This document shows, piece after piece, positions 1 through 64,000 of a DNA stretch of 64,000 nt (position 1 is its first letter; every line of letters starts with the position of its first letter). The DNA lies in contig CALUJE010000012.1 in the NCBI GenBank assembly GCA_944320885.1, positions 1-64,000 on the forward strand. The letters are read 5' to 3'. The stretch is from an uncultured Phocaeicola sp. (GTDB lineage Bacteria > Bacteroidota > Bacteroidia > Bacteroidales > Bacteroidaceae). The position numbers and the translations under genes are program-made. The notes under the pieces are model-generated. The model was not told the origin of the DNA. It made no database searches and saw only the letters and a list, made by a program, of their open reading frames with translations.

Positions 1-30
1 TATAAAAATATAGGAAATAAACGGATAGCT

Positions 31-72
31 CTGGGGGGCGTGTGGTCGCTGGTTCGAATCCAGTCACCCCGA
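31..72 (+). pseudogene. 3' half of tRNA-Pro(GGG), likely attachment-site remnant
   Basis: The right half of a tRNA is clear: anticodon loop CTGGGGG (31-37, anticodon GGG, proline), 3' anticodon stem GCGTG (38-42), five-base variable loop, T-stem GCTGG/CCAGT around loop TTCGAAT (48-64), acceptor strand CACCCCG (65-71) and discriminator A72. No CCA is encoded. The left half is missing: bases 1-30 are AT-rich, contain no D-arm, do not pair with GCGTG, and lack the CGGGGTG needed to close the acceptor stem, although a whole gene would begin within a few bases of the window edge. This is the expected structure at the far end of an element integrated at a tRNA 3' half. The intact tRNA would lie to the left of the element. 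Confidence 0.7.
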
Positions 73-77
73 CTGGT

Positions 78-118
78 AAAAATAAGGAGTTAAGTCTTTG
101 GCTTAACTCCTTATTTTG
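78..118. terminator. Bidirectional intrinsic terminator
   Basis: A perfect 14-base inverted repeat (AATAAGGAGTTAAG at 81-94 and its complement at 102-115) has a 7-base loop and T-rich tracts on both strands. It would end the tRNA-Pro transcript on the plus strand and the GH127 operon on the minus strand. Confidence 0.85.
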
Positions 119-175
119 TATTATGCAGGTTCCCTTTTTCCGGTGACTTCCTTCATTTGATCTGATAACTTGGCA

Positions 176-2587
176 TTATTCCACTTCCCATTCAAATACT
201 CCCGATGAAACTTTAGGCTGGAGGCTGACTTCCAGTTTTACGGCAGCTGTTTTTACCTTGTCGAAGTGAACCGTATTCGGATTTCCTTTCTTTACGGAAT
301 ATCCGGACGGATGAGCCACTTCCTGCCATTTACCTTCACTGTCCTTATAATACAGTTTCCATGAAGCCGGTACACGGCATCCGCCCCACGGGCCGTCATC
401 ATACCAGTATACGGTAGATGAGCTTATGGTCATCGGTTGCGGAAACTCGTAGGTAATCCATTCTGTAGTGCCTTCCTTCGGCCACCAGTGATAGTAGGGG
501 ATGCTGCGGTCAGATTCATTCTTGGGAATCAGTCCGTCAGTGATGGCTTTCAGTGATGTAGTCTTGTGTGATGCTCTTACCTTGCTCTTTGATGCTAGTG
601 TAGGAATGGCGGCCGGACGGGTGGCATATACTTCCTGCGGCAGCCATACGGTCATGTTTCCCTGTCCGCGGTGTGCCCATGCATAATAAGGAATCAGTGT
701 GAGTGTGCGGTCTTTGGTCTGCAATCGGCCGTTCTCGTCGTACTCCAGCGTCTGTGCCTGCGTCTTTATCTGATTGATGCCGCAGAGCAGTTCCGGTTTG
801 CCGATAACTTCAAATGCGGGCTTGCGGTTCATTAGTGTACTCAGTACATCGAAGTCGTTGTCGGGCCATTCGGCACAATACACTATCGGTCCGCGTTCGA
901 TGCTGATGCGTCCGCGGTCGGCTTCCACATTGGCGTTGGCTTTTACCGTGCGGACTTCCATGTCGAAGTGTACTGAAACTTCATCTCCCTTTTTCCATTT
1001 CCGGTCGATGGTGAAATATCCGTTTTCAAGCGATGCTGTTACAGTTTCTCCGTTGACCTTCACCGAATATTGCGAGCGCAGTCCGTCGGAATACATATAA
1101 AGGTCGCTGGGAACAACCTGATTGCGCACCCATCCCGGAATACGTATTTTCAGGGCGAAGCGTCCGGCCGCATTCTTTTCCACACGGAGAGTGATGTCGC
1201 CGTCCCATGGATAGGCAGTCTGCTGGCTGAGTTTTACCTTCTTTCCGACAACGGTCAGGGTAGCGTTGTTGGCAACGAACAGGTTTACATAAACCTTCCG
1301 CCCGTCTACGGCATAGACATATCCCGGCAGTGAGGGGATGAAACGGCAAATGTTCGAGGGACAGCATGCGCACCCGAACCAGGGCTGGCGCTGGTGCTGG
1401 CCCATCGACTCCAGTGGATTGGGATAAAAGAAACCGCCTCCGTCGAGCGATACACCCGAAATCAGTCCGTTATACAGGCTTCTTTCAAGCACATCGTAAT
1501 ATTTTGATTCTCCGTGCAGCAGGAAGAGACGGTAGTTCATATATACGTTGCCTATGGCGGCACACGTCTCGCAGTAGGCCGACATGTTCGGAAGTTCATA
1601 GTTCTTTCCGAAAGCCTCACCCTGACTGGTGGCTCCTATGCCGCCTGTGATATAAAGCTTTTTGCTTACGATATTTTCCCATATCCGGTCTATGGCATGG
1701 ATGTAAGCAGTATCGCCCGTCAGTGCTGCTACATCGGCCATGCCCGAGTACATGTAGGCGGCCCGTACGGCATGTCCCACCGCCTCATCCTGTTCCGTTA
1801 CGGGTTTGTGAGCCTGGCTGTATTCATCCCGTCGGGTGGTATGTCCACGCTTGTCGAGGAAGAATTTTGCCTGGTCCAGGTATTTGCGGTCACCGGTTAC
1901 CAGAAAAAGCTTCGCCAGTGCCATTTCGGCAATCTGATGTCCCGGCACTCTGATTAGCTGGTTGGGAGCGTCGCCGATTTCACGGCACACGCAGTCGGCA
2001 TAACGGATGGCAATGTCCAGGAAGTTCCGTTGTCCCGTAGCCTGATAGTGGGCGATTGCACCTTCCACCATGTGCCCCAGATTATAGAACTCATGGCTCA
2101 GCTCTTCCACCTTTTCCCACCGTTTGCTTCCGGCCCACTCGTGCGGATGTTCCGGGTTCATGGTACGTGCGGTATACAGATATCCGTCCGGCTCCTGTGC
2201 GGCAGCCACGATTACCAGTACGCTGTCAATGTATTCCTTCAGTTTTCGGTCCGGATAAGTCTGCAGCAGATAGCTGGCTCCTTCTATGGTCTTGTATACG
2301 TCGGTATCGTCAAAAGAATAGCCGGTCACTTTGTTGTCTTTGCTCGGATGGGCCGCCATTTCAAAGTTTTTGTAGCGTCCCGTTTCTTCACATTTTCTGA
2401 AAGCAAGGGGAATTGTTACTTCACGGCTGGTCTTCAGGCGTTGTCCCCAGAACGAATCGGTAATCTTTACCGATGTAAACGGTACGGGGTCAATAGGATA
2501 TCCGTGCTTTTGGTTTTTCTCGCTCTGGCCACAAATCGTTCCTCCGGTCAGCAGGAAGAGCAGTGTGGATATAATCAGTCTGTTCAT
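176..2587 (-). CDS. GH127 (DUF1680) beta-L-arabinofuranosidase-type glycosidase, secreted
   Basis: An 803-residue exported glycoside hydrolase with a signal peptide ending near residue 20 (TICGQ). The GH127 core runs from about residue 35 to 650. The zinc/thiolate site is intact: GEAFG with the presumed acid/base Glu324, ETC with Glu340 and Cys342, and CACC with Cys408-Cys409, where the first of the adjacent cysteines matches the nucleophile of HypBA1. The last ~140 residues form a beta-rich module like a discoidin-type carbohydrate-binding domain. The family removes L-arabinofuranose from arabinans or glycoproteins, and some members act on rhamnogalacturonan-II sugars. It lies 11 bases downstream of a paralogue in one operon, with an acetylesterase for rhamnogalacturonan nearby, so pectin side chains are the likely substrate. 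The exact linkage is not readable from sequence. Confidence 0.88.
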   Translation of the reverse strand: MNRLIISTLLFLLTGGTICGQSEKNQKHGYPIDPVPFTSVKITDSFWGQRLKTSREVTIPLAFRKCEETGRYKNFEMAAHPSKDNKVTGYSFDDTDVYKTIEGASYLLQTYPDRKLKEYIDSVLVIVAAAQEPDGYLYTARTMNPEHPHEWAGSKRWEKVEELSHEFYNLGHMVEGAIAHYQATGQRNFLDIAIRYADCVCREIGDAPNQLIRVPGHQIAEMALAKLFLVTGDRKYLDQAKFFLDKRGHTTRRDEYSQAHKPVTEQDEAVGHAVRAAYMYSGMADVAALTGDTAYIHAIDRIWENIVSKKLYITGGIGATSQGEAFGKNYELPNMSAYCETCAAIGNVYMNYRLFLLHGESKYYDVLERSLYNGLISGVSLDGGGFFYPNPLESMGQHQRQPWFGCACCPSNICRFIPSLPGYVYAVDGRKVYVNLFVANNATLTVVGKKVKLSQQTAYPWDGDITLRVEKNAAGRFALKIRIPGWVRNQVVPSDLYMYSDGLRSQYSVKVNGETVTASLENGYFTIDRKWKKGDEVSVHFDMEVRTVKANANVEADRGRISIERGPIVYCAEWPDNDFDVLSTLMNRKPAFEVIGKPELLCGINQIKTQAQTLEYDENGRLQTKDRTLTLIPYYAWAHRGQGNMTVWLPQEVYATRPAAIPTLASKSKVRASHKTTSLKAITDGLIPKNESDRSIPYYHWWPKEGTTEWITYEFPQPMTISSSTVYWYDDGPWGGCRVPASWKLYYKDSEGKWQEVAHPSGYSVKKGNPNTVHFDKVKTAAVKLEVSLQPKVSSGVFEWEVE

Positions 2588-2598
2588 GGTTGTTTGGT

Positions 2599-5040
2599 TT
2601 ATTCGTTAATTTTCCATTCAATGATTCCGCCCGATACACCATCTTTGAGCTGGGCGGCAATTTTCAGTCCGGTAGTTGTTACAGGCTTGAAGATCAGTTT
2701 GTTGTAACAGACTTTCTTTACGCCGTATTCGTTCAGTGCTTCCACCTCTTTCCATGTGTTTCCGGCTTTGTAATACAGTTTCCAGCTTTCTGGCACCCTG
2801 AAGTCGCCGTCGTAATGGTCGAAGTCGAGCCAGTATACCTCTACGCCTGAAACCGGATAAGGCTTGTCAAACTCGTAAGCCAGTGTCTCAAGACTGCCTT
2901 TCTTCAGCCACCAGTAAAAATACGGTTTAGACGTGTCGGACGATGATTTCGGTTCCCATTGGTCATTTACTCCCCAGGCCCATACTTCTTTGGCAGCTGA
3001 TTCGGGTGCGTCTTTCTGTATGGGAGCCTGAATGCTGAACGTTCTGGCTTTGGAAGCGATGGTAGGAAGCGGAGTAGGAGTGGCATATTCCTTGGCCGAA
3101 GCCATCCACACTTCCATCTGGTCTGTTCCCCGGTTGTTCCAGGTGGCATAAGGAATGGCCTTGAAAGGAACATCCTTGACGTTTCCTTGGCGGTCTACCT
3201 CCTTGGCCGTACCGCTCAATACCACTACACCGTTGAGCAGGTTGGCGTCATAGGTTGAGTTCACTTTCGTGTCGGCCGGGATGTATTTGTTGAACACCGT
3301 ATTGTCGGGCTGGTCTTTCCCTTCCAGGCAATACACAATCGGTCCGCGTTCCATTGCCAGGAATCCCCGATTGGTCTCAACCTTGTCGTTGGCCTTAATT
3401 CTGCGTACCTCCATCGGCCAGTTTATTTCTATCACGTCACCCGCTTTCCAGGTGCGTTGCAAGGTGGCATATCCGTCGCCCTCCATGATGCTGGCCGGAG
3501 AGCCGTTTACACTGATTGTATACGCCTTGGGTGCATCGGTATAGGCATAGAGGTCCGATGCCACCGGTCTGTCGGTTACCCATCCCGGGATGCGCAGACG
3601 GATAGCGAATTCTTTTTCCGTTTCGGGGGTTACCTTTATGCTTACTTTTCCGTCCCACGGATATTCGGTAGTCTGTTCCACAGTAACTTTGTTGCTGGCG
3701 GTAGTAAGGTTGCATGTTCCCTGAATGTAAAGGTTCACGTAAATATCGTTCTGCTGTGTGGCATACTGATATCCTGAAACGGAAGCGATGAACCGCGTAA
3801 TGTTTCCGGGGCAACATGCGCATCCGAACCATTTTTGCCGTTCGTGCTGGCCCATTGATTCGAGCGGATTGTCATAAAAGAACCGGTCACCGCTCAGCGA
3901 TACGCCCGAGATAACTCCGTTATACAGGGCACGCTCGTATACGTCGACGTATTTGGCCTGTCCCGTAGCCAGAAACATGCGGTAGTTCCAGAATACGTTG
4001 GCTATGGCTGCGCAGGTCTCGCAATAAGCCGTGTGGTTGGGCAGTTCATAGTCGGGCCCGAACCCTTCTCCCTGTGCGCGCGAGCCCATTCCACCCGTGA
4101 TATACAGCTTGCGTCCGGCAAGATTGTCCCACAGGCGCTTCAGGGCGTTCAGATAGGCTGTATCGTTGGTGAGGGTTGCCACGTCGGCCACTCCCGAATA
4201 CAGGTAACCGGCTCTCACGGCATGTCCGGCCATTTCCTTTTGTTGCAGTATAGGCATGTGGTCCTGGCTGTATTCGCTCAGTTTGTGTCCGTCGGTTCCC
4301 CGTCCGGTTTCTTCTATAAAGTACTTGGCTGTTTGCAGATATTTCTCGTTGCCGGTAACCTTATAGAGTTTTACCAGCGCCATTTCCACGATGGGATGGC
4401 CTGAAGGTACGTGTTTCTGTCCTTCCTCCGGTCCGAACACCTTGCATACTAGGTCGGCATTCCGGATGGCCACATCCAGTAAGGTGCGTTTTCCTGTTGT
4501 CCGGTAGTGCGCCACGGCCGCCTCGTAAAGATGTCCGCAGTTGTAAAGTTCATGGCTGTTGAGCTTTTCCCATTTCGAGCGTCCCCACCATCCCGACAGA
4601 CGGTAACATTTGTTGGTGACGCATGTGGTTAGGTATCCGTCGGGTTCCTGTGCTGCGGCAATAACATTGATTACACTGTCCAGATACTGGTCAAGGCTGG
4701 AATCATATCGGGCAGCCAGTGAATACGAGGCTCCTTCTATTACTTTGTAAGGGTCGGTATCATCGAACGAAAAGTCGCCTCGGTGTTCTCCTTTTTTCAT
4801 TCCGGCAGCAATGGCAAAGTTGTCAAAGCGTCCGTTTTTCTCACATTCTTTAAAGGCCGAAGGAATGGATACGGTACGGTTGGTTTCAATCCTCAGCGAC
4901 CAGAATTTGTCTGTCAGGTGAACCTGTGTGAAAGGTATTTCCTGAACGGGGGCTTCCGGCTGCTGGTATTCCGATGGCCGGCAAGCATACATGCAGCATA
5001 AGGCTATCAGTCCTATGCTGGCAGACACACAATACTTCAT
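2599..5040 (-). CDS. GH127 (DUF1680) glycosidase, lipoprotein paralogue
   Basis: An 813-residue paralogue of the next gene, first in a two-gene operon. The N-terminus (MKYCVSASIGLIALCCMYAC) looks like a lipoprotein signal with Cys20 as the lipidated residue, although Met-Tyr-Ala is a weak lipobox. The GH127 core and catalytic set are conserved: GEGFG Glu325, ETC Glu341/Cys343, CACC Cys409-Cys410. A C-terminal discoidin-like domain (about 680-813) is also present. Surface anchoring here versus a soluble form in the paralogue suggests the pair works at different sites or on different linkages of the same pectic glycan. No SusC/SusD pair adjoins them in this window. The promoter lies about 60-90 bases upstream. 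Family assignment is firm; substrate is inferred. Confidence 0.88.
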   Translation of the reverse strand: MKYCVSASIGLIALCCMYACRPSEYQQPEAPVQEIPFTQVHLTDKFWSLRIETNRTVSIPSAFKECEKNGRFDNFAIAAGMKKGEHRGDFSFDDTDPYKVIEGASYSLAARYDSSLDQYLDSVINVIAAAQEPDGYLTTCVTNKCYRLSGWWGRSKWEKLNSHELYNCGHLYEAAVAHYRTTGKRTLLDVAIRNADLVCKVFGPEEGQKHVPSGHPIVEMALVKLYKVTGNEKYLQTAKYFIEETGRGTDGHKLSEYSQDHMPILQQKEMAGHAVRAGYLYSGVADVATLTNDTAYLNALKRLWDNLAGRKLYITGGMGSRAQGEGFGPDYELPNHTAYCETCAAIANVFWNYRMFLATGQAKYVDVYERALYNGVISGVSLSGDRFFYDNPLESMGQHERQKWFGCACCPGNITRFIASVSGYQYATQQNDIYVNLYIQGTCNLTTASNKVTVEQTTEYPWDGKVSIKVTPETEKEFAIRLRIPGWVTDRPVASDLYAYTDAPKAYTISVNGSPASIMEGDGYATLQRTWKAGDVIEINWPMEVRRIKANDKVETNRGFLAMERGPIVYCLEGKDQPDNTVFNKYIPADTKVNSTYDANLLNGVVVLSGTAKEVDRQGNVKDVPFKAIPYATWNNRGTDQMEVWMASAKEYATPTPLPTIASKARTFSIQAPIQKDAPESAAKEVWAWGVNDQWEPKSSSDTSKPYFYWWLKKGSLETLAYEFDKPYPVSGVEVYWLDFDHYDGDFRVPESWKLYYKAGNTWKEVEALNEYGVKKVCYNKLIFKPVTTTGLKIAAQLKDGVSGGIIEWKINE

Positions 5041-5102
5041 ATAGGTAAGAGCGATTTAAGTTGTTAACAGTGAATATTTTCTCTCCTTGTTTGGGATACT
5101 GG

Positions 5103-5133
5103 CAAAGTTAACATATTTCCCGGATAAAGGCAA
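5103..5133 (-). promoter_or_regulatory. Promoter of the GH127 operon
   Basis: On the minus strand TAACTTTG (5110-5103) matches the Bacteroides -7 box TAnnTTTG. A TTG (5133-5131) sits 20 bases upstream at the -33 position. The predicted leader to the start codon at 5040 is about 55 bases. Confidence 0.65.
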
Positions 5134-5198
5134 GTGTCATGAGTGTCTTGTTTACAAGTTAATTTTGTTCCGGATTATTTTTCAAGAACAGCGCCCGG

Positions 5199-5293
5199 AA
5201 AGTTTATCCTTAACCTGAGGATATGTATCTCCAGCCTAAGGATATGTATCCTCAGCTTAAGGATATGTATCCTTAGCCTAAGGATAAACTTTT
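5199..5293. repeat. Phased GGATA/TATCC array, four units
   Basis: In the 369-base gap between two divergent genes, GGATA occurs at 5219, 5240, 5261 and 5282 and TATCC (one copy degenerate, TATCTC) at 5205, 5226, 5247 and 5268, all at exactly 21-base intervals. The array is closed by a perfect 14-base inverted repeat, AAAGTTTATCCTTA and TAAGGATAAACTTT. The same element with three units occurs at 31448. It is not coding, not CRISPR (no unique spacers), and can fold as a series of hairpins. The rest of the gap holds the two promoters and nothing else I can identify. Confidence 0.85.
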
Positions 5294-5350
5294 GATTGGG
5301 TGTCAGGCATTTTCTGCAGGAGTGGTTCCCGGCTTTCTGTCAGGGAGTTA

Positions 5351-5381
5351 TTGCATAATTCTGCGCTTCGTCATACCTTTG
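5351..5381 (+). promoter_or_regulatory. Promoter of the Sel1-repeat gene
   Basis: TACCTTTG (5374-5381) matches the TAnnTTTG -7 box with TTG at 5351-5353, a 20-base spacer, and the ATG 28 bases downstream. Confidence 0.65.
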
Positions 5382-5409
5382 CACGAAAATGCTTTGTAAA
5401 TTGTAACTT

Positions 5410-6498
5410 ATGATACTGAAAACAACCGTTTATTCTTCGAATAAGGAATTTGATGCAGACCGTTTTGTCGAAATAGCGGGCGGAGAGCTCGTACTGGATT
5501 ATGCATGTGATAAGGAGGGAGCGGATGTGTATGTCTTTTCGCGTCCCGGTTATTCTACCACCTTTTTTATGCTTGAATATGACGGTTTGGAAAAATACGT
5601 CCTGCGTATGGATGCGATGGCTTCGTATGACGATTACCGTTTTTTCCCTTATATGGCCGACAGTCTGAGTTCATATCTTAATGGTGTGCCTCTTATGATT
5701 GGCGGAAAGTCGGTATTTGCCTGCTATGACGAAGACTGGATTGCCGCTTCGATAGGCGATGAAGTGGCCATGCTCAAGTCCACGCTTTCGATTGCTCCCA
5801 GATATTACCTTTCCTTTCCCTTCGTCCTGAGGGGATGCATCTCAAAAGAGCTTCTTGCAGAAGTTGGAGTGGGAATAACCTCATCCACATCCCGTATTTA
5901 CGGATATGTGCAATATCTGTTGGAGAACGGACGTATTCAGACCCCGTCCGAGGATGAGCTGGCCGAAGACCTTTCTATGATAGATAAGGAATTTAATGTG
6001 GAAGTTCCCCAACACGTATCGGTGGGAGAAGTGAAGTCGTGGCAGACCGACGGTTCGGAGACCTGGGAAAGCTTTTCGGCCGAGGATGTGGACCTGCTGC
6101 TCCGGCTGGGTGAAGAATACCGTTGTGGAAAACAGGTAGACGGCGTAGTGCTCAACGATATCGGAACCCTTTATCAGGAAGGAATAGGTGTGCCCCGTGA
6201 CATACAGGCAGCTGCCGATTGGTTCAGGGCAGGAATCCGTGAGGGCGACCATCTGTATGCCCCCGTCAATCTGGGCGATTTGCTGTGCAAGCATGGCGAC
6301 AGGCTGGGCGCATCGCCGGCCGATGCTTTCAACGCTTACATGCAGTCGGACGACCCTTATGCCCATTACCGCATCGGGCGGGCCTACGAAGAGGGATGGC
6401 TGGGCTATAAAGACCCGGATGAGGCCATGAGATGGTATGCGAAAGCTGCCGATGAAGGGCATCATCTGGCCTTGAAACGGCTGAACGGTGAGCGTTGA
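5410..6498 (+). CDS. Sel1-like repeat protein, cytoplasmic
   Basis: A 362-residue protein with no signal peptide or membrane segment. The C-terminal third has Sel1-like (TPR-related) repeats: a unit around residues 240-275 with GxGVPRDIQAAADWFRAG, a degenerate middle unit, and a last unit with EEGWLGYKDPDEAMRWYAKA followed by ADEGHHLALKRL. The first ~220 residues are acidic and aromatic-rich, and I do not recognise the fold. Sel1 repeats usually serve as scaffolds for protein-protein contacts. It is monocistronic between divergent and convergent neighbours involved in pectin breakdown, but nothing in its sequence links it to that job. Function unknown. Confidence 0.8.
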   Translation: MILKTTVYSSNKEFDADRFVEIAGGELVLDYACDKEGADVYVFSRPGYSTTFFMLEYDGLEKYVLRMDAMASYDDYRFFPYMADSLSSYLNGVPLMIGGKSVFACYDEDWIAASIGDEVAMLKSTLSIAPRYYLSFPFVLRGCISKELLAEVGVGITSSTSRIYGYVQYLLENGRIQTPSEDELAEDLSMIDKEFNVEVPQHVSVGEVKSWQTDGSETWESFSAEDVDLLLRLGEEYRCGKQVDGVVLNDIGTLYQEGIGVPRDIQAAADWFRAGIREGDHLYAPVNLGDLLCKHGDRLGASPADAFNAYMQSDDPYAHYRIGRAYEEGWLGYKDPDEAMRWYAKAADEGHHLALKRLNGER

Positions 6499-6563
6499 GG
6501 CCGGTGATTACTTTCTGTCTGTACGTTCACCGTTCGGCTGAGTCTTATGGTTTGAGTTTATCG

Positions 6564-7838
6564 TCAGTTTCCGTCGGGCTTTTCAATTTCCGTAAACGGA
6601 CTGTTGTTCCAGTGAAAGCTTTCCATGCTGTCGGGGTGTGCCGGGTCGTATGGCTTATAGTCGTTGCGCAGATGCTTGATGATGGGCAGTCCGGCTTTCT
6701 TCATGCCTTCGATGACACACTTTGCAATCTGGTAAGCTCCGTAAGGATTGAAGTGTGTGTTGTCGGCCAGCTCTTCCTTCTGTCCGGGATATGTGCCGGC
6801 GGGATAATGTACGAATGCCTTCTTTGACTCTTCTACGCCCATCGCTTCGTAAAGGGTGCGGGTCATTTCGTTGAGATCGATGAGAGGAACATTCTCCTTT
6901 TCGGCAAGCCAGCGCATGGCTTCGGGATAGTCTTCGTGCGTATCCATAATCTTTCCGTCGTTGCCGAAGCTGCGTCGCTGGGTAGGAGTGACCAGTACCG
7001 GATGTGCTCCGCGTGCCCGTGCCTCGTCAATGAATGTCTTCAGACTGGTCATGTAGGAATAATAGGCACCTTTTCCCGGTCCCTTCTGCTTCTGGTCGTT
7101 GTGACCGAACTCCATGAACACATAGTCGCCCGCCTTCATCTGCGTGAGGGCTTTCTTGAGGCGTCGTGCGGCAAGGAATGTATTGGCGCTTTCGCCCGAC
7201 TCGGCATAGTTGGCAAAGCAGATACCCGTATCAAAGAAGCGAGGAATCATCTGTCCCCAGCTTCCCCACGGCTCGTTGTCCTGGTCCACTACCGTAGAGT
7301 TTCCGCACAGGAATACGGTGCATACGGAGTCTACCCGTTCGATGGTCAGTTCCGAAAGCATCGGTGCGTCGCCGTTGAACTCCAGCGTGAGCTTGTCGTC
7401 CCAGTTCAGTTTATGGCGTTCGCGTGGTTTTATCTTTACATCCTCTTTGGCAGATATGTGCTTGTTGCGTTTGTTGATGACAAACGGGCATGCAATCAGT
7501 TCTCCCTTCCGGGTAGGCACATTCTCGTAGAACAGTCGTCTGGATTCTCCGCGCAGGGTAGTAGAGCCTGCCGAGCGTTTGCCTCCGATAACGGCTGTTA
7601 CCAGATAATTTCCGTCGGGTACGTTGACCGAGAAGAAGAACGGTGTGTGGCTGTTTTTTTGCGGTATGGGCTGCAAGTCATATCCATATCCCCTGTCGGT
7701 GCTGAACGTATCGGCCGGTGTGATGCGGATATATCCTTCCTTCACCTTCTTTCGGTTGGTAAAATCAAACTTGAATGACTGGGCTTCGGCAGTGCCTGCG
7801 AGCAAGCCGGCCAGCAGTAATATAAACAGATGTTTCAT
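6564..7838 (-). CDS. Rhamnogalacturonan acetylesterase-like SGNH esterase, secreted
   Basis: A 424-residue exported esterase with signal peptide MKHLFILLLAGLLAGTAEAQ. After an N-terminal beta-rich domain (about 22-170) comes an SGNH hydrolase with block I GNSTVVD (nucleophile Ser181), block II glycine in ESGESANTF, block III GHND (Asn247) and block V DNTHF (Asp359, His362). This pattern fits CE12-type rhamnogalacturonan acetylesterases, which remove acetyl groups from galacturonic acid in RG-I and so open the backbone to lyases. It lies close to two GH127 enzymes, consistent with pectin side-chain and decoration removal. No clear promoter was seen upstream. A pectin or xylan acetylesterase remains possible. 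Confidence 0.85.
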   Translation of the reverse strand: MKHLFILLLAGLLAGTAEAQSFKFDFTNRKKVKEGYIRITPADTFSTDRGYGYDLQPIPQKNSHTPFFFSVNVPDGNYLVTAVIGGKRSAGSTTLRGESRRLFYENVPTRKGELIACPFVINKRNKHISAKEDVKIKPRERHKLNWDDKLTLEFNGDAPMLSELTIERVDSVCTVFLCGNSTVVDQDNEPWGSWGQMIPRFFDTGICFANYAESGESANTFLAARRLKKALTQMKAGDYVFMEFGHNDQKQKGPGKGAYYSYMTSLKTFIDEARARGAHPVLVTPTQRRSFGNDGKIMDTHEDYPEAMRWLAEKENVPLIDLNEMTRTLYEAMGVEESKKAFVHYPAGTYPGQKEELADNTHFNPYGAYQIAKCVIEGMKKAGLPIIKHLRNDYKPYDPAHPDSMESFHWNNSPFTEIEKPDGN

Positions 7839-7906
7839 AACTTGATGGTGTTACGGTTTGGTTCGTTTTCTTTTTTCTTCGGCTAAGATAATGCTTTCCG
7901 GGAGGC

Positions 7907-7979
7907 GGATAAATGGAAAAACGTACACAAAGCATGGATATTTGTATACCGGAGAGGCTTTTGCGTACGTTTATCGGCG
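7907..7979. repeat. Imperfect inverted repeat between RGAE and menA
   Basis: The left arm (GGATAAA ... ACGTACACAAAGC, 7907-7933) is mirrored by a right arm reading GCTTTTGCGTACGTTTATC (about 7957-7975), giving a long interrupted dyad. It is not coding. It resembles the closed-array elements elsewhere in the window but without an obvious tandem unit. Confidence 0.45.
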
Positions 7980-7995
7980 TCGTGACGGCTGATAA

Positions 7996-8036
7996 AGAAA
8001 AAACACGCGGCCTTTCGGGATGAAAAGTCGCGTGTC
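7996..8036 (-). terminator. Intrinsic terminator of menA
   Basis: ACACGCG (8003-8009) pairs with CGCGTGT (8029-8035). On the minus strand the hairpin is followed directly by a run of T (complement of the A run at about 7998-8003). Confidence 0.75.
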
Positions 8037-8060
8037 TGAAAATATCGTTACGGACGATGT

Positions 8061-8963
8061 TTATTGCATGAGTAGCGGTAATAGCAGTCCTGCCGAAAGC
8101 AGTACGCCGAAGAGGAAGATGTTGCGTGCCGTTTTGCCCAGTATCTCGTTCAGCGCTTTTCCCTGATGAATCTCCACCATGCGGTTCCATGTCCGGATAT
8201 GCGGGATAAGGTAAAGCTGAGGCAGTATGGCTGCCCATATGTGTCCGCCGATAACCAGTGTCAGGCAGCCGATGCAGGGAATGAATCCCAGCAGCAGGTA
8301 TCCGATGCTTCCTGCCTTGATGCCGAAACGCACCACGACGGTCTGCTTGCCGCTGATACGGTCCTGGTCACGGTCACGGAAATTATTCACCATGAGCAGG
8401 GTGTCGATGACAAGTCCGCAGGCCACAGCCGTAACGGTAGTCTCCCAGTTCCAGTATCCGGTCTGTATGTAATAGGTGAATCCCACGGGAATCAGGCCGA
8501 AGAATACCAGTACCAGCAGGTCGCCCCATCCGCGGTAAGAAAGTATCAGCGTGTAGAGGAAGGCGAAGATAACGCATATCAGTCCGATGGCTACAAGTTC
8601 CGGTCCCGAATAATAGAGCAGCGGCAGTCCGGCTCCGCAGGCCAGCATGGTGGTAAACAGGATGCCGCGTTTCATGGCGGGCACGTGTATCCATCCTTCG
8701 GCACAGGCACGTCGCGGGCCCAACCGGTCTTTACGGTCACTACCTTTCTTGTAGTCGAAATAATCGTTTATAAAGTTAGCGTCAATCTGCATGATAAAGG
8801 CAAACAGGAAACAAAACAGGCAGGGAGCCCACTGGAAATCCTCGCGCAATGTGTTGGCGGCAAGAGCCGAGCCAATCATTACCGGAACGGCGGCAGCCGA
8901 CAGTGTCTTGGGGCGTGCTGCCAGTATCCATGCATGCAGTGAGTTGGTTTTTACTTCTTTCAT
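8061..8963 (-). CDS. menA: 1,4-dihydroxy-2-naphthoate polyprenyltransferase (UbiA family)
   Basis: A 300-residue membrane prenyltransferase that joins dihydroxynaphthoate to a polyprenyl diphosphate to make demethylmenaquinone, the quinone of anaerobic respiration in Bacteroides. It has about eight or nine hydrophobic helices. The two Asp-rich motifs of the UbiA family are intact: NDYFDYKKGSD (Asn66, Asp67, Asp70, Asp76), and NNFRDRDQD (Asp197-Asp201) before SGKQT. Length is normal for MenA. It is monocistronic with its own -7 box and terminator. Menaquinone from this pathway would accept electrons from the GlpABC dehydrogenase encoded at 37390. Confidence 0.93.
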   Translation of the reverse strand: MKEVKTNSLHAWILAARPKTLSAAAVPVMIGSALAANTLREDFQWAPCLFCFLFAFIMQIDANFINDYFDYKKGSDRKDRLGPRRACAEGWIHVPAMKRGILFTTMLACGAGLPLLYYSGPELVAIGLICVIFAFLYTLILSYRGWGDLLVLVFFGLIPVGFTYYIQTGYWNWETTVTAVACGLVIDTLLMVNNFRDRDQDRISGKQTVVVRFGIKAGSIGYLLLGFIPCIGCLTLVIGGHIWAAILPQLYLIPHIRTWNRMVEIHQGKALNEILGKTARNIFLFGVLLSAGLLLPLLMQ

Positions 8964-9010
8964 AAGCAGAACTTTTATTGAATCTATCGATTGAAGGCGA
9001 AGCCTTAATG

Positions 9011-9018
9011 CAAAGATA
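9011..9018 (-). promoter_or_regulatory. -7 box of menA
   Basis: The minus strand reads TATCTTTG (TAnnTTTG), 48 bases before the start codon. The -33 element is not a clear match. Confidence 0.5.
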
Positions 9019-9060
9019 AAAATAATATTGTCGTGTACATTGTTTTTTACGCAATAGTAT

Positions 9061-9091
9061 TTTGTTTATTGTATTTTATTCCTTATGTTTG
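9061..9091 (+). promoter_or_regulatory. Consensus promoter of the small lipoprotein ORF
   Basis: TTTG (9061-9064), 19 bases, then TATGTTTG (9084-9091). This is the best match to the Bacteroides consensus in the window. The ATG follows at 9117. Confidence 0.7.
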
Positions 9092-9116
9092 TCGGCGTAA
9101 CTTTAACTTTAAAATC

Positions 9117-9218
9117 ATGAAAGAGAGTATTATTAAGAAATGCATGTATGCATGGCTTTCTGTGTTTCTTTTCGCTTGTTCCTCAGAAAGCCTTTTAACA
9201 ACGAATTCCACTTCTTGA
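9117..9218 (+). CDS. 33-residue putative lipoprotein, possibly a broken gene
   Basis: The short ORF begins MKESIIKKCMYAWLSVFL and continues FACSSESL, a textbook lipoprotein signal (basic start, hydrophobic core, lipobox LFAC with Cys21), but the mature part is only 13 residues. A promoter of near-perfect consensus stands 26 bases upstream, so it is probably expressed. After the stop, another frame stays open to a stop at 9275-9277 and reads as plausible protein (NARVTNSSPVITTPCDPEY), so a frameshift in a longer lipoprotein gene is possible. I do not recognise a family. The next gene starts about 95 bases downstream and may be cotranscribed. Confidence 0.45.
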   Translation: MKESIIKKCMYAWLSVFLFACSSESLLTTNSTS

Positions 9219-9313
9219 ATGCCAGGGTTACAAACAGTAGTCCTGTTATAACTACACCATGTGATCCTGAATATTAAAAAGAGAAGTTTATTAATGTTTA
9301 AAAATTCGTTATT

Positions 9314-9826
9314 ATGAGAAAACAAGTATTTTGTATTTTATCATTCTTTTTTTTGGTCCTTTCTCATTTGTCAGCTCAGATAAAGACGCGTGATAGCCGT
9401 GAAGATATTTCCATAAACGGCATAAAGTTCGGTTATATTTATAGTATAGACCAGTTTAAAAAGGCGTTAGGGGAACCAAACAGAATAGATACATGGGATG
9501 CTACCGATTATGGTAAGGGGCATGAGTTGATTTATGGAAATGATTTGACTATTCGTTTTAATGATGACGCGCGAGATCTTCAACCCGGCATTATCTGTTT
9601 TATATTGAACACCGATAAATACACGCTGGATATAAAAGGAACAAAGCTAAAAGTGGGTGATTCTGTAGAAAAAGTGAAAACTATAAAGGGATATACCAAA
9701 CTAGAATGGCGTTGGGACGATTATTACGTTGTTCTGTTTAACAACCATATGACGGACGAGTCTGTCATGGTACAGGTAAAAGACGGCATCATCACTCAGA
9801 TAAATATAGAAGACAGGTATTACTGA
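9314..9826 (+). CDS. Secreted protein of unknown function
   Basis: A 170-residue protein with signal peptide MRKQVFCILSFFFLVLSHLSAQ. The mature ~148 residues are predicted mostly beta and contain INGIKFGYIYSIDQFKKALG near the start and repeated aromatic/Asp motifs (LEWRWDDYYVVLFNN) later. There are no cysteines in the mature part and no catalytic pattern I recognise. The opening resembles small periplasmic domains that pair a short helix with a beta-sheet, but this is a weak impression. It ends at a strong bidirectional terminator. Function unknown. Confidence 0.75.
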   Translation: MRKQVFCILSFFFLVLSHLSAQIKTRDSREDISINGIKFGYIYSIDQFKKALGEPNRIDTWDATDYGKGHELIYGNDLTIRFNDDARDLQPGIICFILNTDKYTLDIKGTKLKVGDSVEKVKTIKGYTKLEWRWDDYYVVLFNNHMTDESVMVQVKDGIITQINIEDRYY

Positions 9827-9853
9827 TAAGCATTGCGTTTTAAAATAACAAAG

Positions 9854-9908
9854 AAAGGCACAGCTTCCGTCCGGCATTTTATGAAAGCCGGTTGGAGCTG
9901 TGCCTTTT
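9854..9908. terminator. Bidirectional terminator between convergent genes
   Basis: AAAGGCACAGCT (9854-9865) pairs with AGCTGTGCCTTT (9896-9907). The loop contains a second small stem (CCGGC/GCCGG), and T/A tracts flank both sides. Confidence 0.85.
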
Positions 9909-9943
9909 GTTGAAAAAACAGCAATTATATGAAATGCTTCTTC

Positions 9944-11416
9944 TTATTGAGCCATAGATACGGTGGTGTAAGCCTCAAAATCGTTGGTTGAGTTGTTGGT
10001 ATCGACCAGCTTGCCTTCGGCCGATTTACGGCGCACTCCTTTTCCGTAACGGTTAGTGTCACTGCTATTGAGCGAACAGTACGTATAGCCCGCATCGATG
10101 CTACTGTCGAAAGGAGGCAACTTGTAATCTTCCTTGGTTCCGAGAACAACTCCGTCGAGCACCCAGTCGTTGGGGATGACATGAATGTTTTTCACGGTTG
10201 TGGAGAATTCTCTGCCGGCAGCGTTGCTCCAGGTTTTGGTCGCGCTCCAGATATAGGCTTCGTCCGTCATGAACTGTTCCTTGCTTACCGAAGAAGGCAG
10301 TTGAGCTATCAGGTAACCGCGCACGCCGGTGTTGAAGAGAATCCAGATAGAGACGGTATTTGCTTCCCAGATATCCAGATTCGGCACATCGGGATTGTCA
10401 ATATCCTGCATGCTTGCTACCGTTGACTCATTATACCATTCGAAGTCGGCCTTTGAAAGGTCGAAAGAGTTGGGATTGGTAGCCTTGTGGTTCTGTGCAT
10501 TATTGGCGATGATAACCGACTGATGCGCTTCGAGCGGGTACTGGCTTCCGTCTCCCGGAATAACATACAGTGCCTGTACCGGAGCAGACTCGGGACGGAT
10601 GTCAGGATTATACGTTTCGTTGAAAGTCGCCGTAGAAGACGTGTTCATGTATGATTCGGCAATTATGGTACCGTCGATAAACAGCGTTTCATCGGTGTTG
10701 TTGGTCAGACGGAAATACTGGTCACCGTAAACCTTGTCGGGCTTTCCGGTAGAAGTGATGATGTTTCCGGTGCAGAATATTTCTTCGATGAGCAGTTCGC
10801 CCGGCTCAATGTTACGCCAGCTTTGCTTGATTTTGAGTGTAGCCAGCTTGCTGCCGTCGGTCTTGTTGACGATAACGTCGGCATTGCGGTATTCGGCGCT
10901 TCCGTTGACGGTAAACGAAAGGATTACGCTGTCGTCTTTTTTCTCCTTTACGCTTACCCATTGCGCATCCGCCGGAATGGACACCTCGTATCCGTCACTT
11001 TCGGGGAGAAGAATCTCCTGGTCACCTCCTTTGGCACGGATGGTAAAGCTCTGGTTGGCCGGGTCATCGGGGTTGACAAGGTAGGTTTGCGTCACGGCAA
11101 GCGTAGCCGTAGAGTTGCCGCAGTGAATGGTAAGGAGCGCACTTCGACCGGCAGCAGCTTCGAAAGCTTCGGCGGTTACGGTCACTTCGGCGCTTCCGTT
11201 ACCGCTCAGGGGAGTAACGCTGTACCATGTCTGGCCGTCGGTTGTTATGTTCCATTCGCCGTTGGCCTGAACGGTGAACTTCGCATTGCCTCCGTTGGCA
11301 TCGAACTTGACTTCCCGGGCAGAGAGAGTCACTTGCAGGTTCTCGTCTGAATCGCTGCAGGCAGTGAAGCCGGCGAGCAACATCATGAATAGGAAAAGAC
11401 TTTTTAGTTTGTTCAT
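9944..11416 (-). CDS. BACON-domain lipoprotein with DUF4876-type C-terminus
   Basis: A 490-residue lipoprotein with lipobox LAGFTAC (Cys20). Residues ~30-110 form a BACON domain (VKFDANGGNAKFTVQANGEW ... LTIHCGNSTATLAVTQ) and ~125-205 a second, more divergent one. The remainder (from PGELLIEEIFCTG) matches my memory of DUF4876, which starts with a strand like those of lamin-tail domains. BACON domains in Bacteroidetes sit on surface proteins. It is the last gene of a four-gene operon led by a TonB-dependent receptor, so a surface-exposed binding or capture role next to that receptor is likely. The ligand is unknown. Start and reading frame are secure. Confidence 0.8.
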   Translation of the reverse strand: MNKLKSLFLFMMLLAGFTACSDSDENLQVTLSAREVKFDANGGNAKFTVQANGEWNITTDGQTWYSVTPLSGNGSAEVTVTAEAFEAAAGRSALLTIHCGNSTATLAVTQTYLVNPDDPANQSFTIRAKGGDQEILLPESDGYEVSIPADAQWVSVKEKKDDSVILSFTVNGSAEYRNADVIVNKTDGSKLATLKIKQSWRNIEPGELLIEEIFCTGNIITSTGKPDKVYGDQYFRLTNNTDETLFIDGTIIAESYMNTSSTATFNETYNPDIRPESAPVQALYVIPGDGSQYPLEAHQSVIIANNAQNHKATNPNSFDLSKADFEWYNESTVASMQDIDNPDVPNLDIWEANTVSIWILFNTGVRGYLIAQLPSSVSKEQFMTDEAYIWSATKTWSNAAGREFSTTVKNIHVIPNDWVLDGVVLGTKEDYKLPPFDSSIDAGYTYCSLNSSDTNRYGKGVRRKSAEGKLVDTNNSTNDFEAYTTVSMAQ

Positions 11417-11449
11417 AATGACTGTTTTTATATTGTTAGTATTTCTTTT

Positions 11450-12985
11450 CTAAAAGCAGAGCCCGGCCGATACGTGCAGATAGCCGGCTCCGTAGTTGCC
11501 GCTGTCAATCCGTCTTTGGTATCCGGCGCTGACAAACACGGCATTGGTGGGCGACAGCTCTTTCTGGATGCGTGCTTCGGCATGAATGCGGGTGCGGTTG
11601 CGTGTGAACTGTCCGTAATCATAGTTGAGCATTCCGAGTATGCGTTGGTCGGTCAGGCCGTTTGTCACGTTCAGCGTGCCGCTGAGATTGCCTTCGTACG
11701 AACCTCCGGCGCTGAGCTTGAACAGCCAGTCTTTGCAGAAAGCGGTATATGCGGCCGAAGCTCCGGCGTGAAACAGCGAGTATCTCATTTCCCGTTCGGG
11801 GAAGAGATAAGCCTCGTCACGGTGAAAGAATCCGGCAGCAGGTTGGAAGGTCCAGCTGTGGTTCTTCCTTTTCCATTCCATTACGCCTTCCACACGGGTA
11901 CAGACCACATGGCTTGTATACATGGTCTGTTCGCCCAAAGGAAGATTGTCATTGTTATTGCTGCTGCCCAGAATGCTTTCAGTGCCCAGACGCCGCTCAT
12001 AGTTACCCTTGAGCGCTATTCCCCAGTCAAATATCTTTCCTTTCCGGCGGTAAGTCACTTCGGCAATACCTTGCCGGGTCAGCAGGTTGGTAAGGGTTAC
12101 CATGTTGAAGTCGGCCAGCTTTCGGTCGGTACTGAAACGGTCGTAGGCCAAAGTGGCATACCATCCGTTTCCCTGTCGAGGAAGAAGGGTAACGGCCGAC
12201 TGGAAGCCCGTGCCGCGATAACGGTTGTCGGTAGTGCTCGTTCCGGAATATCGGGTATGAAACGTTCCGAGTCCGGTCATCAGCAGCTCCGAAGTGTTGG
12301 CTCCGTTCTCGTTATAGAAAGCTACATCCTGTGCCTGCTTGTAGATGCGTATGCCGGCCGAAAGGCTTGCAACATACGTGCCCAGCGTGTATCCTCCCGA
12401 GAGTGTGGCCGAAAGGTCGGCGGTTATGTTGCGCGGACGCGGATCGACCTGGCGGTATTCGTGCAAGGCACGGTAATCGGCCAGGATGCCGTAGTGGAAA
12501 CGCCCGTCGCGACGGCAATAGCCTCCGTAAAACCGGTAAGCCTCGTGCCGGAGGTCTCCTCCGATGGAGTCGGCCTGGATATATGGATAGAGCAACTGGT
12601 AGTCGGAAGTAGAGTTCCAGCACACGTTGTTCTTCTTTCCGTTCGTATAGGATGCGCCGGCAAAGGCTGCGGAGTGGCGGTTGAGCCTGATGTGCGAGTG
12701 CACGCGGAACATGCCTTCGCGGTTACCGTCGCCTTCGGCCTGAAGAAAAGCCTGCTCTTCGTTGCGGAGATTCATTCCGGCCTCAAGTTCGGTGAACGAA
12801 TCCGAAAAACGGAACAGGGTGTTGGCCGCCGCATATTGGTAGACCGAACTGCCGATACGGTTGGTTGCCGATATCCGTTCCAGCGTGCGGTTGTTCACAT
12901 CGGCCGGATTGCTCTTTTCCTGCGCGCCAAGAGTCATGCAGGCAGAAACAACAGACAGGGAGCAAAGGAGATGACGCATGTTCAT
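11450..12985 (-). CDS. Outer-membrane beta-barrel protein, DUF6850-like
   Basis: A 511-residue exported protein with a signal peptide ending near LGAQE (about residue 22). The body is an alternating pattern of amphipathic strands rich in Tyr, Gly and Arg, typical of an outer-membrane barrel, and the last residues (SAGLCF) end with the usual terminal Phe. It matches my recollection of the DUF6850 barrel family that follows TonB receptors of this kind. It lies 8 bases from the upstream lipoprotein gene and 33 bases from the downstream DUF4876 gene. A second barrel beside a TonB-dependent receptor suggests an accessory export or capture channel; that is inference. A large open frame on the opposite strand is a shadow of this gene. 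Confidence 0.75.
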   Translation of the reverse strand: MNMRHLLCSLSVVSACMTLGAQEKSNPADVNNRTLERISATNRIGSSVYQYAAANTLFRFSDSFTELEAGMNLRNEEQAFLQAEGDGNREGMFRVHSHIRLNRHSAAFAGASYTNGKKNNVCWNSTSDYQLLYPYIQADSIGGDLRHEAYRFYGGYCRRDGRFHYGILADYRALHEYRQVDPRPRNITADLSATLSGGYTLGTYVASLSAGIRIYKQAQDVAFYNENGANTSELLMTGLGTFHTRYSGTSTTDNRYRGTGFQSAVTLLPRQGNGWYATLAYDRFSTDRKLADFNMVTLTNLLTRQGIAEVTYRRKGKIFDWGIALKGNYERRLGTESILGSSNNNDNLPLGEQTMYTSHVVCTRVEGVMEWKRKNHSWTFQPAAGFFHRDEAYLFPEREMRYSLFHAGASAAYTAFCKDWLFKLSAGGSYEGNLSGTLNVTNGLTDQRILGMLNYDYGQFTRNRTRIHAEARIQKELSPTNAVFVSAGYQRRIDSGNYGAGYLHVSAGLCF

Positions 12986-12993
12986 AGGGCAGT

Positions 12994-13404
12994 TCAGTTA
13001 ATTTGTGTCAGACGCAATACAATGGTCTCATTGTCATCAAGCAGTTCTGCGGCCGTTTCGGCAGCCGAATATCCCGAACACCGCACACGGGCCGTAGTTC
13101 CGTCGGCAAAGGTGGCATCGGCATCGAACGCAATCAGATAGACTCCTTTCTGTAACTTCACGTTACCGCAGTTGTTGATAAACAGGGGGAATTCATATTC
13201 CATCCGGTTGTTGATGTTGCGCAGATAGGTTCCGTCGAGAGATTCGTCGGCCTCCATGCGCACGATGGAGCGTCCGTCGGGAAGCTCGGCTACCATGGTT
13301 ACCTGTGTATAGATGTTACGGTCTGTATAGTCATCGCACGAGGTGCAGCATATGGCGCTTGCCACGACCATCATCAGGAGTATGCAGTGTAATCTTCTTT
13401 TCAT
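12994..13404 (-). CDS. Small lipoprotein of the TonB-receptor operon
   Basis: A 136-residue protein with a lipoprotein signal (VASAICCTSC, lipidated Cys near residue 23). The mature part (~112 residues) looks like a single beta-sandwich with TQVTMVAELPDGRSIVRMEA and a closing DDNETIVLRLTQ strand, reminiscent of the N-terminal domains of FimB/Mfa2-type or DUF5119-type proteins, but too short for either. It is encoded 11 bases after the receptor and 8 bases before the barrel, in one operon. A role as an accessory surface lipoprotein of the receptor is likely. I do not recognise a named family. Confidence 0.75.
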   Translation of the reverse strand: MKRRLHCILLMMVVASAICCTSCDDYTDRNIYTQVTMVAELPDGRSIVRMEADESLDGTYLRNINNRMEYEFPLFINNCGNVKLQKGVYLIAFDADATFADGTTARVRCSGYSAAETAAELLDDNETIVLRLTQIN

Positions 13405-13415
13405 ATCGTTTGTTT

Positions 13416-16229
13416 TTAAAGTTTAAAGTTCAGTTCCATTCCGAAATAGGGTTGCACTTCCCTGCGTACGGTTGTTCCGTAACGTGATTTGTACGACGGC
13501 GTATAGTCTAGAATCTTGTTGGCAAAGACCGCCAGCGCTATCTTGTCACGATAGAGCGTCTTGGTTATCTTCAGGTTGACATTCATGCTGAACGGCACCC
13601 GGTTGTAATCGTAGATGGTGCTGTTGTAATTGCGGACAAGGTATGCCAGAACTGCATCGGAGGCCGATTCTTCGGTAAACGGATGCCGTTCGTTGTTCTT
13701 GTCGATATACTCCAGCGGATAGGGATTCTTCCAGTTGCTTTTGCTCCCTGTAAACCACAGGCACTGGAAAGAACTGGAGAAGATGAGGCCCAGACGCGGA
13801 ATCTGCGTATCGGCCGTGAAGTTGGTGTTGAACATCTCACGCACATAACCGTCTTCGTCGGCATAGTATCCGATGTAGGGATACGCCTTGCCGTCGATAA
13901 CCGTTGCGGGTGAATAATACCCGGGAAGGCTGTTGCTGTAAACCGTACGGAACCATGCTCCGGTAACGGTAAACTTGGTGCGTAACGGCTTGATGCGGGG
14001 AGTAGTGAGGGTAAACTCAATACCTTCCTTCCGGGTACGGCTTCCGTTGGTAGTATAAGAGTATGTGGTGAGCAGCGTATCAAGCACATACGGTGTAGTC
14101 TCCAGCGAAGGCGGACCGGTAAGTGTGCTTCCGTCAATGGCCTGCTCGTCATAGTTCTTATAAACCATTGTGACCGGTTGCGAGCCGGAACGGAACCCGT
14201 TCTTCATGTCTTCCTTGAAATAGGTAACGGAAAGGGCACACCCATACCATTCGAGCTGTGTCCGTATTTCCCATTTGAAATTGCGGGCGGCCTTGAGCGA
14301 ATAGTTGGTCGGGTTTATCTTGAACACACGCACGTTGATGCGTCTTTTCGATTCATCGGTAGGCCAGTAGTTCAGCTGGGTGATGTCATAGTAAATCATG
14401 TCGGGATAAAGCTGGTCCATCGTAGGGAATTTGGTGTGCCAGCCCAGTCCGCCGCCGATACCCAGACGCATTTCTTCGCCCAGCAGGCTGAAGCGTGGAA
14501 GGTCAACGTGAAGGTTCATACGGGGGTCGAGGTATACTTTTCCTTCGATGGCATATTCGCTGCCTGTGTTGAACAGACTCTGTGCGCGCACGCCTGCCAT
14601 CCATTCTACTCCGAACCGGCCAAGCTGGAGGCGTGACTCGTTTTCAAGGAACAGTGCTCCCTGATGTTGGGCCGGTATGACGTTGAAAGCGCGCGGACGT
14701 ACGTTCATATCGACGGAGAAGGGATATTCTTCATCAAACAAAGTTCCTTTACCATAATTCTTGTTCATGGACCATTCGGCTCCGGTCTTGAACTTCCACA
14801 CCCGGCGGCTGTCGGGCGAAATCTCGAACGAGGCCGTGCTGCGCGCGAAGGCATAGAACGGCTTTCCGTCGACTTGCAGGGTAGCTTCGTAAGATGACGG
14901 TACGACAGTTACGTCGTGCTCGCCTTCCTGGAGATTGGTCGACAGGGGGACGGTATTGCTCATGGCCACATATTTCCAGCGGTCGATGAGGCTGTTTTCG
15001 GAAGTAACCGAGACCGTAGCGTCCAGTCCGCGGAAGAAAGTCTGTTCTTTGGAGCGCATGCGGAAATTTCCGCTCATGCTGATACGGTTGTAACTCGATT
15101 TGTAGGTCTCTATCGGTCCGTTGGTTCCGTTGTCGAGGTCGCGGTCGGATTTCTGATTGTCGAACGAACCGGTATAGTCGATGCTTCCGCCCAGTGTATA
15201 GTAATAGGCTGAAAAGTCATTCCATTTCTTGTTTATGCGGATGCTTCCGGTAAGGCGGTTGTAACTTTGGCGGGTGTTGCGCGGGTCGGCCTGTGCATCC
15301 AGATAGTTGATGCCCGTATTGAGCGTGAGCGGATTGGCTGCATTCCACTCAAAGGCCTTTCCTACGTAGAACAGCTTGCTGTCCATGTCCGACTTGAAGC
15401 GGGCGTCGAAGGCATTGCCTCCCTGTTTGCGCTTGATTTTTACCAGTCCGCTGGTCAGGTCGCCATACTCTACCGACGGAATGCCGCGTACTACCTCAAC
15501 CGATTCAATGTCGTCGGTAGAGATGGAGCGCATGTCGGCTCCGCTGTTTACGAAGCTGCTGCCATAATTGTTGCTTGTGGGCGTAGACTGCAGGTTGGCA
15601 TCGTTGCTCATGGGAACGCCGTCAATCATGAACTGCGTTCCCAGTGAAGACGTGTTGTAGTTTGAGCCTACCGGAACAGCCTCGCGCAGGCGGATGCTCT
15701 GTGGAGAACTGAAGTTGGGGTCGGACGAACGGCCACCGGGAAGGAGCTCCAGCAGGTCGGCAATGCTCGACGGCTGTATATGGCGGATAGCCTCCTTTCC
15801 GATTTCGGAAGCAGTAGAAAGCGACTTCGATTCGGAAGCGGTGACAATAACCTCTCCTATATTGATAGGATTGTAGTTTACACGGATGTGAAGGCTTGAG
15901 CGTTTTCGGGGATTTATAACTAGATCGGGCAGACGGAAAGTCTGTCCCATATAGAAAACGTGCGCCTGATAAGTTCCTGCCGGAACGTTCTCATGAAAAA
16001 AACATCTCCCGTCTTCATCGGCTGTTGCTGTAAACCTTTGCCCGGCAATACTGTCTGTACGAATCAGGCTGCATACGGCATAAGCCATAGGCTCATTGTT
16101 TTCCTTTTCGGTAATGATGACGGTAAAGGCTGGCAAGTGCGAACCTTTGCTCTGTCCCAGACTTTTATTGCCGGATACGAAAAGAAAAATGAGTGCGGTG
16201 AGTGTCAGTATCTTGTATTTAAAAGTCAT
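13416..16229 (-). CDS. TonB-dependent outer-membrane receptor
   Basis: A 937-residue receptor for energised import across the outer membrane. I place the start at ATG 16229 (MTFKYKILTLTALIFLFVSG). The longer open frame begins with TTG at 16247 inside the promoter's -7 box. After the signal peptide come a carboxypeptidase-like regulatory domain (~30-110), a TonB-box-like stretch EVIVTAS, a plug domain with FMIDGVP and IESVEVVRGIPSVEYGDLT, and a long barrel ending MELNFKL. It has no adjacent SusD, so it is not a classical glycan-utilisation receptor. The plug reads like siderophore or metal receptors. It heads an operon of four envelope genes. An ABC/PepSY operon lies immediately upstream on the same strand. 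Confidence 0.88.
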   Translation of the reverse strand: MTFKYKILTLTALIFLFVSGNKSLGQSKGSHLPAFTVIITEKENNEPMAYAVCSLIRTDSIAGQRFTATADEDGRCFFHENVPAGTYQAHVFYMGQTFRLPDLVINPRKRSSLHIRVNYNPINIGEVIVTASESKSLSTASEIGKEAIRHIQPSSIADLLELLPGGRSSDPNFSSPQSIRLREAVPVGSNYNTSSLGTQFMIDGVPMSNDANLQSTPTSNNYGSSFVNSGADMRSISTDDIESVEVVRGIPSVEYGDLTSGLVKIKRKQGGNAFDARFKSDMDSKLFYVGKAFEWNAANPLTLNTGINYLDAQADPRNTRQSYNRLTGSIRINKKWNDFSAYYYTLGGSIDYTGSFDNQKSDRDLDNGTNGPIETYKSSYNRISMSGNFRMRSKEQTFFRGLDATVSVTSENSLIDRWKYVAMSNTVPLSTNLQEGEHDVTVVPSSYEATLQVDGKPFYAFARSTASFEISPDSRRVWKFKTGAEWSMNKNYGKGTLFDEEYPFSVDMNVRPRAFNVIPAQHQGALFLENESRLQLGRFGVEWMAGVRAQSLFNTGSEYAIEGKVYLDPRMNLHVDLPRFSLLGEEMRLGIGGGLGWHTKFPTMDQLYPDMIYYDITQLNYWPTDESKRRINVRVFKINPTNYSLKAARNFKWEIRTQLEWYGCALSVTYFKEDMKNGFRSGSQPVTMVYKNYDEQAIDGSTLTGPPSLETTPYVLDTLLTTYSYTTNGSRTRKEGIEFTLTTPRIKPLRTKFTVTGAWFRTVYSNSLPGYYSPATVIDGKAYPYIGYYADEDGYVREMFNTNFTADTQIPRLGLIFSSSFQCLWFTGSKSNWKNPYPLEYIDKNNERHPFTEESASDAVLAYLVRNYNSTIYDYNRVPFSMNVNLKITKTLYRDKIALAVFANKILDYTPSYKSRYGTTVRREVQPYFGMELNFKL

Positions 16230-16244
16230 ATTCTTTTTTTGCCG

Positions 16245-16275
16245 CAAAGGTAGGAAGAGCAGGAAGTGCGGTCAA
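16245..16275 (-). promoter_or_regulatory. Promoter of the TonB-receptor operon
   Basis: The minus strand reads TACCTTTG (16252-16245), a full -7 box, and TTG (16275-16273) 20 bases upstream. The likely transcript start is only about 10 bases before ATG 16229, so the leader is very short. Confidence 0.7.
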
Positions 16276-16286
16276 TCGCTATTTAT

Positions 16287-16338
16287 AGGTATATGTTACA
16301 GAGCGTATAACAACATATAGGTATGTATCATAAGGTAT
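16287..16338 (-). promoter_or_regulatory. Three AGGTAT motifs upstream of the receptor promoter
   Basis: Plus-strand AGGTAT occurs at 16287, 16319 and 16333, just upstream of the -33 element. The same hexamer occurs in both orientations upstream of the OB-lipoprotein operon (20493-20553). A shared activator or repressor site is inferred. Confidence 0.4.
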
Positions 16339-16343
16339 AAAGA

Positions 16344-16388
16344 GCAGGCACACCCCATACCGATGAGATATATCGGGGGTGTGCCTGC
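16344..16388 (-). terminator. Strong hairpin downstream of DUF4857, probable terminator
   Basis: GCAGGCACACCCC pairs over 13 bases with GGGGTGTGCCTGC. On the minus strand TCTTTATA follows, a weak T tract. It separates the ABC/PepSY block from the receptor block. Confidence 0.6.
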
Positions 16389-16455
16389 AGATTACAAACT
16401 AGTATGAGTGTTTTTTATCAGTCCGTTACAACCGGAGTACGGCTGCTTTGATTTG

Positions 16456-16538
16456 TGCACCGCCGCATGCACAATACTGCACCGCCGTATGCACAACACT
16501 GCATTGCCCGGTGCACAACGCTGCATCGCCCGGTGCAG
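16456..16538. repeat. Phased TGCA array, eight sites
   Basis: TGCA occurs at 16456, 16468, 16478, 16490, 16500, 16512, 16522 and 16534, a strict alternation of 12 and 10 bases. Sequence between sites is GC-rich (CGCCGTA type) after the first and ACAAC type after the second of each pair. The same eight-site geometry recurs at 46044. It is non-coding and starts 28 bases beyond the DUF4857 stop codon. The remainder of this ~330-base gap holds the hairpin, the AGGTAT motifs and the receptor promoter. Confidence 0.85.
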
Positions 16539-16565
16539 AAACCCCGTGCGGCGCTCTTCTGAAAA

Positions 16566-17594
16566 TTATATGCGCGGGCGTACGTACTGGTCGTAAGGCG
16601 AGGTAAAGCTCAGACCGGGAATCTCCGTGTTTTCTGACGGTATCTCGTATTGTTTCAGGAGACTGAAGTCAGAAGCCTTGATACCATAATATACGATATT
16701 CTCGGGCGATGCTATTCTTACAGTCCAGTCGAACATGTTGCCGAATATGGTTATTTCGTCCTGTTCCGGATTATATCCGGGTACACCCGTGAGTGCGATG
16801 CTTCCGTCGGCCATGATTGCATACAGCCTGTGGTTGGTATCGGTGAGAAGTCCCAGCATCTTCCGGTCTCTGAATTCGGTGATGAATACGTGTGCCGGCT
16901 TTATTCCGACGGGAACGGGCAGTGCCTTTACATAAGGCAGTCCTCTGGTTTGTTTCATATGGAAAAGATTTCCGTCAGCATCGATAAGCAGGTATCCGTT
17001 ATCATACTCTTTCATGGTAGTAGGATTGCCTGAAACTTCCTTGGGCGGGAAACGGAATCCTTTGTCAGAAAGCATTTGGGTAAACTTGCGGCTCTTTTCT
17101 TCGTTGACGGTATTTGTCTCCATATTGACAAACTCTATTCCTTTGCGGTTAAAACGGAATGCGTCGTCGGGCATGTCAAGGTCTACGCGGCTTGGCATCG
17201 ATTCAAGCAGGAAATAAATGCCGGTCTGAGGAGTATTGATAGCCGAAGGGCGGGTACGGAAGTTGAAAGAGGTCATCTGTATCTCTTTGGGACTTACCGG
17301 AACCCCCATGATGCTGTCGGGAAAGCGTTCGTCGGCAACGAGCTGACGCATGAAGAAGGCCGGAAGCAGACTGTCTGTCTGTTCGGTAGTATATTGATTG
17401 CCTGCCAGGTCGCGGCGTATGCTTCCTTTGTCTTTATCGTATTCTGTCACGATGAAATCGTCGAGCAAAGAACTGTACATGACAAAGCGGTTGGGCCCGG
17501 CTTTCGTGGTAAGGAAAGCATAGCACCAGGGCAGTTGCCAGACGAGCAGGATGGCAATGGTAAACAGTAATAGTATTTTGCTGAATTGATTCAT
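16566..17594 (-). CDS. DUF4857-like membrane-anchored protein
   Basis: A 342-residue protein with one N-terminal hydrophobic segment (residues ~8-30, uncleaved anchor likely) and a large soluble domain facing the periplasm. The soluble part has repeated beta-strand motifs such as YDNGYLLIDADGNLFHMKQ and HRLYAIMADGSIALTG, reminiscent of a beta-propeller or WD-like blade pattern. I recall this family as DUF4857, found in Bacteroidetes next to ABC-2 permeases and PepSY membrane proteins. It is the last gene of a five-gene operon, 19 bases after the permease. Molecular function unknown. Confidence 0.75.
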   Translation of the reverse strand: MNQFSKILLLFTIAILLVWQLPWCYAFLTTKAGPNRFVMYSSLLDDFIVTEYDKDKGSIRRDLAGNQYTTEQTDSLLPAFFMRQLVADERFPDSIMGVPVSPKEIQMTSFNFRTRPSAINTPQTGIYFLLESMPSRVDLDMPDDAFRFNRKGIEFVNMETNTVNEEKSRKFTQMLSDKGFRFPPKEVSGNPTTMKEYDNGYLLIDADGNLFHMKQTRGLPYVKALPVPVGIKPAHVFITEFRDRKMLGLLTDTNHRLYAIMADGSIALTGVPGYNPEQDEITIFGNMFDWTVRIASPENIVYYGIKASDFSLLKQYEIPSENTEIPGLSFTSPYDQYVRPRI

Positions 17595-17613
17595 AAGTGC
17601 ATGTGTTTAGTGG

Positions 17614-18285
17614 TTAATCTTGTCTGCCGGCTTTAAAACGTCTGATGGAAATGAATGAAAGTGTTGTGAGCAGAATGGTATAAACCAGCAGATAAGGAAG
17701 AAAATCATTATAAGACTGCGGAACGACGCCCAGGAAATAAACGCGCAGTGTTATCGCCGCAACGGCAGCGTTGAGAATGCGGCGTTTCCATGTCGGTTCC
17801 AGACAAATCCATGCAGTAAAAAGATATCCGGCAAAGCCCGACAGATACCAGGGAGCAGCTGCCGACAGAATATTCCTGGTGAGTTCGTATGGAAGTACGC
17901 CGGGAAGATAACTTACGGCAATCAGCAGATTGGCAAGGTAGCATCCAAATAGTACGGTTACACCCGTAGCAAGCATGGCAACAGTCATCTTCTGCTGAGA
18001 ACAGGGAAGATGAAGCGTGAGCTTGAGACACTTGCGCTGCATCTCGGGAATAAACTGTACCAGAGCTGCTATTATGCCGGTAATTAGTGGTACATACTGA
18101 AGCAGGTCAATGAAGGTAACGTTCTTGAGCACCATTACTTCCCAGATGTGAGCGGCTCCTTTCAGCTCGATGGCACGGTCTATGCGAAGCATGCAGTAGG
18201 CAACCATGCCGTTGCTCACGATGAATGCCAGCAGGAAATACCAGCGGAGCTTGAGCCACTCTTTGTAAAATATAGCTTTTGTCAT
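17614..18285 (-). CDS. ABC-2-type transporter permease
   Basis: A 223-residue integral membrane protein with about six hydrophobic helices (first at ~14-35, last at ~190-213) and basic termini (MTKAIFYKEWLKLRW at the start). The N-terminal amphipathic 'KEWLKLR' helix before the first membrane segment is characteristic of ABC-2 permeases. It lies 20 bases downstream of the ATPase gene and 19 bases upstream of DUF4857, so the three products probably form one complex. ABC-2 systems are usually exporters or tension-driven membrane machines; the cargo cannot be read from sequence. Confidence 0.82.
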   Translation of the reverse strand: MTKAIFYKEWLKLRWYFLLAFIVSNGMVAYCMLRIDRAIELKGAAHIWEVMVLKNVTFIDLLQYVPLITGIIAALVQFIPEMQRKCLKLTLHLPCSQQKMTVAMLATGVTVLFGCYLANLLIAVSYLPGVLPYELTRNILSAAAPWYLSGFAGYLFTAWICLEPTWKRRILNAAVAAITLRVYFLGVVPQSYNDFLPYLLVYTILLTTLSFISIRRFKAGRQD

Positions 18286-18305
18286 ATTTGAATATTCTTG
18301 TTGGG

Positions 18306-19193
18306 TTAATACTTTCCTGTCAGTCCGATGAATGCGTCTTCCAGGTTTACGTGTCCGAAGCTCAGACTGCGGTACGGCACACCGTGTTTCTTCAGTGCTT
18401 CTTCGGCTTCTGCAGGGGGAAGGAACGAGCAGGTTTCGAGCGTTCCTCTTATGACCGACGGATGATAGAAACTGTCTGGGAGTTGAGGCTCATATCCTTC
18501 CGGTACCTGACAGGTGTACTGGTACAGACTGGACAACAGTTCCTTGACCGGTTTCTGGGTGAGGATGCGTCCGTAGTCCATAATAATGCAATCGTCAATA
18601 AGACGTTCCATATCCTGAATGATGTGTGAGGTGAGGAATACCGTCTTGTTCTCGGCCTGTGCATAGTCTCTCAGATAGTCGGAGAAAAGTCGCCGGTATC
18701 CGGGGTCAAGTCCGAGTGAGAAGTCGTCGAGTACAAGCAAGTCGGGGTCTTGTGCCAGTATCAGTCCCAGCGCTACCTGCGAGCGTTGTCCGTTCGACAT
18801 GCGCGCGATGATTTGTCCGGGAGCAACCTTCAGCTTGTTCATCAGTTCATAATAAGCTTCCTTCTTCCACTGTCCCGGATAGAAGGATGAGTAGAACTTT
18901 TCTATCTGCACGATATTCATGAAATGATACTGCACGTGTCCTTCGAGCAGCAGTCCTATCCTGCGTCGCATGTGCGAGGGCATGGTGCGGATGTTCTCTC
19001 CGAAAATAAGGCATTCGCCTTCGCGCGGTTCAAGATATCCGCTGAGAATGTTGATGGTAGTGGTTTTTCCGGTTCCGTTTTTCCCCAGCAGGCCCAGTAT
19101 GCGTCCCTGGGGAACTTCGAAACTCAGGTCTTCATATATTTTGCGTTTCCCATAATAATGGGTCAGGTGTTTGCATTCAAGTATTGTGTTCAT
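18306..19193 (-). CDS. ABC transporter ATP-binding protein
   Basis: A 295-residue nucleotide-binding subunit. It has Walker A GLLGKNGTGKTT, an ABC signature in the form MSNGQRSQVALG, Walker B LLVLDDFSLGLD, a Q-loop region and an H-loop in LTSHI. The residue after the Walker B Asp is Asp where most ABC proteins have the catalytic Glu (LDEP), so ATP hydrolysis may be slow. The C-terminal ~70 residues form the small extra domain seen in ABC-2 ATPases. It powers the permease encoded 20 bases downstream. An 86-base gap holding a hairpin separates it from the PepSY gene upstream. Confidence 0.88.
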   Translation of the reverse strand: MNTILECKHLTHYYGKRKIYEDLSFEVPQGRILGLLGKNGTGKTTTINILSGYLEPREGECLIFGENIRTMPSHMRRRIGLLLEGHVQYHFMNIVQIEKFYSSFYPGQWKKEAYYELMNKLKVAPGQIIARMSNGQRSQVALGLILAQDPDLLVLDDFSLGLDPGYRRLFSDYLRDYAQAENKTVFLTSHIIQDMERLIDDCIIMDYGRILTQKPVKELLSSLYQYTCQVPEGYEPQLPDSFYHPSVIRGTLETCSFLPPAEAEEALKKHGVPYRSLSFGHVNLEDAFIGLTGKY

Positions 19194-19229
19194 TTTGAGT
19201 AGTATTGTAAGAACCCAGTGAGAGCGTAA

Positions 19230-19261
19230 CGAATCTCCGCCTTCGGCAAGGAGGAGATTCG
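19230..19261 (-). promoter_or_regulatory. Intercistronic hairpin
   Basis: CGAATCTCC (19230-19238) pairs with GGAGATTCG (19253-19261) around a GC-rich inner loop containing TTCG. No T tract follows on either strand, so RNA processing or stability control is more likely than termination. Confidence 0.5.
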
Positions 19262-19279
19262 CGGATACTCTTGTTTAAA

Positions 19280-19855
19280 TCAAAGCAATAAAAATGAAAT
19301 GGGAATCAGTATTCCTATTATCAGCTCTATTCCGCCGCGTCCCCATAGTCCTTTAGGACCCTTAATCATAAACAGCCCCGTCAGTGTAATCAGAATAAGA
19401 CAGACAGAGAAGGCATCGGCAAACCATGTCCACCAGCTTCCCGGATTGAAATGGAGCTTTACCATCTGCGATATGAGCGGACGGCTTTTTACCGATTCGT
19501 AAACAGCTTCTCCGCTTTGTGTGTCTATCACCAGACTGGAGCCTCCTTTCAGGAAAACCTTCAGCTGGTTGGCCGACGGATAATAGAACTGCGTGAAGTT
19601 CTGTGCTTCGTCAAGCGGTTTCAGGACTTCCAGAATGAACTCTCTGTCCATGCTTGCCTTATCGGGTATATCGCCGGCAGGAATATGGAAGGTAGAACGG
19701 TTTATGACGTAACTTGGGTCTAAATCACGCCGGTGGTTCATGAATATCCCCGACAGCGCGTAGATGATAACCATTCCCGCAAAGAAGAAGGAAAGGTCGC
19801 GGTGCAGGGTGCGGCATATCTTTCTGAAAAATGTACCGTTATTCCTTGATATCAT
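19280..19855 (-). CDS. PepSY-associated membrane protein
   Basis: About 191 residues from the ATG at 19855 (MISRNNGTFFRK). ATG 19867 is an alternative, and the longer frame begins with TTG. The start overlaps the end of the upstream lipoprotein gene, which implies coupled translation. A first membrane helix (~18-38, FFFAGMVIIYALSGIFMNHR) is followed by a ~90-residue periplasmic PepSY-like domain and two C-terminal helices with WWTWFADAFSVCLILITLTG and IELIIGILIPISFLL. His residues flank the helices (LHRDLS, MNHRRD, KLHFNP) as in PepSY_TM proteins tied to siderophore or haem reduction. A redox step after TonB import is inferred. Confidence 0.75.
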   Translation of the reverse strand: MISRNNGTFFRKICRTLHRDLSFFFAGMVIIYALSGIFMNHRRDLDPSYVINRSTFHIPAGDIPDKASMDREFILEVLKPLDEAQNFTQFYYPSANQLKVFLKGGSSLVIDTQSGEAVYESVKSRPLISQMVKLHFNPGSWWTWFADAFSVCLILITLTGLFMIKGPKGLWGRGGIELIIGILIPISFLLL

Positions 19856-20423
19856 AACTTGCGGCATCAACGTGATAGAATGACAGGTAGTCTTTTCCGG
19901 TCTGTGCCTTCTGCTGTGCTATCTTGGCACGGAAGTCGGCAATACGTTCCTGAGCAGTATTTCCGGTTTCACCGCGTGCCTTTTTCTCCGTGTCGCATCC
20001 GGCTTCTCCGTCACCGTGCTGTTTTTCGGTCTGTGCACTCAACTGTTTTTCCCAGTTCTGGAGGTAAGCTTCATCAATGCGGTCTTCTACAAGTGTTCCT
20101 TTTACCTCTACGATGGAATTCACGCATTTGCTGTCGAATGAACCCAGTTTGCATGCTTCAACACGGATGGTCTTGGTGTCATCACTTCCCATCAGGAATA
20201 TTTTGGTTGCTCCGTGTTTGCAGGTATGCGTGCATATGCCTTGTATGGTGACTTCTTTTCCTGCCAGTGAATCGGCACTGGCCAGAACCTCATCAATGCT
20301 GAGGGCTGCAGAACTGGTAGCTTCGGACGCCTGTTGGGTGTCATTCTTTTTATTGTTGGAACAAGCACTGAATGTAAGGGCGGAAAATGCCATAAAGGCA
20401 ACTAATAAGCTTCTTGTTTTCAT
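19839..20423 (-). CDS. OB-fold lipoprotein with C-x-H-x-C-x-H motif
   Basis: A 194-residue lipoprotein (lipobox FSAC, Cys21), first gene of the ABC/PepSY operon. A low-complexity linker is followed at ~42-115 by a small OB-fold-like domain of the tRNA_anti type (SLAGKEVTIQGICTH ... VEVKGTLVED). It contains Cys64-x-His66-x-Cys68-x-His70, plus Cys91 and Cys100, a set well suited to binding a metal or haem. The C-terminal third is charged and helical (ERIADFRAKIAQQKAQTG). I infer a periplasmic metal-handling factor for the membrane proteins encoded downstream. No named family is certain. Confidence 0.75.
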   Translation of the reverse strand: MKTRSLLVAFMAFSALTFSACSNNKKNDTQQASEATSSAALSIDEVLASADSLAGKEVTIQGICTHTCKHGATKIFLMGSDDTKTIRVEACKLGSFDSKCVNSIVEVKGTLVEDRIDEAYLQNWEKQLSAQTEKQHGDGEAGCDTEKKARGETGNTAQERIADFRAKIAQQKAQTGKDYLSFYHVDAASYDIKE

Positions 20424-20462
20424 CTTCTTTTCTTTTTTATGTTAAACTGTTTTTTCACTTTG

Positions 20463-20493
20463 CGAAAGTAGACTGATAAAGAGCTTTGGTCAA
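20463..20493 (-). promoter_or_regulatory. Promoter of the OB-lipoprotein/ABC operon
   Basis: The minus strand reads TACTTTCG (20470-20463), one mismatch from TAnnTTTG, with TTG (20493-20491) 20 bases upstream. The GGTCAAT on the plus strand around the -33 element is also found at the receptor promoter (16271-16277). Confidence 0.55.
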
Positions 20494-20553
20494 TACCTTA
20501 AACTATGTATTCTTTTCCCTGTAGAAGCGTTGCCGGTAACTACTTTTAGGTAT
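20493..20553. promoter_or_regulatory. ATACCT and AGGTAT motifs in the divergent promoter region
   Basis: ATACCT at 20493-20498 and AGGTAT at 20548-20553 form an inverted pair between the OB-lipoprotein operon and the phosphoesterase gene. The hexamer also occurs three times upstream of the receptor. Confidence 0.4.
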
Positions 20554-20591
20554 ATTGTTTCCTGAAACTGTATATTGAGTTGTTTTTTATT

Positions 20592-20599
20592 TACTTTTG
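20592..20599 (+). promoter_or_regulatory. -7 box of the phosphoesterase gene
   Basis: TACTTTTG (TAnnTTTG) ends 4 bases before ATG 20604. If used, the transcript would be leaderless or nearly so. The -33 element is unclear. Confidence 0.4.
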
Positions 20600-20603
20600 C
20601 CGT

Positions 20604-21416
20604 ATGAAAAACTGTGTTTTGTTGCTCTTGTTTGTGAGCTTGCTGACTTCGTGTGCATCATTGGCAAAATATCCCGGCATTGGCAGGACGAAAGTTTATA
20701 ATTATTCACATCCCCAGGTTCCGGAAGCCTTTGATGGTTTTCGTATTGCCTTTATTTCGGACTTGCACTATCCGAGCAAGTTCGGAAAGAAACGGCTGAA
20801 CAGCCTGGTTCGTGCGCTTGATGCGTTGCATCCCGATTTGCTGCTGATGGGTGGCGATTATCAGGAAGGATGTGAGTATGTGGATGAGTTGTTTTCAAGA
20901 CTGTCGGAAGTCCATATTCCTTATGGAGTAGCCGGAGTGTTGGGCAACAATGACTATGAACGTTGCACGGACGAAATCCGCATGTCGATGGAGAGGCATG
21001 GAATGCGCGTGCTTGAACACCGTAACGATACGGTATTTAAGGAGGATGCGTTTATTATAATAAGTGGGGTGAGGAACCCGTTTGATTTGAAACGGAACGG
21101 CGTCTCGCCTTCGAACACATTGCACGAAGATGACTTTGTGATTCTGCTTACGCACACGCCGGACTATGTGGAAGAGGCTGATATCAGATGTGCGGATCTG
21201 GCTCTGGCCGGACATACCCATGGAGGACAGGTATCCTTTTTAAGACTCTGGACTCCGGAAACAGGTTCGCGTTATGGCCGAAAACTGCTTACGGGAAAGA
21301 AAACCAGCAGTAAGGGACTTCCGGTGATTATAACCAACGGGCTGGGAACTTCGCGTATCAAGATGCGCATGTGTGCGCCGAGTGAGATTGTTGAGATTGT
21401 GTTGCACCGAAAATAA
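20604..21416 (+). CDS. Calcineurin-like metallophosphoesterase, lipoprotein
   Basis: 270 residues from ATG 20604 (MKNCVLLLLFVSLLTSCASL). An upstream in-frame TTG is rejected because it precedes the -7 box. Lipobox LTSC gives a lipidated Cys at residue 17. The metallophosphoesterase motifs are all present: SDLHYPS (D-x-H), GGDYQEG (GD), GNND (GNH/D block), THTPDY and GHTHGG. This matches YaeI-type enzymes, which act on UDP-diacylglucosamine or similar phosphodiesters at the membrane surface, but here the enzyme is on the periplasmic side. Substrate unknown. The stop codon lies inside a terminator stem. Confidence 0.87.
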   Translation: MKNCVLLLLFVSLLTSCASLAKYPGIGRTKVYNYSHPQVPEAFDGFRIAFISDLHYPSKFGKKRLNSLVRALDALHPDLLLMGGDYQEGCEYVDELFSRLSEVHIPYGVAGVLGNNDYERCTDEIRMSMERHGMRVLEHRNDTVFKEDAFIIISGVRNPFDLKRNGVSPSNTLHEDDFVILLTHTPDYVEEADIRCADLALAGHTHGGQVSFLRLWTPETGSRYGRKLLTGKKTSSKGLPVIITNGLGTSRIKMRMCAPSEIVEIVLHRK

Positions 21417-21436
21417 GTGCGGTATGCACTTATTTT
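21410..21436. terminator. Bidirectional terminator shared by convergent genes
   Basis: AAAATAAGTGC (21410-21420) pairs perfectly with GCACTTATTTT (21426-21436). The stop codons of the phosphoesterase (21414-21416) and the MORN protein (21430-21432) both lie inside the stem. Confidence 0.8.
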
Positions 21437-22065
21437 CTGCGTTGCTTTTCGTTATCGAACCATTTTCCGACGAAAATCTTTTCCTGTACTCCGAAAAGGG
21501 CTCCGTATCCGTTGCGGATATTATGTTTGTACTGGCCATACCAGAACTGGCCGTCTTGCCAGTAATAAATGCCGTATCCGTGTCGTTTGCCCTGATATGT
21601 TTCGCCTACATACCGGTCGCCGTTGGCATAGGTCAATGACTCGAAACGGTAATCTTTGGCAACATCGGGATCGGGTGTAACAGGTCCGTTGGGAGTTTGT
21701 ATGCGTAATAGGTTTCCTGTTGTGAGGTCATACAAAGCATAGAATTCCTTGGAACCGACGTTTGCCGTTTGAGTATCCATCAGTATACCGAATATGCATT
21801 CTCCGCCACGGTATTGTCCGACCCATTGATTTCCGTTATTGTCAATGAATATGCCGTATCCGTAAAGAGAGCCGTCGGTCATCTGTCCCCAGTACTGTCC
21901 GCTCTTTGTGTTCATGATACCGGTGATGCATAATGAAGATGCATCAATGAAAGCTTCCTGAAAGCTGTCGGGAATGCGGTCGTATTTATAGAGCTCGTCC
22001 CACTGTGCATACAGGTTTAAGGAACAAAGCAGTAAGGCAATGATGGAGAATGTTATTTTTTTCAT
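21430..22065 (-). CDS. Secreted MORN-repeat protein
   Basis: 211 residues from ATG 22065, chosen because it overlaps the nadD stop as ATGA; a GTG- or ATG-led extension of three residues is possible. Signal peptide [25 protein letters not shown] repeats (Y-x-G-x-x-x-x-G-x-x-x-G-x-G) are seen in [39 protein letters not shown] and [14 protein letters not shown], with a less regular middle. These repeats form elongated beta-sheets that bind lipids or proteins. It is the last gene of the yicC-gmk-nadD operon. Specific role unknown. Confidence 0.82.
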
Positions 22066-22655
22066 AAGTACCATTTTTCTTGTTTGATTTTTGAATAAAC
22101 TGCCTCGGGCAGAAAGAAGCGGATGTCTTTTCCTTTACGCAAGCTTTCGCGGATAAAGGTAGAGCTGACATCAAATAGCGGTGCCTTGACCAGACGGACC
22201 TGAGTCGGTAATTCGTTGGGATTAAGCTCAAATCCGGGGCGCGGATACACTATCAGTTTGTTTTCGGCTATCAGCTTTCTGGGTTCATGCCATAAGTCAA
22301 AAACCTTCCAATTGTCACTTCCTATGATTAAATGGAATTCATTCTCGGGGAATGTTTCTTTCAGCGCTTTTAAGGTATTGTATGTATATGAAGGGCGTGG
22401 AAGATGGAACTCGAAATCGGAAACATGAAACTTTTTATATCCCATAATGGCAAGCCGGGTCAGTTCCAGTCGTGACTGGTCATCCAGAAGGTCATGATGC
22501 TGTTTCAGCGGATTTTGCGGGCTGACAAGAAACCATACGCCATCCAGTCCGCCAAATTCACAAAGGTAATTTGCCAGTGCCAGATGACCGATATGTATGG
22601 GATTGAACGAACCTCCGAAAATACCAATCTTTTTCTTATTGTTTCCTTCGTCCAT
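22062..22655 (-). CDS. nadD: Nicotinate-nucleotide adenylyltransferase
   Basis: 197 residues. It transfers AMP from ATP to nicotinate mononucleotide, giving deamido-NAD in NAD synthesis. The nucleotidyltransferase signature [18 protein letters not shown] is at residues 12-29, and the C-terminal [12 protein letters not shown] (the ISSTxxR motif) is conserved. Length is normal. The start overlaps the preceding 58-residue membrane protein gene by 20 bases, and the stop overlaps the next ATG, so translation in this operon is tightly coupled. Confidence 0.95.
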
Positions 22656-22812
22656 TGCTTGATTTACGTTGTGGATGATATTTCAGCAGATTTATGACTT
22701 GCAGTGCAATGACAAAAAACATGGCAAAAGCGATGATGTATTCTGCTTTTATCAGTGCATAGATGCCTACAACCAATGCTATTATAGCTATGACAATGAA
22801 AGTGATGCGCAT
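22636..22812 (-). CDS. 58-residue membrane protein between gmk and nadD
   Basis: This short ORF begins [20 protein letters not shown] and is followed by a second hydrophobic helix ([19 protein letters not shown]) and a basic tail ([15 protein letters not shown]). Two helices with an inside-positive tail suggest a small inner-membrane hairpin. It starts 5 bases after the gmk stop and overlaps nadD by 20 bases, filling an otherwise odd gap of 162 bases. Frame-consistent packing between two housekeeping genes supports its reality. Function unknown. Confidence 0.72.
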
Positions 22813-22817
22813 TTCTG

Positions 22818-23393
22818 TTAGTCTTGAGTGTTGATAAAATTGTTTACCAGCTCATATACTTGCTGACATGCTTCTTCCAGATTGTCGTTTATCACAACCT
22901 TATCGAAGCGGGGAGCAAAGGTCAGTTCATATTCTGCTTTGGCAATTCTGCTTTCTATGACTTCCGGAGCGTCTGTCCCACGACCGTTCAGTCTGTTTCG
23001 CAGTTCTTCTACCGATGGCGGCTGTATAAAGATGGCCAAGGCACGGTTTCCGTAAAAGCTCTTGATATTGCATCCTCCTACAACATCCACGTCGAAGATG
23101 ATGTTCTGTCCGGCTTCCAATTGCTTTTCTACCTGTGATTTCAAGGTTCCGTAAAAGCGGTCAGGATAAACTTCTTCATATTCAAGAAACTCATTGTTCG
23201 CAATACGGTTACGGAACTCTTCAGGAGTGAGGAAGAAGTATTCAACTCCGTTCTTTTCCTGTCCGCGTGGAGGACGGCTTGTAGCCGATATGGAAAAATA
23301 CAGGTTTAACTTCTGCTGTAGCAGATAGTTGATAATTGTAGACTTGCCTGAGCCGGATGGCGCAGAAAATATGATAAGCTTTCCTTTGTTCAT
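22818..23393 (-). CDS. gmk: Guanylate kinase
   Basis: 191 residues. It phosphorylates GMP or dGMP with ATP. The P-loop SAPSGSGKST is at residues 10-19, followed by the GMP-binding segment SATSRPPRGQEKNGVEYFFL and YEEVYPDRFYGT. Typical length. It lies 33 bases after yicC, a pairing widely conserved in bacteria. Confidence 0.97.
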   Translation of the reverse strand: MNKGKLIIFSAPSGSGKSTIINYLLQQKLNLYFSISATSRPPRGQEKNGVEYFFLTPEEFRNRIANNEFLEYEEVYPDRFYGTLKSQVEKQLEAGQNIIFDVDVVGGCNIKSFYGNRALAIFIQPPSVEELRNRLNGRGTDAPEVIESRIAKAEYELTFAPRFDKVVINDNLEEACQQVYELVNNFINTQD

Positions 23394-23426
23394 GTTGCTG
23401 TTTTTGATTGTTTGTATATGGTTGGG

Positions 23427-24302
23427 TTACATGACGTTCAGAACCTGTTCTTTTATCTGTTCCAGTTCGTCTTTCATTCGTACAACAATCTTCTGCATTT
23501 CTGCATGATTTGATTTGCTTCCGGTAGTATTGATTTCACGTCCCATTTCTTGTGCAATAAAGCCAAGCTTTTTGCCTTGTCCGTGTCCGTCGTTCATAGT
23601 TTCACGGAAGTACTTCAGATGGTTGGCCAGACGTTGCTTTTCCTCATTTATATCCAGTTTCTCGATGTAGTAGATTAATTCCTGTTCCAGTCTGTTTTTA
23701 TCATAATCTACTCCGATGATTTTCTCCAGTGCATCTGTTATGCGTTCCTTGATTCGCTGCACACGTTCCTCTTCATAACTCTTGATAGATTCAAGAAGAG
23801 CTGCTATGTTGTCCAGCTTTTCGTTAAATTTCTTTTCAAGTGCGGCTCCTTCCTGAACGCGGAAATCTATCAGATGATTCAGAGCTTCATGTATGGTATT
23901 GTTGACCACTTCCCATTCTTCGTCAGAAAGTTCCTGAATCTCAACTTTATTCAATACATCAGGAAGTCGTAACAGGGTAGGAAACCAGTCACTTGGCAAA
24001 GGTATGCCTGTAGTATTGGAAATGGCTGAAATTTGTTTGTAGTAACTTTCCAGTATGGCTGCATTGATGGGGGTAGCTGAATCCGTTGCATCCTTTTCAA
24101 TCCAGAGCATGAAATCAACCTTACCTCGTTCCAGCTTTTGTGACAGTAGATTGCGTATCTCCATTTCCTTTTCACGGTAAAGGGGAGCTATGCGCGTTGA
24201 TAAGTCAAGAGCCTTGCTGTTAAGTGATTTGATTTCTACATTTATTTTTTTTCCTTCAAATACGGCTGTAGCCTTGCCGTATCCAGTCATTGATTGTATC
24301 AT
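23427..24302 (-). CDS. YicC/YloC family endoribonuclease
   Basis: 291 residues from ATG 24302 (MIQSMTGYGKA). A 20-residue upstream extension is rejected because MTGYG is the family's conserved start and the -7 box lies inside the extension. The N-terminal YicC domain (MTGYGKA, VEIKSLNSKALD) and C-terminal DUF1732 domain (NHLKYFRETM, GKKLGFIAQEMGREINT TGSK) are both complete. Members cleave RNA and influence sRNA turnover in enterobacteria. It leads the operon with gmk and nadD. Confidence 0.92.
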   Translation of the reverse strand: MIQSMTGYGKATAVFEGKKINVEIKSLNSKALDLSTRIAPLYREKEMEIRNLLSQKLERGKVDFMLWIEKDATDSATPINAAILESYYKQISAISNTTGIPLPSDWFPTLLRLPDVLNKVEIQELSDEEWEVVNNTIHEALNHLIDFRVQEGAALEKKFNEKLDNIAALLESIKSYEEERVQRIKERITDALEKIIGVDYDKNRLEQELIYYIEKLDINEEKQRLANHLKYFRETMNDGHGQGKKLGFIAQEMGREINTTGSKSNHAEMQKIVVRMKDELEQIKEQVLNVM

Positions 24303-24319
24303 AGTTGTTATATTTTTTG

Positions 24320-24350
24320 CAAAAGTAATGCTTTTCCATAAGTCGGCAAA
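24320..24350 (-). promoter_or_regulatory. Promoter of the yicC-gmk-nadD operon
   Basis: The minus strand reads TTTG (24350-24347), 19 bases, TACTTTTG (24327-24320), a full consensus. The start codon is 18 bases further on. Confidence 0.7.
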
Positions 24351-24510
24351 GTGCTGTTTCAAGAATTGCAGCGTGTCAGAGGCGTAACGATATAAAATTA
24401 TGAATTTTATAGTTAACTCGACAACTTTTTATTATCTCCAGATTTGTAAAGACTTTGCTTGCTGTGATAAAATTCCTATTTTTACATAAAAAATAAGCTT
24501 TACTTATTCA

Positions 24511-24546
24511 TTTGTGTGGCATTTAAACTTGAAAAGTATACCTTTG
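24511..24546 (+). promoter_or_regulatory. Promoter of the tsaB operon
   Basis: TACCTTTG (24539-24546) is a full -7 box. TTTG at 24511-24514 is a possible -33 element with a long spacer of 24 bases. The rest of the ~270-base divergent gap shows nothing further. Confidence 0.55.
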
Positions 24547-24574
24547 CACCTAATATAATAAGGATTATTAATTT

Positions 24575-25264
24575 ATGTCGTGTATTTTACATATAGAAAC
24601 CTCTACGGAGGTTTGTTCTGTTGCCGTTAGTGAGGACGGACAGTGTATTTTTTCAAAAACGGATATGAAGGGCCCTTCACACGCGGTTACTTTGGGCGTG
24701 TATGTTGATGAGGCTTTATCGTTTACAGATAATCATGCAATACCTCTTGACGCAGTAGCTGTAAGTTGTGGCCCGGGTTCCTATACCGGATTGCGTATAG
24801 GAGTGTCAATGGCCAAGGGAATCTGCTATGGACGTAATATACCGTTGATAGGACTGCCTACCTTAAAAGTAATGTGCGTGCCTTTGTTGCTGAGAGATGA
24901 ACTGATAGAGAACGCTTTGTTCTGTCCGATGATTGATGCCCGCAGAATGGAAGTTTATGCAGCCGTCTATGATAGAGCATTACGCCCGGTTCGCGAGATT
25001 TCGGCAGATATTATAGACGAGCATTCCTACGAAGAACTGCTCAATGAAAATCCCATTTATTTTTTCGGAAACGGAGCAGCCAAGTGTAAGGAAAAGATAC
25101 AGCATGTCAATGCACATTTCATAGATGACATTCATCCTTTGGCCGAGTGGATGTTCCCATTGGCAGAAAGAGCTTTTGCAGAGGGTAAATTTGAAGATGT
25201 TGCTTATTTTGAACCTTTTTATTTGAAAGAGTTCGTAGCATCAACCCCTAAAAAATTATTATGA
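24575..25264 (+). CDS. tsaB: tRNA threonylcarbamoyladenosine biosynthesis protein TsaB
   Basis: 229 residues of the ASKHA fold, beginning ILHIETSTEVCSVAVSEDG. The GPGSYTGLRIG motif (~63-73) is the TsaB signature. TsaB dimerises with TsaD and, with TsaE, attaches threonylcarbamoyl to A37 of tRNAs that read ANN codons. It has no metal site of its own. It is the first gene of a seven-gene run through rseP. Confidence 0.95.
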   Translation: MSCILHIETSTEVCSVAVSEDGQCIFSKTDMKGPSHAVTLGVYVDEALSFTDNHAIPLDAVAVSCGPGSYTGLRIGVSMAKGICYGRNIPLIGLPTLKVMCVPLLLRDELIENALFCPMIDARRMEVYAAVYDRALRPVREISADIIDEHSYEELLNENPIYFFGNGAAKCKEKIQHVNAHFIDDIHPLAEWMFPLAERAFAEGKFEDVAYFEPFYLKEFVASTPKKLL

Positions 25265-25282
25265 ATATAATTCGAAATACGA

Positions 25283-25912
25283 ATGACTCAAAGTTATAAT
25301 TACAATACTCAAAGAAAAAAGATGGCGCTTCCTGAATATGGAAGAAGTGTACAGAATATGGTTGATTATGCTATGACTATCGAAGACAGAGCCGAGCGTC
25401 AACGCTGTGCCAATACAATAGTCAATATTATGGGAAGCATGTTCCCACATTTGCGGGATATTCCGGATTTTAAGCATAAGTTGTGGGACCATTTGGCTAT
25501 CATGTCTGATTTTAAACTCGATATTGATTATCCTTATGAGATTGTAAAACCTGATAATCTGACTGTAAAGCCGGAACGTATACCTTATTCTGCCGGACAT
25601 ATACGCTACAGACATTATGGCCGGGCTATTGAACTGTTGATACAAAAAGCAGTGGAACTTCCGGACGGTGACGAAAAAAGACAACTGATACGGATGATTG
25701 CCAGTCACATGAAGAAAGACTATATTACATGGAACAAGGATACGGTAGAAGACCAGAAGATATTTGATGATATCCGTGAAATGTCTGACGGCAAAATCTG
25801 TCTCAGCGAGAGTGATCTTCATCTGGATATCAATGCGCCACAGCCGCAGCGTCAATTCGTTCAGCGTAAGCGTACAAACAATAATTCCAACAATCAGAAG
25901 AGAAAATATTAA
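25283..25912 (+). CDS. DUF4290 family protein
   Basis: A 209-residue soluble protein beginning MTQSYNYNTQRKKMALPEYG, which I recognise as the Bacteroidetes-specific DUF4290 family. The core (~15-180) is helical with conserved Arg/His (AGHIRYRHYGRAIE, MIASHMKKDYITWNKD). The last ~25 residues are a basic, Asn/Arg-rich tail that may contact nucleic acid. Its position between tsaB and murA suggests a housekeeping role, but no activity is known to me. Confidence 0.85.
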   Translation: MTQSYNYNTQRKKMALPEYGRSVQNMVDYAMTIEDRAERQRCANTIVNIMGSMFPHLRDIPDFKHKLWDHLAIMSDFKLDIDYPYEIVKPDNLTVKPERIPYSAGHIRYRHYGRAIELLIQKAVELPDGDEKRQLIRMIASHMKKDYITWNKDTVEDQKIFDDIREMSDGKICLSESDLHLDINAPQPQRQFVQRKRTNNNSNNQKRKY

Positions 25913-25934
25913 GTAACTTATAAATCGATATATC

Positions 25935-27242
25935 ATGGCAGCATTTGTGATAGAAGGCGGGCATCGTTTGCATGGAGATATTACTCCTCAGGGTGCAAAG
26001 AATGAAGTCCTTCAGATTCTTTGTGCAACGTTATTGACAGAGGAAAAGGTGACAATACATAATGTACCTAACATATTGGATGTGAATAATCTCATACAGT
26101 TACTCCGCGATATGGGGGTAAAGGTAGCCAAGGAAGGGCCCAGTTCATATAGCTTTCAGGCGGATGATATTGACATGGATTTTGCCGGAAGTGATGCTTT
26201 CTTGAAAAAATGTGCCAAATTGCGTGGCTCCGTAATGCTTATCGGCTCTATGCTGGGACGATTTGGACGGGCCGTATATTCCAAACCGGGCGGAGATCAG
26301 ATAGGACGTCGCCGATTGGATACGCATTTCTTCGGTATTCAGAAGTTGGGTGCCAAATTTGTTTATGATTCGGAGCTGAAGGCTTATGTCATTACGGCAG
26401 AAGAACTGAAAGGTACGTATATGTTGCTTGATGAAGCGTCGGTTACCGGTACGGCCAACATAATAATGGCTTCGGTGATGGCCCATGGCACCACGACAAT
26501 ATACAATGCGGCTTGTGAGCCTTATTTGCAGCAGCTTTGCAAAATGTTGAACCGGATGGGAGCCAGGATCAGCGGTATCGCTTCAAACTTATTGACCATT
26601 GAAGGAGTTGAATCACTTCATGGTTGTGAACATACCATTCTTCCTGACATGATTGAAGTAGGAAGCTTTATCGGAATGGCGGCAATGACGCAGAGCGAAA
26701 TTACTATTAAGAATGTGTCATATGACAATCTGGGTATTATTCCGGAAAGCTTCAGAAGATTAGGTATCAATCTGGAGCAGCGCGGAGATGATATATTTGT
26801 TCCGGAACAGGAACATTATGTGATAGAATCGTTTATGGACGGCTCAATCTTGACTCTGGCCGACGCACCATGGCCCGGATTGACACCCGACTTGCTGAGC
26901 GTATTGCTGGTCGTTGCAACCCAGGCGCAGGGAAGTGTGCTGATTCATCAGAAGATGTTTGAAAGCCGTCTGTTCTTTGTCGATAAACTGATTGATATGG
27001 GAGCCCAGATAATCTTGTGTGACCCACATCGCGCAGTCGTTATCGGACATGACCGTAAGTTCCGTTTGCATGGCGGCAATATGGCTTCGCCCGATATCCG
27101 TGCCGGTATTGCACTGCTGATAGCAGCAATGAGTGCCGATGGAATAAGCCGTATCAGTAATATTGAACAGATAGACCGTGGCTATCAGAATATAGAACAA
27201 CGTTTGAATGATTTGGGAGCCGGTATAACTCGTATTGCATGA
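25935..27242 (+). CDS. murA: UDP-N-acetylglucosamine 1-carboxyvinyltransferase, Asp-type
   Basis: 435 residues. First committed step of peptidoglycan synthesis: transfer of enolpyruvate from PEP to UDP-GlcNAc. Lys22-Asn23 (QGAKNEV) are in place. The flexible loop reads PGGDQIG with Asp121 where Escherichia coli MurA has Cys115, the residue alkylated by fosfomycin; the codon is GAT at 26295-26297. Asp at this site supports activity and gives intrinsic fosfomycin resistance in other bacteria. The downstream rimM start overlaps its stop. Confidence 0.95.
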
Positions 27243-27772
27243 TAAGAAAAGAAGAAGTATATAAAATAGGTGTATTGACCAAACCGCATGGGGTAAAAGG
27301 AGAGATTGCCTTTTCTTTTACGGATGATATATTTGACCGTGTAGACTGTGATTATCTTATTTGCATGATGGATGGCATTCTTGTGCCGTTCTTCATTGAA
27401 GAATACAGATTTAAGTCAGATAATGTGGCATTAGTCAAATTTGAAGGATTTGATACGGCCGAACAGGCGCGGCGTTTTACCAATATAGAAGTCTATTTCC
27501 CGATACATCTGGCAAAAGAAGAGCCGGAAGGCGAATATTCGTGGAGCTACTTTATCGGTTTTGATGTAAAGGATGTAAACCACGGTGATTTGGGAGTCAT
27601 CGAACATGTAGATGATTCTACAATGAATGTATTATTTGTCATAAGACGTGGGGATGATGAGATTCTGGTTCCTGCACATGAAGAATTTATCGTAGAATTG
27701 AATCATGAAGAACGTTTTATGTTGCTGGATTTGCCGGATGGTTTGCTGAATCTTGATTCTTTGGACGACTAG
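27239..27772 (+). CDS. rimM: 16S rRNA processing protein RimM
   Basis: 177 residues. An N-terminal beta-barrel ([20 protein letters not shown]) and C-terminal PRC-barrel ([30 protein letters not shown]) match RimM, which helps mature the 30S head by binding S19. The ATG overlaps the murA stop (ATGA). Normal length. Confidence 0.95.
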
Positions 27773-27792
27773 TGTTTGATTAAGGAAATACA

Positions 27793-28647
27793 ATGGCTAA
27801 GAGAAGACGTTTTTTTTGGAAGAATTTCAGGTTTAAGTATAAGCTGACGATAATAAACGAGAATACTTTGGAAGAAGTTTTGGGACTTCATGTCTCAAAA
27901 CTGAACGGCTTGTCTGTGCTTTTGTCTGTTTTTGCGGTATTGTTTCTTATAGCTGCGCTGATTGTTTCTTTTACTCCCCTTCGTAATTATCTGCCGGGCT
28001 ATATGAATAGTGAAGTGCGTAAACAGATTGTTGTCAATGCATTGAGAGCCGATTCGCTGGCCCAGTTGCTGGAACGCCAGAATCTGTATATCATGAACAT
28101 ACAGGATATAATAAAAGGTGAAGTGAAACTGGATTCGGTTCATTCAATAGATTCGCTTACCATACAGCGTTCTGAGGAATTGATGGAAAGGACTCAGAAT
28201 GAAGAAGCCTTTCGCAATGAGTACGAAGAGCGGGAAAAGTATAATCTGTCGAATTCGAAACGAAGTAATGCGATAAATGATGCCATCTTTTATCGTCCTA
28301 CGCGTGGTTTGCTTTCGGCAAACTTCGACCCTCAGAACAAGCATTTCGGTGTAGATATTGCAGCCAGTCCCAATGAAAGTATATTGGCTACTTTAGACGG
28401 TACGGTAATCTTTAGCGGATATACTTCAGAAACGGGTTATGTTATTCAGTTGCAACACGTAGGCAATCTGGTGTCAATATACAAGCATTGTGGTTCTCTC
28501 TTGAAAACCATGGGTGACAAGGTAAAGGCAGGAGAGGTTATCGCACTGGTAGGAAATACCGGTCAGCTGAGTACCGGTCCTCACCTTCATTTTGAACTCT
28601 GGCACAGAGGACAGCCTTTGAATCCTCAGCAATATATAGAATTTTAA
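27793..28647 (+). CDS. M23 family metallopeptidase, membrane-anchored
   Basis: 284 residues. A basic start is followed by one membrane anchor (~38-60, LSVLLSVFAVLFLIAALIVS), a helical, probably coiled-coil stretch (~75-155) and a C-terminal LytM domain (~175-284). The zinc and catalytic motifs are present: HFGVD (H-x3-D), a His in YKHCG, and HLHFE. M23 enzymes cut peptidoglycan cross-links or activate amidases. A full metal site suggests an active endopeptidase. It lies 20 bases after rimM in the same operon. Confidence 0.92.
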   Translation: MAKRRRFFWKNFRFKYKLTIINENTLEEVLGLHVSKLNGLSVLLSVFAVLFLIAALIVSFTPLRNYLPGYMNSEVRKQIVVNALRADSLAQLLERQNLYIMNIQDIIKGEVKLDSVHSIDSLTIQRSEELMERTQNEEAFRNEYEEREKYNLSNSKRSNAINDAIFYRPTRGLLSANFDPQNKHFGVDIAASPNESILATLDGTVIFSGYTSETGYVIQLQHVGNLVSIYKHCGSLLKTMGDKVKAGEVIALVGNTGQLSTGPHLHFELWHRGQPLNPQQYIEF

Positions 28648-28671
28648 CTGACTAAGACTTGAATATATAAT

Positions 28672-29826
28672 ATGAAGAAGCAGATAGCAATATTAGGTTC
28701 TACAGGTTCTATCGGTACGCAGGCGCTTCAGGTAATAGAGGAACATCCGGATTTGTATGAGGCTTATGTACTGACAGCCAATAATAAGGTGGAACTTCTT
28801 ATACAGCAGGCACGTAAATTCATGCCGGAGGCTGTGGTTATAGCCAATCCGCAGAAATACGGTGAACTGAAAGAAGCCTTGAAGGATTTGCCTATCAAGG
28901 TTTATGCCGGTGAAGATGCGTTATGCCAGGTGGTAGAAGCTGCTCCCATTGATATGGTGCTGACTGCCATGGTGGGATATGCCGGATTGAGACCGACGAT
29001 GAATGCCATAAAGGCAGGGAAAGTCATCGCACTGGCTAATAAGGAGACACTCGTTGTGGCCGGTGACCTTATCAATAAGATGGCCAATAAATATAATACC
29101 GTTATTTTGCCGGTCGATTCAGAACACTCGGCGGTGTTCCAATGTTTGTCGGGCGAATATAATAATAAGGTAGAGAAAGTGATTCTTACAGCTTCGGGAG
29201 GCCCGTTCCGTCACTTTACTATGGAGCAGCTGGCAACGGTTACCAAGGAGCAGGCTTTGAAGCATCCGAACTGGAAGATGGGAGCAAAGATTACCATTGA
29301 TTCTGCTTCGATGATGAACAAGGGATTTGAGGTCATAGAGGCAAAGTGGCTTTTCGATGTACGTCCGGAGCAGATTGAGGTGGTGGTTCATCCGCAGTCG
29401 GTCATCCATTCCATGGTGCAGTTTGAAGACGGTGCTGTGATGGCTCAGCTGGGTATGCCCGACATGCGTCTGCCCATTCAGTATGCATTCTCTTATCCCA
29501 AGCGTATCCATTCCTCGTTTGAGCGTCTGGACTTTACGAAGATGGCAAGTCTTACGTTCGAGAAACCCGATACGGAACGTTTCCGTAATCTGGGGCTGGC
29601 TTATGAAGCCTTGCACCGGGGAGGAAACATGCCATGCATCGTAAACGCTGCCAACGAAGTGGTTGTGGCTGCGTTCTTGCATGACCGGATTTCATTCATG
29701 GGTATGAGTGATGTGATAGAAAAAGCCATGCAGAAAGCTACCTTTGTGCAGAATCCTACGTATGATGATTATGTGCAGACAGATGCCGAAGTTCGACGCC
29801 TGGCAGAAGAAATGATTAAATCGTAA
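28672..29826 (+). CDS. dxr: 1-deoxy-D-xylulose-5-phosphate reductoisomerase
   Basis: 384 residues. It rearranges and reduces DXP to MEP with NADPH in the non-mevalonate isoprenoid pathway. NADPH site GSTGSIGTQALQV, substrate loop ASGGPFRHF, metal-binding DSEHSAVFQC and SASMMNKGFEVIEA are conserved. This family is the target of fosmidomycin. Isoprenoids from it feed menaquinone and undecaprenyl synthesis, encoded elsewhere in part by menA. Confidence 0.97.
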   Translation: MKKQIAILGSTGSIGTQALQVIEEHPDLYEAYVLTANNKVELLIQQARKFMPEAVVIANPQKYGELKEALKDLPIKVYAGEDALCQVVEAAPIDMVLTAMVGYAGLRPTMNAIKAGKVIALANKETLVVAGDLINKMANKYNTVILPVDSEHSAVFQCLSGEYNNKVEKVILTASGGPFRHFTMEQLATVTKEQALKHPNWKMGAKITIDSASMMNKGFEVIEAKWLFDVRPEQIEVVVHPQSVIHSMVQFEDGAVMAQLGMPDMRLPIQYAFSYPKRIHSSFERLDFTKMASLTFEKPDTERFRNLGLAYEALHRGGNMPCIVNAANEVVVAAFLHDRISFMGMSDVIEKAMQKATFVQNPTYDDYVQTDAEVRRLAEEMIKS

Positions 29827-29849
29827 ATTTTAATTTTTGAAGTGTATAT

Positions 29850-31208
29850 ATGGAAACTTTTTTGATTCGTGCGCTACAGCTGATGATGTCCTTGTCGTTG
29901 CTGGTTATTATTCATGAGGGAGGACATTATCTTTTTGCGCGTTTGTTTAAGATACGTGTAGAGAAATTCTATCTGTTTTTCGATGCATGGTTTGCCTTGT
30001 TTCGCTATAAGCCCAAGAACAGCCACACGGAATATGGAATAGGATGGTTGCCTTTGGGAGGATATGTGAAGATTGCCGGAATGATTGACGAGTCGATGGA
30101 CAAGGAGCAGATGGCACAGCCTCCCAAGCCTTGGGAGTTCCGCTCCAAGCCGGCATGGCAACGTCTGCTGGTTATGATTGGAGGCGTGCTGTTCAACTTC
30201 CTGTTGGCATTGTTTATCTATTCTATGATTCTTTTCAAGTGGGGCGATCAGTATTATGCGCTTTCTGAGATGAGCTATGGAATGAAATTCAACGAACGTG
30301 CCAAGGAGATAGGATTCCGTGACGGAGATATCCTCTTGCGTGCCGATGACAAGGCTTTTGAGCGTTACGGCATGGACATGCTCCGTGACATTGTAGATGC
30401 CAAGGTCGTAACAGTAATGCGCGACGGAAAGGAAACTCCAGTATATATTCCGGCCGATTTGAGCTTGCTTACCGTTGGCAAGGAAGTGCCGGTGTTTGTT
30501 GATATGCTGATTCCCGCAAAGGTCGATTCTGTATTGGCCGGTTCTGCTGCAGCTGCTGCCGGACTGCAGAAAGGCGACAGTCTGATAGCACTGAACGGAC
30601 AGCCCATGAATTCATGGAATGATTTTCAGTCGGGACTGGCATCCTTGAAGAATAAGGCTGCTATGAATACAGCCAATATCGCAGAGTATCAGCAGGTAAC
30701 TCTGAATGTAGTCCGAGACGGAGTGGTTGATACGTTACAGATGAAACTCGATTCAACCTTTATTGCCGGTGTTGTGGCTCGTCCTGTTTCATCTTATTAC
30801 AAGCCTCACAAGGTAGAATACGGCTTTTGGGCTTCTTTCCCTGCAGGTATCGACCACGGTATCAACGTGCTGAAAGGCTATGTGAGCGACATGAAGTATG
30901 TATTCAGCAAGGAGGGAGCTTCAAGTCTGGGAGGTTTTGGTACGATAGGAAGCATATTCCCTACCGAATGGAACTGGCTTCGTTTCTGGGAGATGACCGC
31001 ATTCCTTTCCATCATTCTTGCCTTTATGAACATTCTGCCTATTCCGGCTCTTGACGGAGGACATGTACTGTTCCTTATATACGAGATTGTGGCACGCCGC
31101 AAGCCGAGTGACAAGTTTATGGAACGTGCCCAGATGGTGGGAATGTCTATCCTGTTCCTGCTGTTGATTTGGGCAAACTTCAATGACATACTGCGATTCC
31201 TGTTTTAG
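29850..31208 (+). CDS. rseP: RIP zinc metalloprotease (site-2 protease, RseP family)
   Basis: 452 residues of intramembrane protease. The first membrane helix carries HEGGH (His22, Glu23, His26), a PDZ pair spans about 200-300, and the third zinc ligand is in LDGGH (Asp ~402) in a C-terminal helix. In E. coli RseP cleaves RseA to release sigma-E and also trims signal peptides. Bacteroides substrates are not evident here. It is last in the tsaB-rseP run, 23 bases after dxr, and is followed by a strong terminator. Confidence 0.95.
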   Translation: METFLIRALQLMMSLSLLVIIHEGGHYLFARLFKIRVEKFYLFFDAWFALFRYKPKNSHTEYGIGWLPLGGYVKIAGMIDESMDKEQMAQPPKPWEFRSKPAWQRLLVMIGGVLFNFLLALFIYSMILFKWGDQYYALSEMSYGMKFNERAKEIGFRDGDILLRADDKAFERYGMDMLRDIVDAKVVTVMRDGKETPVYIPADLSLLTVGKEVPVFVDMLIPAKVDSVLAGSAAAAAGLQKGDSLIALNGQPMNSWNDFQSGLASLKNKAAMNTANIAEYQQVTLNVVRDGVVDTLQMKLDSTFIAGVVARPVSSYYKPHKVEYGFWASFPAGIDHGINVLKGYVSDMKYVFSKEGASSLGGFGTIGSIFPTEWNWLRFWEMTAFLSIILAFMNILPIPALDGGHVLFLIYEIVARRKPSDKFMERAQMVGMSILFLLLIWANFNDILRFLF

Positions 31209-31259
31209 GACGGACCTTGAATGCTGACTGTTTCCGGATAAGGAGCAGTTGGTGTGATG

Positions 31260-31312
31260 CATTCATCCATTATTTTCGGGCAGACCGGAGGTAATGGATG
31301 AATGTTTTTTTT
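31260..31312 (+). terminator. Intrinsic terminator of the tsaB-rseP operon
   Basis: CATTCATCCATTA (31260-31272) pairs with TAATGGATGAATG (31292-31304), followed by eight T. Confidence 0.88.
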
Positions 31313-31447
31313 GTTGCCCGATGGCAATGGATGGGTTCTGAACGCAAATACATGACGGTATTATTCTCTTCCCGGCTGCAATCTTTTGCAGATTTTCCTT
31401 ATGAGAAAACTGTAAGACAGGGGTATTATAATCATTTGATACTTAAT

Positions 31448-31524
31448 AAAAAGTTTATCCTCAGCCTAAGGATACATATCCTTAGCCTGAGGATACATGT
31501 CTTTAACCTGAGGATAAACTTTTT
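31448..31524. repeat. Phased GGATA/TATCC array, three units
   Basis: GGATA occurs at 31470, 31491 and 31512 and TATCC at 31456 and 31477 (a degenerate TGTCT at 31498), period 21. The array is bounded by a perfect 17-base inverted repeat: AAAAAGTTTATCCTCAG and CTGAGGATAAACTTTTT. Inner GGATACATATCC is the complement of GGATATGTATCC in the array at 5199, so the two loci lie in opposite orientation. It occupies part of the 631-base gap between rseP and purB. Confidence 0.85.
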
Positions 31525-31563
31525 GATTCGTACAGATTAGTTTCTTTTCAGCCTGTAATAAAA

Positions 31564-31638
31564 ATGAACACATGTGATTCCCTTTGTTGTTCCTGCTTGG
31601 GCAGATTCTGCCGGAAGCTGTTTTTTGATGGCGGATGA
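31564..31638 (+). CDS. 24-residue Cys-rich micro-ORF
   Basis: MNTCDSLCCSCLGRFC... contains five Cys in its first 16 residues. Its TGA overlaps the next ATG as ATGA. It has no sure ribosome site, and its reality is uncertain. Confidence 0.22.
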   Translation: MNTCDSLCCSCLGRFCRKLFFDGG

Positions 31639-31748
31639 ATACGTGCTTTCGAATGCTTTTCAGGCATCGGCTGAAAGCCCTGTCGCGTAACCTGAACGTT
31701 TCTCCATCTATTCGTAAGAAGATGGGCGGAAAAGGAAACGGATTATAA
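31635..31748 (+). CDS. 37-residue basic micro-ORF upstream of purB
   Basis: The ORF reads MNTCFRMLFRHRLKALSRNL and ends in a basic, Gly/Lys-rich tail (SIRKKMGGKGNGL). It overlaps the Cys-rich micro-ORF by ATGA. I have an impression that similar basic peptides recur as short hypothetical proteins upstream of Bacteroides genes, but cannot verify it. It could equally be a conserved intergenic element that happens to be open. It ends about 50 bases before the purB -7 box. Confidence 0.3.
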   Translation: MNTCFRMLFRHRLKALSRNLNVSPSIRKKMGGKGNGL

Positions 31749-31800
31749 CTTTTTAAAGAAAGTTCTTGGGTTTAGTGTTAAGATAATCAATAAAAAACAC

Positions 31801-31808
31801 TATTTTTG
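31801..31808 (+). promoter_or_regulatory. -7 box of purB
   Basis: TATTTTTG matches TAnnTTTG, 31 bases before ATG 31840. The -33 element is poor (GTTA at 31777-31780). Confidence 0.5.
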
Positions 31809-31839
31809 CAGTCTGATAATTATCATATAAAAATTGTTT

Positions 31840-33186
31840 ATGGAGCTTGATATTCTCACGGCTATTTCGCCGATTGACGGACGTTACAGAAGCAAAGCGG
31901 GAGCTTTGGCTTCTTATTTTTCAGAATATGCACTTATCAAATATCGTGTGCAGGTTGAAATAGAATACTTTATAACATTATGCGAGTTACCTCTTCCACA
32001 GTTGAAGGGAGTAGACCATCAGATGTTTGAAACTTTCCGCAACATATACCGCAATTTCTCAGAAGCAGACGCTGCTCGTGTAAAGGATATTGAAAGTGTA
32101 ACCAATCACGATGTGAAAGCTGTTGAATATTTTATAAAAGAACAGTTTGACAAGATTGGTGGACTGGAAGCTTATAAGGAATTCATTCATTTTGGTCTGA
32201 CCTCACAAGATATCAACAATACATCCGTTCCATTGTCAATCAAGGACGCTCTGAATGACGTGTATTATCCTCAGATTGAAGAACTGATAGCACAATTGAG
32301 AACTTATGCCGAAGAGTGGGCCGACATCCCCATGCTGGCAAAGACACACGGACAACCTGCTTCGCCTACCCGTTTGGGAAAAGAGATTATGGTGTTTGTA
32401 TACCGTCTGGAACGTCAGCTTGAGGTATTGAAAAATTGTCCTGTTACCGCTAAATTCGGAGGTGCTACCGGTAATCTGAACGCACATCACGTGGCTTATC
32501 CTGAATATGACTGGAAAGCTTTCGGAAACAAGTTTGTGGCCGAAAAGCTTGGATTGGAACGCGAACAGTATACTACCCAGATTTCAAACTACGACTGTCT
32601 GGGAGCTATCTTTGATGCGATGAAGCGTATCAATACCATCATGATTGACATGAACCGTGACTTCTGGATGTATATCTCAATGGAATATTTCAAACAGAAG
32701 ATTAAAGCCGGTGAGGTAGGATCCAGCGCCATGCCTCATAAGGTTAATCCGATTGATTTTGAGAATGCCGAAGGTAACTTGGGTATGGCCAATGCCATTT
32801 TCGAACACTTGTCGACCAAACTTCCGGTATCACGTCTGCAACGTGACCTGACCGATTCTACCGTGCTTCGTAACGTAGGTGTTCCTTTCGGACACACAGT
32901 TATTGCCATACAAAGCTCACTGAAAGGATTGCGTAAGTTGCTGTTGAATCAGGATGCCATTAACCGTGATTTGGATAATTGCTGGAGTGTGGTTGCAGAG
33001 GCTATTCAGACCGTTCTCCGCCGTGAAGCATATCCTCATCCGTATGAAGCTTTGAAAGCTTTGACCAGAACCAACCAAGCTATAACCGAGAAATCAATAA
33101 AAGACTTTATAGAAGAATTGAATGTGAGTGAAGACATCAAGAAAGAACTTCGTGCCATCACTCCTCATAACTATACAGGAATGTAA
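31840..33186 (+). CDS. purB: Adenylosuccinate lyase
   Basis: 448 residues from ATG 31840 (MELDILTAISPIDGRY); an in-frame TTG six bases upstream is rejected. It removes fumarate from SAICAR and from adenylosuccinate in purine synthesis. The fumarase-superfamily signature GSSAMPHKVNPIDFENAEGN begins near residue 293. The catalytic His is in KTHGQPASPT and the Ser in the signature loop. Length and the ISPIDGRY start are characteristic of the longer (E. coli-like) PurB type. Confidence 0.96.
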   Translation: MELDILTAISPIDGRYRSKAGALASYFSEYALIKYRVQVEIEYFITLCELPLPQLKGVDHQMFETFRNIYRNFSEADAARVKDIESVTNHDVKAVEYFIKEQFDKIGGLEAYKEFIHFGLTSQDINNTSVPLSIKDALNDVYYPQIEELIAQLRTYAEEWADIPMLAKTHGQPASPTRLGKEIMVFVYRLERQLEVLKNCPVTAKFGGATGNLNAHHVAYPEYDWKAFGNKFVAEKLGLEREQYTTQISNYDCLGAIFDAMKRINTIMIDMNRDFWMYISMEYFKQKIKAGEVGSSAMPHKVNPIDFENAEGNLGMANAIFEHLSTKLPVSRLQRDLTDSTVLRNVGVPFGHTVIAIQSSLKGLRKLLLNQDAINRDLDNCWSVVAEAIQTVLRREAYPHPYEALKALTRTNQAITEKSIKDFIEELNVSEDIKKELRAITPHNYTGM

Positions 33187-33238
33187 CAATCAGCCCGCGA
33201 GGGCGAATAAAATTATGATAATATAAATATTAAAACTC

Positions 33239-34666
33239 ATGAGTACAGATGTAGAAAAATGGCAGGAGAATTCGGGTGAGAATGCAAATGCCGGCCGTGA
33301 AGAATCACGTTCTTTTAATAGAGAGTACAGAAAGGTGAATTACAATCGCGAGAATGGTGAAGAGGGCCGTTCATACCGTCCTTCTCCAAACCGTTATAAT
33401 AATGACGGCGGAACTTATAATCGCGAAGAACGTCCTCGTCGTCCGCGTTTTGTGCGCTCGGCCAATAACGAATCGGGCAATGGAGGCGCAGAATCTCGTC
33501 CCCGTCGTCCGCGTATAGGAGGTGGAAACAATTCACCTGCATATCACAGTGATGGCAATTCTGGTTATCGCGGTGGTGAACGCCAGGGCGGAGGATACCG
33601 TAACAACCAGCGTAGCTATAACCCTAATTTCCGTAACAACAATCAGGAACAGCGTCAGTGGCGCTCGAACAGTTATGACGGAAATTATAATAACGAACCA
33701 AACGGAAACCGTTGGGATAATGGCGAAGAGCGTCCACGTCAGAATTACCGTCCTCAGAACAATGGCGGTTATAACAACAACCGTGGAAACTCATATGGTC
33801 AGGGCTCAGGATACCGTCAGCAAGGACAGGGAAACTATCGTCCGCAAGGAGGTAATGCACGTCCTCGCCGCACAGCCGATTATGACCCCAATGCTAAATA
33901 CAGCAAGAAGAAACAATTTGAATATAAAGACGTACTCACCGATCCGAACGAGCCGATTCGTCTGAACAAGTTCCTTGCCAACGCCGGAGTATGCTCACGT
34001 CGTGAAGCCGATGAATTCATTACAGCCGGAGTGGTAAGTGTGAACGGTGTGGTAGTTACCGAACTTGGAACAAAAATCAAACGTAGTGATGAGGTGAAGT
34101 TCCATGACCAGCCGGTAAATATCGAGCGTAAGGTATACGTATTGCTCAACAAGCCGAAGGATTGTGTTACTACATCCGACGACCCGCATGAACGCAAAAC
34201 AGTGATGGATTGTGTGAAGGGTGCATGTAAGGAACGCATCTATCCGGTAGGACGTCTTGACCGCAACACTACCGGTGTGCTGCTGCTCACAAACGATGGT
34301 GATTTGGCTTCAAAACTTACTCATCCGAAGTATCTGAAGAAAAAGATATATCACGTATATTGTGACAAGAATGTGACAAAAGCCGATATGGACCAGATTG
34401 TAAACGGTATTACGCTTGAGGATGGTGAGATTCATGCAGATGCCATCAGCTATGCTTCTGATACCGACAAGTCACAGGTAGGTATTGAAATCCATTCCGG
34501 AAAGAACCGTATCGTGCGTCGTATTTTTGAATCCTTGGGCTATAAGGTAGTAAAACTCGACCGCGTATTCTTCGCCGGACTGACAAAGAAGAATCTTCGT
34601 CGCGGACAGTGGAGATATCTGACCGAGAAAGAAGTAAACATGCTTCGTATGGGGGCATTTGAATAA
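33239..34666 (+). CDS. rRNA pseudouridine synthase with long Arg/Asn/Gly-rich N-terminal arm
   Basis: 475 residues. The catalytic module is in the C-terminal half: an S4 RNA-binding domain (~238-285, [20 protein letters not shown]) and a RsuA/RluB/E/F-type pseudouridine synthase with [18 protein letters not shown] (catalytic Asp341). The first ~225 residues are low-complexity, rich in Asn, Arg, Gly, Tyr and Gln with RGG-like spacing ([29 protein letters not shown]), and are predicted disordered. Most family members lack such an arm. It probably adds RNA binding or condensate-like behaviour. The rRNA target (23S 2605-like or 16S 516-like) cannot be fixed by eye. Confidence 0.9.
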
Positions 34667-34692
34667 ATTGGAACTTAAAAACACTTATTATA

Positions 34693-36096
34693 ATGGAGAA
34701 CGTTCGTAGAACAAAAGTTGTTGACCTTTTGAAACGTACCGATATCGGTGCTCAGGTCAATGTGAAAGGATGGGTACGTACTCGTCGCGGTAGTAAACAA
34801 GTCAATTTTGTGGCTATAAATGACGGTTCTACTATCTATAATGTGCAAGTGGTGGTGGATGTTGAGAAGTTCGATGCAGAAATGCTGAAACAAATAACTA
34901 CCGGAGCTTGCTTAAGTGTGAACGGAATTTTGGCAGAGTCTGTTGGTTCAGGTCAGGCTGTAGAAATACAGGCAACAGAAATAGAAATCCTGGGTACATG
35001 TGACAACTCTTATCCATTGCAAAAGAAAGGACACTCTATGGAATTCCTTCGCGAGATTGCACACTTGCGTCCGCGTACGAATACCTTTGGAGCAGTGTTC
35101 CGTATTCGTCATAACATGGCTTATGCCATTCATAAATATTTCCATGACAAAGGTTTCTTCTATTTCCATACTCCGCTTATCACAGCTTCCGATTGTGAAG
35201 GTGCCGGTCAGATGTTTCAGGTTACTACACTGAATCTCTATGACTTGAAGAAGGATGAGAACGGTTCGATTATTTATGATAATGACTTTTTCGGAAAGCA
35301 GGCCAGCTTGACTGTTTCCGGTCAGCTTGAAGGCGAATTGGCTGCAACTTCATTGGGCGCTATCTATACGTTTGGTCCTACATTCCGTGCCGAGAACTCC
35401 AATACCCCGCGTCACCTTGCCGAATTCTGGATGATTGAGCCGGAAGTAGCGTTCAATGATATTACCGACAATATGGATTTGGCCGAGGACTTCATCAAAT
35501 ATTGTGTACGCTGGGCTCTCGAAAATTGTTATGATGATGTGAAGTTCCTGAACGATATGTTCGACAGAGGTCTGATTGAACGTTTGCAGGGAGTATTGAA
35601 GGAAGATTTTGTTCGTTTGTCTTATACTGAAGGTATCAAGATTCTTGAAGAAGCCGTAGCAAAAGGACACAAGTTTGAATTCCCAGTATATTGGGGAGTT
35701 GATTTGGCTTCAGAGCACGAACGCTTCCTTGTAGAAGACCACTTCAAACGTCCGGTAATCCTGACCGATTATCCGAAGGAAATCAAGGCATTCTATATGA
35801 AACAGAATGAAGACGGAAAGACAGTGCGTGCCATGGATGTATTGTTCCCGAAGATTGGTGAAATCATCGGAGGTTCAGAACGTGAAGCCGATTATGACAA
35901 GCTGTTGACCCGTATCAAAGAGTTGAATATCCCGATGAAAGACATGTGGTGGTATCTGGATACCCGTAAGTACGGTTCATGTCCACATTCTGGATTTGGT
36001 TTAGGATTTGAGCGTTTGTTGCTCTTCGTGACAGGTATGACCAATATACGTGATGTTATACCTTTCCCACGTACTCCTCATAATGCCGAGTTCTAA
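34693..36096 (+). CDS. asnS: Asparaginyl-tRNA synthetase
   Basis: 467 residues, class II. An N-terminal OB-fold anticodon-binding domain ([20 protein letters not shown]) is followed by motif 2 [20 protein letters not shown] and motif 3 [12 protein letters not shown]. The Asn-specific pattern and the length fit AsnS over AspS. It is 26 bases after the pseudouridine synthase and ends at a strong terminator. Confidence 0.96.
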
Positions 36097-36109
36097 TAAA
36101 TGATATAAG

Positions 36110-36149
36110 AAAAAGACATGCTTCCTTGTTTTGAAAGCATGTCTTTTTT
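36110..36149 (+). terminator. Intrinsic terminator of asnS
   Basis: AAAAAGACATGCTT (36110-36123) pairs with AAGCATGTCTTTTT, followed by a T run. It could also serve the convergent regulator gene. Confidence 0.87.
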
Positions 36150-36200
36150 ATATCTTTTATATTGCTTGTTGAGTTGAAAACTTTAAGTAGTCTGCTGTAT

Positions 36201-36971
36201 TCAGTTGACCTCTGCGATAGTGAGCTCTATGCCCATTTCTTCTATTTTCTTTATGATGGAGGGAGATACATGGCTGTCTGTTATTATTTGGTCTACTTCT
36301 TCCATATCGCATATTTTACTGAATCCTCTTCTTCCAAACTTTGATGAATCTGCCAATACAATTGTCTTTTGAGCTGTCTGTATCATGGTCCGGTTCAGGT
36401 TGGCTTCCATTAAATTGGTTGTAGTGATGCCGTAATCTAAGTCAATACCGTCTACGCCCAAATAAAGTTTGCTGCATGAAAAATTAGCCAGCATCATCTC
36501 TGCATATTTCGAAACTACTGACAAGCTGCTGTGTCGTAATAATCCTCCCAATTGTATAATGTCAATATCCTGGTGTTGTGATAAAATTTCTGATACTTGT
36601 AGAGACGCTGTTATTACAGTTAAGTGATCAGGATTGTGTATTTGTCGTGCAAAATAATGCACTGTTGTTCCGGATGCGATTAAAATGGAATCTTTAGGAG
36701 TGATTAAGCTTGCAGCACATGTTCCAATAGCTCTTTTCTCTTCAACGAAGAATTTTTCTTTTTCATTTACATCACGGTTTGTAATATATGGATTTATAAG
36801 GATAGCTTTACCGTGATTTCGATATAGCTTTTTTTCTTTTTCAAGCTCCGTTAGATCTTTTCTTATAGTTACAGACGAGACATTTAGCTTTGCAGACAAA
36901 TCGCTGACTAATACAGAATTATGCTGCATAAGATAGTCTAGAATTAGGTTGTGGCGTTCTTCTTTTGTCAT
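36201..36971 (-). CDS. DeoR/GlpR-family transcriptional repressor
   Basis: 256 residues. The DeoR-type helix-turn-helix at residues 1-57 reads HNLILDYLMQHNSVLVSDLS and NVSSVTIRKDLTELE. The C-terminal sugar-phosphate isomerase-like domain (DSILIASGTTVHYFARQI, YLGVDGIDLDYGITTTN, ADSSKFGRRGF) binds a phosphorylated effector. It is transcribed divergently from glpA across a 418-base gap that contains several TTTCG/CGAAA half-sites, so it is very likely the repressor of the glp operon with glycerol-3-phosphate as inducer. That assignment is from context, not from specific residues. Confidence 0.88.
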   Translation of the reverse strand: MTKEERHNLILDYLMQHNSVLVSDLSAKLNVSSVTIRKDLTELEKEKKLYRNHGKAILINPYITNRDVNEKEKFFVEEKRAIGTCAASLITPKDSILIASGTTVHYFARQIHNPDHLTVITASLQVSEILSQHQDIDIIQLGGLLRHSSLSVVSKYAEMMLANFSCSKLYLGVDGIDLDYGITTTNLMEANLNRTMIQTAQKTIVLADSSKFGRRGFSKICDMEEVDQIITDSHVSPSIIKKIEEMGIELTIAEVN

Positions 36972-37173
36972 AATGGTATAGTGTAGAATGGGTATTGGAA
37001 GTTTGAAGTTTAATAAAAGGCAAATCTTTATCCAATTTTTGCAAAGGAATGCATTTTTTTGACAACGACAAAGAAAAACATTCTAATTTCAACATTTTAA
37101 CTCTTTCGATAAACGTCATATAATTTCTAAGTGGATAAAATCCTTCGTTTTTGGCTCTGTAGACTTATGTTTA

Positions 37174-37347
37174 ATAACATACAATTTGATATGTGAAATA
37201 ATATTAATCTATTGTTTATTAGTATGTTATACTTTGTGACGAAATGCAATAATGAGCAAAACGAAATTAAATGTGCTTTATACACTTTCAAAAAATAACA
37301 TTTTTTGTTTCGTTGTGAAATTAATAATCCTTATTTTTGCTTCGAAA
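37174..37347. promoter_or_regulatory. Regulatory region of the glp operon
   Basis: ATAACATAC (37174-37182) and GTATGTTAT (37222-37230) are a perfect 9-base inverted pair. CGAAA or its complement TTTCG occurs at 37240, 37262, 37308 and 37343, flanking the -7 box TATTTTTG (37332-37339). TTCG/CGAA half-sites are typical of GlpR-like operators, so these are candidate repressor sites. Nothing else is evident in the 418-base gap. Confidence 0.45.
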
Positions 37348-37389
37348 TAAAACAGAAACCAAATGCAATTATATAATAAATAGTATATC

Positions 37390-39006
37390 ATGAAAAAAGT
37401 TGGCGAAGGAAACGAATATGATGTAATCATTATTGGTGGGGGCGCAACGGGTGCAGGAACTGCTCGTGATTGCGCTATGCGTGGTCTTCGCGTTCTGCTT
37501 TTGGAACGTTTCGACTATACTAATGGTGCAACCGGCCGTAATCATGGCTTATTACATAGTGGGGCACGATATGCGGTAAATGACAGCGAATCGGCTACAG
37601 AATGTATCAAGGAAAATATGATACTTCGTAAGATTGCTAGTCATTGTGTTGAAGAAAATGATGGTCTGTTTATTTCTTTACCTGAAGATGATATTGCATA
37701 TCAGGCAAAATTTATAGATAGCTGTCGGAAAGCTGGTATATCTGCAGAGGCAATTGATCCGAAGGAAGCAATAAGGATTGAGCCTTCTGTAAATCCTTCT
37801 TTAATAGGAGCCGTGAAGGTGCCTGATGGATCTATTGACCCGTTCAGACTTACATTGGCAAATGTACTTGATGCCAGGCAGCATGGAGCTGTAACAAAGG
37901 TCTATCATGAAGTTGTCAAGTTTATTAGAGAACAAGACCGGATTGTAGGTGTTTGTGCTCTCAATCATAAGACTAAAGAGGTAGAGACTTATTATGCTCA
38001 GTTTGTTGTGAATGCCGGTGGTATATGGGGACATCATATAGCAGAAATGGCAGGTGTAACAGTGAATATGTATCCGGCAAAGGGAGCTCTTCTGATTTTT
38101 GGACATCGTGTAAATAATGTTGTTCTGAATCGTTGTCGTAAGGCTGCAGATGCGGATATATTGGTTCCGGGTGATACCATTACTGTTATAGGAACAACAT
38201 CCAGTCATATACCCTATGACGAGATAGACAATATGCGTGTAACTCCGGAAGAAGTTGATTTGCTGTTGCGTGAAGGTGAAAAACTGGCTCCTTCTTTGGC
38301 TACTACCCGCATATTGAGAGCTTACGCAGGTGTTCGTCCGTTAGTTGCTGCAGATGATGATCCTACCGGAAGAAATATCAGTCGTGGTATTGTGCTTCTG
38401 GATCATGCTGAGCGTGATGGATTGAATAGCTTCTTGACTATTACTGGTGGAAAATTGATAACATATCGTTTGATGGCCGAATGGACAACGAATCTGATAT
38501 GTAAAAAGATGGGCTTAAATGAACCTTGTCGCACAGCCGAAGTTCCATTGCCCGGATCTCGCCAAGAATCAGAAGAAGTAAAAGAACGTATAGCTTCTAA
38601 TAATGTATACCGTGCTGCGGAAGGAAGACATGGAGACCTTACAAAAGAAATACCATTAGATAATGAATATGATAACAGTTTGGTGTGTGAGTGTGAAGGA
38701 GTAAGTGTTGGTGAAGTAAATTATGCACTGAAAGAACTGGAAATATCCGATCTTGTTTCTTTACGTCGAAGAACAAGAGTTGGTATGGGTACATGTCAAG
38801 GTGAGTTATGTGCTTGTCGTGCCGCAGGTTTATTAAGTCAGGCTCATAATTGTACAGAAAAGGCGAAAGCTGATTTGGTAAACTTCTTAAATGAACGTTG
38901 GAAAGGTATGTATCCTATAGCATGGGGAGAAAGTCTTCGAGAAAGTCAATTCTCTGCATGGGTATATGGAAGTGTATGTAATCTAAGTTCAGGCAAAACT
39001 AAATAG
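37390..39006 (+). CDS. glpA: Anaerobic glycerol-3-phosphate dehydrogenase subunit A
   Basis: 538 residues. FAD-dependent catalytic subunit oxidising G3P to DHAP. The N-terminal dinucleotide fold has GGGATGAGTARDCAMRG, and substrate-site motif NGATGRNHGLLHSGARY follows. The C-terminal BFD-like [2Fe-2S] domain is present (CECEGVSVGEV, TCQGELCACR), as in the ~540-residue GlpA of E. coli and unlike aerobic GlpD. It works with GlpB and GlpC to pass electrons to menaquinone. First gene of a six-gene operon. Confidence 0.95.
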   Translation: MKKVGEGNEYDVIIIGGGATGAGTARDCAMRGLRVLLLERFDYTNGATGRNHGLLHSGARYAVNDSESATECIKENMILRKIASHCVEENDGLFISLPEDDIAYQAKFIDSCRKAGISAEAIDPKEAIRIEPSVNPSLIGAVKVPDGSIDPFRLTLANVLDARQHGAVTKVYHEVVKFIREQDRIVGVCALNHKTKEVETYYAQFVVNAGGIWGHHIAEMAGVTVNMYPAKGALLIFGHRVNNVVLNRCRKAADADILVPGDTITVIGTTSSHIPYDEIDNMRVTPEEVDLLLREGEKLAPSLATTRILRAYAGVRPLVAADDDPTGRNISRGIVLLDHAERDGLNSFLTITGGKLITYRLMAEWTTNLICKKMGLNEPCRTAEVPLPGSRQESEEVKERIASNNVYRAAEGRHGDLTKEIPLDNEYDNSLVCECEGVSVGEVNYALKELEISDLVSLRRRTRVGMGTCQGELCACRAAGLLSQAHNCTEKAKADLVNFLNERWKGMYPIAWGESLRESQFSAWVYGSVCNLSSGKTK

Positions 39007-39020
39007 AGGAGGATAAAACG

Positions 39021-40271
39021 ATGAAATTTGATACAATTATTATTGGTGGTGGTTTGGCAGGATTAGTCGCTGGCATCCGGTTACAGGAGAAAGGTCGTCA
39101 GTGTGCTATTGTTTCTACAGGACAGAGTGCTTTGCATTTTTCTTCTGGCTCTTTTGATTTGCTTGGAAAACTTCCAGATGGAACTGAAGTAGACAATCCT
39201 ATGGGAATGATGAACAGACTTGATGCTCCTCATCCTTATTCATACATTGGTTCTGAGGCTATAGCTGTATATGCTGATGAATTTTCTGAAATGATGAAAA
39301 GGGCAGGAGTGAATCTTGTTGGGAATGTATCACAGAATCATTACCATTTTACTCCGATGGGAAGTGTTAAGAAAACATGGTTGACTTTAAAAGATTTCAC
39401 AATTTTAGACAGACCGGACAATTTCCCATGGAAGAGTGTTGCCATTATTAATTTTCCCGGCTTCCTTGACTTCTATACCAAGTTTATTGCCGACGAACTT
39501 GAAAAACATGATGTAAAATGTAAACTTTCATTAGTAAAGTTACCATTTATTGAAAAGATACGAACCAATCCGACAGAAATGCGTTCGGCCAATATTGCTA
39601 AGACTTTTGAAAAAGAGGAAAATATAGACGCTTTTGTTGAAGCTGTTTCACCATATATAAAAGATGTAGAGGCCATTGTTGTTCCGGCAGTCTTTGGTAT
39701 TTATTCAGATAAACCATTACTTTACCTGAAGAGCAAACTAAATAAAGACGTTTGCACCATAGCTACAATGCCGCCTTCTGTTCCAGGAATTCGTATGCAG
39801 CAGCAACTTATTCATTATTTCATTCGTCAGGGTGGAACGTTTATGTTGGGTGATACTGTAGAGCGTGCTGATATTGAAAAAGATGAGGTAAAAGCAGTTT
39901 ATACAGCCAATCATTCAGATATTAAGATGACTGCAGACAATTATATATTGGCTTCGGGAAGTTTCTTTAGTCGTGGAATTATTGCCCGTCCTGATTCTGT
40001 ATACGAGCCAGTTTTTGACTTGGATGTTTTTTATGATACGGATCGTTCACATTGGTATGATACTGATGTTTTTGCACCACAAAAATATATGAGTTTTGGT
40101 GTTATTACGACCCCTGATTTTCATGCCATACGTAAGCATGTAACAATAACCAATTTATATGCGATAGGTTCTATATTGTCTGGACATAACGCTTTGCATG
40201 AAGGATGCGGCGGTGGTGTCTCTATTATGAGTGCAATGCATGTTGCCGATAATTTGTTAAAGAATAAATAG
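39021..40271 (+). CDS. glpB: Anaerobic glycerol-3-phosphate dehydrogenase subunit B
   Basis: 416 residues, flavoprotein subunit with IIIGGGLAGLVAGIRLQEKG at the start and the C-terminal FAD-binding segment GSILSGHNALHEGCGGGVS. It bridges GlpA and the membrane-associated GlpC. An AGGAGG-like sequence precedes the start (tagaggaggataaaacg in frame with the gap), a strong Shine-Dalgarno by Bacteroides standards. It lies 14 bases after glpA. Confidence 0.95.
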   Translation: MKFDTIIIGGGLAGLVAGIRLQEKGRQCAIVSTGQSALHFSSGSFDLLGKLPDGTEVDNPMGMMNRLDAPHPYSYIGSEAIAVYADEFSEMMKRAGVNLVGNVSQNHYHFTPMGSVKKTWLTLKDFTILDRPDNFPWKSVAIINFPGFLDFYTKFIADELEKHDVKCKLSLVKLPFIEKIRTNPTEMRSANIAKTFEKEENIDAFVEAVSPYIKDVEAIVVPAVFGIYSDKPLLYLKSKLNKDVCTIATMPPSVPGIRMQQQLIHYFIRQGGTFMLGDTVERADIEKDEVKAVYTANHSDIKMTADNYILASGSFFSRGIIARPDSVYEPVFDLDVFYDTDRSHWYDTDVFAPQKYMSFGVITTPDFHAIRKHVTITNLYAIGSILSGHNALHEGCGGGVSIMSAMHVADNLLKNK

Positions 40272-40278
40272 TCGTATC

Positions 40279-41529
40279 ATGAATTTACAACAATATAATA
40301 TTAGCGAGAATAATTTTGAACAATGCATTAAATGTACTGTTTGTACAGTTTATTGCCCGGTTATTCCAATAAATTCGAATTTCCCGGGTCCTAAACATGC
40401 AGGGCCTGATGGAGAACGTTTCCGTTTGAAAGATCCTGATTTCTATGATAAATCATTGAAATACTGTTTGAACTGTAAACGATGTGAAGTTGCATGTCCG
40501 TCGGGAGTTAAGATTGGTGATATTATTCAGTCAGCTCGCATAAAATATAATACAGCATCTCCTAAGTTGCGTGATATTTTGCTGGCTAATACTGATTTTG
40601 TCGGAACGCTGTCTACTCCTTTTGCTCCGGTTGTAAATATGGCTCTTGGGCTGAAACCGGTAAAGCTTGTGATGGATTCTGTACTGAAGATAGATCATCA
40701 TCGCACGTTCCCTCGTTATTCTTCACAGACATTTGAAAGCTGGTATCGGAAAAATGCCGAAGAAGAGCAGAAAAAATTCCCTCGTCATATCAGTTATTTC
40801 CATGGTTGTTATGTGAACTATAACTATCCTCAGCTGGGAAAAGATTTGATTAAGATAATGAATGCAGCCGGTTACGGTGTTCATTTGTTGAATAAGGAAA
40901 AATGTTGTGGAGTTCCTTTGATCTCAAATGGTTTGATTAAGCAAGCTACCAGTCAGGGACAGCATAATATTGATGTTATTCGTGAAGCCGTAGTTGATAA
41001 GAATATGACGGTAGTCGGAACGTCTTCGAGCTGTATGTTTACTTTGCGTGAAGAATATCCTCATTTATTGCATATTGATAACAGTGATGTGCATGACCGT
41101 GTGGAATTGGCAACTCGTTTCTTGTTCCGCTTGATTGATAACGGTGATTTGAAACTGGTGTTCCGCAAAGATTATAAAAAGCGCATAGCATATCACACAC
41201 CTTGTCATATGGAACGATTGGGATGGGCTATTTATTCAACCTCATTGTTGCGTATGATACCGGGGCTTGAGTTTATCATGCTTGATTCACAATGTTGTGG
41301 TATTGCTGGAACTTATGGATTTAAGAAAGAAAACTACGCAACATCACAAGGTATTGGAGCTTCTTTATTCAAACAGATAGCAGATGTGAATCCAGACTTT
41401 GTTGCTACAGACTGTGAAACTTGTAAGTGGCAGATAGAGATGTCTACTCCATATAAGGTAATGAATCCAATTTCTATTTTGGCTGAAGCTTTAGATGTAG
41501 AGGCAATACAAAAAATAAACAGATTATAA
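40279..41529 (+). CDS. glpC: Anaerobic glycerol-3-phosphate dehydrogenase subunit C
   Basis: 416 residues. Two [4Fe-4S] motifs near the N-terminus (CIKCTVCTVYCP and CLNCKRCEVACP) and two CCG domains (EKCCGVPL, SQCCGIAG, with CETCK near the end) match GlpC. It anchors the GlpAB dimer to the membrane and delivers electrons to menaquinone. It starts 7 bases after glpB. Confidence 0.95.
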   Translation: MNLQQYNISENNFEQCIKCTVCTVYCPVIPINSNFPGPKHAGPDGERFRLKDPDFYDKSLKYCLNCKRCEVACPSGVKIGDIIQSARIKYNTASPKLRDILLANTDFVGTLSTPFAPVVNMALGLKPVKLVMDSVLKIDHHRTFPRYSSQTFESWYRKNAEEEQKKFPRHISYFHGCYVNYNYPQLGKDLIKIMNAAGYGVHLLNKEKCCGVPLISNGLIKQATSQGQHNIDVIREAVVDKNMTVVGTSSSCMFTLREEYPHLLHIDNSDVHDRVELATRFLFRLIDNGDLKLVFRKDYKKRIAYHTPCHMERLGWAIYSTSLLRMIPGLEFIMLDSQCCGIAGTYGFKKENYATSQGIGASLFKQIADVNPDFVATDCETCKWQIEMSTPYKVMNPISILAEALDVEAIQKINRL

Positions 41530-41559
41530 AATTATTAACTTAAAAAACAAATTAATACC

Positions 41560-42906
41560 ATGGCATCATTTTTAACTCCTCCTCCTCATAAGGCAGAGTT
41601 GCCAAAGGAACAGATTGACAGTACGTACAAAGCGTTACGTTGGAAAGTATTTATCGGCATATTTGTAGGTTATGCAGGTTATTATTTGGTTCGTAAGAAC
41701 TTTACAATGGCTATGCCCGAGCTTGAGAATATGGGCTATGAACATGCAGCATTAGGATTTGCTATTTCTGCGAATGCTATTGCTTATGCTCTTTCAAAAT
41801 TTTTGATGGGAAGTGTTTCTGACCGGAGTGATGCGCGTAAGTTCCTTCCGTTAGGATTGATTCTGGCAGCAGCTGCTACCATGTTAATGGGAACTTCTTT
41901 TGGAACATCATCCATTATAATGATGTTTGTTCTTCAGTTCTGTATTGGTTGGTTCCAGGGTATGGGATGGCCTCCGTGCGGACGTGTCATGACTCACTGG
42001 TTCTCTATTAAAGAACGTGGAACCAAGATGTCTATTTGGAACTGTGCACATAATGTGGGAGGTGCCTTGGTTGGTCCGATGGCTGCATATGGTTTAATCT
42101 GGTTTGGTGGTTGGCAACAAGGAACATTCTGGTTCCCGGCTGTAGTTGCTATCATAATAGCTTTTATCGCATATGCATTAATTCGTGATACGCCGCAGTC
42201 TTGTGGATTGCCTTCAATTGAAAAATACCGTAATGATTATCCGAAGAACTATAGTGCAAAGAGCGAGGAAGTATTGACAACCAAAGAAATCTTCTTCAAG
42301 TATGTACTGAACAATAAAACTTTGTGGTTTATTGCATTTGCAAACGCCTTCATTTACATGGTACGTTACGGATGTCTTGACTGGGCTCCTACTTATTTGC
42401 AGAATGTGAAAGACTATAACCTCAAAGATATAGGTTGGGCTTATTTCGCTTATGAGTTTGCTGCAATTCCTGGTACAATTATTTGCGGTTGGCTTAGTGA
42501 TAAGGTATTTAAAGGTCGTCGTGCTATTACAACCATGATTTACATGGTATTAGTTGCAATCTTTATTGCTATTTACTGGCTGAATCCAGCAGGACATCAA
42601 ATGATTGACATTGTTTGTCTTATTGCAATTGGTTTCTTGATTTATGGTCCTGTAATGCTTATCGGTGTTCAAGCTCTTGATTTGGCTCCGAAAAATGCAG
42701 CCGGAACATCTGCCGGATTGACTGGATTCTTTGGATACTTCTTTGGAACTGCATTGCTTGCAAATATCTGCGTAGGTTTTGTTGTTGACCACTTTGGATG
42801 GGATTGGTACTTTATCATGATGATTATAGCATGTGCTCTTTCATTCCTGTTCGTAGCATTTACTTACAAAGATGAACAGTATTTAGTTAAACAGCAAAGT
42901 AAATAA
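41560..42906 (+). CDS. glpT: Glycerol-3-phosphate:phosphate antiporter
   Basis: 448 residues, major facilitator of the organophosphate:phosphate antiporter family with 12 hydrophobic helices. The family motif SIWNCAHNVGGALVGP and the central-loop RDTPQSCGLPSIEKYRND are as in E. coli GlpT. It imports G3P in exchange for phosphate. The same transporter admits fosfomycin in other bacteria, which matters less here because MurA carries Asp. Thirty bases after glpC. Confidence 0.95.
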   Translation: MASFLTPPPHKAELPKEQIDSTYKALRWKVFIGIFVGYAGYYLVRKNFTMAMPELENMGYEHAALGFAISANAIAYALSKFLMGSVSDRSDARKFLPLGLILAAAATMLMGTSFGTSSIIMMFVLQFCIGWFQGMGWPPCGRVMTHWFSIKERGTKMSIWNCAHNVGGALVGPMAAYGLIWFGGWQQGTFWFPAVVAIIIAFIAYALIRDTPQSCGLPSIEKYRNDYPKNYSAKSEEVLTTKEIFFKYVLNNKTLWFIAFANAFIYMVRYGCLDWAPTYLQNVKDYNLKDIGWAYFAYEFAAIPGTIICGWLSDKVFKGRRAITTMIYMVLVAIFIAIYWLNPAGHQMIDIVCLIAIGFLIYGPVMLIGVQALDLAPKNAAGTSAGLTGFFGYFFGTALLANICVGFVVDHFGWDWYFIMMIIACALSFLFVAFTYKDEQYLVKQQSK

Positions 42907-42989
42907 TCAACCATTTAATTTGAACGGTCAGTATTGACCGTTCATTTAATAGAATTTTCATTTTTAATATTATCTAATATCTAAAAACT

Positions 42990-44420
42990 ATGTTCAAGAA
43001 TCTGATTCGTTTAGGCATCACATGTAGTGTTGCTTTAGTTGCGTTCTCATGCGAAAATCAAGATTTTACAAATGTGAACGAAGATGTAAATCGAGTAGAC
43101 GTGAAGCACTTGTCTCCAGAAATGGAAAAAGTTAGAGACTATGTTCCGATGTATGCTGTAATGGCTCATCGTGGTTCTACGTTCTGGACTCCGGAAGAAA
43201 CCGAAGCCGCTTATCGCTGGGCTCGTGAAATGGGGGCAGACTATCTGGAAGCAGATTTGCAATGTTCAAAAGACGGTGTTATTTTGGCTTTGCATGATGA
43301 TAACCTGAGTAGAACCACAAACATTGAGCAAATGTATGGAAATGATGTTCCGCGTACACGTGTTCAGTATTATATGGATCGTGGAATGACGGCAGAGCAA
43401 GCTCAAGCGCAGTATGAAGAAGACCGTAAGAATTTCTCTATGCCATATTATGCAAAATCATACATGTATGAAGAGTTGATGGCACTTGATGCTGGTACTT
43501 GGTTCAATCAAGATCCTGCAACTGTAGAGCAAGCTCGTCAGGGATTCTCAGAGACGCATTTGTATATATCTACTTTAGAGGACCTTATCAGGTATGCAGA
43601 GGGTAAGAAATTAGCTCGTTACACAGCCTCTGATCCTGAGGTTATAAATAATCAGAGAAAGGTAGGTGAAAGAAAATATACTATAACCAATAATCCAGAT
43701 GGTAGTGTAACTTACAACTTTGAGTATGAAGAAGATACAGAAGGAAACTCTGGAAATAGACCGGGTATCTACATTGAGTTTAAGGAATCATGGCTGAATC
43801 CTGTGACTTTTGAGCAGGATGTTTATGACGAACTTGATCGTTTGGGTTGGAATATCATCACTAAGCCGGCTACAGAAACTGCTCATTATAAAGATGGTAA
43901 AGTTAATGTAGGTAATACAAACGGTAAGGTAGTTCTTCAAACCTTCTCTCTTGAAAGTTTGAAACGTACTTCTAAAGTATTTAAAGGACAGATTCCTATG
44001 TGTTTCCTTTTGTGGAAGGGTACTGCTGCAACAGATATCAAATATGATACACCTGCAGGATATGCTTCATTTATAAATTTGGGTGTTGATAATTTGGCTC
44101 ATATCATCGGTCCGTGTATTGCCGGTGCTCCTAACAATTATCCGGAACTGAATGCTCCATGGCAAGATTATTTGATTAGCCGTTCTGGTATGTTGAATCA
44201 CCCGTATTCTTTTGATTCACGTGAGCAAATGGGTAAGTATTTTGGCGAATATAATTTTGGAAACAGTCTGTATAGAGAACATTATCTTGACGGTGCATTT
44301 ACTAACCGTTCTGAAATGACTATCCAGTATTTTATTGACCAAGGAGTGCGTCCGGGAACAGCTGCAACTCCAGTTCCAGATCCTAATACATTGTTGGATG
44401 AACTCGGATATGTAAAATAA
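42990..44420 (+). CDS. glpQ: Glycerophosphodiester phosphodiesterase, lipoprotein
   Basis: 476 residues with lipobox VAFSC (Cys21). The GDPD TIM-barrel has catalytic AHRGSTFWTPEE (His60), the metal ligands in LEADL (Glu87, Asp89) and His102 in ALHDDN. It splits glycerophosphodiesters from lipid headgroups to G3P and an alcohol. A ~150-residue insertion-like region (~125-240) makes it longer than cytosolic UgpQ and closer to periplasmic GlpQ. It supplies G3P to GlpT encoded just upstream. Confidence 0.93.
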   Translation: MFKNLIRLGITCSVALVAFSCENQDFTNVNEDVNRVDVKHLSPEMEKVRDYVPMYAVMAHRGSTFWTPEETEAAYRWAREMGADYLEADLQCSKDGVILALHDDNLSRTTNIEQMYGNDVPRTRVQYYMDRGMTAEQAQAQYEEDRKNFSMPYYAKSYMYEELMALDAGTWFNQDPATVEQARQGFSETHLYISTLEDLIRYAEGKKLARYTASDPEVINNQRKVGERKYTITNNPDGSVTYNFEYEEDTEGNSGNRPGIYIEFKESWLNPVTFEQDVYDELDRLGWNIITKPATETAHYKDGKVNVGNTNGKVVLQTFSLESLKRTSKVFKGQIPMCFLLWKGTAATDIKYDTPAGYASFINLGVDNLAHIIGPCIAGAPNNYPELNAPWQDYLISRSGMLNHPYSFDSREQMGKYFGEYNFGNSLYREHYLDGAFTNRSEMTIQYFIDQGVRPGTAATPVPDPNTLLDELGYVK

Positions 44421-44468
44421 GTTATAAGAGTGATTCATTATTAATAATCCATTTTAAAATTTGAAACA

Positions 44469-45818
44469 ATGAAAAAACATATATTTTTCTCTGCACTGGT
44501 AGCTATGGCAATGACTGCTACATTTGCTTCTGCTCAGGACTTTGATACAAAACCTACGGTGAGATATGACAATGAAAAAGAAGACGTTCACTTTACTGTA
44601 GGAGCGCGCTTTATGGCTGATGGAGCATATTATCATACAGACTATACTCCGTTGAAATCAGGTGTGGCTATTACCGATGCTCGTATTCGTACTTCTATGA
44701 GTTTTCAGGACTGGTATTTTTATGCAGACTTTGATTTCTCTAAAGGTAAATTCAGCCAGAAGAATATTTTCTTGCAGTATGCCTTGAATGGTGGTGAATC
44801 TGGATACTTGAAAGCTGGTTATTACAATGACCCTTCAACTATGGGTAACAATACCAGTCGTGGAAGTCTTCACTTCATCTCACGTGCAGGTTCTGTCAAT
44901 GCATTGTCTGCTGGACGTCAGCTGGGTGTAACTTATAAATATTACAATGACAAGTTCTTCTTCAACCAAGGTGTATTTGCTGAAAACAAATACAATGATC
45001 AGGAAGACGGATATCAAGGTGTAACCTTCGGCGGACGTTGGTTGTATATGCCTATTAATACCGACGAACAGACACTTCATGTAGGTGCTGCTTTCCGTTA
45101 TTCACGTATCAATACCGGTGTTGTTGAAAACAATGTAAAGAAAACCAGTTTGGAATTTGGTTCTTCTGTGCAAACTTATGTAGATCCATTCCAGTTTACA
45201 AGTGTTACCCTTCCATGGGCAAAGAATGAGTTCAATGTAGGTGCTGAGGCTCTTTACCGTAATGAGAAAATGTTCTTGCGTGGTGAATACATGTTCAAGT
45301 ATGTAAATAAAGAACGTGATGACCAGACTTTGTTTGAAAACCAGTTGGGTGGAAGTCAGTCATGGACTACTCTTGAGTCTTGGCAGAATGGTAACGGACT
45401 TGCTCCGAACCGTTTCCACGGAGGTTACATTGAAGCTGGTTACCAAATCTTCGGAAATGGTTATAAGTATGACAAGCACGAAGGTTTGTTGAAAGGATTT
45501 GATGGCCGTTCACTCGAAATCGTAGCTCGTTACAACTATCTTGGTCTGAACGATATCAGAGACAACGAATTGTATGTTTTGGGTCGTGACCAATATTATC
45601 CGGCTGACCTTGTTAACGGTGCATTGAAAGACTATCCAAGTACATCTAAGAGTATCGGTGGTGGTAACATGCATTCATTCACTGTAGGAGCTAACTATTC
45701 GTTCAACAAATATGCACAGTTCTTGCTTGAATATACATATAACAGACTTGACCGTGATAAATATCAGTATGACAAGAACATTCATACCGTACAAGCTCGT
45801 TTGATGTTCTCATTCTAA
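44469..45818 (+). CDS. Outer-membrane porin, phosphate-selective OprO/OprP-like
   Basis: 449 residues with signal peptide MKKHIFFSALVAMAMTATFASAQ. The mature protein shows repeated amphipathic strands and ends in RLMFSF, with a terminal Phe typical of barrel assembly. The pattern YNDPSTMGNNTSRGSLHFIS and the strand spacing resemble the phosphate-selective porin O/P family. As last gene of the glp operon it probably lets glycerophosphodiesters or G3P across the outer membrane. Confidence 0.85.
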   Translation: MKKHIFFSALVAMAMTATFASAQDFDTKPTVRYDNEKEDVHFTVGARFMADGAYYHTDYTPLKSGVAITDARIRTSMSFQDWYFYADFDFSKGKFSQKNIFLQYALNGGESGYLKAGYYNDPSTMGNNTSRGSLHFISRAGSVNALSAGRQLGVTYKYYNDKFFFNQGVFAENKYNDQEDGYQGVTFGGRWLYMPINTDEQTLHVGAAFRYSRINTGVVENNVKKTSLEFGSSVQTYVDPFQFTSVTLPWAKNEFNVGAEALYRNEKMFLRGEYMFKYVNKERDDQTLFENQLGGSQSWTTLESWQNGNGLAPNRFHGGYIEAGYQIFGNGYKYDKHEGLLKGFDGRSLEIVARYNYLGLNDIRDNELYVLGRDQYYPADLVNGALKDYPSTSKSIGGGNMHSFTVGANYSFNKYAQFLLEYTYNRLDRDKYQYDKNIHTVQARLMFSF

Positions 45819-45965
45819 TAAAAAGATATAATCAGTTTTTCAATAGGTATACTTAATAATTCTAATCAGGGACGAATATAAGGATAACACTCTACTACTT
45901 TATCTTACAGCAATTAAATATATTCGTCTCCTGATTTCTGTAGAAAATTAATGATTGAGAATAGT

Positions 45966-46006
45966 GCCGCATGCCTTTTTTGGTAAAAGGTATGCGGCTT
46001 TTTTAT
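45966..46006 (+). terminator. Intrinsic terminator of the glp operon
   Basis: GCCGCATGCCTTTT pairs with AAAAGGTATGCGGC (one G-T pair), followed by a T run. Confidence 0.82.
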
Positions 46007-46043
46007 TGGGGTATATCGAAAAGAATGTTAGATGTCTGCTTAC

Positions 46044-46126
46044 TGCATGGCCGGATGCACTGTTGTGCATAGGGCGGTGCACTGTAGTGCACACGGGGAT
46101 GCACAGTGCTGCACAGGGCTATGCAC
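46044..46126. repeat. Phased TGCA array, eight sites
   Basis: TGCA occurs at 46044, 46056, 46066, 46078, 46088, 46100, 46110 and 46122: the same number of sites and the same 12/10 alternation as the array at 16456, although the bases between differ. It lies 38 bases past the glp terminator, in the 668-base gap before the pilus locus. The remaining ~200 bases up to the poly-G promoter show nothing I can name. Confidence 0.85.
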
Positions 46127-46324
46127 AAAGTTTTTATCCAGTCTTTCAACAGGCGCACATTACTTTCACAGAAAAATCAAAGAATAGTTTGACTTTTTAA
46201 CAAGAAGCCTATCAGTGAGAATTTTTATATAAAATTCTTTATCGACAACCGATAAAATTAAATAAAATTGTACTTGTCAGGCTGTATTGTGGAAGTAACT
46301 TCGTTTGAATCAAACAGTTAAATA

Positions 46325-46369
46325 TTGTAAAATGCGGGGGGGGGGGGGTAATAATATTTTATATCTTTG
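46325..46369 (+). promoter_or_regulatory. Promoter of the pilus regulator, interrupted by a G tract
   Basis: TATCTTTG (46362-46369) is a full -7 box. The nearest TTG upstream (46325-46327) is 34 bases away; the 13-base G run between them accounts for the whole excess over the usual ~21. Slippage in the run would change promoter spacing. Confidence 0.55.
46336..46348 (+). repeat. Homopolymer tract of 13 G
   Basis: An uninterrupted run of 13 G is far outside the local composition, which is AT-rich. It lies 14 bases upstream of the -7 box of the AraC-type regulator gene, a position suited to phase variation by slipped-strand mispairing. The exact length could vary between cells or be affected by sequencing. 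Confidence 0.85.
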
Positions 46370-46398
46370 CTCCGTTTATAATAGGAGCTGTAAAGTCT

Positions 46399-46440
46399 AT
46401 GAAGGATATATATATTAGGTTATTGGTTGTCTGGCGATAG
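46399..46440 (+). CDS. 13-residue upstream ORF in the regulator's leader
   Basis: MKDIYIRLLVVWR is encoded in the ~110-base leader of the AraC-type gene with AGGAG 11 bases before its ATG. It could be a leader peptide affecting translation of the regulator, or chance. Confidence 0.25.
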   Translation: MKDIYIRLLVVWR

Positions 46441-46486
46441 ATAAAAGAGCTCTTGATTAAAAGTAGTCGAGCTTAAACCAAAAACT

Positions 46487-47572
46487 ATGATAGAACTGAA
46501 GATTCTTTTGAATTGGGCATCTTGTGCTTTTCTGTTAAGTAGTGGGTTGCTTTTTATGCGTCGTCATTGCGGCGATCGCTCTCGTCTTTATTTGGCTTTG
46601 ACGTGGCTGGTGTTTGGACTTGTTTTTCTGCTTCGTTTGTTTGTGGCTGAATTTGGTGAACCTATTGTAAATAGAGTTCTTCCTGTTGAAAATCTGGCTG
46701 GTGGTCTTTGGGCTATTGTGATTCTTTATTTGTACCCTTTAGAGGCTATTAGCGGTGGGTTGTTTAGTAAGAAATACATGATATTTTTCTTTTTGCCTGG
46801 TATAATTCTAGGACTTTGTCTGTGGATTATGAAGTCTTATGTGAGAGAATTAAGCTCTTTGAATGAAATTTGGGTATATATTGGCGAATTTAATGTATGG
46901 TTTCGATTGTTTGTACTGTTTTTTGCTGTTTCATTTTATACTATTTCTTTGTATTATATTCCCTATAATTGGATGAAGAGCAATGTACATTATCGTTGGA
47001 TAGTGAGTTACTCATTGAAAATACAAGTCATTGCCATATTATTTGTCGCTTTCATGCTGACGGGGGATGTATTGCTCAGCTCCATTCATTTGTTGGCCTG
47101 TATACTGTTTGTGTTAACAGTTACTTATGAGGAACTTTTTATTCGTTTTGAGACTCCTTGCAAAGAAAGTTTACGTCCGTTAACTGATGTGTCTGATGCT
47201 TTATCTGGGCTGGTTACAGATATTAAACCGATAGATCCATTGATTGAACAGTTACGTCTTTTGATGGATGATGAAGAAATTTGGAGAAATCCTAATTTGG
47301 ATTTGTCATATCTGGCATTGAGGTTGAAAACTAATAGAAGCTATTTGTCAAAAGCTATTCAAAATGATGGATATAAGAACTTTTCGGATATGATTAATAG
47401 AAAACGTGTTGCAGAATTTTTAAAGTTGGCCGATGCTGGTTTGGTTGTCAATATACAAGATTCTTTTTTTTATGTAGGTTTTCGTTCGCGTGAGACAGCT
47501 TTGCGATGTTTTAAGAAATACGTAGGCATGTCACCTACTGATTACTTGCGTTTTCGTATGACTTCCCACTAG
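46487..47572 (+). CDS. Membrane-bound AraC-family regulator of the pilus locus
   Basis: 361 residues. The first ~225 are six or seven hydrophobic helices (for example WASCAFLLSSGLLFM and LLSSIHLLACILFVLTVTY). The last ~100 form an AraC-type DNA-binding domain with two helix-turn-helix units (LSYLALRLKTNRSYLSKAIQ; FFYVGFRSRETALRCFKKYV ... MSPTDYLRFR). Such membrane AraC proteins are common beside fimbrial and glycan loci in Bacteroidetes. Transcribed in the same direction as the pilus genes, 128 bases before the first, it is the likely activator. Its own promoter carries the G tract. Confidence 0.88.
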   Translation: MIELKILLNWASCAFLLSSGLLFMRRHCGDRSRLYLALTWLVFGLVFLLRLFVAEFGEPIVNRVLPVENLAGGLWAIVILYLYPLEAISGGLFSKKYMIFFFLPGIILGLCLWIMKSYVRELSSLNEIWVYIGEFNVWFRLFVLFFAVSFYTISLYYIPYNWMKSNVHYRWIVSYSLKIQVIAILFVAFMLTGDVLLSSIHLLACILFVLTVTYEELFIRFETPCKESLRPLTDVSDALSGLVTDIKPIDPLIEQLRLLMDDEEIWRNPNLDLSYLALRLKTNRSYLSKAIQNDGYKNFSDMINRKRVAEFLKLADAGLVVNIQDSFFYVGFRSRETALRCFKKYVGMSPTDYLRFRMTSH

Positions 47573-47700
47573 CATTAAAGGGGAGGATTGTTTTTTTGAC
47601 TCAATAGATTTGTAAAAATGAAACATCCGGAACGGATAAGTTTGCTTATTTTGTATATAGATTATATGTGTTTTGTAAATATAGCTCTATTAAATAGGTT

Positions 47701-48954
47701 ATGAAGAGTTCTCTGCTTTATATACATGGATATCTAGTTTTCTGCCTGGTATTTGTGGTTGGGGCATTTCTTGATGTAAACTCATTATATGCACAACAGA
47801 CGAATTTCAGGCAGACCGAGAAGTCGTATACCCTTCTGTTTAAGGTCGATCGTCAGACGATTGATACGGCTTATTGTTCCAATAGCACTATCCTTAACAA
47901 ATTGGAAGCGGAGCTCGATAAGCTTCTGACTACGGCAGAAGCGACGGTAGATTCGGTAGTCATACTCTCCTCGGCGTCGCCGGATGGAGACAGTTGTTAC
48001 AATTACCGTCTTTCTGTAGAGCGTGGCCATAGTGTGTACAGCTATTTGCGCGCTAATCATTCCGGTTATCCTGAAGAGCGATGGGTGTTGCAGCCCAAAG
48101 GCGAAGACTGGGTTGCTTTTCGTCATCTCTTGAATGAGGATGATAGTCTGCCTTTCCGGCAAGAGTTGCTTGATGTTGTTGACGCCGATTATTCTATTGA
48201 TGAGAAAGAGCGTCAGATCAAGAAGCTGAAGCAAGCTTATGCTTATCTGGCAGAGCACTATCTGTACAAGTTAAGGGCTGTTACTGTTATTGTATATACT
48301 TCCGTCCGTGAGGCTGTTATGTCTTCACCGGTCTTGGCATGGCCGGCTGGTTGGAAAGAAAAGATGAACCCTTTCTTGGAAAATCAATTGGCGTTACGCG
48401 AAGAGCCTGCCGAAAAGAAACGTTTTCGCTTGCCTCCCTTTGCGGTGAAGACAAACTTGCTTTATGATGCGGCATTGGTCCCGAATATAGGTCTGGAGTA
48501 TTTCTTTAAGGAGAGATGGTCTGTTGCTCTCAACTGGATGTATGCCTGGTGGAAAACAGACCGCCGTCATTACTATTGGCGGGTTTACGGAGGTGACCTT
48601 GAAGCGCGTTACTGGTTGGGAAAAGACGGATACGGTAACCGCCGTTCGGGGCATCATGTGGGAGTATACGCTCAGACCGGTACTTTCGACTTTGAGTTGG
48701 GCGGACGAGGATATATGGTCGACGACTGGGGATACGGAGGAGGATTCTCTTATGGTTATTCTCTGCCGGTGGCCAGGAACCTGAATCTTGATTTCTCGGT
48801 CGGACTGGGAGTGTTTCACGGTGTGTGTAAGGAATATTTGCCTATAGACGGACATTACGTATGGCAGGTAACCAAGAATATTAACTGGATAGGGCCTACT
48901 AAGCTTGAAGTGTCTTTGGTATGGCATATTGGAGATAAAAACTGGAGAAAATGA
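47701..48954 (+). CDS. DUF3575 outer-membrane protein of the pilus locus
   Basis: 417 residues with a signal peptide ending near NSLYAQ. The N-terminal half (~40-200) resembles an OmpA/MotB-like peptidoglycan-associated fold (VDSVVILSSASPDGDSCYNY, RLSVERGHSVYSYLRA). The C-terminal half (~240-417) is the DUF3575 barrel (FAVKTNLLYDAALVPNIGLE, GHHVGVYAQTGTFDFELGG). In Bacteroidetes this family heads type V pilus operons. It probably anchors or guides assembly at the outer membrane. Its stop overlaps the start of the next gene. Confidence 0.85.
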   Translation: MKSSLLYIHGYLVFCLVFVVGAFLDVNSLYAQQTNFRQTEKSYTLLFKVDRQTIDTAYCSNSTILNKLEAELDKLLTTAEATVDSVVILSSASPDGDSCYNYRLSVERGHSVYSYLRANHSGYPEERWVLQPKGEDWVAFRHLLNEDDSLPFRQELLDVVDADYSIDEKERQIKKLKQAYAYLAEHYLYKLRAVTVIVYTSVREAVMSSPVLAWPAGWKEKMNPFLENQLALREEPAEKKRFRLPPFAVKTNLLYDAALVPNIGLEYFFKERWSVALNWMYAWWKTDRRHYYWRVYGGDLEARYWLGKDGYGNRRSGHHVGVYAQTGTFDFELGGRGYMVDDWGYGGGFSYGYSLPVARNLNLDFSVGLGVFHGVCKEYLPIDGHYVWQVTKNINWIGPTKLEVSLVWHIGDKNWRK

Positions 48955-50072
48955 GCGATATGGGCAAGAAAGTAACTGCATATTTCCTATTACTGATGCT
49001 GTTGGCGCTGACTGCCTGCAGGCATAAAGACCTGTATATGGGACGCGATTCGTCTTCTACGCTTGTGCTTCTGGTTAATTGGCATTTGAAGTGGAACCTT
49101 GAGTATCTTATCGATTGGGATACCGAGTGGAATCCTGAATGGACGATAGACTGGAACAAGGTAATACCAACTGAACCCGAAGGAGTGCGGCTGGTTACGG
49201 AAACGAAAGACGAAGGATACCGCCAGGTATTCAATCTGCCCTCGGGAGGAGGAGAAGTCTCCTTGCAGCCGGGAGTTTATACAGCCTTGCTTCATAATAA
49301 CGATACGGAATATATAGTTTATGAGATGACTGATCAAGTGTCGTCAGTAACCGCTACCACCCGTACCCGCACCCGTAGCCCTTATTCGGAGAACAATCCG
49401 TTTGAGACTACGGTCAATCCTCCGGATTATCTGTTTTCTTGGTATTCGGAAGAGTTTCATATCCGTGAGCTGGACGAATGGGTGAACGGTGAAGAGGAAC
49501 GTATAATAGAGGTTGACGTATCCATGGTTCCGGTAGTGTTCAGTTATATTGTGCGTTTTGAGTTTGCATCCGGAAAGGAATATATTAATGATGCGCGTAT
49601 AGCCCTGTCGGGAATGGCGGGTACGGTCAATCTGAGCAACCGCCGCACGCTCGACGATGTGGTTACGGTGCTGTGTGACGATGCCGAGGTGAGTGATTAC
49701 GGGGTAGAAGTGGTGGTGCGCTCGTTCGGGTTGTGTAATTTCGACCCTGTTCCTACCGACGAGTATCCCAATGGTCATTTCTATACTCCCGCCGATGTGC
49801 GGACTTTCAGCAGCCCCTCAAGGGCCGGGCGTCCGCTGGCTGATGACCAGACCCGTAATATCCTGACGCTGGAAGTGGCACTGAAGAGTGGGCAGACGAA
49901 GACTTTTGAGGTGGATGTGACTGACCGCATGCGTGAGCAACCTCGTGGAGGTGTATTGGTTATTAAGGAACTGACGATAACTCCCGAGGAGGGTGAGGGC
50001 AGCAGTACCGGTGGATTTGATGTGAGTGTGGATGACTGGGAGAATTCGGAAGACATAGACCTCCCTTTGTAA
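48951..50072 (+). CDS. DUF5119-like lipoprotein of the pilus locus
   Basis: 373 residues with lipobox LALTAC. The mature start CRHKDLYMGRDSSSTLVLLV fits DUF5119, two beta-sandwich domains related to FimB/Mfa2 accessory pilins. An Arg/Thr-rich loop (TATTRTRTRSPYSENNPFE) offers trypsin-like cleavage sites between the domains. ATG overlaps the previous stop (ATGA). It is thought to be an anchor or accessory subunit; the exact place in the fibre is not known to me. Confidence 0.8.
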   Translation: MSDMGKKVTAYFLLLMLLALTACRHKDLYMGRDSSSTLVLLVNWHLKWNLEYLIDWDTEWNPEWTIDWNKVIPTEPEGVRLVTETKDEGYRQVFNLPSGGGEVSLQPGVYTALLHNNDTEYIVYEMTDQVSSVTATTRTRTRSPYSENNPFETTVNPPDYLFSWYSEEFHIRELDEWVNGEEERIIEVDVSMVPVVFSYIVRFEFASGKEYINDARIALSGMAGTVNLSNRRTLDDVVTVLCDDAEVSDYGVEVVVRSFGLCNFDPVPTDEYPNGHFYTPADVRTFSSPSRAGRPLADDQTRNILTLEVALKSGQTKTFEVDVTDRMREQPRGGVLVIKELTITPEEGEGSSTGGFDVSVDDWENSEDIDLPL

Positions 50073-50121
50073 TTATGAATAAGATAAAAAACAGAATAAT
50101 AACTAAATTAAAACAATGTGT

Positions 50122-51162
50122 ATGAAAAAGAACATGTTTTGGCTGGCAGCAATGGCTGTAACCGTTTCAATGGCAAGTTGCTCATTGAATGAAGTGATGG
50201 AACAACCCGAACCGCAGGCGATTGGATTTTCTTCCTTTGTAGGGAAACCGACAAAGGCGGCAAATCAAATTATTAATCCAGGTGCAACTGGAGATGGTAC
50301 AGCATTAAGTAAATTCTATGTATTTGGTAATTATGGTGATGCAACGGGTACTTATACTAATGAAGTTTTTTCAAATACAGAGGTTAGTGTGTCATCAACA
50401 GGAACAGAAATTTCAACAGCACAATATTGGATTCCTAATAAGTTTTATAAATTTGCGGCCTATTCTGATGGAAATTCTTCATTGACTGTGACGAGCGAAG
50501 TTTCTTTTGACGAGAATGGACATATTACTATCACAGATTATTCAGCAGGTACAAACGATTTGATATTGGCAACTCCTAATGAAGTTCAAACAAGTGCCAC
50601 AATATCAGCTGGTAGTCCTGGAGCTGTTGAGCTTACATTCAGTCACTTACTTTCGCAGGTAGGTTTTCAGTTTACAAATGGGTTTACAAATGGGTATACA
50701 GTGAAAATTACAAATCTAGAATTTAGTGTACCCAATAAGGCGACATACTCTTATCAAACGTCTGCTTATTCATGGGATACACCGGATACAAATAATAATA
50801 AAGAATATACAGTGAATAGCAATAATGATTTTGGCAATAGTGTGGCACAATCTTCCGAATACAATTTTGTTATTCCACAAAGTAATACGGCGCTCAATGC
50901 ATCATTTACGGTAACAGTATATGATAATAATGGGACGCAAGTTATTGAAAAGTCTTTCTCTAATGTTTCTTTAGCGACAGGAGCCACAACAGCTCCTGGA
51001 GGTGATAATAATGTTTGGACTCCTGGTTATAAATATAAATATACCGCTACAATTGATGCTTCTGTTTTGGATGATGTAATGTTCCCGATTAAATTTAAAG
51101 TTGATGCTGTTGAAATCTGGAAAGAATCAACTGGTGGTAATTCAAGTTTGCCTTTGAATTAG
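50122..51162 (+). CDS. Fimbrillin (type V pilin, FimA/Mfa1 superfamily), AT-rich
   Basis: 346 residues from ATG 50122 (MKKNMFWLAAMAV); ATG 50116 is an alternative. Lipobox SMASC. The N-terminal region after the Cys includes AIGFSSFVGKPTKAANQ, with Lys sites where such pre-pilins are cut to expose a donor groove. Two beta-sandwich domains follow (HLLSQVGFQFTNGFTNGYTV; VIPQSNTALNASFTVTVYD). The gene is visibly more AT-rich than its neighbours (19 G+C in bases 50821-50880), suggesting exchange of this exposed subunit. Probably the main shaft pilin. Confidence 0.86.
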   Translation: MKKNMFWLAAMAVTVSMASCSLNEVMEQPEPQAIGFSSFVGKPTKAANQIINPGATGDGTALSKFYVFGNYGDATGTYTNEVFSNTEVSVSSTGTEISTAQYWIPNKFYKFAAYSDGNSSLTVTSEVSFDENGHITITDYSAGTNDLILATPNEVQTSATISAGSPGAVELTFSHLLSQVGFQFTNGFTNGYTVKITNLEFSVPNKATYSYQTSAYSWDTPDTNNNKEYTVNSNNDFGNSVAQSSEYNFVIPQSNTALNASFTVTVYDNNGTQVIEKSFSNVSLATGATTAPGGDNNVWTPGYKYKYTATIDASVLDDVMFPIKFKVDAVEIWKESTGGNSSLPLN

Positions 51163-51178
51163 AATCTTATAACTCCCA

Positions 51179-51205
51179 TCTCCGGGCGGCACTCCCGCCC
51201 GGAGA
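51179..51205 (+). promoter_or_regulatory. GC-rich hairpin between the two fimbrillin genes
   Basis: TCTCCGGGCGG (51179-51189) pairs perfectly with CCGCCCGGAGA (51195-51205). No T run follows. Such a stem 17 bases after a major pilin gene can stabilise its 3' end and lower readthrough, giving more of the first subunit. Confidence 0.6.
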
Positions 51206-51248
51206 AATATAAATCTCATGCAGCCATTTTTAATCTCAAAGAGAAGAT

Positions 51249-52226
51249 ATGAAAAAGCTATATGCCCTGATAGTTCCGCTTTGTTTTGTGCTGGGAGCCT
51301 GTTCCTCTTCCGACGAGCATTTGCCCGATACGTCTGTGCCTATCGGTTTCAAGGCGCAGGCCGATACGCGTGCGGCAGTGACGGGAACCACCCTTCCCGA
51401 CGGCAGTCGTTTCAAGGTTTGGGGCGGATATAACGGCAACAATGTTTTTACCGGCAGAGAGGTAACGAAAACAGCCTCCGGATGCACTTATACAGGTACG
51501 GAATATTGGATTCCGGGACAGACGTACAACTTCCATGCGGTATATCCGGCCGAATTACCTACAGATGTTACCGTCTCTGTTACCGATGATGGAGCGGTTG
51601 CCATCCGTAATTTCGACTGTTCCGCTACGGAAGACGCAGCCGTCGATCTGATGACTGCATCGACACCGGGTGTCAAGGCTGATGAAATTATAGACAGTCA
51701 ATCTTCGGTGGGCTTAAACTTCAGCCATCTGCTTTCTTACATATCTTTCAGTTTTGATAACCAGTTGACCGGTTATGCGATAGAAGTAACCGACATTTCT
51801 TTCACTATCGGTGTGAAAGGAGATTATGGCAGCACTTCTGTACCTTCATGGTCGAATCTTACTCAGGGAGCGATAACCCTCTGTCCGGCAGGCTCTCCGC
51901 TTGCAGTGGAAAAACAGACCGTTGTCACTTCCGGACCTTCGCTGGTTATTCCCCAACGTAATACGGGAGTGAATGTAACCTTTACCGTTACTATCCGTGA
52001 GAACGATGAAGCGAGTAGCATGACGGTGGTTAAACGCTTTACCTCACAGCTTGCCACGACCGACGGGAAGTGGACAAAGGGACAGAGCTATAATTACAAG
52101 GCTACCATAACCGATGCGTTGATGGAGATGGAAGACTTGACACAAATTACCCTGGTCGTGACCATAAAAGGCTGGGAAAAGGAAGATGCCAGCGTGTCGT
52201 GGGGCGAGGAGACCGTTACGCCATAA
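51249..52226 (+). CDS. Fimbrillin family protein, second pilin
   Basis: 325 residues, lipobox VLGAC (Cys18). The same layout as the preceding pilin: IGFKAQADTRAAVTGTTLPDG holds an Arg cleavage site, then GTEYWIPGQTYNFHAVYPAE, LNFSHLLSYISFSFDNQL and LVIPQRNTGVNVTFTVTIRE. Base composition is close to that of the rest of the operon (30 G+C in bases 51901-51960). It is probably a minor or tip-proximal subunit, or an alternative shaft pilin. Its order after the hairpin suggests lower expression. Confidence 0.85.
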   Translation: MKKLYALIVPLCFVLGACSSSDEHLPDTSVPIGFKAQADTRAAVTGTTLPDGSRFKVWGGYNGNNVFTGREVTKTASGCTYTGTEYWIPGQTYNFHAVYPAELPTDVTVSVTDDGAVAIRNFDCSATEDAAVDLMTASTPGVKADEIIDSQSSVGLNFSHLLSYISFSFDNQLTGYAIEVTDISFTIGVKGDYGSTSVPSWSNLTQGAITLCPAGSPLAVEKQTVVTSGPSLVIPQRNTGVNVTFTVTIRENDEASSMTVVKRFTSQLATTDGKWTKGQSYNYKATITDALMEMEDLTQITLVVTIKGWEKEDASVSWGEETVTP

Positions 52227-52236
52227 TGTTATAGCC

Positions 52237-53286
52237 ATGAATAGAGAAATGTATAATAAGATAAGATGTATGATACGCGGTTGCTCGCTGTTCCTGATGC
52301 TGTTGCTTTGCGTTGCCTGTACGGATACCGACCGGCTTGATATTGCGGACGGGCATACTACAACCATACGCTTGCAGTTTCCTGAATCCAAGACAGCAAC
52401 ACGGCAGTTTCCAACATATGAGGATGACTTGGAAGAATTTGAAAAAACGATTTATACTTTGCGGGTAATTCTTCTTTCACAGGCCGGAACCAACAAATCA
52501 ACTACCATAAACAGGGTGTTTACGAATGTGACACCGGGTAGTGTACTCGCCATAGAGAATGTGCCCATTGGTGAGGCACAGCTGTATGTCATTGCCAACG
52601 AGGCAAGTATCGGGCAAGACTATAGCGATATCTCCAATTTGCAGAAGCAGGTGGTAAGTGTCAATAATTCACGCAAGGTGCTGATAACTGACGATGGCAA
52701 TCTGTATTTTCCCAGAAGAGGCTCGGAGCTTTTGGCTGAAACAGATAAAAAAGGTCTTCCCATGAGCTGGATGAACAAGAATCTGACAGTAAGTGAGAAT
52801 ATGGAAATTCCCGTGGTTTTGGAGCGTTGTGTCTCAAAGATTCGTATGCAGATTCAAAATAATTTTTCTGAGTCTGTCAGGGTAACGGAAGTCTCATTCG
52901 GAAAGTTTTTTGGTAACAGCTTTTATCTGTTCAGAGAAGAAAATCTGGATGTACCCGATCAGACATATAAAGAACTGGTATATGATAAGTCGGTGGACTA
53001 TCCGATAGACCCCAATGAGAGTGAAGTACTTATATGTTATCTTTATCCGTCATTTGCCTGGACCAGCGGTACGGTGGCTTCGCCTTATACCATTGGCTTT
53101 AAAACAGAACACGGAGAATATCCGAAAATGGCCTTTGTCAATCCGGAAGGGGAACAATATAACTCTATTCCTCGTAACAAACAGATAAATATCAATGTGA
53201 CGCTTAGTGGAGCAACGCATGTTAATATTGACTTTGAAGTGATAGACTGGACTGAAAAAACGATTACGGTCCCTGATTTTGAATAA
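52237..53286 (+). CDS. FimB/Mfa2-family fimbrial subunit
   Basis: 349 residues from ATG 52237, ten bases after the previous stop; the longer open frame begins inside the upstream gene. Lipobox LLCVAC. Two transthyretin-like beta-sandwich domains with the family's features: TTIRLQFPESKTATRQFPTY at the start, IYTLRVILLSQAG, and MEIPVVLERCVSKIRMQIQN in the middle. In Porphyromonas Mfa2/FimB anchors the pilus and ends its growth. Its place after two fimbrillins fits that role. Confidence 0.86.
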   Translation: MNREMYNKIRCMIRGCSLFLMLLLCVACTDTDRLDIADGHTTTIRLQFPESKTATRQFPTYEDDLEEFEKTIYTLRVILLSQAGTNKSTTINRVFTNVTPGSVLAIENVPIGEAQLYVIANEASIGQDYSDISNLQKQVVSVNNSRKVLITDDGNLYFPRRGSELLAETDKKGLPMSWMNKNLTVSENMEIPVVLERCVSKIRMQIQNNFSESVRVTEVSFGKFFGNSFYLFREENLDVPDQTYKELVYDKSVDYPIDPNESEVLICYLYPSFAWTSGTVASPYTIGFKTEHGEYPKMAFVNPEGEQYNSIPRNKQININVTLSGATHVNIDFEVIDWTEKTITVPDFE

Positions 53287-53299
53287 TATCGGAGGGAAT

Positions 53300-56200
53300 A
53301 TGAACAAGACAGCAATACAGATAAGAATGATAGCCTTATTGACGGTGATACTGCTCTTTGCGGCATGTAAGGACGATATGCCTTTCGGAAACACGGAACG
53401 CATAGAGGAAGGTATCCCGACAACCGTGCAACTGGGATTCAATGCATCAGAGGCGACTGTGGCAACCCGGGCCGCCCAGGAACAGAGATATGAGGACAGG
53501 GTAGATAACGTGTTTATCCTGATATTTGATGAAAAAGGAGATATTCACGACCGTTTTTTCTGTAAACCCGGTAGTGGAATGAGTTATGATGACGGAAATG
53601 ATTTGTTGAGCTCGGGAAAAATCATTTTTACAACTACCTCGCTGAATAATGCTACTATTGTAGGCATTGCCAATCTGGCGGACGGTAGTACATCTACGGC
53701 CTATACGGTGACAGAGACGGAACTGAGAGCTGTGAATACATTAAGCGAATTGAAGGCAAAGGTGATGACCATGCGTGATGAATCTGTATACCGCAGCGCC
53801 TATTTCATGATGACGGGATATGCCAAGGTGAAAAATCCGGCAGTAGGAGCAGACCCGACTTTGATCAATATCCCGGCTTTGGAGAGCGGACAGACAGCGA
53901 CGCTGGAGTGTACCTTGCAACTGGAGCGTACAGACAGTAAGGTGCAGTTTGTAGTCACATCTGAAAAACCGAGTGATAAGGATTGGACTGATTTCTCTTT
54001 CCAGCCTACGGGATGGACCGTAAAACAGGTGCCTTTGCAATCACTTATTTTGCCTAAGGATGAACCTGATGTAAACGGTAATTGGGATGCCGACGGTGAT
54101 GCGGCCGTTTATTTTGATTCTGCGTCATATGAGTTTGAGACTTTTACCAGAAACGGAACATTATATACCGGTGGAAGTTTTGCTTTTTACATGCCGGAAA
54201 ACAGAAAGAAATATAAAAAAGAAATTACCGGAGATATTAATATAGAAAATATTGGGGAATTTTATGCTTTGCGTGATCAAAGGGAAAAATCAACTGATAC
54301 AGAAGGGAATACAGCTCTTGGGGATTTTGAATATGCAAATGCAAACTCTACCTATGTAGAAATAACCGGGCTCTTGTCTTATTTTGAAGAAAAAGATGGA
54401 GTAGAGCAGTTGGTATATGCCAATGTGCGTTTTATTGTTCATTTGGGTTATGCGAATGGGATGAATGTACATGACTTTGTCAATGACTACGATACCAAAC
54501 GCAATCATTTTTATACTTACAACATTAAAGTAAAAGGGGTAAACAATATTGAAGTTGATGTAGAAGGAGGAGGAGATTCCCGTCCCGGTTATGACGGTGA
54601 CGTAGTTGTGAATTTTCAGGATAGCTATCAGTTTGACTGTCATTATGACCGTCGTTTGATTAAGCTGAACAGAAGTGGCTTTTTACCTAAGGAAGGTGGT
54701 ACAGCCGGTACTCTCCGTTGGGGAGTCAATACTCCGTTCAGTAAAGGAATGCACGAAGTGGTTACAGATGCGAGCCAGATAGAACAGAGCATGAGAGACT
54801 ACCGATGGATAAAGTTTGCTGTCAATAAAGAGTATGGTGTGGCTAATGACAAAATGGTGAAATATCCCGGTGATCAGAATTATAATGACCCTTTCCCGAT
54901 AGATGCCAATAAAAATAATCAGCCTTCTCCTTATTATTCCATTGGAGGAGCCGGGTACCAATCCGGAACCGAAAAAGCCCGTCTTCGGGATGTGAACCAG
55001 CTGATGCAATTTTTAAAGGAAGAGGCGGTAGATAATGAGAATGGGATTTTTGCGGATGACGGTTATGCATACATCACAGCTTTTGTGGATGAAAATGTAT
55101 ATATTTATAATCCGATAACTAACCAGCAGGACCTTACCTTATGGAAGAGGATGGCCGAAACGGATGACCGTCAGCTTTATATTATAGTTGATGATGCCAA
55201 ATACACCGATGATCAGCAATCGAGTGTTATCAAGGCGCAATATTCTTTCAGGCAACGCTGTGTGCGCACGGTCTATAATGTCAACAAACCGGAACTTCAG
55301 ACAGCTTGGGGATTAGAGTCGATTATGGAGACTGGAAGAATCTGGACCGGTACGATTTACAATGGAGCAACAACGGATAAAAGCAACGGACGATTGAATA
55401 CACTTCATATTCTTTTAGGAAATAATTATAGTACAAACCCCTCAGAATTGAAATGGACGGATGTTTTAAGCGTCAGTGATCATTATGGTCTTAACGGTGG
55501 ATATGACAGGGCTATTTATGCGTGCCTTATCCGTAATCGTGACCTTGATGGTGATAATATAGTAGATGCGAATGAAATCCGTTGGTATTTGGCGAGCATT
55601 AATCAGCTGGTAGATATCTATTTGGGTGAGTACGCATTGGATGCTTTGTCACGTCTGTATCCCACGGATGAAGTAGACAGACCGGGAGGAAAGAGCGTGT
55701 ATTGGCACTATACCTCCAGTTCTTATGGAGGTGACCAGACAAATCCTTGGGTTCTGTGGGCTGAGGAAGGTGCTTCGTTAGGCCGTAAGGGAGATTCGCA
55801 ATCTTCTAATGGTGAATATTATTCATACCGTTGTCTCCGTAATTTGGGAATACCTTTGGATGAACCGGATACGGAACCAGCCGATTTGGTTGAGGTATAT
55901 CAAATTAGTAATACCCGTGGCTACCAGATAGATCTTACTAATATGAATGAAGATTCCCGACGGACTAATTTTGAGACAGCTTTGGCTGCTCATAATGAAC
56001 GGCAGGCAGATAACCGTCCTTATACTTATTTTGAGGTGCATCCCAATTATTTTGGCGGTGAGGGCGGTAACTGGTATGAATGGACATATTATCAGACCTA
56101 CAACCCTTGTCCGGCAGGCTATCGGATTCCTAACCAGCGTGAACTGCTGATTCTGTCGACCCGACTTCCGAGCTCGGCATGGAATGATGGATATACCGGT

Positions 56201-56368
56201 CAGAATTATATGTGTCAGACTGCTTTTTCTATGATGGGTATATCTCCTTATACAACAGCGCGTGTAGGTTTTATCTGGCATAAAGGTGGAAATTTCATAT
56301 TGGTCAATGGAGGTGAGGTTGGTGTAGTTCGTCCGGTAAAGGATATTACTGCTATCACAGCCAACTGA
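53300..56368 (+). CDS. DUF4906-like large lipoprotein, probable pilus tip or adhesin
   Basis: 1022 residues from ATG 53300, preceded by GGAGGG 4 bases upstream; the longer frame starts with TTG and is rejected. Lipobox FAAC. The N-terminal ~450 residues are two Mfa2-like beta-sandwich domains (VDNVFILIFDEKGDIHDRFF; SDKDWTDFSFQPTGWTVKQV). The C-terminal ~550 residues form a larger domain ending in a pattern like that of FGE-sulfatase or fibrobacter paralogous modules (NPCPAGYRIPNQRELLILST). This matches my memory of DUF4906 proteins, which close type V pilus operons and are likely tip adhesins. Confidence 0.8.
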   Translation: MNKTAIQIRMIALLTVILLFAACKDDMPFGNTERIEEGIPTTVQLGFNASEATVATRAAQEQRYEDRVDNVFILIFDEKGDIHDRFFCKPGSGMSYDDGNDLLSSGKIIFTTTSLNNATIVGIANLADGSTSTAYTVTETELRAVNTLSELKAKVMTMRDESVYRSAYFMMTGYAKVKNPAVGADPTLINIPALESGQTATLECTLQLERTDSKVQFVVTSEKPSDKDWTDFSFQPTGWTVKQVPLQSLILPKDEPDVNGNWDADGDAAVYFDSASYEFETFTRNGTLYTGGSFAFYMPENRKKYKKEITGDINIENIGEFYALRDQREKSTDTEGNTALGDFEYANANSTYVEITGLLSYFEEKDGVEQLVYANVRFIVHLGYANGMNVHDFVNDYDTKRNHFYTYNIKVKGVNNIEVDVEGGGDSRPGYDGDVVVNFQDSYQFDCHYDRRLIKLNRSGFLPKEGGTAGTLRWGVNTPFSKGMHEVVTDASQIEQSMRDYRWIKFAVNKEYGVANDKMVKYPGDQNYNDPFPIDANKNNQPSPYYSIGGAGYQSGTEKARLRDVNQLMQFLKEEAVDNENGIFADDGYAYITAFVDENVYIYNPITNQQDLTLWKRMAETDDRQLYIIVDDAKYTDDQQSSVIKAQYSFRQRCVRTVYNVNKPELQTAWGLESIMETGRIWTGTIYNGATTDKSNGRLNTLHILLGNNYSTNPSELKWTDVLSVSDHYGLNGGYDRAIYACLIRNRDLDGDNIVDANEIRWYLASINQLVDIYLGEYALDALSRLYPTDEVDRPGGKSVYWHYTSSSYGGDQTNPWVLWAEEGASLGRKGDSQSSNGEYYSYRCLRNLGIPLDEPDTEPADLVEVYQISNTRGYQIDLTNMNEDSRRTNFETALAAHNERQADNRPYTYFEVHPNYFGGEGGNWYEWTYYQTYNPCPAGYRIPNQRELLILSTRLPSSAWNDGYTGQNYMCQTAFSMMGISPYTTARVGFIWHKGGNFILVNGGEVGVVRPVKDITAITAN

Positions 56369-56400
56369 TATTGTTTTTCCAGAATCTTTATAATACATTA

Positions 56401-56437
56401 AAAGCTGATATTCCGGAAAGTGGGGAATATCAGCTTT
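56401..56437. terminator. Terminator between the pilus operon and pyrH
   Basis: AAAGCTGATATTCC (56401-56414) pairs perfectly with GGAATATCAGCTTT (56424-56437). It is symmetric and can serve both converging transcripts, though T tracts are short. Confidence 0.7.
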
Positions 56438-56467
56438 AATGTCTGTATATCAGTAAAAGAACTAATT

Positions 56468-57178
56468 TCAGTTGTGTACCAGCGTACCGATATTTTCGCC
56501 AGCCATGACTTTCTTCAGATTTCCTGGAGTGTCCATATCAAATACGATGATTGGCAGATTGTTTTCCTTGCACATGCAAGTAGCCGTGAGGTCCATCACA
56601 CGTAAGTTGCGTTTCAATACCTCATCATAAGTGATGTCATTGAATTTGGTAGCGCTCGGATCTTTTTCCGGATCGGCTGTGTAGATTCCGTCTACACGTG
56701 TACCCTTGAGCATCACGTCTGCTTCTATTTCAATACCTCTGAGTGAGGAACCTGTATCGGTTGTGAAGAAAGGATTTCCGGTTCCGGCCGACATGATTAC
56801 TATTTCGCCCTGTTCCATGCATTCTATGGCTTTCCATTTGTTGTAGAATTCGCCGATAGGTTCCATGCGTACAGCTGTGAGTACGCGGGCTTTTACTCCA
56901 GCAGCTCCAAGTGCAGAGCTTAGTCCGAGGCTGTTGATAACGGTAGCAAGCATACCCATTTGGTCACCTTTTACACGGTCAAAGCCTTTGGATGCACCGC
57001 TCAGTCCTCTGAAAATATTTCCTCCACCGATGACGATACCAATCTGCACGCCCATATCGTGAATTTCTTTGATTTGTTCAGCATATTCAGCGAGGCGTTC
57101 TTCGTCAATGCCATATTGTTTTTCACCCATGAGGCTTTCGCCACTTAGTTTGAGTAAGATTCTTTTATACTTTGCCAT
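56468..57178 (-). CDS. pyrH: Uridylate kinase
   Basis: 236 residues of the amino-acid-kinase fold. It phosphorylates UMP to UDP with ATP. Conserved are ILLKLSGESLMG at the start, VIGGGNIFRG (phosphate binding) and GTGNPFFTTDTG with DVMLKGTRVDGIYTADPEKD (uridine and dimer region). Typical length. Its -7 box lies 36 bases upstream. Monocistronic. Confidence 0.97.
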   Translation of the reverse strand: MAKYKRILLKLSGESLMGEKQYGIDEERLAEYAEQIKEIHDMGVQIGIVIGGGNIFRGLSGASKGFDRVKGDQMGMLATVINSLGLSSALGAAGVKARVLTAVRMEPIGEFYNKWKAIECMEQGEIVIMSAGTGNPFFTTDTGSSLRGIEIEADVMLKGTRVDGIYTADPEKDPSATKFNDITYDEVLKRNLRVMDLTATCMCKENNLPIIVFDMDTPGNLKKVMAGENIGTLVHN

Positions 57179-57213
57179 AATTAAATAGATGTAATTAAAA
57201 CTGTTTGTATTTG

Positions 57214-57221
57214 CAAAGATA
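57214..57221 (-). promoter_or_regulatory. -7 box of pyrH
   Basis: The minus strand reads TATCTTTG (TAnnTTTG). No clear -33 element. Confidence 0.5.
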
Positions 57222-57291
57222 AGAAACTGTTTTGACTATTATCGTTGCAGTAACACAAATTTATATGTTTGAATATAATGCGGTTCTTGCA

Positions 57292-58605
57292 TTATGAAGA
57301 TTGCCATTCTCCTTTCAACAGACGCCGGCCGAGTATGAGTTGCATAATGCCCCGTAATGCCAGGTATGTGATAAATCCCATCCAAAGGGCATGATTCCCT
57401 ATATGGTCTACTGCTGCATAATAGATGCCAAAGAAAGATATGGAAGCTATAAGCATGGACCGTAACATGAGATTGGTAGACGTAGTACCGATAAAAAGTC
57501 CGTCGAGCAGGAAGGCTGCAAAACCGGCAATAGGAAAAGCCAATGCCCAATAGTAATAGGTAGAGGATGCCTGGATTACGCTTGTTTCATTTGTGAGTAA
57601 ACCCAGAAAATCTTGTCCTCCTATGGCGTATAATAAGGTAAACAGAGCGGCAATACCGCATCCCCAGACAAACAGCTTGCGGGTAGTATCTTTGAATTCA
57701 GAAACATTTCCGGCTCCGTAATATCGTCCGCCAAGAGCTTCACCGGCATATGCAAATCCGTCCATGATGTATGAAAAGAGAGTAAACAGTTGCATGAGTA
57801 GCGTATTGACGGCCAGTACTACATCTCCCTGACGGGCTCCTGCCGATGTAAAAAATACGGTTACCGATACCAGGCAGAGTGTGCGCAGGAAAATATCGCG
57901 GTTGACCGCGAAGAAGCGTGCCATTGCGCGGCGGCAGATAAAATCATGCCATTGCCAGCGATGATACAGTTTTCCGTACTTCCGTTGCCATAAGTACATA
58001 GCCATGAACAGACCCGCGTATTGTGCCACCAATGTACCCAATGCTACTCCTTCAACTTTCAGCCCGAACAGAAAGACAAAAACAAGGCTAGCCGTAATGT
58101 TGATGATATTTTGCGTAATGGCTACCAGCATCGGATATCGTGAATTCTGCATGCCGATAAACCATCCCGACATGCTGTACAGTCCCAATACTGCTGGTGC
58201 ACCCCAAATGCAAATGCTGAAATAGACGTGTGCATAAGTTTCTACTTCAGGGGTAGCATCGATGAGTGCGAACGCGAGTTTGCTTACGGGATACTGTAAG
58301 GCGATTAGCGCAAGTGCTATAATCAGGCCCACTCCGGTAGAGCGCATTAACAGACGTGTTACTTCGTCCAAATCATTTCGGCCGAAAGCTTGCGAAGTCA
58401 TTCCGCTGGTTCCCATACGGAGAAAACCGAATATCCAGTAAATCATATTAAAGAGCATACCTCCCACGGCAATGGCTCCTATATATGTAGGAGAACCCAG
58501 ATGCCCTACGATAGTTACGTCTACCAGTCCGAGAAGAGGAACCGTTATGTTCGAAATGATAGATGGGATAGCAATGTCCAGTATTTGTTTGTTTCTGCTT
58601 GGCAT
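57292..58605 (-). CDS. MATE-family efflux transporter (DinF-like)
   Basis: 437 residues from ATG 58605 (MPSRNKQILDIAIPSIISN); the longer frame uses TTG. Twelve hydrophobic helices, with the MATE pattern LLGLVDVTIVGHLGSPTYIG near the start and the matching half GFAYAGEALGGRYYGAGN. DinF-type members export cationic toxins, drugs or oxidised bile products using Na+ or H+. Substrate not predictable. It is 58-79 bases after birA on the same strand, separated by a weak hairpin. Confidence 0.9.
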   Translation of the reverse strand: MPSRNKQILDIAIPSIISNITVPLLGLVDVTIVGHLGSPTYIGAIAVGGMLFNMIYWIFGFLRMGTSGMTSQAFGRNDLDEVTRLLMRSTGVGLIIALALIALQYPVSKLAFALIDATPEVETYAHVYFSICIWGAPAVLGLYSMSGWFIGMQNSRYPMLVAITQNIINITASLVFVFLFGLKVEGVALGTLVAQYAGLFMAMYLWQRKYGKLYHRWQWHDFICRRAMARFFAVNRDIFLRTLCLVSVTVFFTSAGARQGDVVLAVNTLLMQLFTLFSYIMDGFAYAGEALGGRYYGAGNVSEFKDTTRKLFVWGCGIAALFTLLYAIGGQDFLGLLTNETSVIQASSTYYYWALAFPIAGFAAFLLDGLFIGTTSTNLMLRSMLIASISFFGIYYAAVDHIGNHALWMGFITYLALRGIMQLILGRRLLKGEWQSS

Positions 58606-58620
58606 GAAATATGAAATAAC

Positions 58621-58645
58621 CCACAAGACTTTTATAGCCTTGTGG
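58621..58645 (-). terminator. Weak hairpin between birA and the MATE gene
   Basis: CCACAAG (58621-58627) pairs with CTTGTGG (58639-58645). The following minus-strand sequence has only a broken T tract, so termination is partial at best. Confidence 0.35.
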
Positions 58646-58683
58646 AGTAATTATTAGTGTATCGTTTAGTCGTAAATGAAAAC

Positions 58684-59430
58684 TTACAGGACATAACTTA
58701 CCTCCTTGAAGGTATATGACCGCAGTTTTCCTTCAGTGTCTTCAAGTACAATGAGACCGTTATCTTCTATATGGTGCAGGCAGGCACTGAAAGTCCCGTT
58801 AGCATCCTGATAAGGGTGAAAGTCTTTTTTCCGGAAAAGACTTTTGCGATACCTTTCTCTTATGGTTTCCATTTCGCCCTTTTGCAGCATACGGTAATAT
58901 TCTTCAAAGTTTTTTAGAATTCTCTCAAGTATATGAATGCGTTTGCAATGCATGCCGCATACCTGGAGCAGTGAAATCGGATTGGGTGCTCCGCTCTTGA
59001 ATTCTGTCTGGTTTATGTTTATTCCCACGCCGATAATGCAACGTGCCAGTTTGCCGTCGGCAATATCATTTTCGATAAGTATTCCTCCTATTTTGCGGTC
59101 ACGCCAGTATATGTCATTGGGCCACTTGATACTGAATTTCCGTAGTCTGCGACGGAAAACATCCAGGATACTTAATGATATTATTTGTGACAGCAGAAAT
59201 TGTTGCTGAATAGGTAAGAATTCAGGGCTTAAAGAGATGCTGAAAAGGAGATTCTTTCCTCTTTCCGATTCCCATGAGTTACCTCTTTGTCCCTTTCCCT
59301 GTGTTTGAAACTCTGTAGATACTACAACAAATTCCTTGTCTGAAGTCTGTTCAAGGTTTCTTATGGCATTATTGGTTGAATCTGTTTCCGGAATACGGAT
59401 TAATTCAAAGTGGTCAAGGTAGTGTTTCAT
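58684..59430 (-). CDS. birA: Biotin-[acetyl-CoA-carboxylase] ligase
   Basis: 248 residues, monofunctional: no N-terminal DNA-binding domain. It activates biotin as biotinyl-AMP and attaches it to carboxyl carrier proteins. Motifs: TDSTN at the start, GKGQRGNSWESERGKNLLFS (adenylate loop), KWPNDIYWRDRKIGGILIEN and VGVGININQTEF. Normal length for this short form. Confidence 0.94.
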   Translation of the reverse strand: MKHYLDHFELIRIPETDSTNNAIRNLEQTSDKEFVVVSTEFQTQGKGQRGNSWESERGKNLLFSISLSPEFLPIQQQFLLSQIISLSILDVFRRRLRKFSIKWPNDIYWRDRKIGGILIENDIADGKLARCIIGVGININQTEFKSGAPNPISLLQVCGMHCKRIHILERILKNFEEYYRMLQKGEMETIRERYRKSLFRKKDFHPYQDANGTFSACLHHIEDNGLIVLEDTEGKLRSYTFKEVSYVL

Positions 59431-59507
59431 ATGTCTGTCGTTTTACGGATAATCTATTTTATACTATCTCCAGTTTTATCAGGTTTTGTTACTTGTTAAA
59501 AAGCTTT

Positions 59508-59873
59508 TTACCAGATAGGAGGGAAAAACGCGTTTTCAATATGCTGTATGACGTGTTCTTCTTTATCTCCTACAATGGATATGATGTCAAACCTGACGGG
59601 GCTGTCTATGCAAAACTTCTTTATGTAGGCATCGGCCGATGATATTATATGGCGTATCTTCCGTCCGTCAACAGCCTCTTCCGGAAGTCCGAAAAGCTCA
59701 TTTTTTCTCGATTTTACTTCCACAATAATCAGCATGTCATCTTTCTGGGCTACAATGTCGAGTTCTTTTCTGTTCCATCTCCAGTTACGGTGTTTTATGA
59801 CATAGCCATTCTTTTCAAGATATGCAGCGGCCATATCTTCACCGATTTTCCCATATGTATTATGTGTCGCCAT
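59508..59873 (-). CDS. YraN/UPF0102 family nuclease-like protein
   Basis: 121 residues. The start HNTYGKIGEDMAAAYLEKNG and the PD-(D/E)xK-like core (RKELDIVAQKDDMLIIVEVK) are diagnostic of the YraN family. The fold is that of restriction-type nucleases, but no substrate is established. The -7 box TAAATTTG lies at 59894-59887 on the minus strand. Confidence 0.92.
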   Translation of the reverse strand: MATHNTYGKIGEDMAAAYLEKNGYVIKHRNWRWNRKELDIVAQKDDMLIIVEVKSRKNELFGLPEEAVDGRKIRHIISSADAYIKKFCIDSPVRFDIISIVGDKEEHVIQHIENAFFPPIW

Positions 59874-59945
59874 ATTAAGCTTTTTGCAAATTTAATCTTT
59901 TTATGTTTCGTTGTTTAATTAAGGCTTATTATTTTTGTAGTCATA

Positions 59946-60182
59946 ATGAGCAAAGAAGTAAAAAAAAGAGTTAAAGTAATGCCTTCACAGCCCAAACGAT
60001 TGCATCGTATGGTCTGTTATGTGAGCGAAGATGAGAATGCTATCGTTGAAAGTTATTTGAAAAAATACAAAATAACGAATAAGGGACGGTGGATGCGTGA
60101 GACGTTGCTGACAGCAATTCATCGCGTAGTGGTGGATGATGACTATCCTACTCTTTTCAATGAACATGATATGAGACGCTGA
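59946..60182 (+). CDS. Small basic protein, possibly ribbon-helix-helix
   Basis: 78 residues. A Lys/Arg-rich start (MSKEVKKRVKVMPSQPKRLH) is followed by a strand (RMVCYVSEDENAIVESYLKK) and a helix (GRWMRETLLTAIHRVV). The strand-helix-helix layout recalls Arc/MobC-type DNA-binding proteins, but I cannot assign a family. It has its own -7 box (TATTTTTG at 59930-59937), and its stop overlaps the tadA start (TGATG), so the two are translated together. Confidence 0.65.
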   Translation: MSKEVKKRVKVMPSQPKRLHRMVCYVSEDENAIVESYLKKYKITNKGRWMRETLLTAIHRVVVDDDYPTLFNEHDMRR

Positions 60183-60616
60183 TGATGGACGATTCTTTCT
60201 ATATGAGACAGGCCTTGAACGAGGCAGTAAAAGCTTTTGAAAAAGGTGAAATTCCCATTGGAGCTGTAGTTGTATGCCAAAATCGTATCATAGCTCGTGC
60301 GCATAATCTGACAGAGACTCTCAATGATGTGACTGCTCATGCAGAAATGCAAGCCATAACAGCCGCAGCCAATACATTGGGTGGGAAATACTTGAATGAA
60401 TGTACGCTTTATGTAACCGTTGAGCCTTGCCCCATGTGTGCCGGTGCATTGGGATGGGCGCAGTTGAAAAGATTGGTGTATGGGGCAGATGATGAAAAAA
60501 GAGGCTATCATGTTTATGCGCCAAACGTATTGCATCCGAAGACGGAGGTGGTAAAAGGTGTTCTGGCGGATGAAGCGACAGAGCTTATGCGCAGTTTCTT
60601 TAAAAGTAAACGTTGA
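60182..60616 (+). CDS. tadA: tRNA-specific adenosine deaminase-like enzyme
   Basis: 144 residues of the cytidine-deaminase superfamily. Zinc motif HAE (His53, Glu55) and PCPMC (Cys83, Cys86) are in place. TadA converts A34 to inosine in tRNA-Arg(ACG). Length and spacing fit TadA, although a guanine deaminase-like substrate cannot be excluded. Two adjacent ATGs are possible starts; the first overlaps the upstream stop. Confidence 0.88.
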   Translation: MMDDSFYMRQALNEAVKAFEKGEIPIGAVVVCQNRIIARAHNLTETLNDVTAHAEMQAITAAANTLGGKYLNECTLYVTVEPCPMCAGALGWAQLKRLVYGADDEKRGYHVYAPNVLHPKTEVVKGVLADEATELMRSFFKSKR

Positions 60617-60626
60617 ATATGGATAT

Positions 60627-60668
60627 AAAAAAAGGGTGAATCGTATATTTTAGACACACCCTTTTATA
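60627..60668. terminator. Bidirectional terminator between tadA and the DUF4834 gene
   Basis: AAAAGGGTG pairs with CACCCTTTT, with A/T runs on both sides. Confidence 0.8.
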
Positions 60669-60677
60669 TATTTGGCT

Positions 60678-60974
60678 TTATTTATTATCTTTTATTTCTT
60701 CGAAATCTACATATTCGCCTTCATCATCACTGAATATTTTTCGTCTTACACCATTATGGTTTTTGTTATGTCGGGAGTAGGTATTGTTATTATACGAGGT
60801 ATTGTCTGATTGTGTATTATCTGTATTTTGTCTGTACCCTTTTGTCGTTTCTTGCCAATTGCCGGTTGATGATTGTTTCCATCCGAACAAAGCTTTTAGT
60901 ATTCGGAATATAGCCGAACTAAAAAACAGTACGAAGAAGATAATAAGAAGTGGTATAGTAAATAAACATCCCAT
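60678..60974 (-). CDS. DUF4834-like small membrane protein
   Basis: 98 residues. One membrane helix at the start (MGCLFTIPLLIIFFVLFFSS) is followed by a low-complexity Asn/Thr/Ser-rich cytoplasmic stretch and a conserved acidic C-terminus (RRKIFSDDEGEYVDFEEIKD). I recognise this as DUF4834, a Bacteroidetes family. No function is known to me. Confidence 0.8.
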   Translation of the reverse strand: MGCLFTIPLLIIFFVLFFSSAIFRILKALFGWKQSSTGNWQETTKGYRQNTDNTQSDNTSYNNNTYSRHNKNHNGVRRKIFSDDEGEYVDFEEIKDNK

Positions 60975-61039
60975 AAGTTATAAAATTCTGTTGTAATAAT
61001 CTTTATTGATATATCTACAACTAGTATGCCATTTTATAT

Positions 61040-61750
61040 TTATGCCTTTTTATATGTAATTATAGACAGAATCAGATACCATGCGATAATAGCTGCGAAA
61101 CTCAACAGTTTCAATGAAATTAATAAAGGAATACAGCCAATGATGAATATGTATCTTATTTTGTTGTCAGTCCATGTCAGGTTCTTCAGTTTTAAAGAAA
61201 ACATAGGCAGTTCAGATACCAGTAGCCATGACATGATACATACGAGTATAAACAGATAAAAGGCGTTGAAGTATGATTCGGATATAAGAGTATCGTGTGC
61301 TCCTATAGCTAATGAAGCCCAAAAAAGAGCATTTGCTGGTGTAGGCATTCCAATAAAAGAAGTTGTCTGTCGTGTATCAATATTGAATTTTGCTAAACGA
61401 AGCGCAGAAAATACCGCTATGATAAATGCGCAATACGGAAACCATTCGTTGGCATTTGCAAGGAAAGATGGATAGTGAACTTCCTTGAAAAGGGAGAAAA
61501 CAATCATTGCTGGGGCAAATCCGAAGCTGATATCATCAGCCAAGGAGTCTATATCCTTTCCAATAGGCGAACGTGCATCAAGAAGTCGTGCCAACATTCC
61601 GTCAAAGAAATCAAATATGGCTGCAAGAATAATAAAAAAGGCGGCCCATTCATATTTCATTTCATAAGCCATAACACTGGCTATACATCCGGAAAACAAG
61701 TTGCAGCATGTTACAGTGTTAGGTATATGGCGTGTGATACAGTTTGCCAT
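61040..61750 (-). CDS. pssA: CDP-diacylglycerol-serine O-phosphatidyltransferase
   Basis: 236 residues, membrane enzyme of the CDP-alcohol phosphatidyltransferase family. The diagnostic DG-x2-AR-x8-G-x3-D-x3-D motif is present as DGMLARLLDARSPIGKDIDS followed by LAD. It makes phosphatidylserine, which the product of the gene 6 bases upstream converts to phosphatidylethanolamine. About seven hydrophobic helices. Confidence 0.95.
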   Translation of the reverse strand: MANCITRHIPNTVTCCNLFSGCIASVMAYEMKYEWAAFFIILAAIFDFFDGMLARLLDARSPIGKDIDSLADDISFGFAPAMIVFSLFKEVHYPSFLANANEWFPYCAFIIAVFSALRLAKFNIDTRQTTSFIGMPTPANALFWASLAIGAHDTLISESYFNAFYLFILVCIMSWLLVSELPMFSLKLKNLTWTDNKIRYIFIIGCIPLLISLKLLSFAAIIAWYLILSIITYKKA

Positions 61751-61756
61751 AATTGT

Positions 61757-62443
61757 TTATTTTAGTTTTGCTATGATTGTTTGATTACCAACAGTTCTTT
61801 GTCCCATTTTGACGCACGGTTCACTGCCTACAGGCAGATATACGTCTACTCTTGAGCCGAATTTAATAAATCCCATATGCTCATCGATGTAACATTCTTC
61901 TCCTTCTGTTGCATATGTAACTATGCGTCGTGCTACGGCACCAGCTATTTGTCTGGCCATAACTTCAATTCCTTCAGGAGTCTCAATGACAACCATGGAA
62001 CGTTCATTCTCGGTACTGGCTTTAGGGAGAAATGCTTTGTGAAAGTTTCCGTTCTGGTGTTGTACTTTTTTTACTACTCCATCTACCGGATACCAGTTTG
62101 CATGCACATTGGTTATATCCATAAAAATGGAAATCATCAGACGTTTATCATGAAAATATTCGTACTCGTCCACCTCTTCGCATACGACAATTCGTCCGTC
62201 GGCAGGAGCAACGACAATCTTTTCCGTATCCTGTCCGAAGAGTCGGATTGGACATCTGAAGAAGTTTACCATGATTAAGTAAAGGCACAAACTGACTCCC
62301 AAAACAATATAAAAGGGAAGTTTAGACTCTATCCCAAAAAATATTGCTGTGTTTAAAGCTAATAGTAAAATACAACTTAAAATTAGTATATGTGTGCCTT
62401 CTCTATGAAGTCTTATTTTCTTTAATTTCTTTAATCGATTCAT
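61757..62443 (-). CDS. psd: Phosphatidylserine decarboxylase, pyruvoyl type
   Basis: 228 residues from ATG 62443 ([20 protein letters not shown]); ATG 62458 is an alternative, but the shorter start fits the family. Two N-terminal hydrophobic helices are followed by the catalytic domain with [15 protein letters not shown] and the self-cleavage site FGS in [19 protein letters not shown]. Cleavage at Gly-Ser forms the pyruvoyl cofactor. Short (archaeal/Bacteroides) class. First gene of the psd-pssA operon. Confidence 0.95.
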
Positions 62444-62472
62444 CGTAAAAAAGTACATGAACTGTTATTTTG

Positions 62473-62503
62473 CAAAAGTAGGTCATATTTAATTATTCTG
62501 CAA
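62473..62503 (-). promoter_or_regulatory. Promoter of the psd-pssA operon
   Basis: The minus strand reads TACTTTTG (62480-62473) with TTG (62503-62501) 20 bases upstream, a full consensus. Confidence 0.68.
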
Positions 62504-62571
62504 ATAAAACTGGAATATTAAGTACGAAAACCGTTAGAAAATTGTAAAGTTGATAACTTTTTAAGATACAG

Positions 62572-62604
62572 TTTGCTCATTTTATGAAACAGGCTTATCT
62601 TTAA
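62572..62604 (+). promoter_or_regulatory. Candidate promoter of dnaE
   Basis: TTTG (62572-62575), 21 bases, TATCTTTA (62597-62604), one mismatch from TAnnTTTG. Confidence 0.45.
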
Positions 62605-62631
62605 AAACTTTTTTGAAATAGTTTTTTATAT

Positions 62632-64000
62632 ATGTACGATTTTGTTCATTTACACGTTCACAGTCAATATTCTATTCTTGATGGTCAGGCAAGCATTGCA
62701 AAATTAGTCGACAAGGCGATTGCCGATGGTATGAAAGGAATGGCTCTGACAGACCATGGAAATATGTTTGGCATAAAGGAGTTTTACAATTATGTCAACA
62801 AAAAGAATGGGGGTATCAAGGATGAGATAAAGTCTTTGAAGAAGAAGATTTCTGCCTTGGAAAGTGGAAAAGAAGCATGCGAAAATCCGAAAGAAGAGAT
62901 AGCGGAGTGTAAAACAAAAGTTGAGGCTTTGAATGAAAAGCTTTTCAAACCTATCATAGGTTGTGAAATGTATGTGGCACATCGTCGGCTTTTTAACAAA
63001 GAAGGAAAGGCAGACCAAAGTGGTTATCACTTGGTTGTGTTGGCAAAAAATCAGAAAGGATATCATAATCTGATAAAACTTGTATCGAAAGCGTGGACCG
63101 ATGGATATTATATGCGTCCCCGTACTGATAGGGTAGAGCTGGAGAAATATCACGAAGGTTTGATTGTCTGTTCTGCTTGTTTGGGAGGAGAAATACCCCG
63201 ATTGATTCGTAAGGGGCAAATAAAGGAGGCTGAAGAAGCAGTGCAATGGTATAAGCAGGTTTTTGGTGACGATTATTATCTGGAACTGCAGTTACATAAG
63301 GCTACGGTAGCGAGGGCCAATCATGAAGCATATCCGCTTCAGTTGGAAGTAAATAAGCATTTAAAGGAGTTTAGCAAGAAATACGATGTTAAGCTGGTAT
63401 GCACAAATGATGTGCATTTCGTAGATGAAGAAAATGCCGAGGCACATGACCGTCTGATTTGTCTGAGTACAGGTAAGGACTTGGATGACCCAAACCGAAT
63501 GCTTTATTCCAAACAGGAATGGTTTAAGACAAAAGCCGAGATGAGTCAGATTTTTGAGGATGTGCCGGAGGCTCTGCTTAATACGGTGGATATTTGCAAT
63601 CAGGTAGAATTCTATTCCATCGATCATGCGCCTATTATGCCGACGTTTGCCATTCCTGAAGAATTTGGTACGGAAGAAGAATATCGCAAGAAATATACGG
63701 AAGAGGATTTGTTTAATGAATTTACCCGTAATGAAAATGGCGAAGTGGTGATGGATAAGAAAGATGCTGATGCCAAGATTGAGAAGTTGGGCGGGTATGA
63801 CAAACTTTACCGTATAAAATTGGAAGCCGATTATCTGGCGAAGCTGGCGTTTGACGGAGCAAAGAAATGTTATGGTGAGAATCTTTCAAAAGAGGTTGAA
63901 GAACGGTTGAAGTTTGAACTCCATATCATGAAGACGATGGGTTTCCCCGGATACTTCCTTATAGTACAGGATTTTATTGCGGCAGCACGTGAAAAGCTGG
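62632..64000 (+). CDS. dnaE: DNA polymerase III alpha subunit, N-terminal part
   Basis: The frame is open from ATG 62632 to the window edge (456 codons seen of a protein usually near 1,250). It begins MYDFVHLHVHSQYSILDG, the PHP domain start, with HLHVH and TDHGNMFG metal-site motifs. Residues ~60-105 are a Lys/Glu-rich coiled-coil insertion (LKKKISALESGKEACENPKE) inside the PHP domain, before IGCEMYV. Later PHP motifs SACLGGEIPRL and CTNDVHFV are present, then the start of the polymerase region (MGFPGYFLIVQDFI). Replicative polymerase of the cell; 3' end not in the window. Confidence 0.95.
   Translation, partial: MYDFVHLHVHSQYSILDGQASIAKLVDKAIADGMKGMALTDHGNMFGIKEFYNYVNKKNGGIKDEIKSLKKKISALESGKEACENPKEEIAECKTKVEALNEKLFKPIIGCEMYVAHRRLFNKEGKADQSGYHLVVLAKNQKGYHNLIKLVSKAWTDGYYMRPRTDRVELEKYHEGLIVCSACLGGEIPRLIRKGQIKEAEEAVQWYKQVFGDDYYLELQLHKATVARANHEAYPLQLEVNKHLKEFSKKYDVKLVCTNDVHFVDEENAEAHDRLICLSTGKDLDDPNRMLYSKQEWFKTKAEMSQIFEDVPEALLNTVDICNQVEFYSIDHAPIMPTFAIPEEFGTEEEYRKKYTEEDLFNEFTRNENGEVVMDKKDADAKIEKLGGYDKLYRIKLEADYLAKLAFDGAKKCYGENLSKEVEERLKFELHIMKTMGFPGYFLIVQDFIAAAREKL

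Follow-up and report, generated by a model that had tools for sequence, protein, structure and literature searches.

The nine genes that lie between positions 20423 and 9944 of the window, a 64,000-nt stretch of contig CALUJE010000012.1 (GCA_944320885.1) from an uncultured Phocaeicola sp., form one system. We consider it likely to be an envelope apparatus that acquires iron from a ligand, either a foreign siderophore-type ferric chelate or haem, and that is turned on in iron or haem starvation. All nine ORFs are found on the minus strand in the ORF list of the window, where an earlier sequence-only reading had described them, and are organized into two blocks separated by 318 bp. Block B, which is upstream in the window, comprises an OB-fold lipoprotein, a PepSY protein, an ABC ATPase, a presumed permease and a DUF4857 protein; block A is composed of a TonB-dependent receptor, a 136-aa lipoprotein, a DUF6850 barrel and a lipoprotein with BACON and DUF4876 domains. 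The plus strand encodes, at 9314–9826, a small secreted protein whose match to DUF7738 is weak and falls below the cut-off; its gene converges with block A and is outside the system.

The first gene of block B (19839–20423) encodes a lipoprotein that, in its AlphaFold2 model (pLDDT of 81), adopts an OB fold, as had been proposed: VIA-align superimposes it onto the OB domain of an Asn-tRNA ligase with a Z score of 12.3 and 2.2 Å over 87 residues. The structure matches listed are nucleic-acid-type OB domains; neither CcmE nor NosL is among them, an absence that excludes neither, and a search of solved structures with the OB profile gave weak, unrelated matches only. The C-x-H-x-C-x-H motif noticed earlier is confirmed in its H-x-C-x-H part (H66, C68 and H70), present in 90 of 91 OB lipoproteins with one half of a broken gene copy as the lone exception, but its first Cys is less constant, being kept in 86 of the 90 motif-bearing proteins. 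In Bacteroides reticulotermitis (L159, ~7100–7700) the OB lipoprotein gene occupies two ORFs of 103 and 94 aa, which may reflect disruption of the gene or an error in sequencing. The overlapping next gene (19280–19870) encodes a PepSY_TM_like_2 membrane protein with about three transmembrane segments (PF16357, PepSY_TM, 52.1 bits for a cut-off of 27). Its H23, H46 and H140 are invariant in a 12-member alignment and hint at haem b or ferric-chelate reduction; a solved-structure search with the PepSY profile returned no match.

The ATPase (18306–19193; Pfam ABC_tran) is DrrA/ABCA-like, with the Walker A motif GKNGTGKT, the signature MSNGQ and the Walker B motif LVLDDFS. In contrast to DrrA/ABCA-like exporters, where a catalytic Walker B Glu is expected, 102 of 103 family members carry LxLDDFSxGLD with Asp replacing this Glu, and the usual Glu is found in several other ABC proteins encoded at these loci. 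The adjacent 223-aa membrane protein (17614–18285), with five or six transmembrane segments, is the presumed permease. Pfam detects no ABC-2 family in the window permease or in six of its relatives; among the nine proteins, Pfam also gives no family for the permease, the OB lipoprotein or the small lipoprotein. The last product of block B (16566–17594), assigned to DUF4857 by Pfam just as the PepSY protein is to its family, both as anticipated, has an N-terminal transmembrane helix followed by a β-rich extracytoplasmic domain. The Foldseek matches of the latter are weak and propeller-like, the best being BtuK1 (TM score of 0.21, VIA Z of 8.5), and we describe its predicted structure as propeller-like, with no closer assignment. 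Many DUF4857 relatives gain C-terminal hydrophobic segments.

The receptor of block A is listed as an ORF at 13416–16247, starting from a TTG codon, but this codon falls within the promoter, and translation more probably begins at the ATG at 16229 (13416–16229). Its Pfam match is limited to the TonB plug, and a solved-structure sequence search gave no match. No SusD family is detected by Pfam among the nine proteins, so that the locus, unlike SusCD systems, has no SusD beside the receptor; the second barrel is the DUF6850 outer-membrane protein (11450–12985). A receptor lacking SusD and accompanied by another barrel is what the sequence-only reading had described. Of the two lipoproteins that it placed in this block, both exist, but one is not a component in its own right. 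The small lipoprotein (12994–13404) aligns with the domain found at the N terminus of ordinary DUF4876 proteins (hhalign 97%, E of 2.5e-11 in one comparison), while the surface lipoprotein (9944–11416), to which the solved structure 4q1z is related, carries one or more BACON domains where ordinary DUF4876 proteins have that N-terminal domain. By sequence comparison, the DUF4876 gene of the window is split, with a domain exchange, and the small lipoprotein is a split part of it rather than a new component.

The association of the two blocks is widespread. Among 247 evenly drawn Bacteroidales genomes, DUF4857 occurs in 30, 28 of which also carry DUF6850 (Fisher p ~1e-25, ignoring relatedness), and DUF6850 is found within 15 kb of 28 of the 35 DUF4857 copies, which is at odds with the possibility, raised with the initial proposal as grounds against it, that the blocks rarely occur together elsewhere. 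We also compared the 80 nearest relatives in named genomes of Bacteroides, Phocaeicola, Mediterranea, Alistipes, Coprobacter, Porphyromonas uenonis and others, a set biased to near relatives. Full neighbourhoods, with 9 kb on both sides, are available for 48 of them: the OB lipoprotein and the ABC pair are present in all 48, PepSY in 43, at least two block A genes in 44 and all three in 41. The gene maps show single operons, such as receptor-DUF4876-DUF6850-OB-PepSY-ABC-ABC-DUF4857. Because this arrangement is conserved, chance co-location is excluded. Block A first is the usual order; the window and four other loci (L102–L105) have block B first. The clade of the window has thus reversed the blocks and provided each with its own promoter, where most genomes have a single operon.

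That the blocks are instead two adjacent independent systems, an importer (A) and a stress ABC exporter (B) co-located through a common iron response, appears rather unlikely to us. Block A is often solitary, with 21 of 49 DUF6850 copies away from DUF4857, and a C25/HEAT-type protein stands in its company in 6 of 8 solitary loci examined; block B, however, is seldom seen without block A, and single operons with an interleaved gene order occur in many lineages. The block-B-linked DUF6850 copies do not form one clade in the DUF6850 tree (at least three changes), so the link has been gained or lost more than once. At L094:10901–15286, L095:635–7255 and L096 to L099, block A lacks block B and has beside it one to three large proteins whose matches to C25 peptidases and HEAT repeats are weak. 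In one Bacteroides genome (L129, 11700–17500), DUF4857 is immediately followed by another copy of block A, and two receptors may share one inner-membrane module.

The composition of the cassette also varies. A slot within it holds different surface proteins depending on the lineage, fimbrillin-like in B. faecis and T9SS-type in several others. This slot bears on the published description of the matching locus of B. thetaiotaomicron, BT3625–BT3633, as a 'putative fimbrillin synthesis/transport locus', given with neither mechanism nor operator (PMC10434189). The annotation of BT3625–BT3633 resembles the window in its DUF4857 protein, hypothetical protein (the permease), ABC ATPase, PepSY_TM protein, DUF4876 proteins and TonB receptor, and differs by the fimbrillin-like BT3630; the clade of the window differs in turn by the reversed block order, the split of DUF4876 and the gain of the BACON domain. 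In B. faecis, an Mfa_like_1 fimbrillin-like protein does separate DUF6850 from the OB gene, as annotated in B. thetaiotaomicron. Yet the slot is empty in the window and filled by T9SS-type surface proteins of several kinds in other genomes, no fimbrial assembly gene occurs in the window, and a TonB receptor is an importer. Unlike Mfa/FimA fimbriae, the nine proteins contain no fimbrillin domain, fimbrillin being confined to the variable slot of B. faecis-type loci. We therefore regard a locus for fimbriae or surface-protein export as very improbable.

Both transcription units of the window carry the Bacteroidota promoter form TTG-N20-TAnnTTYG, which is found at 37 of 66 operon heads against 0.9 in shuffles: TTG-N20-TACCTTTG for block A (16245–16275) and TTG-N20-TACTTTCG for block B (20463–20493), both on the minus strand. 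Upstream regions of 55 dereplicated loci have AATACCTA in common (23 against 0.8 expected), the full-set form of the motif being aAATACCTAnAAaTaGgtATTg. We used a matrix trained on 45 upstream regions from which the window and its sister clade were left out; the resulting palindrome, AATACCTAnAAATAGGTATT, marks both window promoters. The three best sites in the whole 64 kb are the proximal operator of block A, ATATACCTATAAATAGCGATTG (16273–16294, minus strand, 22.8 bits), a second block A operator 32 bp upstream (16305–16326, 14.4 bits) and the distal operator of block B, ATATACCTAAAAGTAGTTACCG (20534–20555, minus strand, 13.1 bits); the next best site scores 11.4 bits. Block B also has a degenerate proximal operator (20491–20512, minus strand, 7.4 bits), whose distance from the -7 box is the standard one; both of its operators, with 13.1 and 7.4 bits, are weaker than those of block A.

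Sites of at least 17 bits occur at 1043 per Mb upstream of system genes, most of these being in the training set, versus 8.2 per Mb in the background, and expectation-maximization on shuffled upstream regions yields motifs of 10–11 bits, about half of the real 19.8 bits. A simple pattern search allowing three mismatches is non-specific in this genome by count alone (8 versus 7 in the reversed control). It is the held-out matrix, the constant spacing and the identities of the genes, and not the simple-pattern count, that make the case for the operator. In 33 of 39 loci, the palindrome centre and the -7 box are 31 bp apart, the centre coming first, and the distance is 30–32 bp in 38 of 39; the sites are often paired, 32 bp apart. 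With the boxes placed at -33 and -7, the centre falls at about -41.5, the usual position of an activator, which speaks for activation and against a Fur repressor.

The genes that share this operator connect the system to iron and haem. In the same genome, it precedes a flavodoxin gene (25.0 bits), a hemerythrin-domain gene followed by a LuxR/GerE regulator gene (21.4 and 21.3 bits, 32 bp apart as in block A) and hmuY-hmuR (17.8 bits); in P. vulgatus, it precedes the xus operon, the hmu operon and flavodoxin. All of these flavodoxin, hemerythrin-LuxR, hmu and xus sites are outside the training set. It seems, then, that AATACCTAnAAATAGGTATT marks an iron/haem-starvation regulon of Bacteroidales that includes hmu, xus, flavodoxin, the hemerythrin-LuxR regulator and the nine-gene system. 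We found no earlier description of this operator in the literature searched, which does not by itself prove its novelty. Outside the window, the sites of this regulon are listed at L235:1075–1128, L236:1950, L246:4532, L247:5938 and L248:1932. A 23.4-bit site near a Fur-family gene (L188/L237), at L237:1904 (G000:C20:41905), is located between the convergent ends of the Fur-family gene and a cupin gene; it is possibly non-functional and was not counted. With its half-site TACCTAn and a spacing of 2, the palindrome resembles NarL-type sites, which have a 7-2-7 organization, and this likeness fits a LuxR-type regulator such as CdhR. CdhR has been reported to activate hmu in P. gingivalis (PMC10101095), and the regulator of the nine-gene system is probably a hemerythrin/LuxR-type protein related to it.

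Published expression data agree with this assignment. BT3625–BT3633 is up 37–128 fold under iron depletion with dipyridyl and 14–19 fold in colitis (PMC10434189). We equate it with the window system by annotation and gene order, in a different species. Dipyridyl also binds metals other than iron. In P. gingivalis, the block A-type genes PG1019–22, matched by annotation and gene order, are up 21–215 fold in low iron, and the DUF4876 protein is strongly down with excess haemin (PMC10470040). The operator shared with iron and haem genes, together with the induction of BT3625–BT3633 by iron depletion, makes the iron/haem reading of the nine genes well supported. The operators and the B. thetaiotaomicron expression also suggest that the blocks do not answer to unrelated conditions, the other finding that the initial proposal had named against itself; these operators in common with iron and haem genes and the neighbourhoods across Bacteroidales bear out its claim that the two blocks belong together.

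A system for copper or another metal is unlikely on this evidence. It would account for the Cys/His site of the OB lipoprotein, since a lipoprotein with H-x-C-x-H beside an ABC-2 pair recalls NosL with NosF/NosY, and PepSY_TM proteins adjoin and also serve TonB copper receptors in other bacteria (PMC12914433); however, the B. thetaiotaomicron locus is induced by iron depletion, and the operator is held in common with hmu, flavodoxin and xus. The likeness to NosDFY with NosL extends to the ABC ATPase, the small permease and an extracytoplasmic β protein, but is an analogy only: regulation differs, and neither NosL nor NosD was matched by profile or among the folds listed.

Within the iron/haem reading, we propose that the ligand is first bound at the cell surface by the DUF4876 lipoproteins and then handed, perhaps together with the DUF6850 barrel as a helper, to the receptor, which would import it by the TonB-driven route. 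At the inner membrane, PepSY, a presumed haem-b electron carrier, would reduce and loosen the iron, and the OB lipoprotein would take up the freed metal or haem at H-x-C-x-H. The ABC pair and DUF4857 could then serve as a slow machine for expelling the stripped ligand or for unloading the OB lipoprotein, the least certain of these steps. The shared palindromic operator, for which regulon membership was computed, would activate both blocks, probably via the CdhR-related regulator.

The redox step is not universal in its PepSY form, since PepSY is missing from several relatives that possess the ABC/DUF4857 core, whether or not they also have the OB lipoprotein. A polyferredoxin (Fer4_5) is found near the core cassette at six loci (L081, L082, L084, L088, L090 and L093), mostly in the same operon; none of the six has an OB or PepSY gene (Fisher p of 0.003, relatedness uncorrected), and none of these polyferredoxin-type loci has the operator before the receptor. 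The polyferredoxin looks like a substitute for PepSY as electron donor and may reduce the iron in those lineages. PepSY, or polyferredoxin where PepSY is missing, fits the redox step suggested at the outset.

A possible but less probable alternative is a haem system, in which the receptor imports haem, PepSY handles it, the OB lipoprotein carries it, and haem or a product of it is transported by the ABC pair with DUF4857. The operator in common with hmuY and with the hemerythrin/LuxR pair is consistent with this, and CcmE is an OB-fold haem carrier. The reported role of CdhR as activator of hmu (PMC10101095) and the strong decrease of the P. gingivalis DUF4876 protein with excess haemin argue in the same direction; haem retains some probability because block A responds to haemin in that species. 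Against it, the genome has its own hmuY-hmuR locus elsewhere, haem needs no reductase, yet PepSY or polyferredoxin is usually present, and the OB matches are nucleic-acid-type domains, not specifically CcmE. The presumed reductase, usually present, and the separate hmu locus lead us to favour a ferric chelate over haem. A more specific proposal, which we put forward tentatively, is that the inner membrane houses a dedicated ATP-driven machine, made up of the OB lipoprotein, PepSY, the ABC pair and DUF4857 and under a hemerythrin/LuxR-type switch, in which an ABC family devoid of the catalytic Glu helps to strip iron or haem from the ligand, hand it over through an OB-fold metal carrier and expel the empty ligand.

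How distinct this route is depends on the level considered. Its list of parts differs from those of Feo (no FeoA or FeoB domain in the nine proteins), Hmu (no HmuY at the locus by Pfam, a separate hmuY-hmuR lying at C1 of the genome) and Xus, as claimed initially, but its logic is that of the known Xus system (XusA/B/C, BT2065–2063; PMC13142918), namely a TonB receptor, a surface lipoprotein and a PepSY inner-membrane reductase. Like Xus, the window has receptor and PepSY genes and a predicted induction by iron limitation, the latter from its operator and from the B. thetaiotaomicron locus, and Xus of P. vulgatus carries the same operator. In contrast to Xus, DUF4374 (XusB) is absent from the nine proteins by Pfam and from the genome, PepSY is 196 aa long versus 414 aa in P. 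vulgatus xus, and the OB lipoprotein, ABC pair, DUF4857 and second barrel come in addition. PG1019–PG1022 of P. gingivalis and BT1933–39, likewise induced in low iron, are comparable through the receptor and DUF4876, and solo loci of this kind have a C25/HEAT-type protein.

Part of this system was known already, as an iron-stimulon locus without a mechanism. New here are the operator evidence, the DUF4876 split, the invariant H-x-C-x-H, the PepSY histidines, the Walker B Asp and the polyferredoxin swap. Gut Bacteroides depend on iron piracy during inflammation, and a 2026 structural study assigns the inner-membrane step after Xus to 'an unknown inner membrane protein' (PMC13142918). The cassette, widespread in Bacteroides, Phocaeicola, Alistipes and their relatives, brings an uncharacterised inner-membrane module, and the stripping machine, if it exists, would be a third way beside Feo and the haem/siderophore ABC importers. 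The common operator offers a ready handle on the iron/haem regulon of Bacteroidales.

Follow-up and report, generated by a model that had tools for sequence, protein, structure and literature searches.

A phased TGCA array in a Bacteroidaceae genome as a candidate dispersed operator for DUF6078 proteins

The window, as we call the whole stretch of 64,000 nucleotides analyzed here, carries an array of eight TGCA sites, which is probably one of the dispersed copies of an operator whose protein, a member of DUF6078 (PF19555), is encoded on another contig of the source assembly, C36; we infer the binding, the function and the copying mechanism from the comparisons set out below. A broader reading, to which we incline with somewhat less assurance, is that DUF6078 constitutes a family of sequence-specific DNA-binding proteins, each member seeding its own 22-bp-period array, and thus a nuclease-free counterpart of REP/RAYT in Bacteroidaceae whose specificity is rapidly diversifying, the window array being one such site. 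This reading offers a testable function for DUF6078 and would give the gut Bacteroidales a new class of dispersed repeat that is linked to a protein, with consequences for genome structure, for gene regulation near insertions and for genome assembly. The more than 80 natural protein-array pairs, with their different half-sites, would also form a ready data set on how a small helix-turn-helix protein changes its DNA specificity.

The initial annotation had described eight TGCA sites at alternating 12- and 10-base steps, and direct reading of array 1 (Table 1) shows this to be exact: the cores begin at 16456, 16468, 16478, 16490, 16500, 16512, 16522 and 16534 (steps of 12, 10, 12, 10, 12, 10 and 12), and the last base is 16537. 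Dinucleotide-preserving shuffles predict 0.01 matches in the window to the three-site pattern TGCA-N8-TGCA-N6-TGCA; the actual count is 12, and every match falls in array 1 or array 2. Rfam and tRNA scans of the window gave no match. Between array 2 and the next gene lies a run of 13 G (46336-46348), a possible phase-variable or sequencing-prone homopolymer.

Table 1. Positions in the window of the two arrays, the copied unit and the neighboring open reading frames (ORFs)
Feature	Position	Strand	Basis or remark
Array 1: eight TGCA cores with N8/N6 spacers, forming eight 11-bp half-sites in alternating orientation	16456..16537	.	read directly; shuffles; half-site profile
Array 2: eight TGCA cores, 12/10 spacing as in array 1, different spacers	46044..46125	.	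pattern search; base-by-base reading
Copied unit: array 1 with 15-16 bp of flank on each side, near-identical to the contig C33 array (L043)	16441..16553	-	
342-aa ORF, neighbor only, end 28 bp from array 1	16566..17594	-	not thought functionally linked to the array
TonB-dependent-receptor-like ORF, neighbor only, 208 bp from array 1, opposite side from the 342-aa ORF	13416..16247	-	identity from translated sequence

Pattern searches of the whole source assembly (2.99 Mb, 57 contigs) return 56 forward and 57 reverse matches to the three-site pattern, compared with 1 and 0 when the pattern is read backwards. The matches group into 17 dispersed arrays, none of which departs from the 12/10 spacing, and their spacers are diverse: 47 of 67 N8 spacers and 35 of 54 N6 spacers are distinct. 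Base-by-base reading of 16 arrays showed eight intact TGCA cores in 11 of them and 7, 7, 9, 10 and 12 in the rest. The two 7-site arrays are eight-site arrays with one mutated core, CGCA standing where the first TGCA would be; counted as such, they share with every other array read, except the 9-site one, an N8 unit at both ends. The search of the genome and its relatives that had been proposed thus yields 17 arrays at home and the same skeleton in other genera, with the spacing fixed and the spacers diverse genome-wide, rather than a variable spacing or identical spacers. A search of an open-access library found no earlier description of such arrays in Bacteroides.

When each TGCA is oriented with its N6 side to the right, the 137 half-sites of the source assembly define an 11-bp profile, [G/C][C/g]G[A/G]TGCA[C/g][A/T][A/g], in which the positions outside TGCA carry 0.45-1.03 bits. 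The core occupies positions 5-8, half a base off center, and adjacent half-sites are inverted; the alternation of 12 and 10 follows from this offset and inversion. In TGCCA-type arrays, the 5-bp core is centered and both spacers are 6 bp. The profile is symmetric and genome-specific, the same TGCA skeleton being flanked as TGCAARR in the CALUOU genome and as TGCACTA in CAMTOS. The earlier observation that the spacers drift is therefore right insofar as they vary, but they are degenerate rather than free, because they carry this weaker, genome-specific half-site motif in alternating orientation. Pairing of spacers into a long hairpin or cruciform was ruled out by inspection, as the spacers within an array are not complementary.

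Selection on the geometry, proposed at the outset, gains support from three sides: (i) the 12/10 spacing is invariant in the 17 arrays despite 47 N8 and 35 N6 spacer variants; (ii) in an orthologous array of two related species (G006 and G014), situated directly behind the stop codon of one gene (polygalacturonase-like) and upstream of another (glutamine-synthetase-like), the cores agree at 32/32 positions and the spacers at 23/50 (Fisher p 3e-8), the core agreement being partly ascertained, since both arrays were found via the exact pattern; and (iii) in seven genomes, the TGCA skeleton goes with a single clade of a protein predicted to bind DNA. Two perfect arrays at 46% spacer identity would not survive by chance. 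At the glutamine-synthetase locus, the TGCA array is absent from G012, G002 and G011, and a clean excision footprint was not seen; G003, G008 and G009 have orthologues of the 342-aa gene with no array beside them, and the divergence of these gaps is too great for an empty site to be delimited.

The candidate partner is a Cys-rich protein of about 150 aa that adjoins arrays in the source assembly (L044 on C36, where the gene lies 12 bp upstream of a TGCA array copy) and in G012 (L062). In tblastn searches it stands beside a TGCA array in seven genomes (L044, L062, L083, L092, L134, L148 and L157), with the array always 3'. Pfam assigns it to DUF6078 with 144.9 bits (L044) and 142.4 bits (L062) at a curated cut-off of 27, and no other Pfam family matches. 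DUF6078 occurs in 170 of 399 Bacteroidaceae genomes, at one to nine copies each, and genes of the family chosen regardless of arrays are also followed by tandem arrays, of other sequence: in 17 of the first 30 loci the best lag was 22, above threshold and on the 3' side, compared with 0/177 control stretches. Among 112 distinct DUF6078 genes, 83 have a lag-22 array at most 420 bp away, a fraction slightly above the unbiased one because the seven TGCA genes were picked for their arrays; 75 have it at the 3' side and 9 at the 5' side, the median distance to the stop codon is 47 bp, and no such array appears in 118 shuffled or 177 random stretches. With lags of 21-23 counted, 93/112 genes have an array and 19/112 have none nearby. 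The second copy in the source assembly (L261, contig C16) is one of these 19; upstream of it, at about 1140-1340 of the locus, a unit of ~105-110 bp is repeated in tandem. The linked arrays consist of alternating inverted half-sites, for example TGCCA-N6-TGGCA, CTTTA..TAAAG and CAGTTTA..TAAACT. DUF6078 was not found in phages, and plasmids gave one weak partial match, in Bacteroides finegoldii; PADLOC, NCBIfam and PHROGs yielded no convincing match, PDB sequences none, and the open-access library no paper on the family.

The sequence of the array follows the clade of the protein. Within the 112 proteins, the seven linked to TGCA arrays group in a single clade that contains no others (support 0.988), and array similarity climbs with protein identity: its mean is 0.31 where identity is below 30% and 0.78 where identity exceeds 80% (Mantel rho 0.26, 0/1000 permutations). 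Among the residues that mark out the TGCA clade are a Tyr and a Leu within the third helix predicted for the C-terminal domain, together with a Val and a Cys at its start. Dispersal tracks the resident DUF6078 in several genomes: matches to the TGCCA array number 25 in G313, 20 in G351 and 12 in G343, each of which has a TGCCA-linked DUF6078, and none in the source assembly. Against the pairing, the most TGCA-rich genomes, G423 and G424, contain only one DUF6078 each, both of clades other than TGCA, and no TGCA-clade protein was found in G006, G014 and G010, though a TGCA array is present. These five genomes are mostly drafts; in them, the matching protein may have been lost, missed by the drafts or replaced by another protein. 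The only DUF6078 found in G424 (CAMTOS) is TGCCA-linked. Arrays of this genome (for example, L061, L070, L073 and L090) mix TGCA with TGCC(A)-like cores and contain short indels, a pattern that would suit a recognition sequence in transition to a different one.

In AlphaFold2 models of two members (pLDDT 89.7 and 90.3), the N-terminal part of DUF6078 contains four cysteines, invariant in the alignment, and the C-terminal domain is helical; Cys, Pro, Ala, Gly and Gln, and no histidine, make up the invariant columns. The best structural matches of the C-terminal domain, PrgX, C.Kpn2I, YdaS, ClgR, lambda cI and an E. coli lambda-repressor-like protein, are modest (Z 4.8-5.8), lower than a clearly outstanding score would be, and point to a predicted lambda-repressor-like (HTH_XRE) fold; Foldseek returned nothing significant for the models. 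Dimers of lambda-repressor-like proteins contact inverted half-sites through consecutive major grooves, a helical turn apart along the same face of the DNA, and neighboring dimers on their operators are cooperative. The fold, if right, thus fits the alternating inverted site. We posit that each DUF6078 monomer would use its C-terminal helix-turn-helix to read one half-site, consecutive monomers occupying consecutive major grooves; an array would then carry about four dimers in a row along one face, and their binding may be cooperative. The arrays resemble lambda-repressor-like operators in the inversion of neighboring half-sites and in placing them about a helical turn apart along one face; in contrast to those operators, a TGCA array comprises eight contiguous half-sites in dozens of dispersed copies, and the DUF6078 site sequence diversifies among paralogues. 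The CopG operator also has TGCA half-sites; a CopG-like protein was rejected as a candidate, as the models do not look like ribbon-helix-helix proteins and searching the literature turned up nothing helpful.

The arrays have spread by copying as well. Nine array pairs in the source assembly share an identical stretch of at least 24 bp (the longest 47 bp), compared with 0-1 in independent draws from the half-site profile, and array 1 nearly matches the C33 array over ~113 bp, after which similarity stops abruptly on both sides; judged by its sequence, array 1 is a recent copy. The long shared stretches and the match with C33 indicate that the element copies itself or is copied. Recent duplication, which the initial annotation had set against selection on geometry, is therefore real but leaves that selection supported. 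The discrete ends of this recent copy, together with the conserved left and right motifs that flank the arrays of the CALUOU genome and the many copies in genomes that lack a matching DUF6078, would suit a pure mobile minisatellite, MITE-like and moved by an unrelated transposase, to which DUF6078 genes are merely frequent neighbors or passengers. We consider this unlikely: such an element would leave unexplained why array sequence tracks the DUF6078 clade, why the half-sites are symmetric and helically phased and why the cores outlast the spacers, and neither a target-site duplication, sought by eye at the array copies, nor a transposase was seen. A known element of the same bacterial order, the BrickBuilt MITE of Porphyromonas gingivalis, is likewise an intergenic minisatellite with units of 22-23 bp, ~19 copies per genome and flanking ends; its repeat, however, is direct and 23 nt long (AGAYCATARTATCCTCTCRTRTG), its inverted ends are IS5-like, it has no alternating half-sites, and the available portion of its description reports no linked protein gene (PMC4596501). 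We reject identity with BrickBuilt, since the TGCA arrays have a 22-bp period, alternating inverted half-sites and a different consensus.

A copied operator paired with its own DUF6078 protein invites comparison with REP/RAYT, in which repeat and protein co-vary and the resident protein goes with the abundance of its cognate repeat (PMC2817692). Like REP/BIME and RAYT, the present system has short palindromic intergenic repeats in alternating orientation and a gene beside its own repeat, and DUF6078 and its cognate array co-vary, with cognate copies dispersed. Unlike RAYT, DUF6078 has neither the conserved histidines nor an HUH (Y1) transposase domain, its array usually lies on one side of the gene instead of being inverted on both, and the array has strict 11-bp half-site phasing and no GTAG/CGTC tag. 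Because the HUH transposase and the repeats on both sides are missing, we do not class the DUF6078 arrays as REP/RAYT. The pair may nevertheless behave as a selfish or domesticated repeat system of the REP/RAYT type, in which the resident DUF6078 of a genome would set which arrays accumulate between genes; local nucleoprotein structure or regulation would be the most likely effect of bound arrays.

Regulation could also be the whole purpose, with DUF6078 an ordinary transcription regulator acting at arrays that control adjacent promoters. A predicted helix-turn-helix, four cysteines that could form a metal or redox site and the intergenic position of the arrays are what one would expect of such a protein, but where the arrays lie makes it improbable. 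By a simple ORF heuristic, which also calls some short and probably spurious ORFs that overlap a few of the arrays, they occur in tandem, divergent and convergent gaps alike, an indifference to gene orientation that argues against promoter-operator placement; they lie mostly 3' of the DUF6078 gene, unlike promoter operators; and their number ranges from 0 to dozens between related species. A minisatellite born of chance or slippage without selection, as might be read from the 22-bp repeat that Tandem Repeats Finder calls at array 1 and from some units common to several arrays, is scarcely credible in the face of 17 dispersed arrays with identical spacing and diverse spacers and of the same skeleton in other genera.

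Two further repeats were noted. A second family of dispersed intergenic arrays has a 21-bp period (unit TATCCTNAGNCTNAGGATA-NN, usually 3-4 units, bounded by AAGTT..AACTT) and is found in the window at 5205-5286 and 31456-31516 and elsewhere in the source assembly on C1, C10, C29 and C34 (L231, L232, L235 and L236); no partner gene was found beside these arrays. In G002 (L216), the gap upstream of the glutamine-synthetase-like gene holds, in place of the TGCA array of G006 and G014, a longer inverted repeat of the AAGGTGGGTTCTATAAATT .. AATTTATAGAACCCACCTT type, perhaps another MITE-like insertion.
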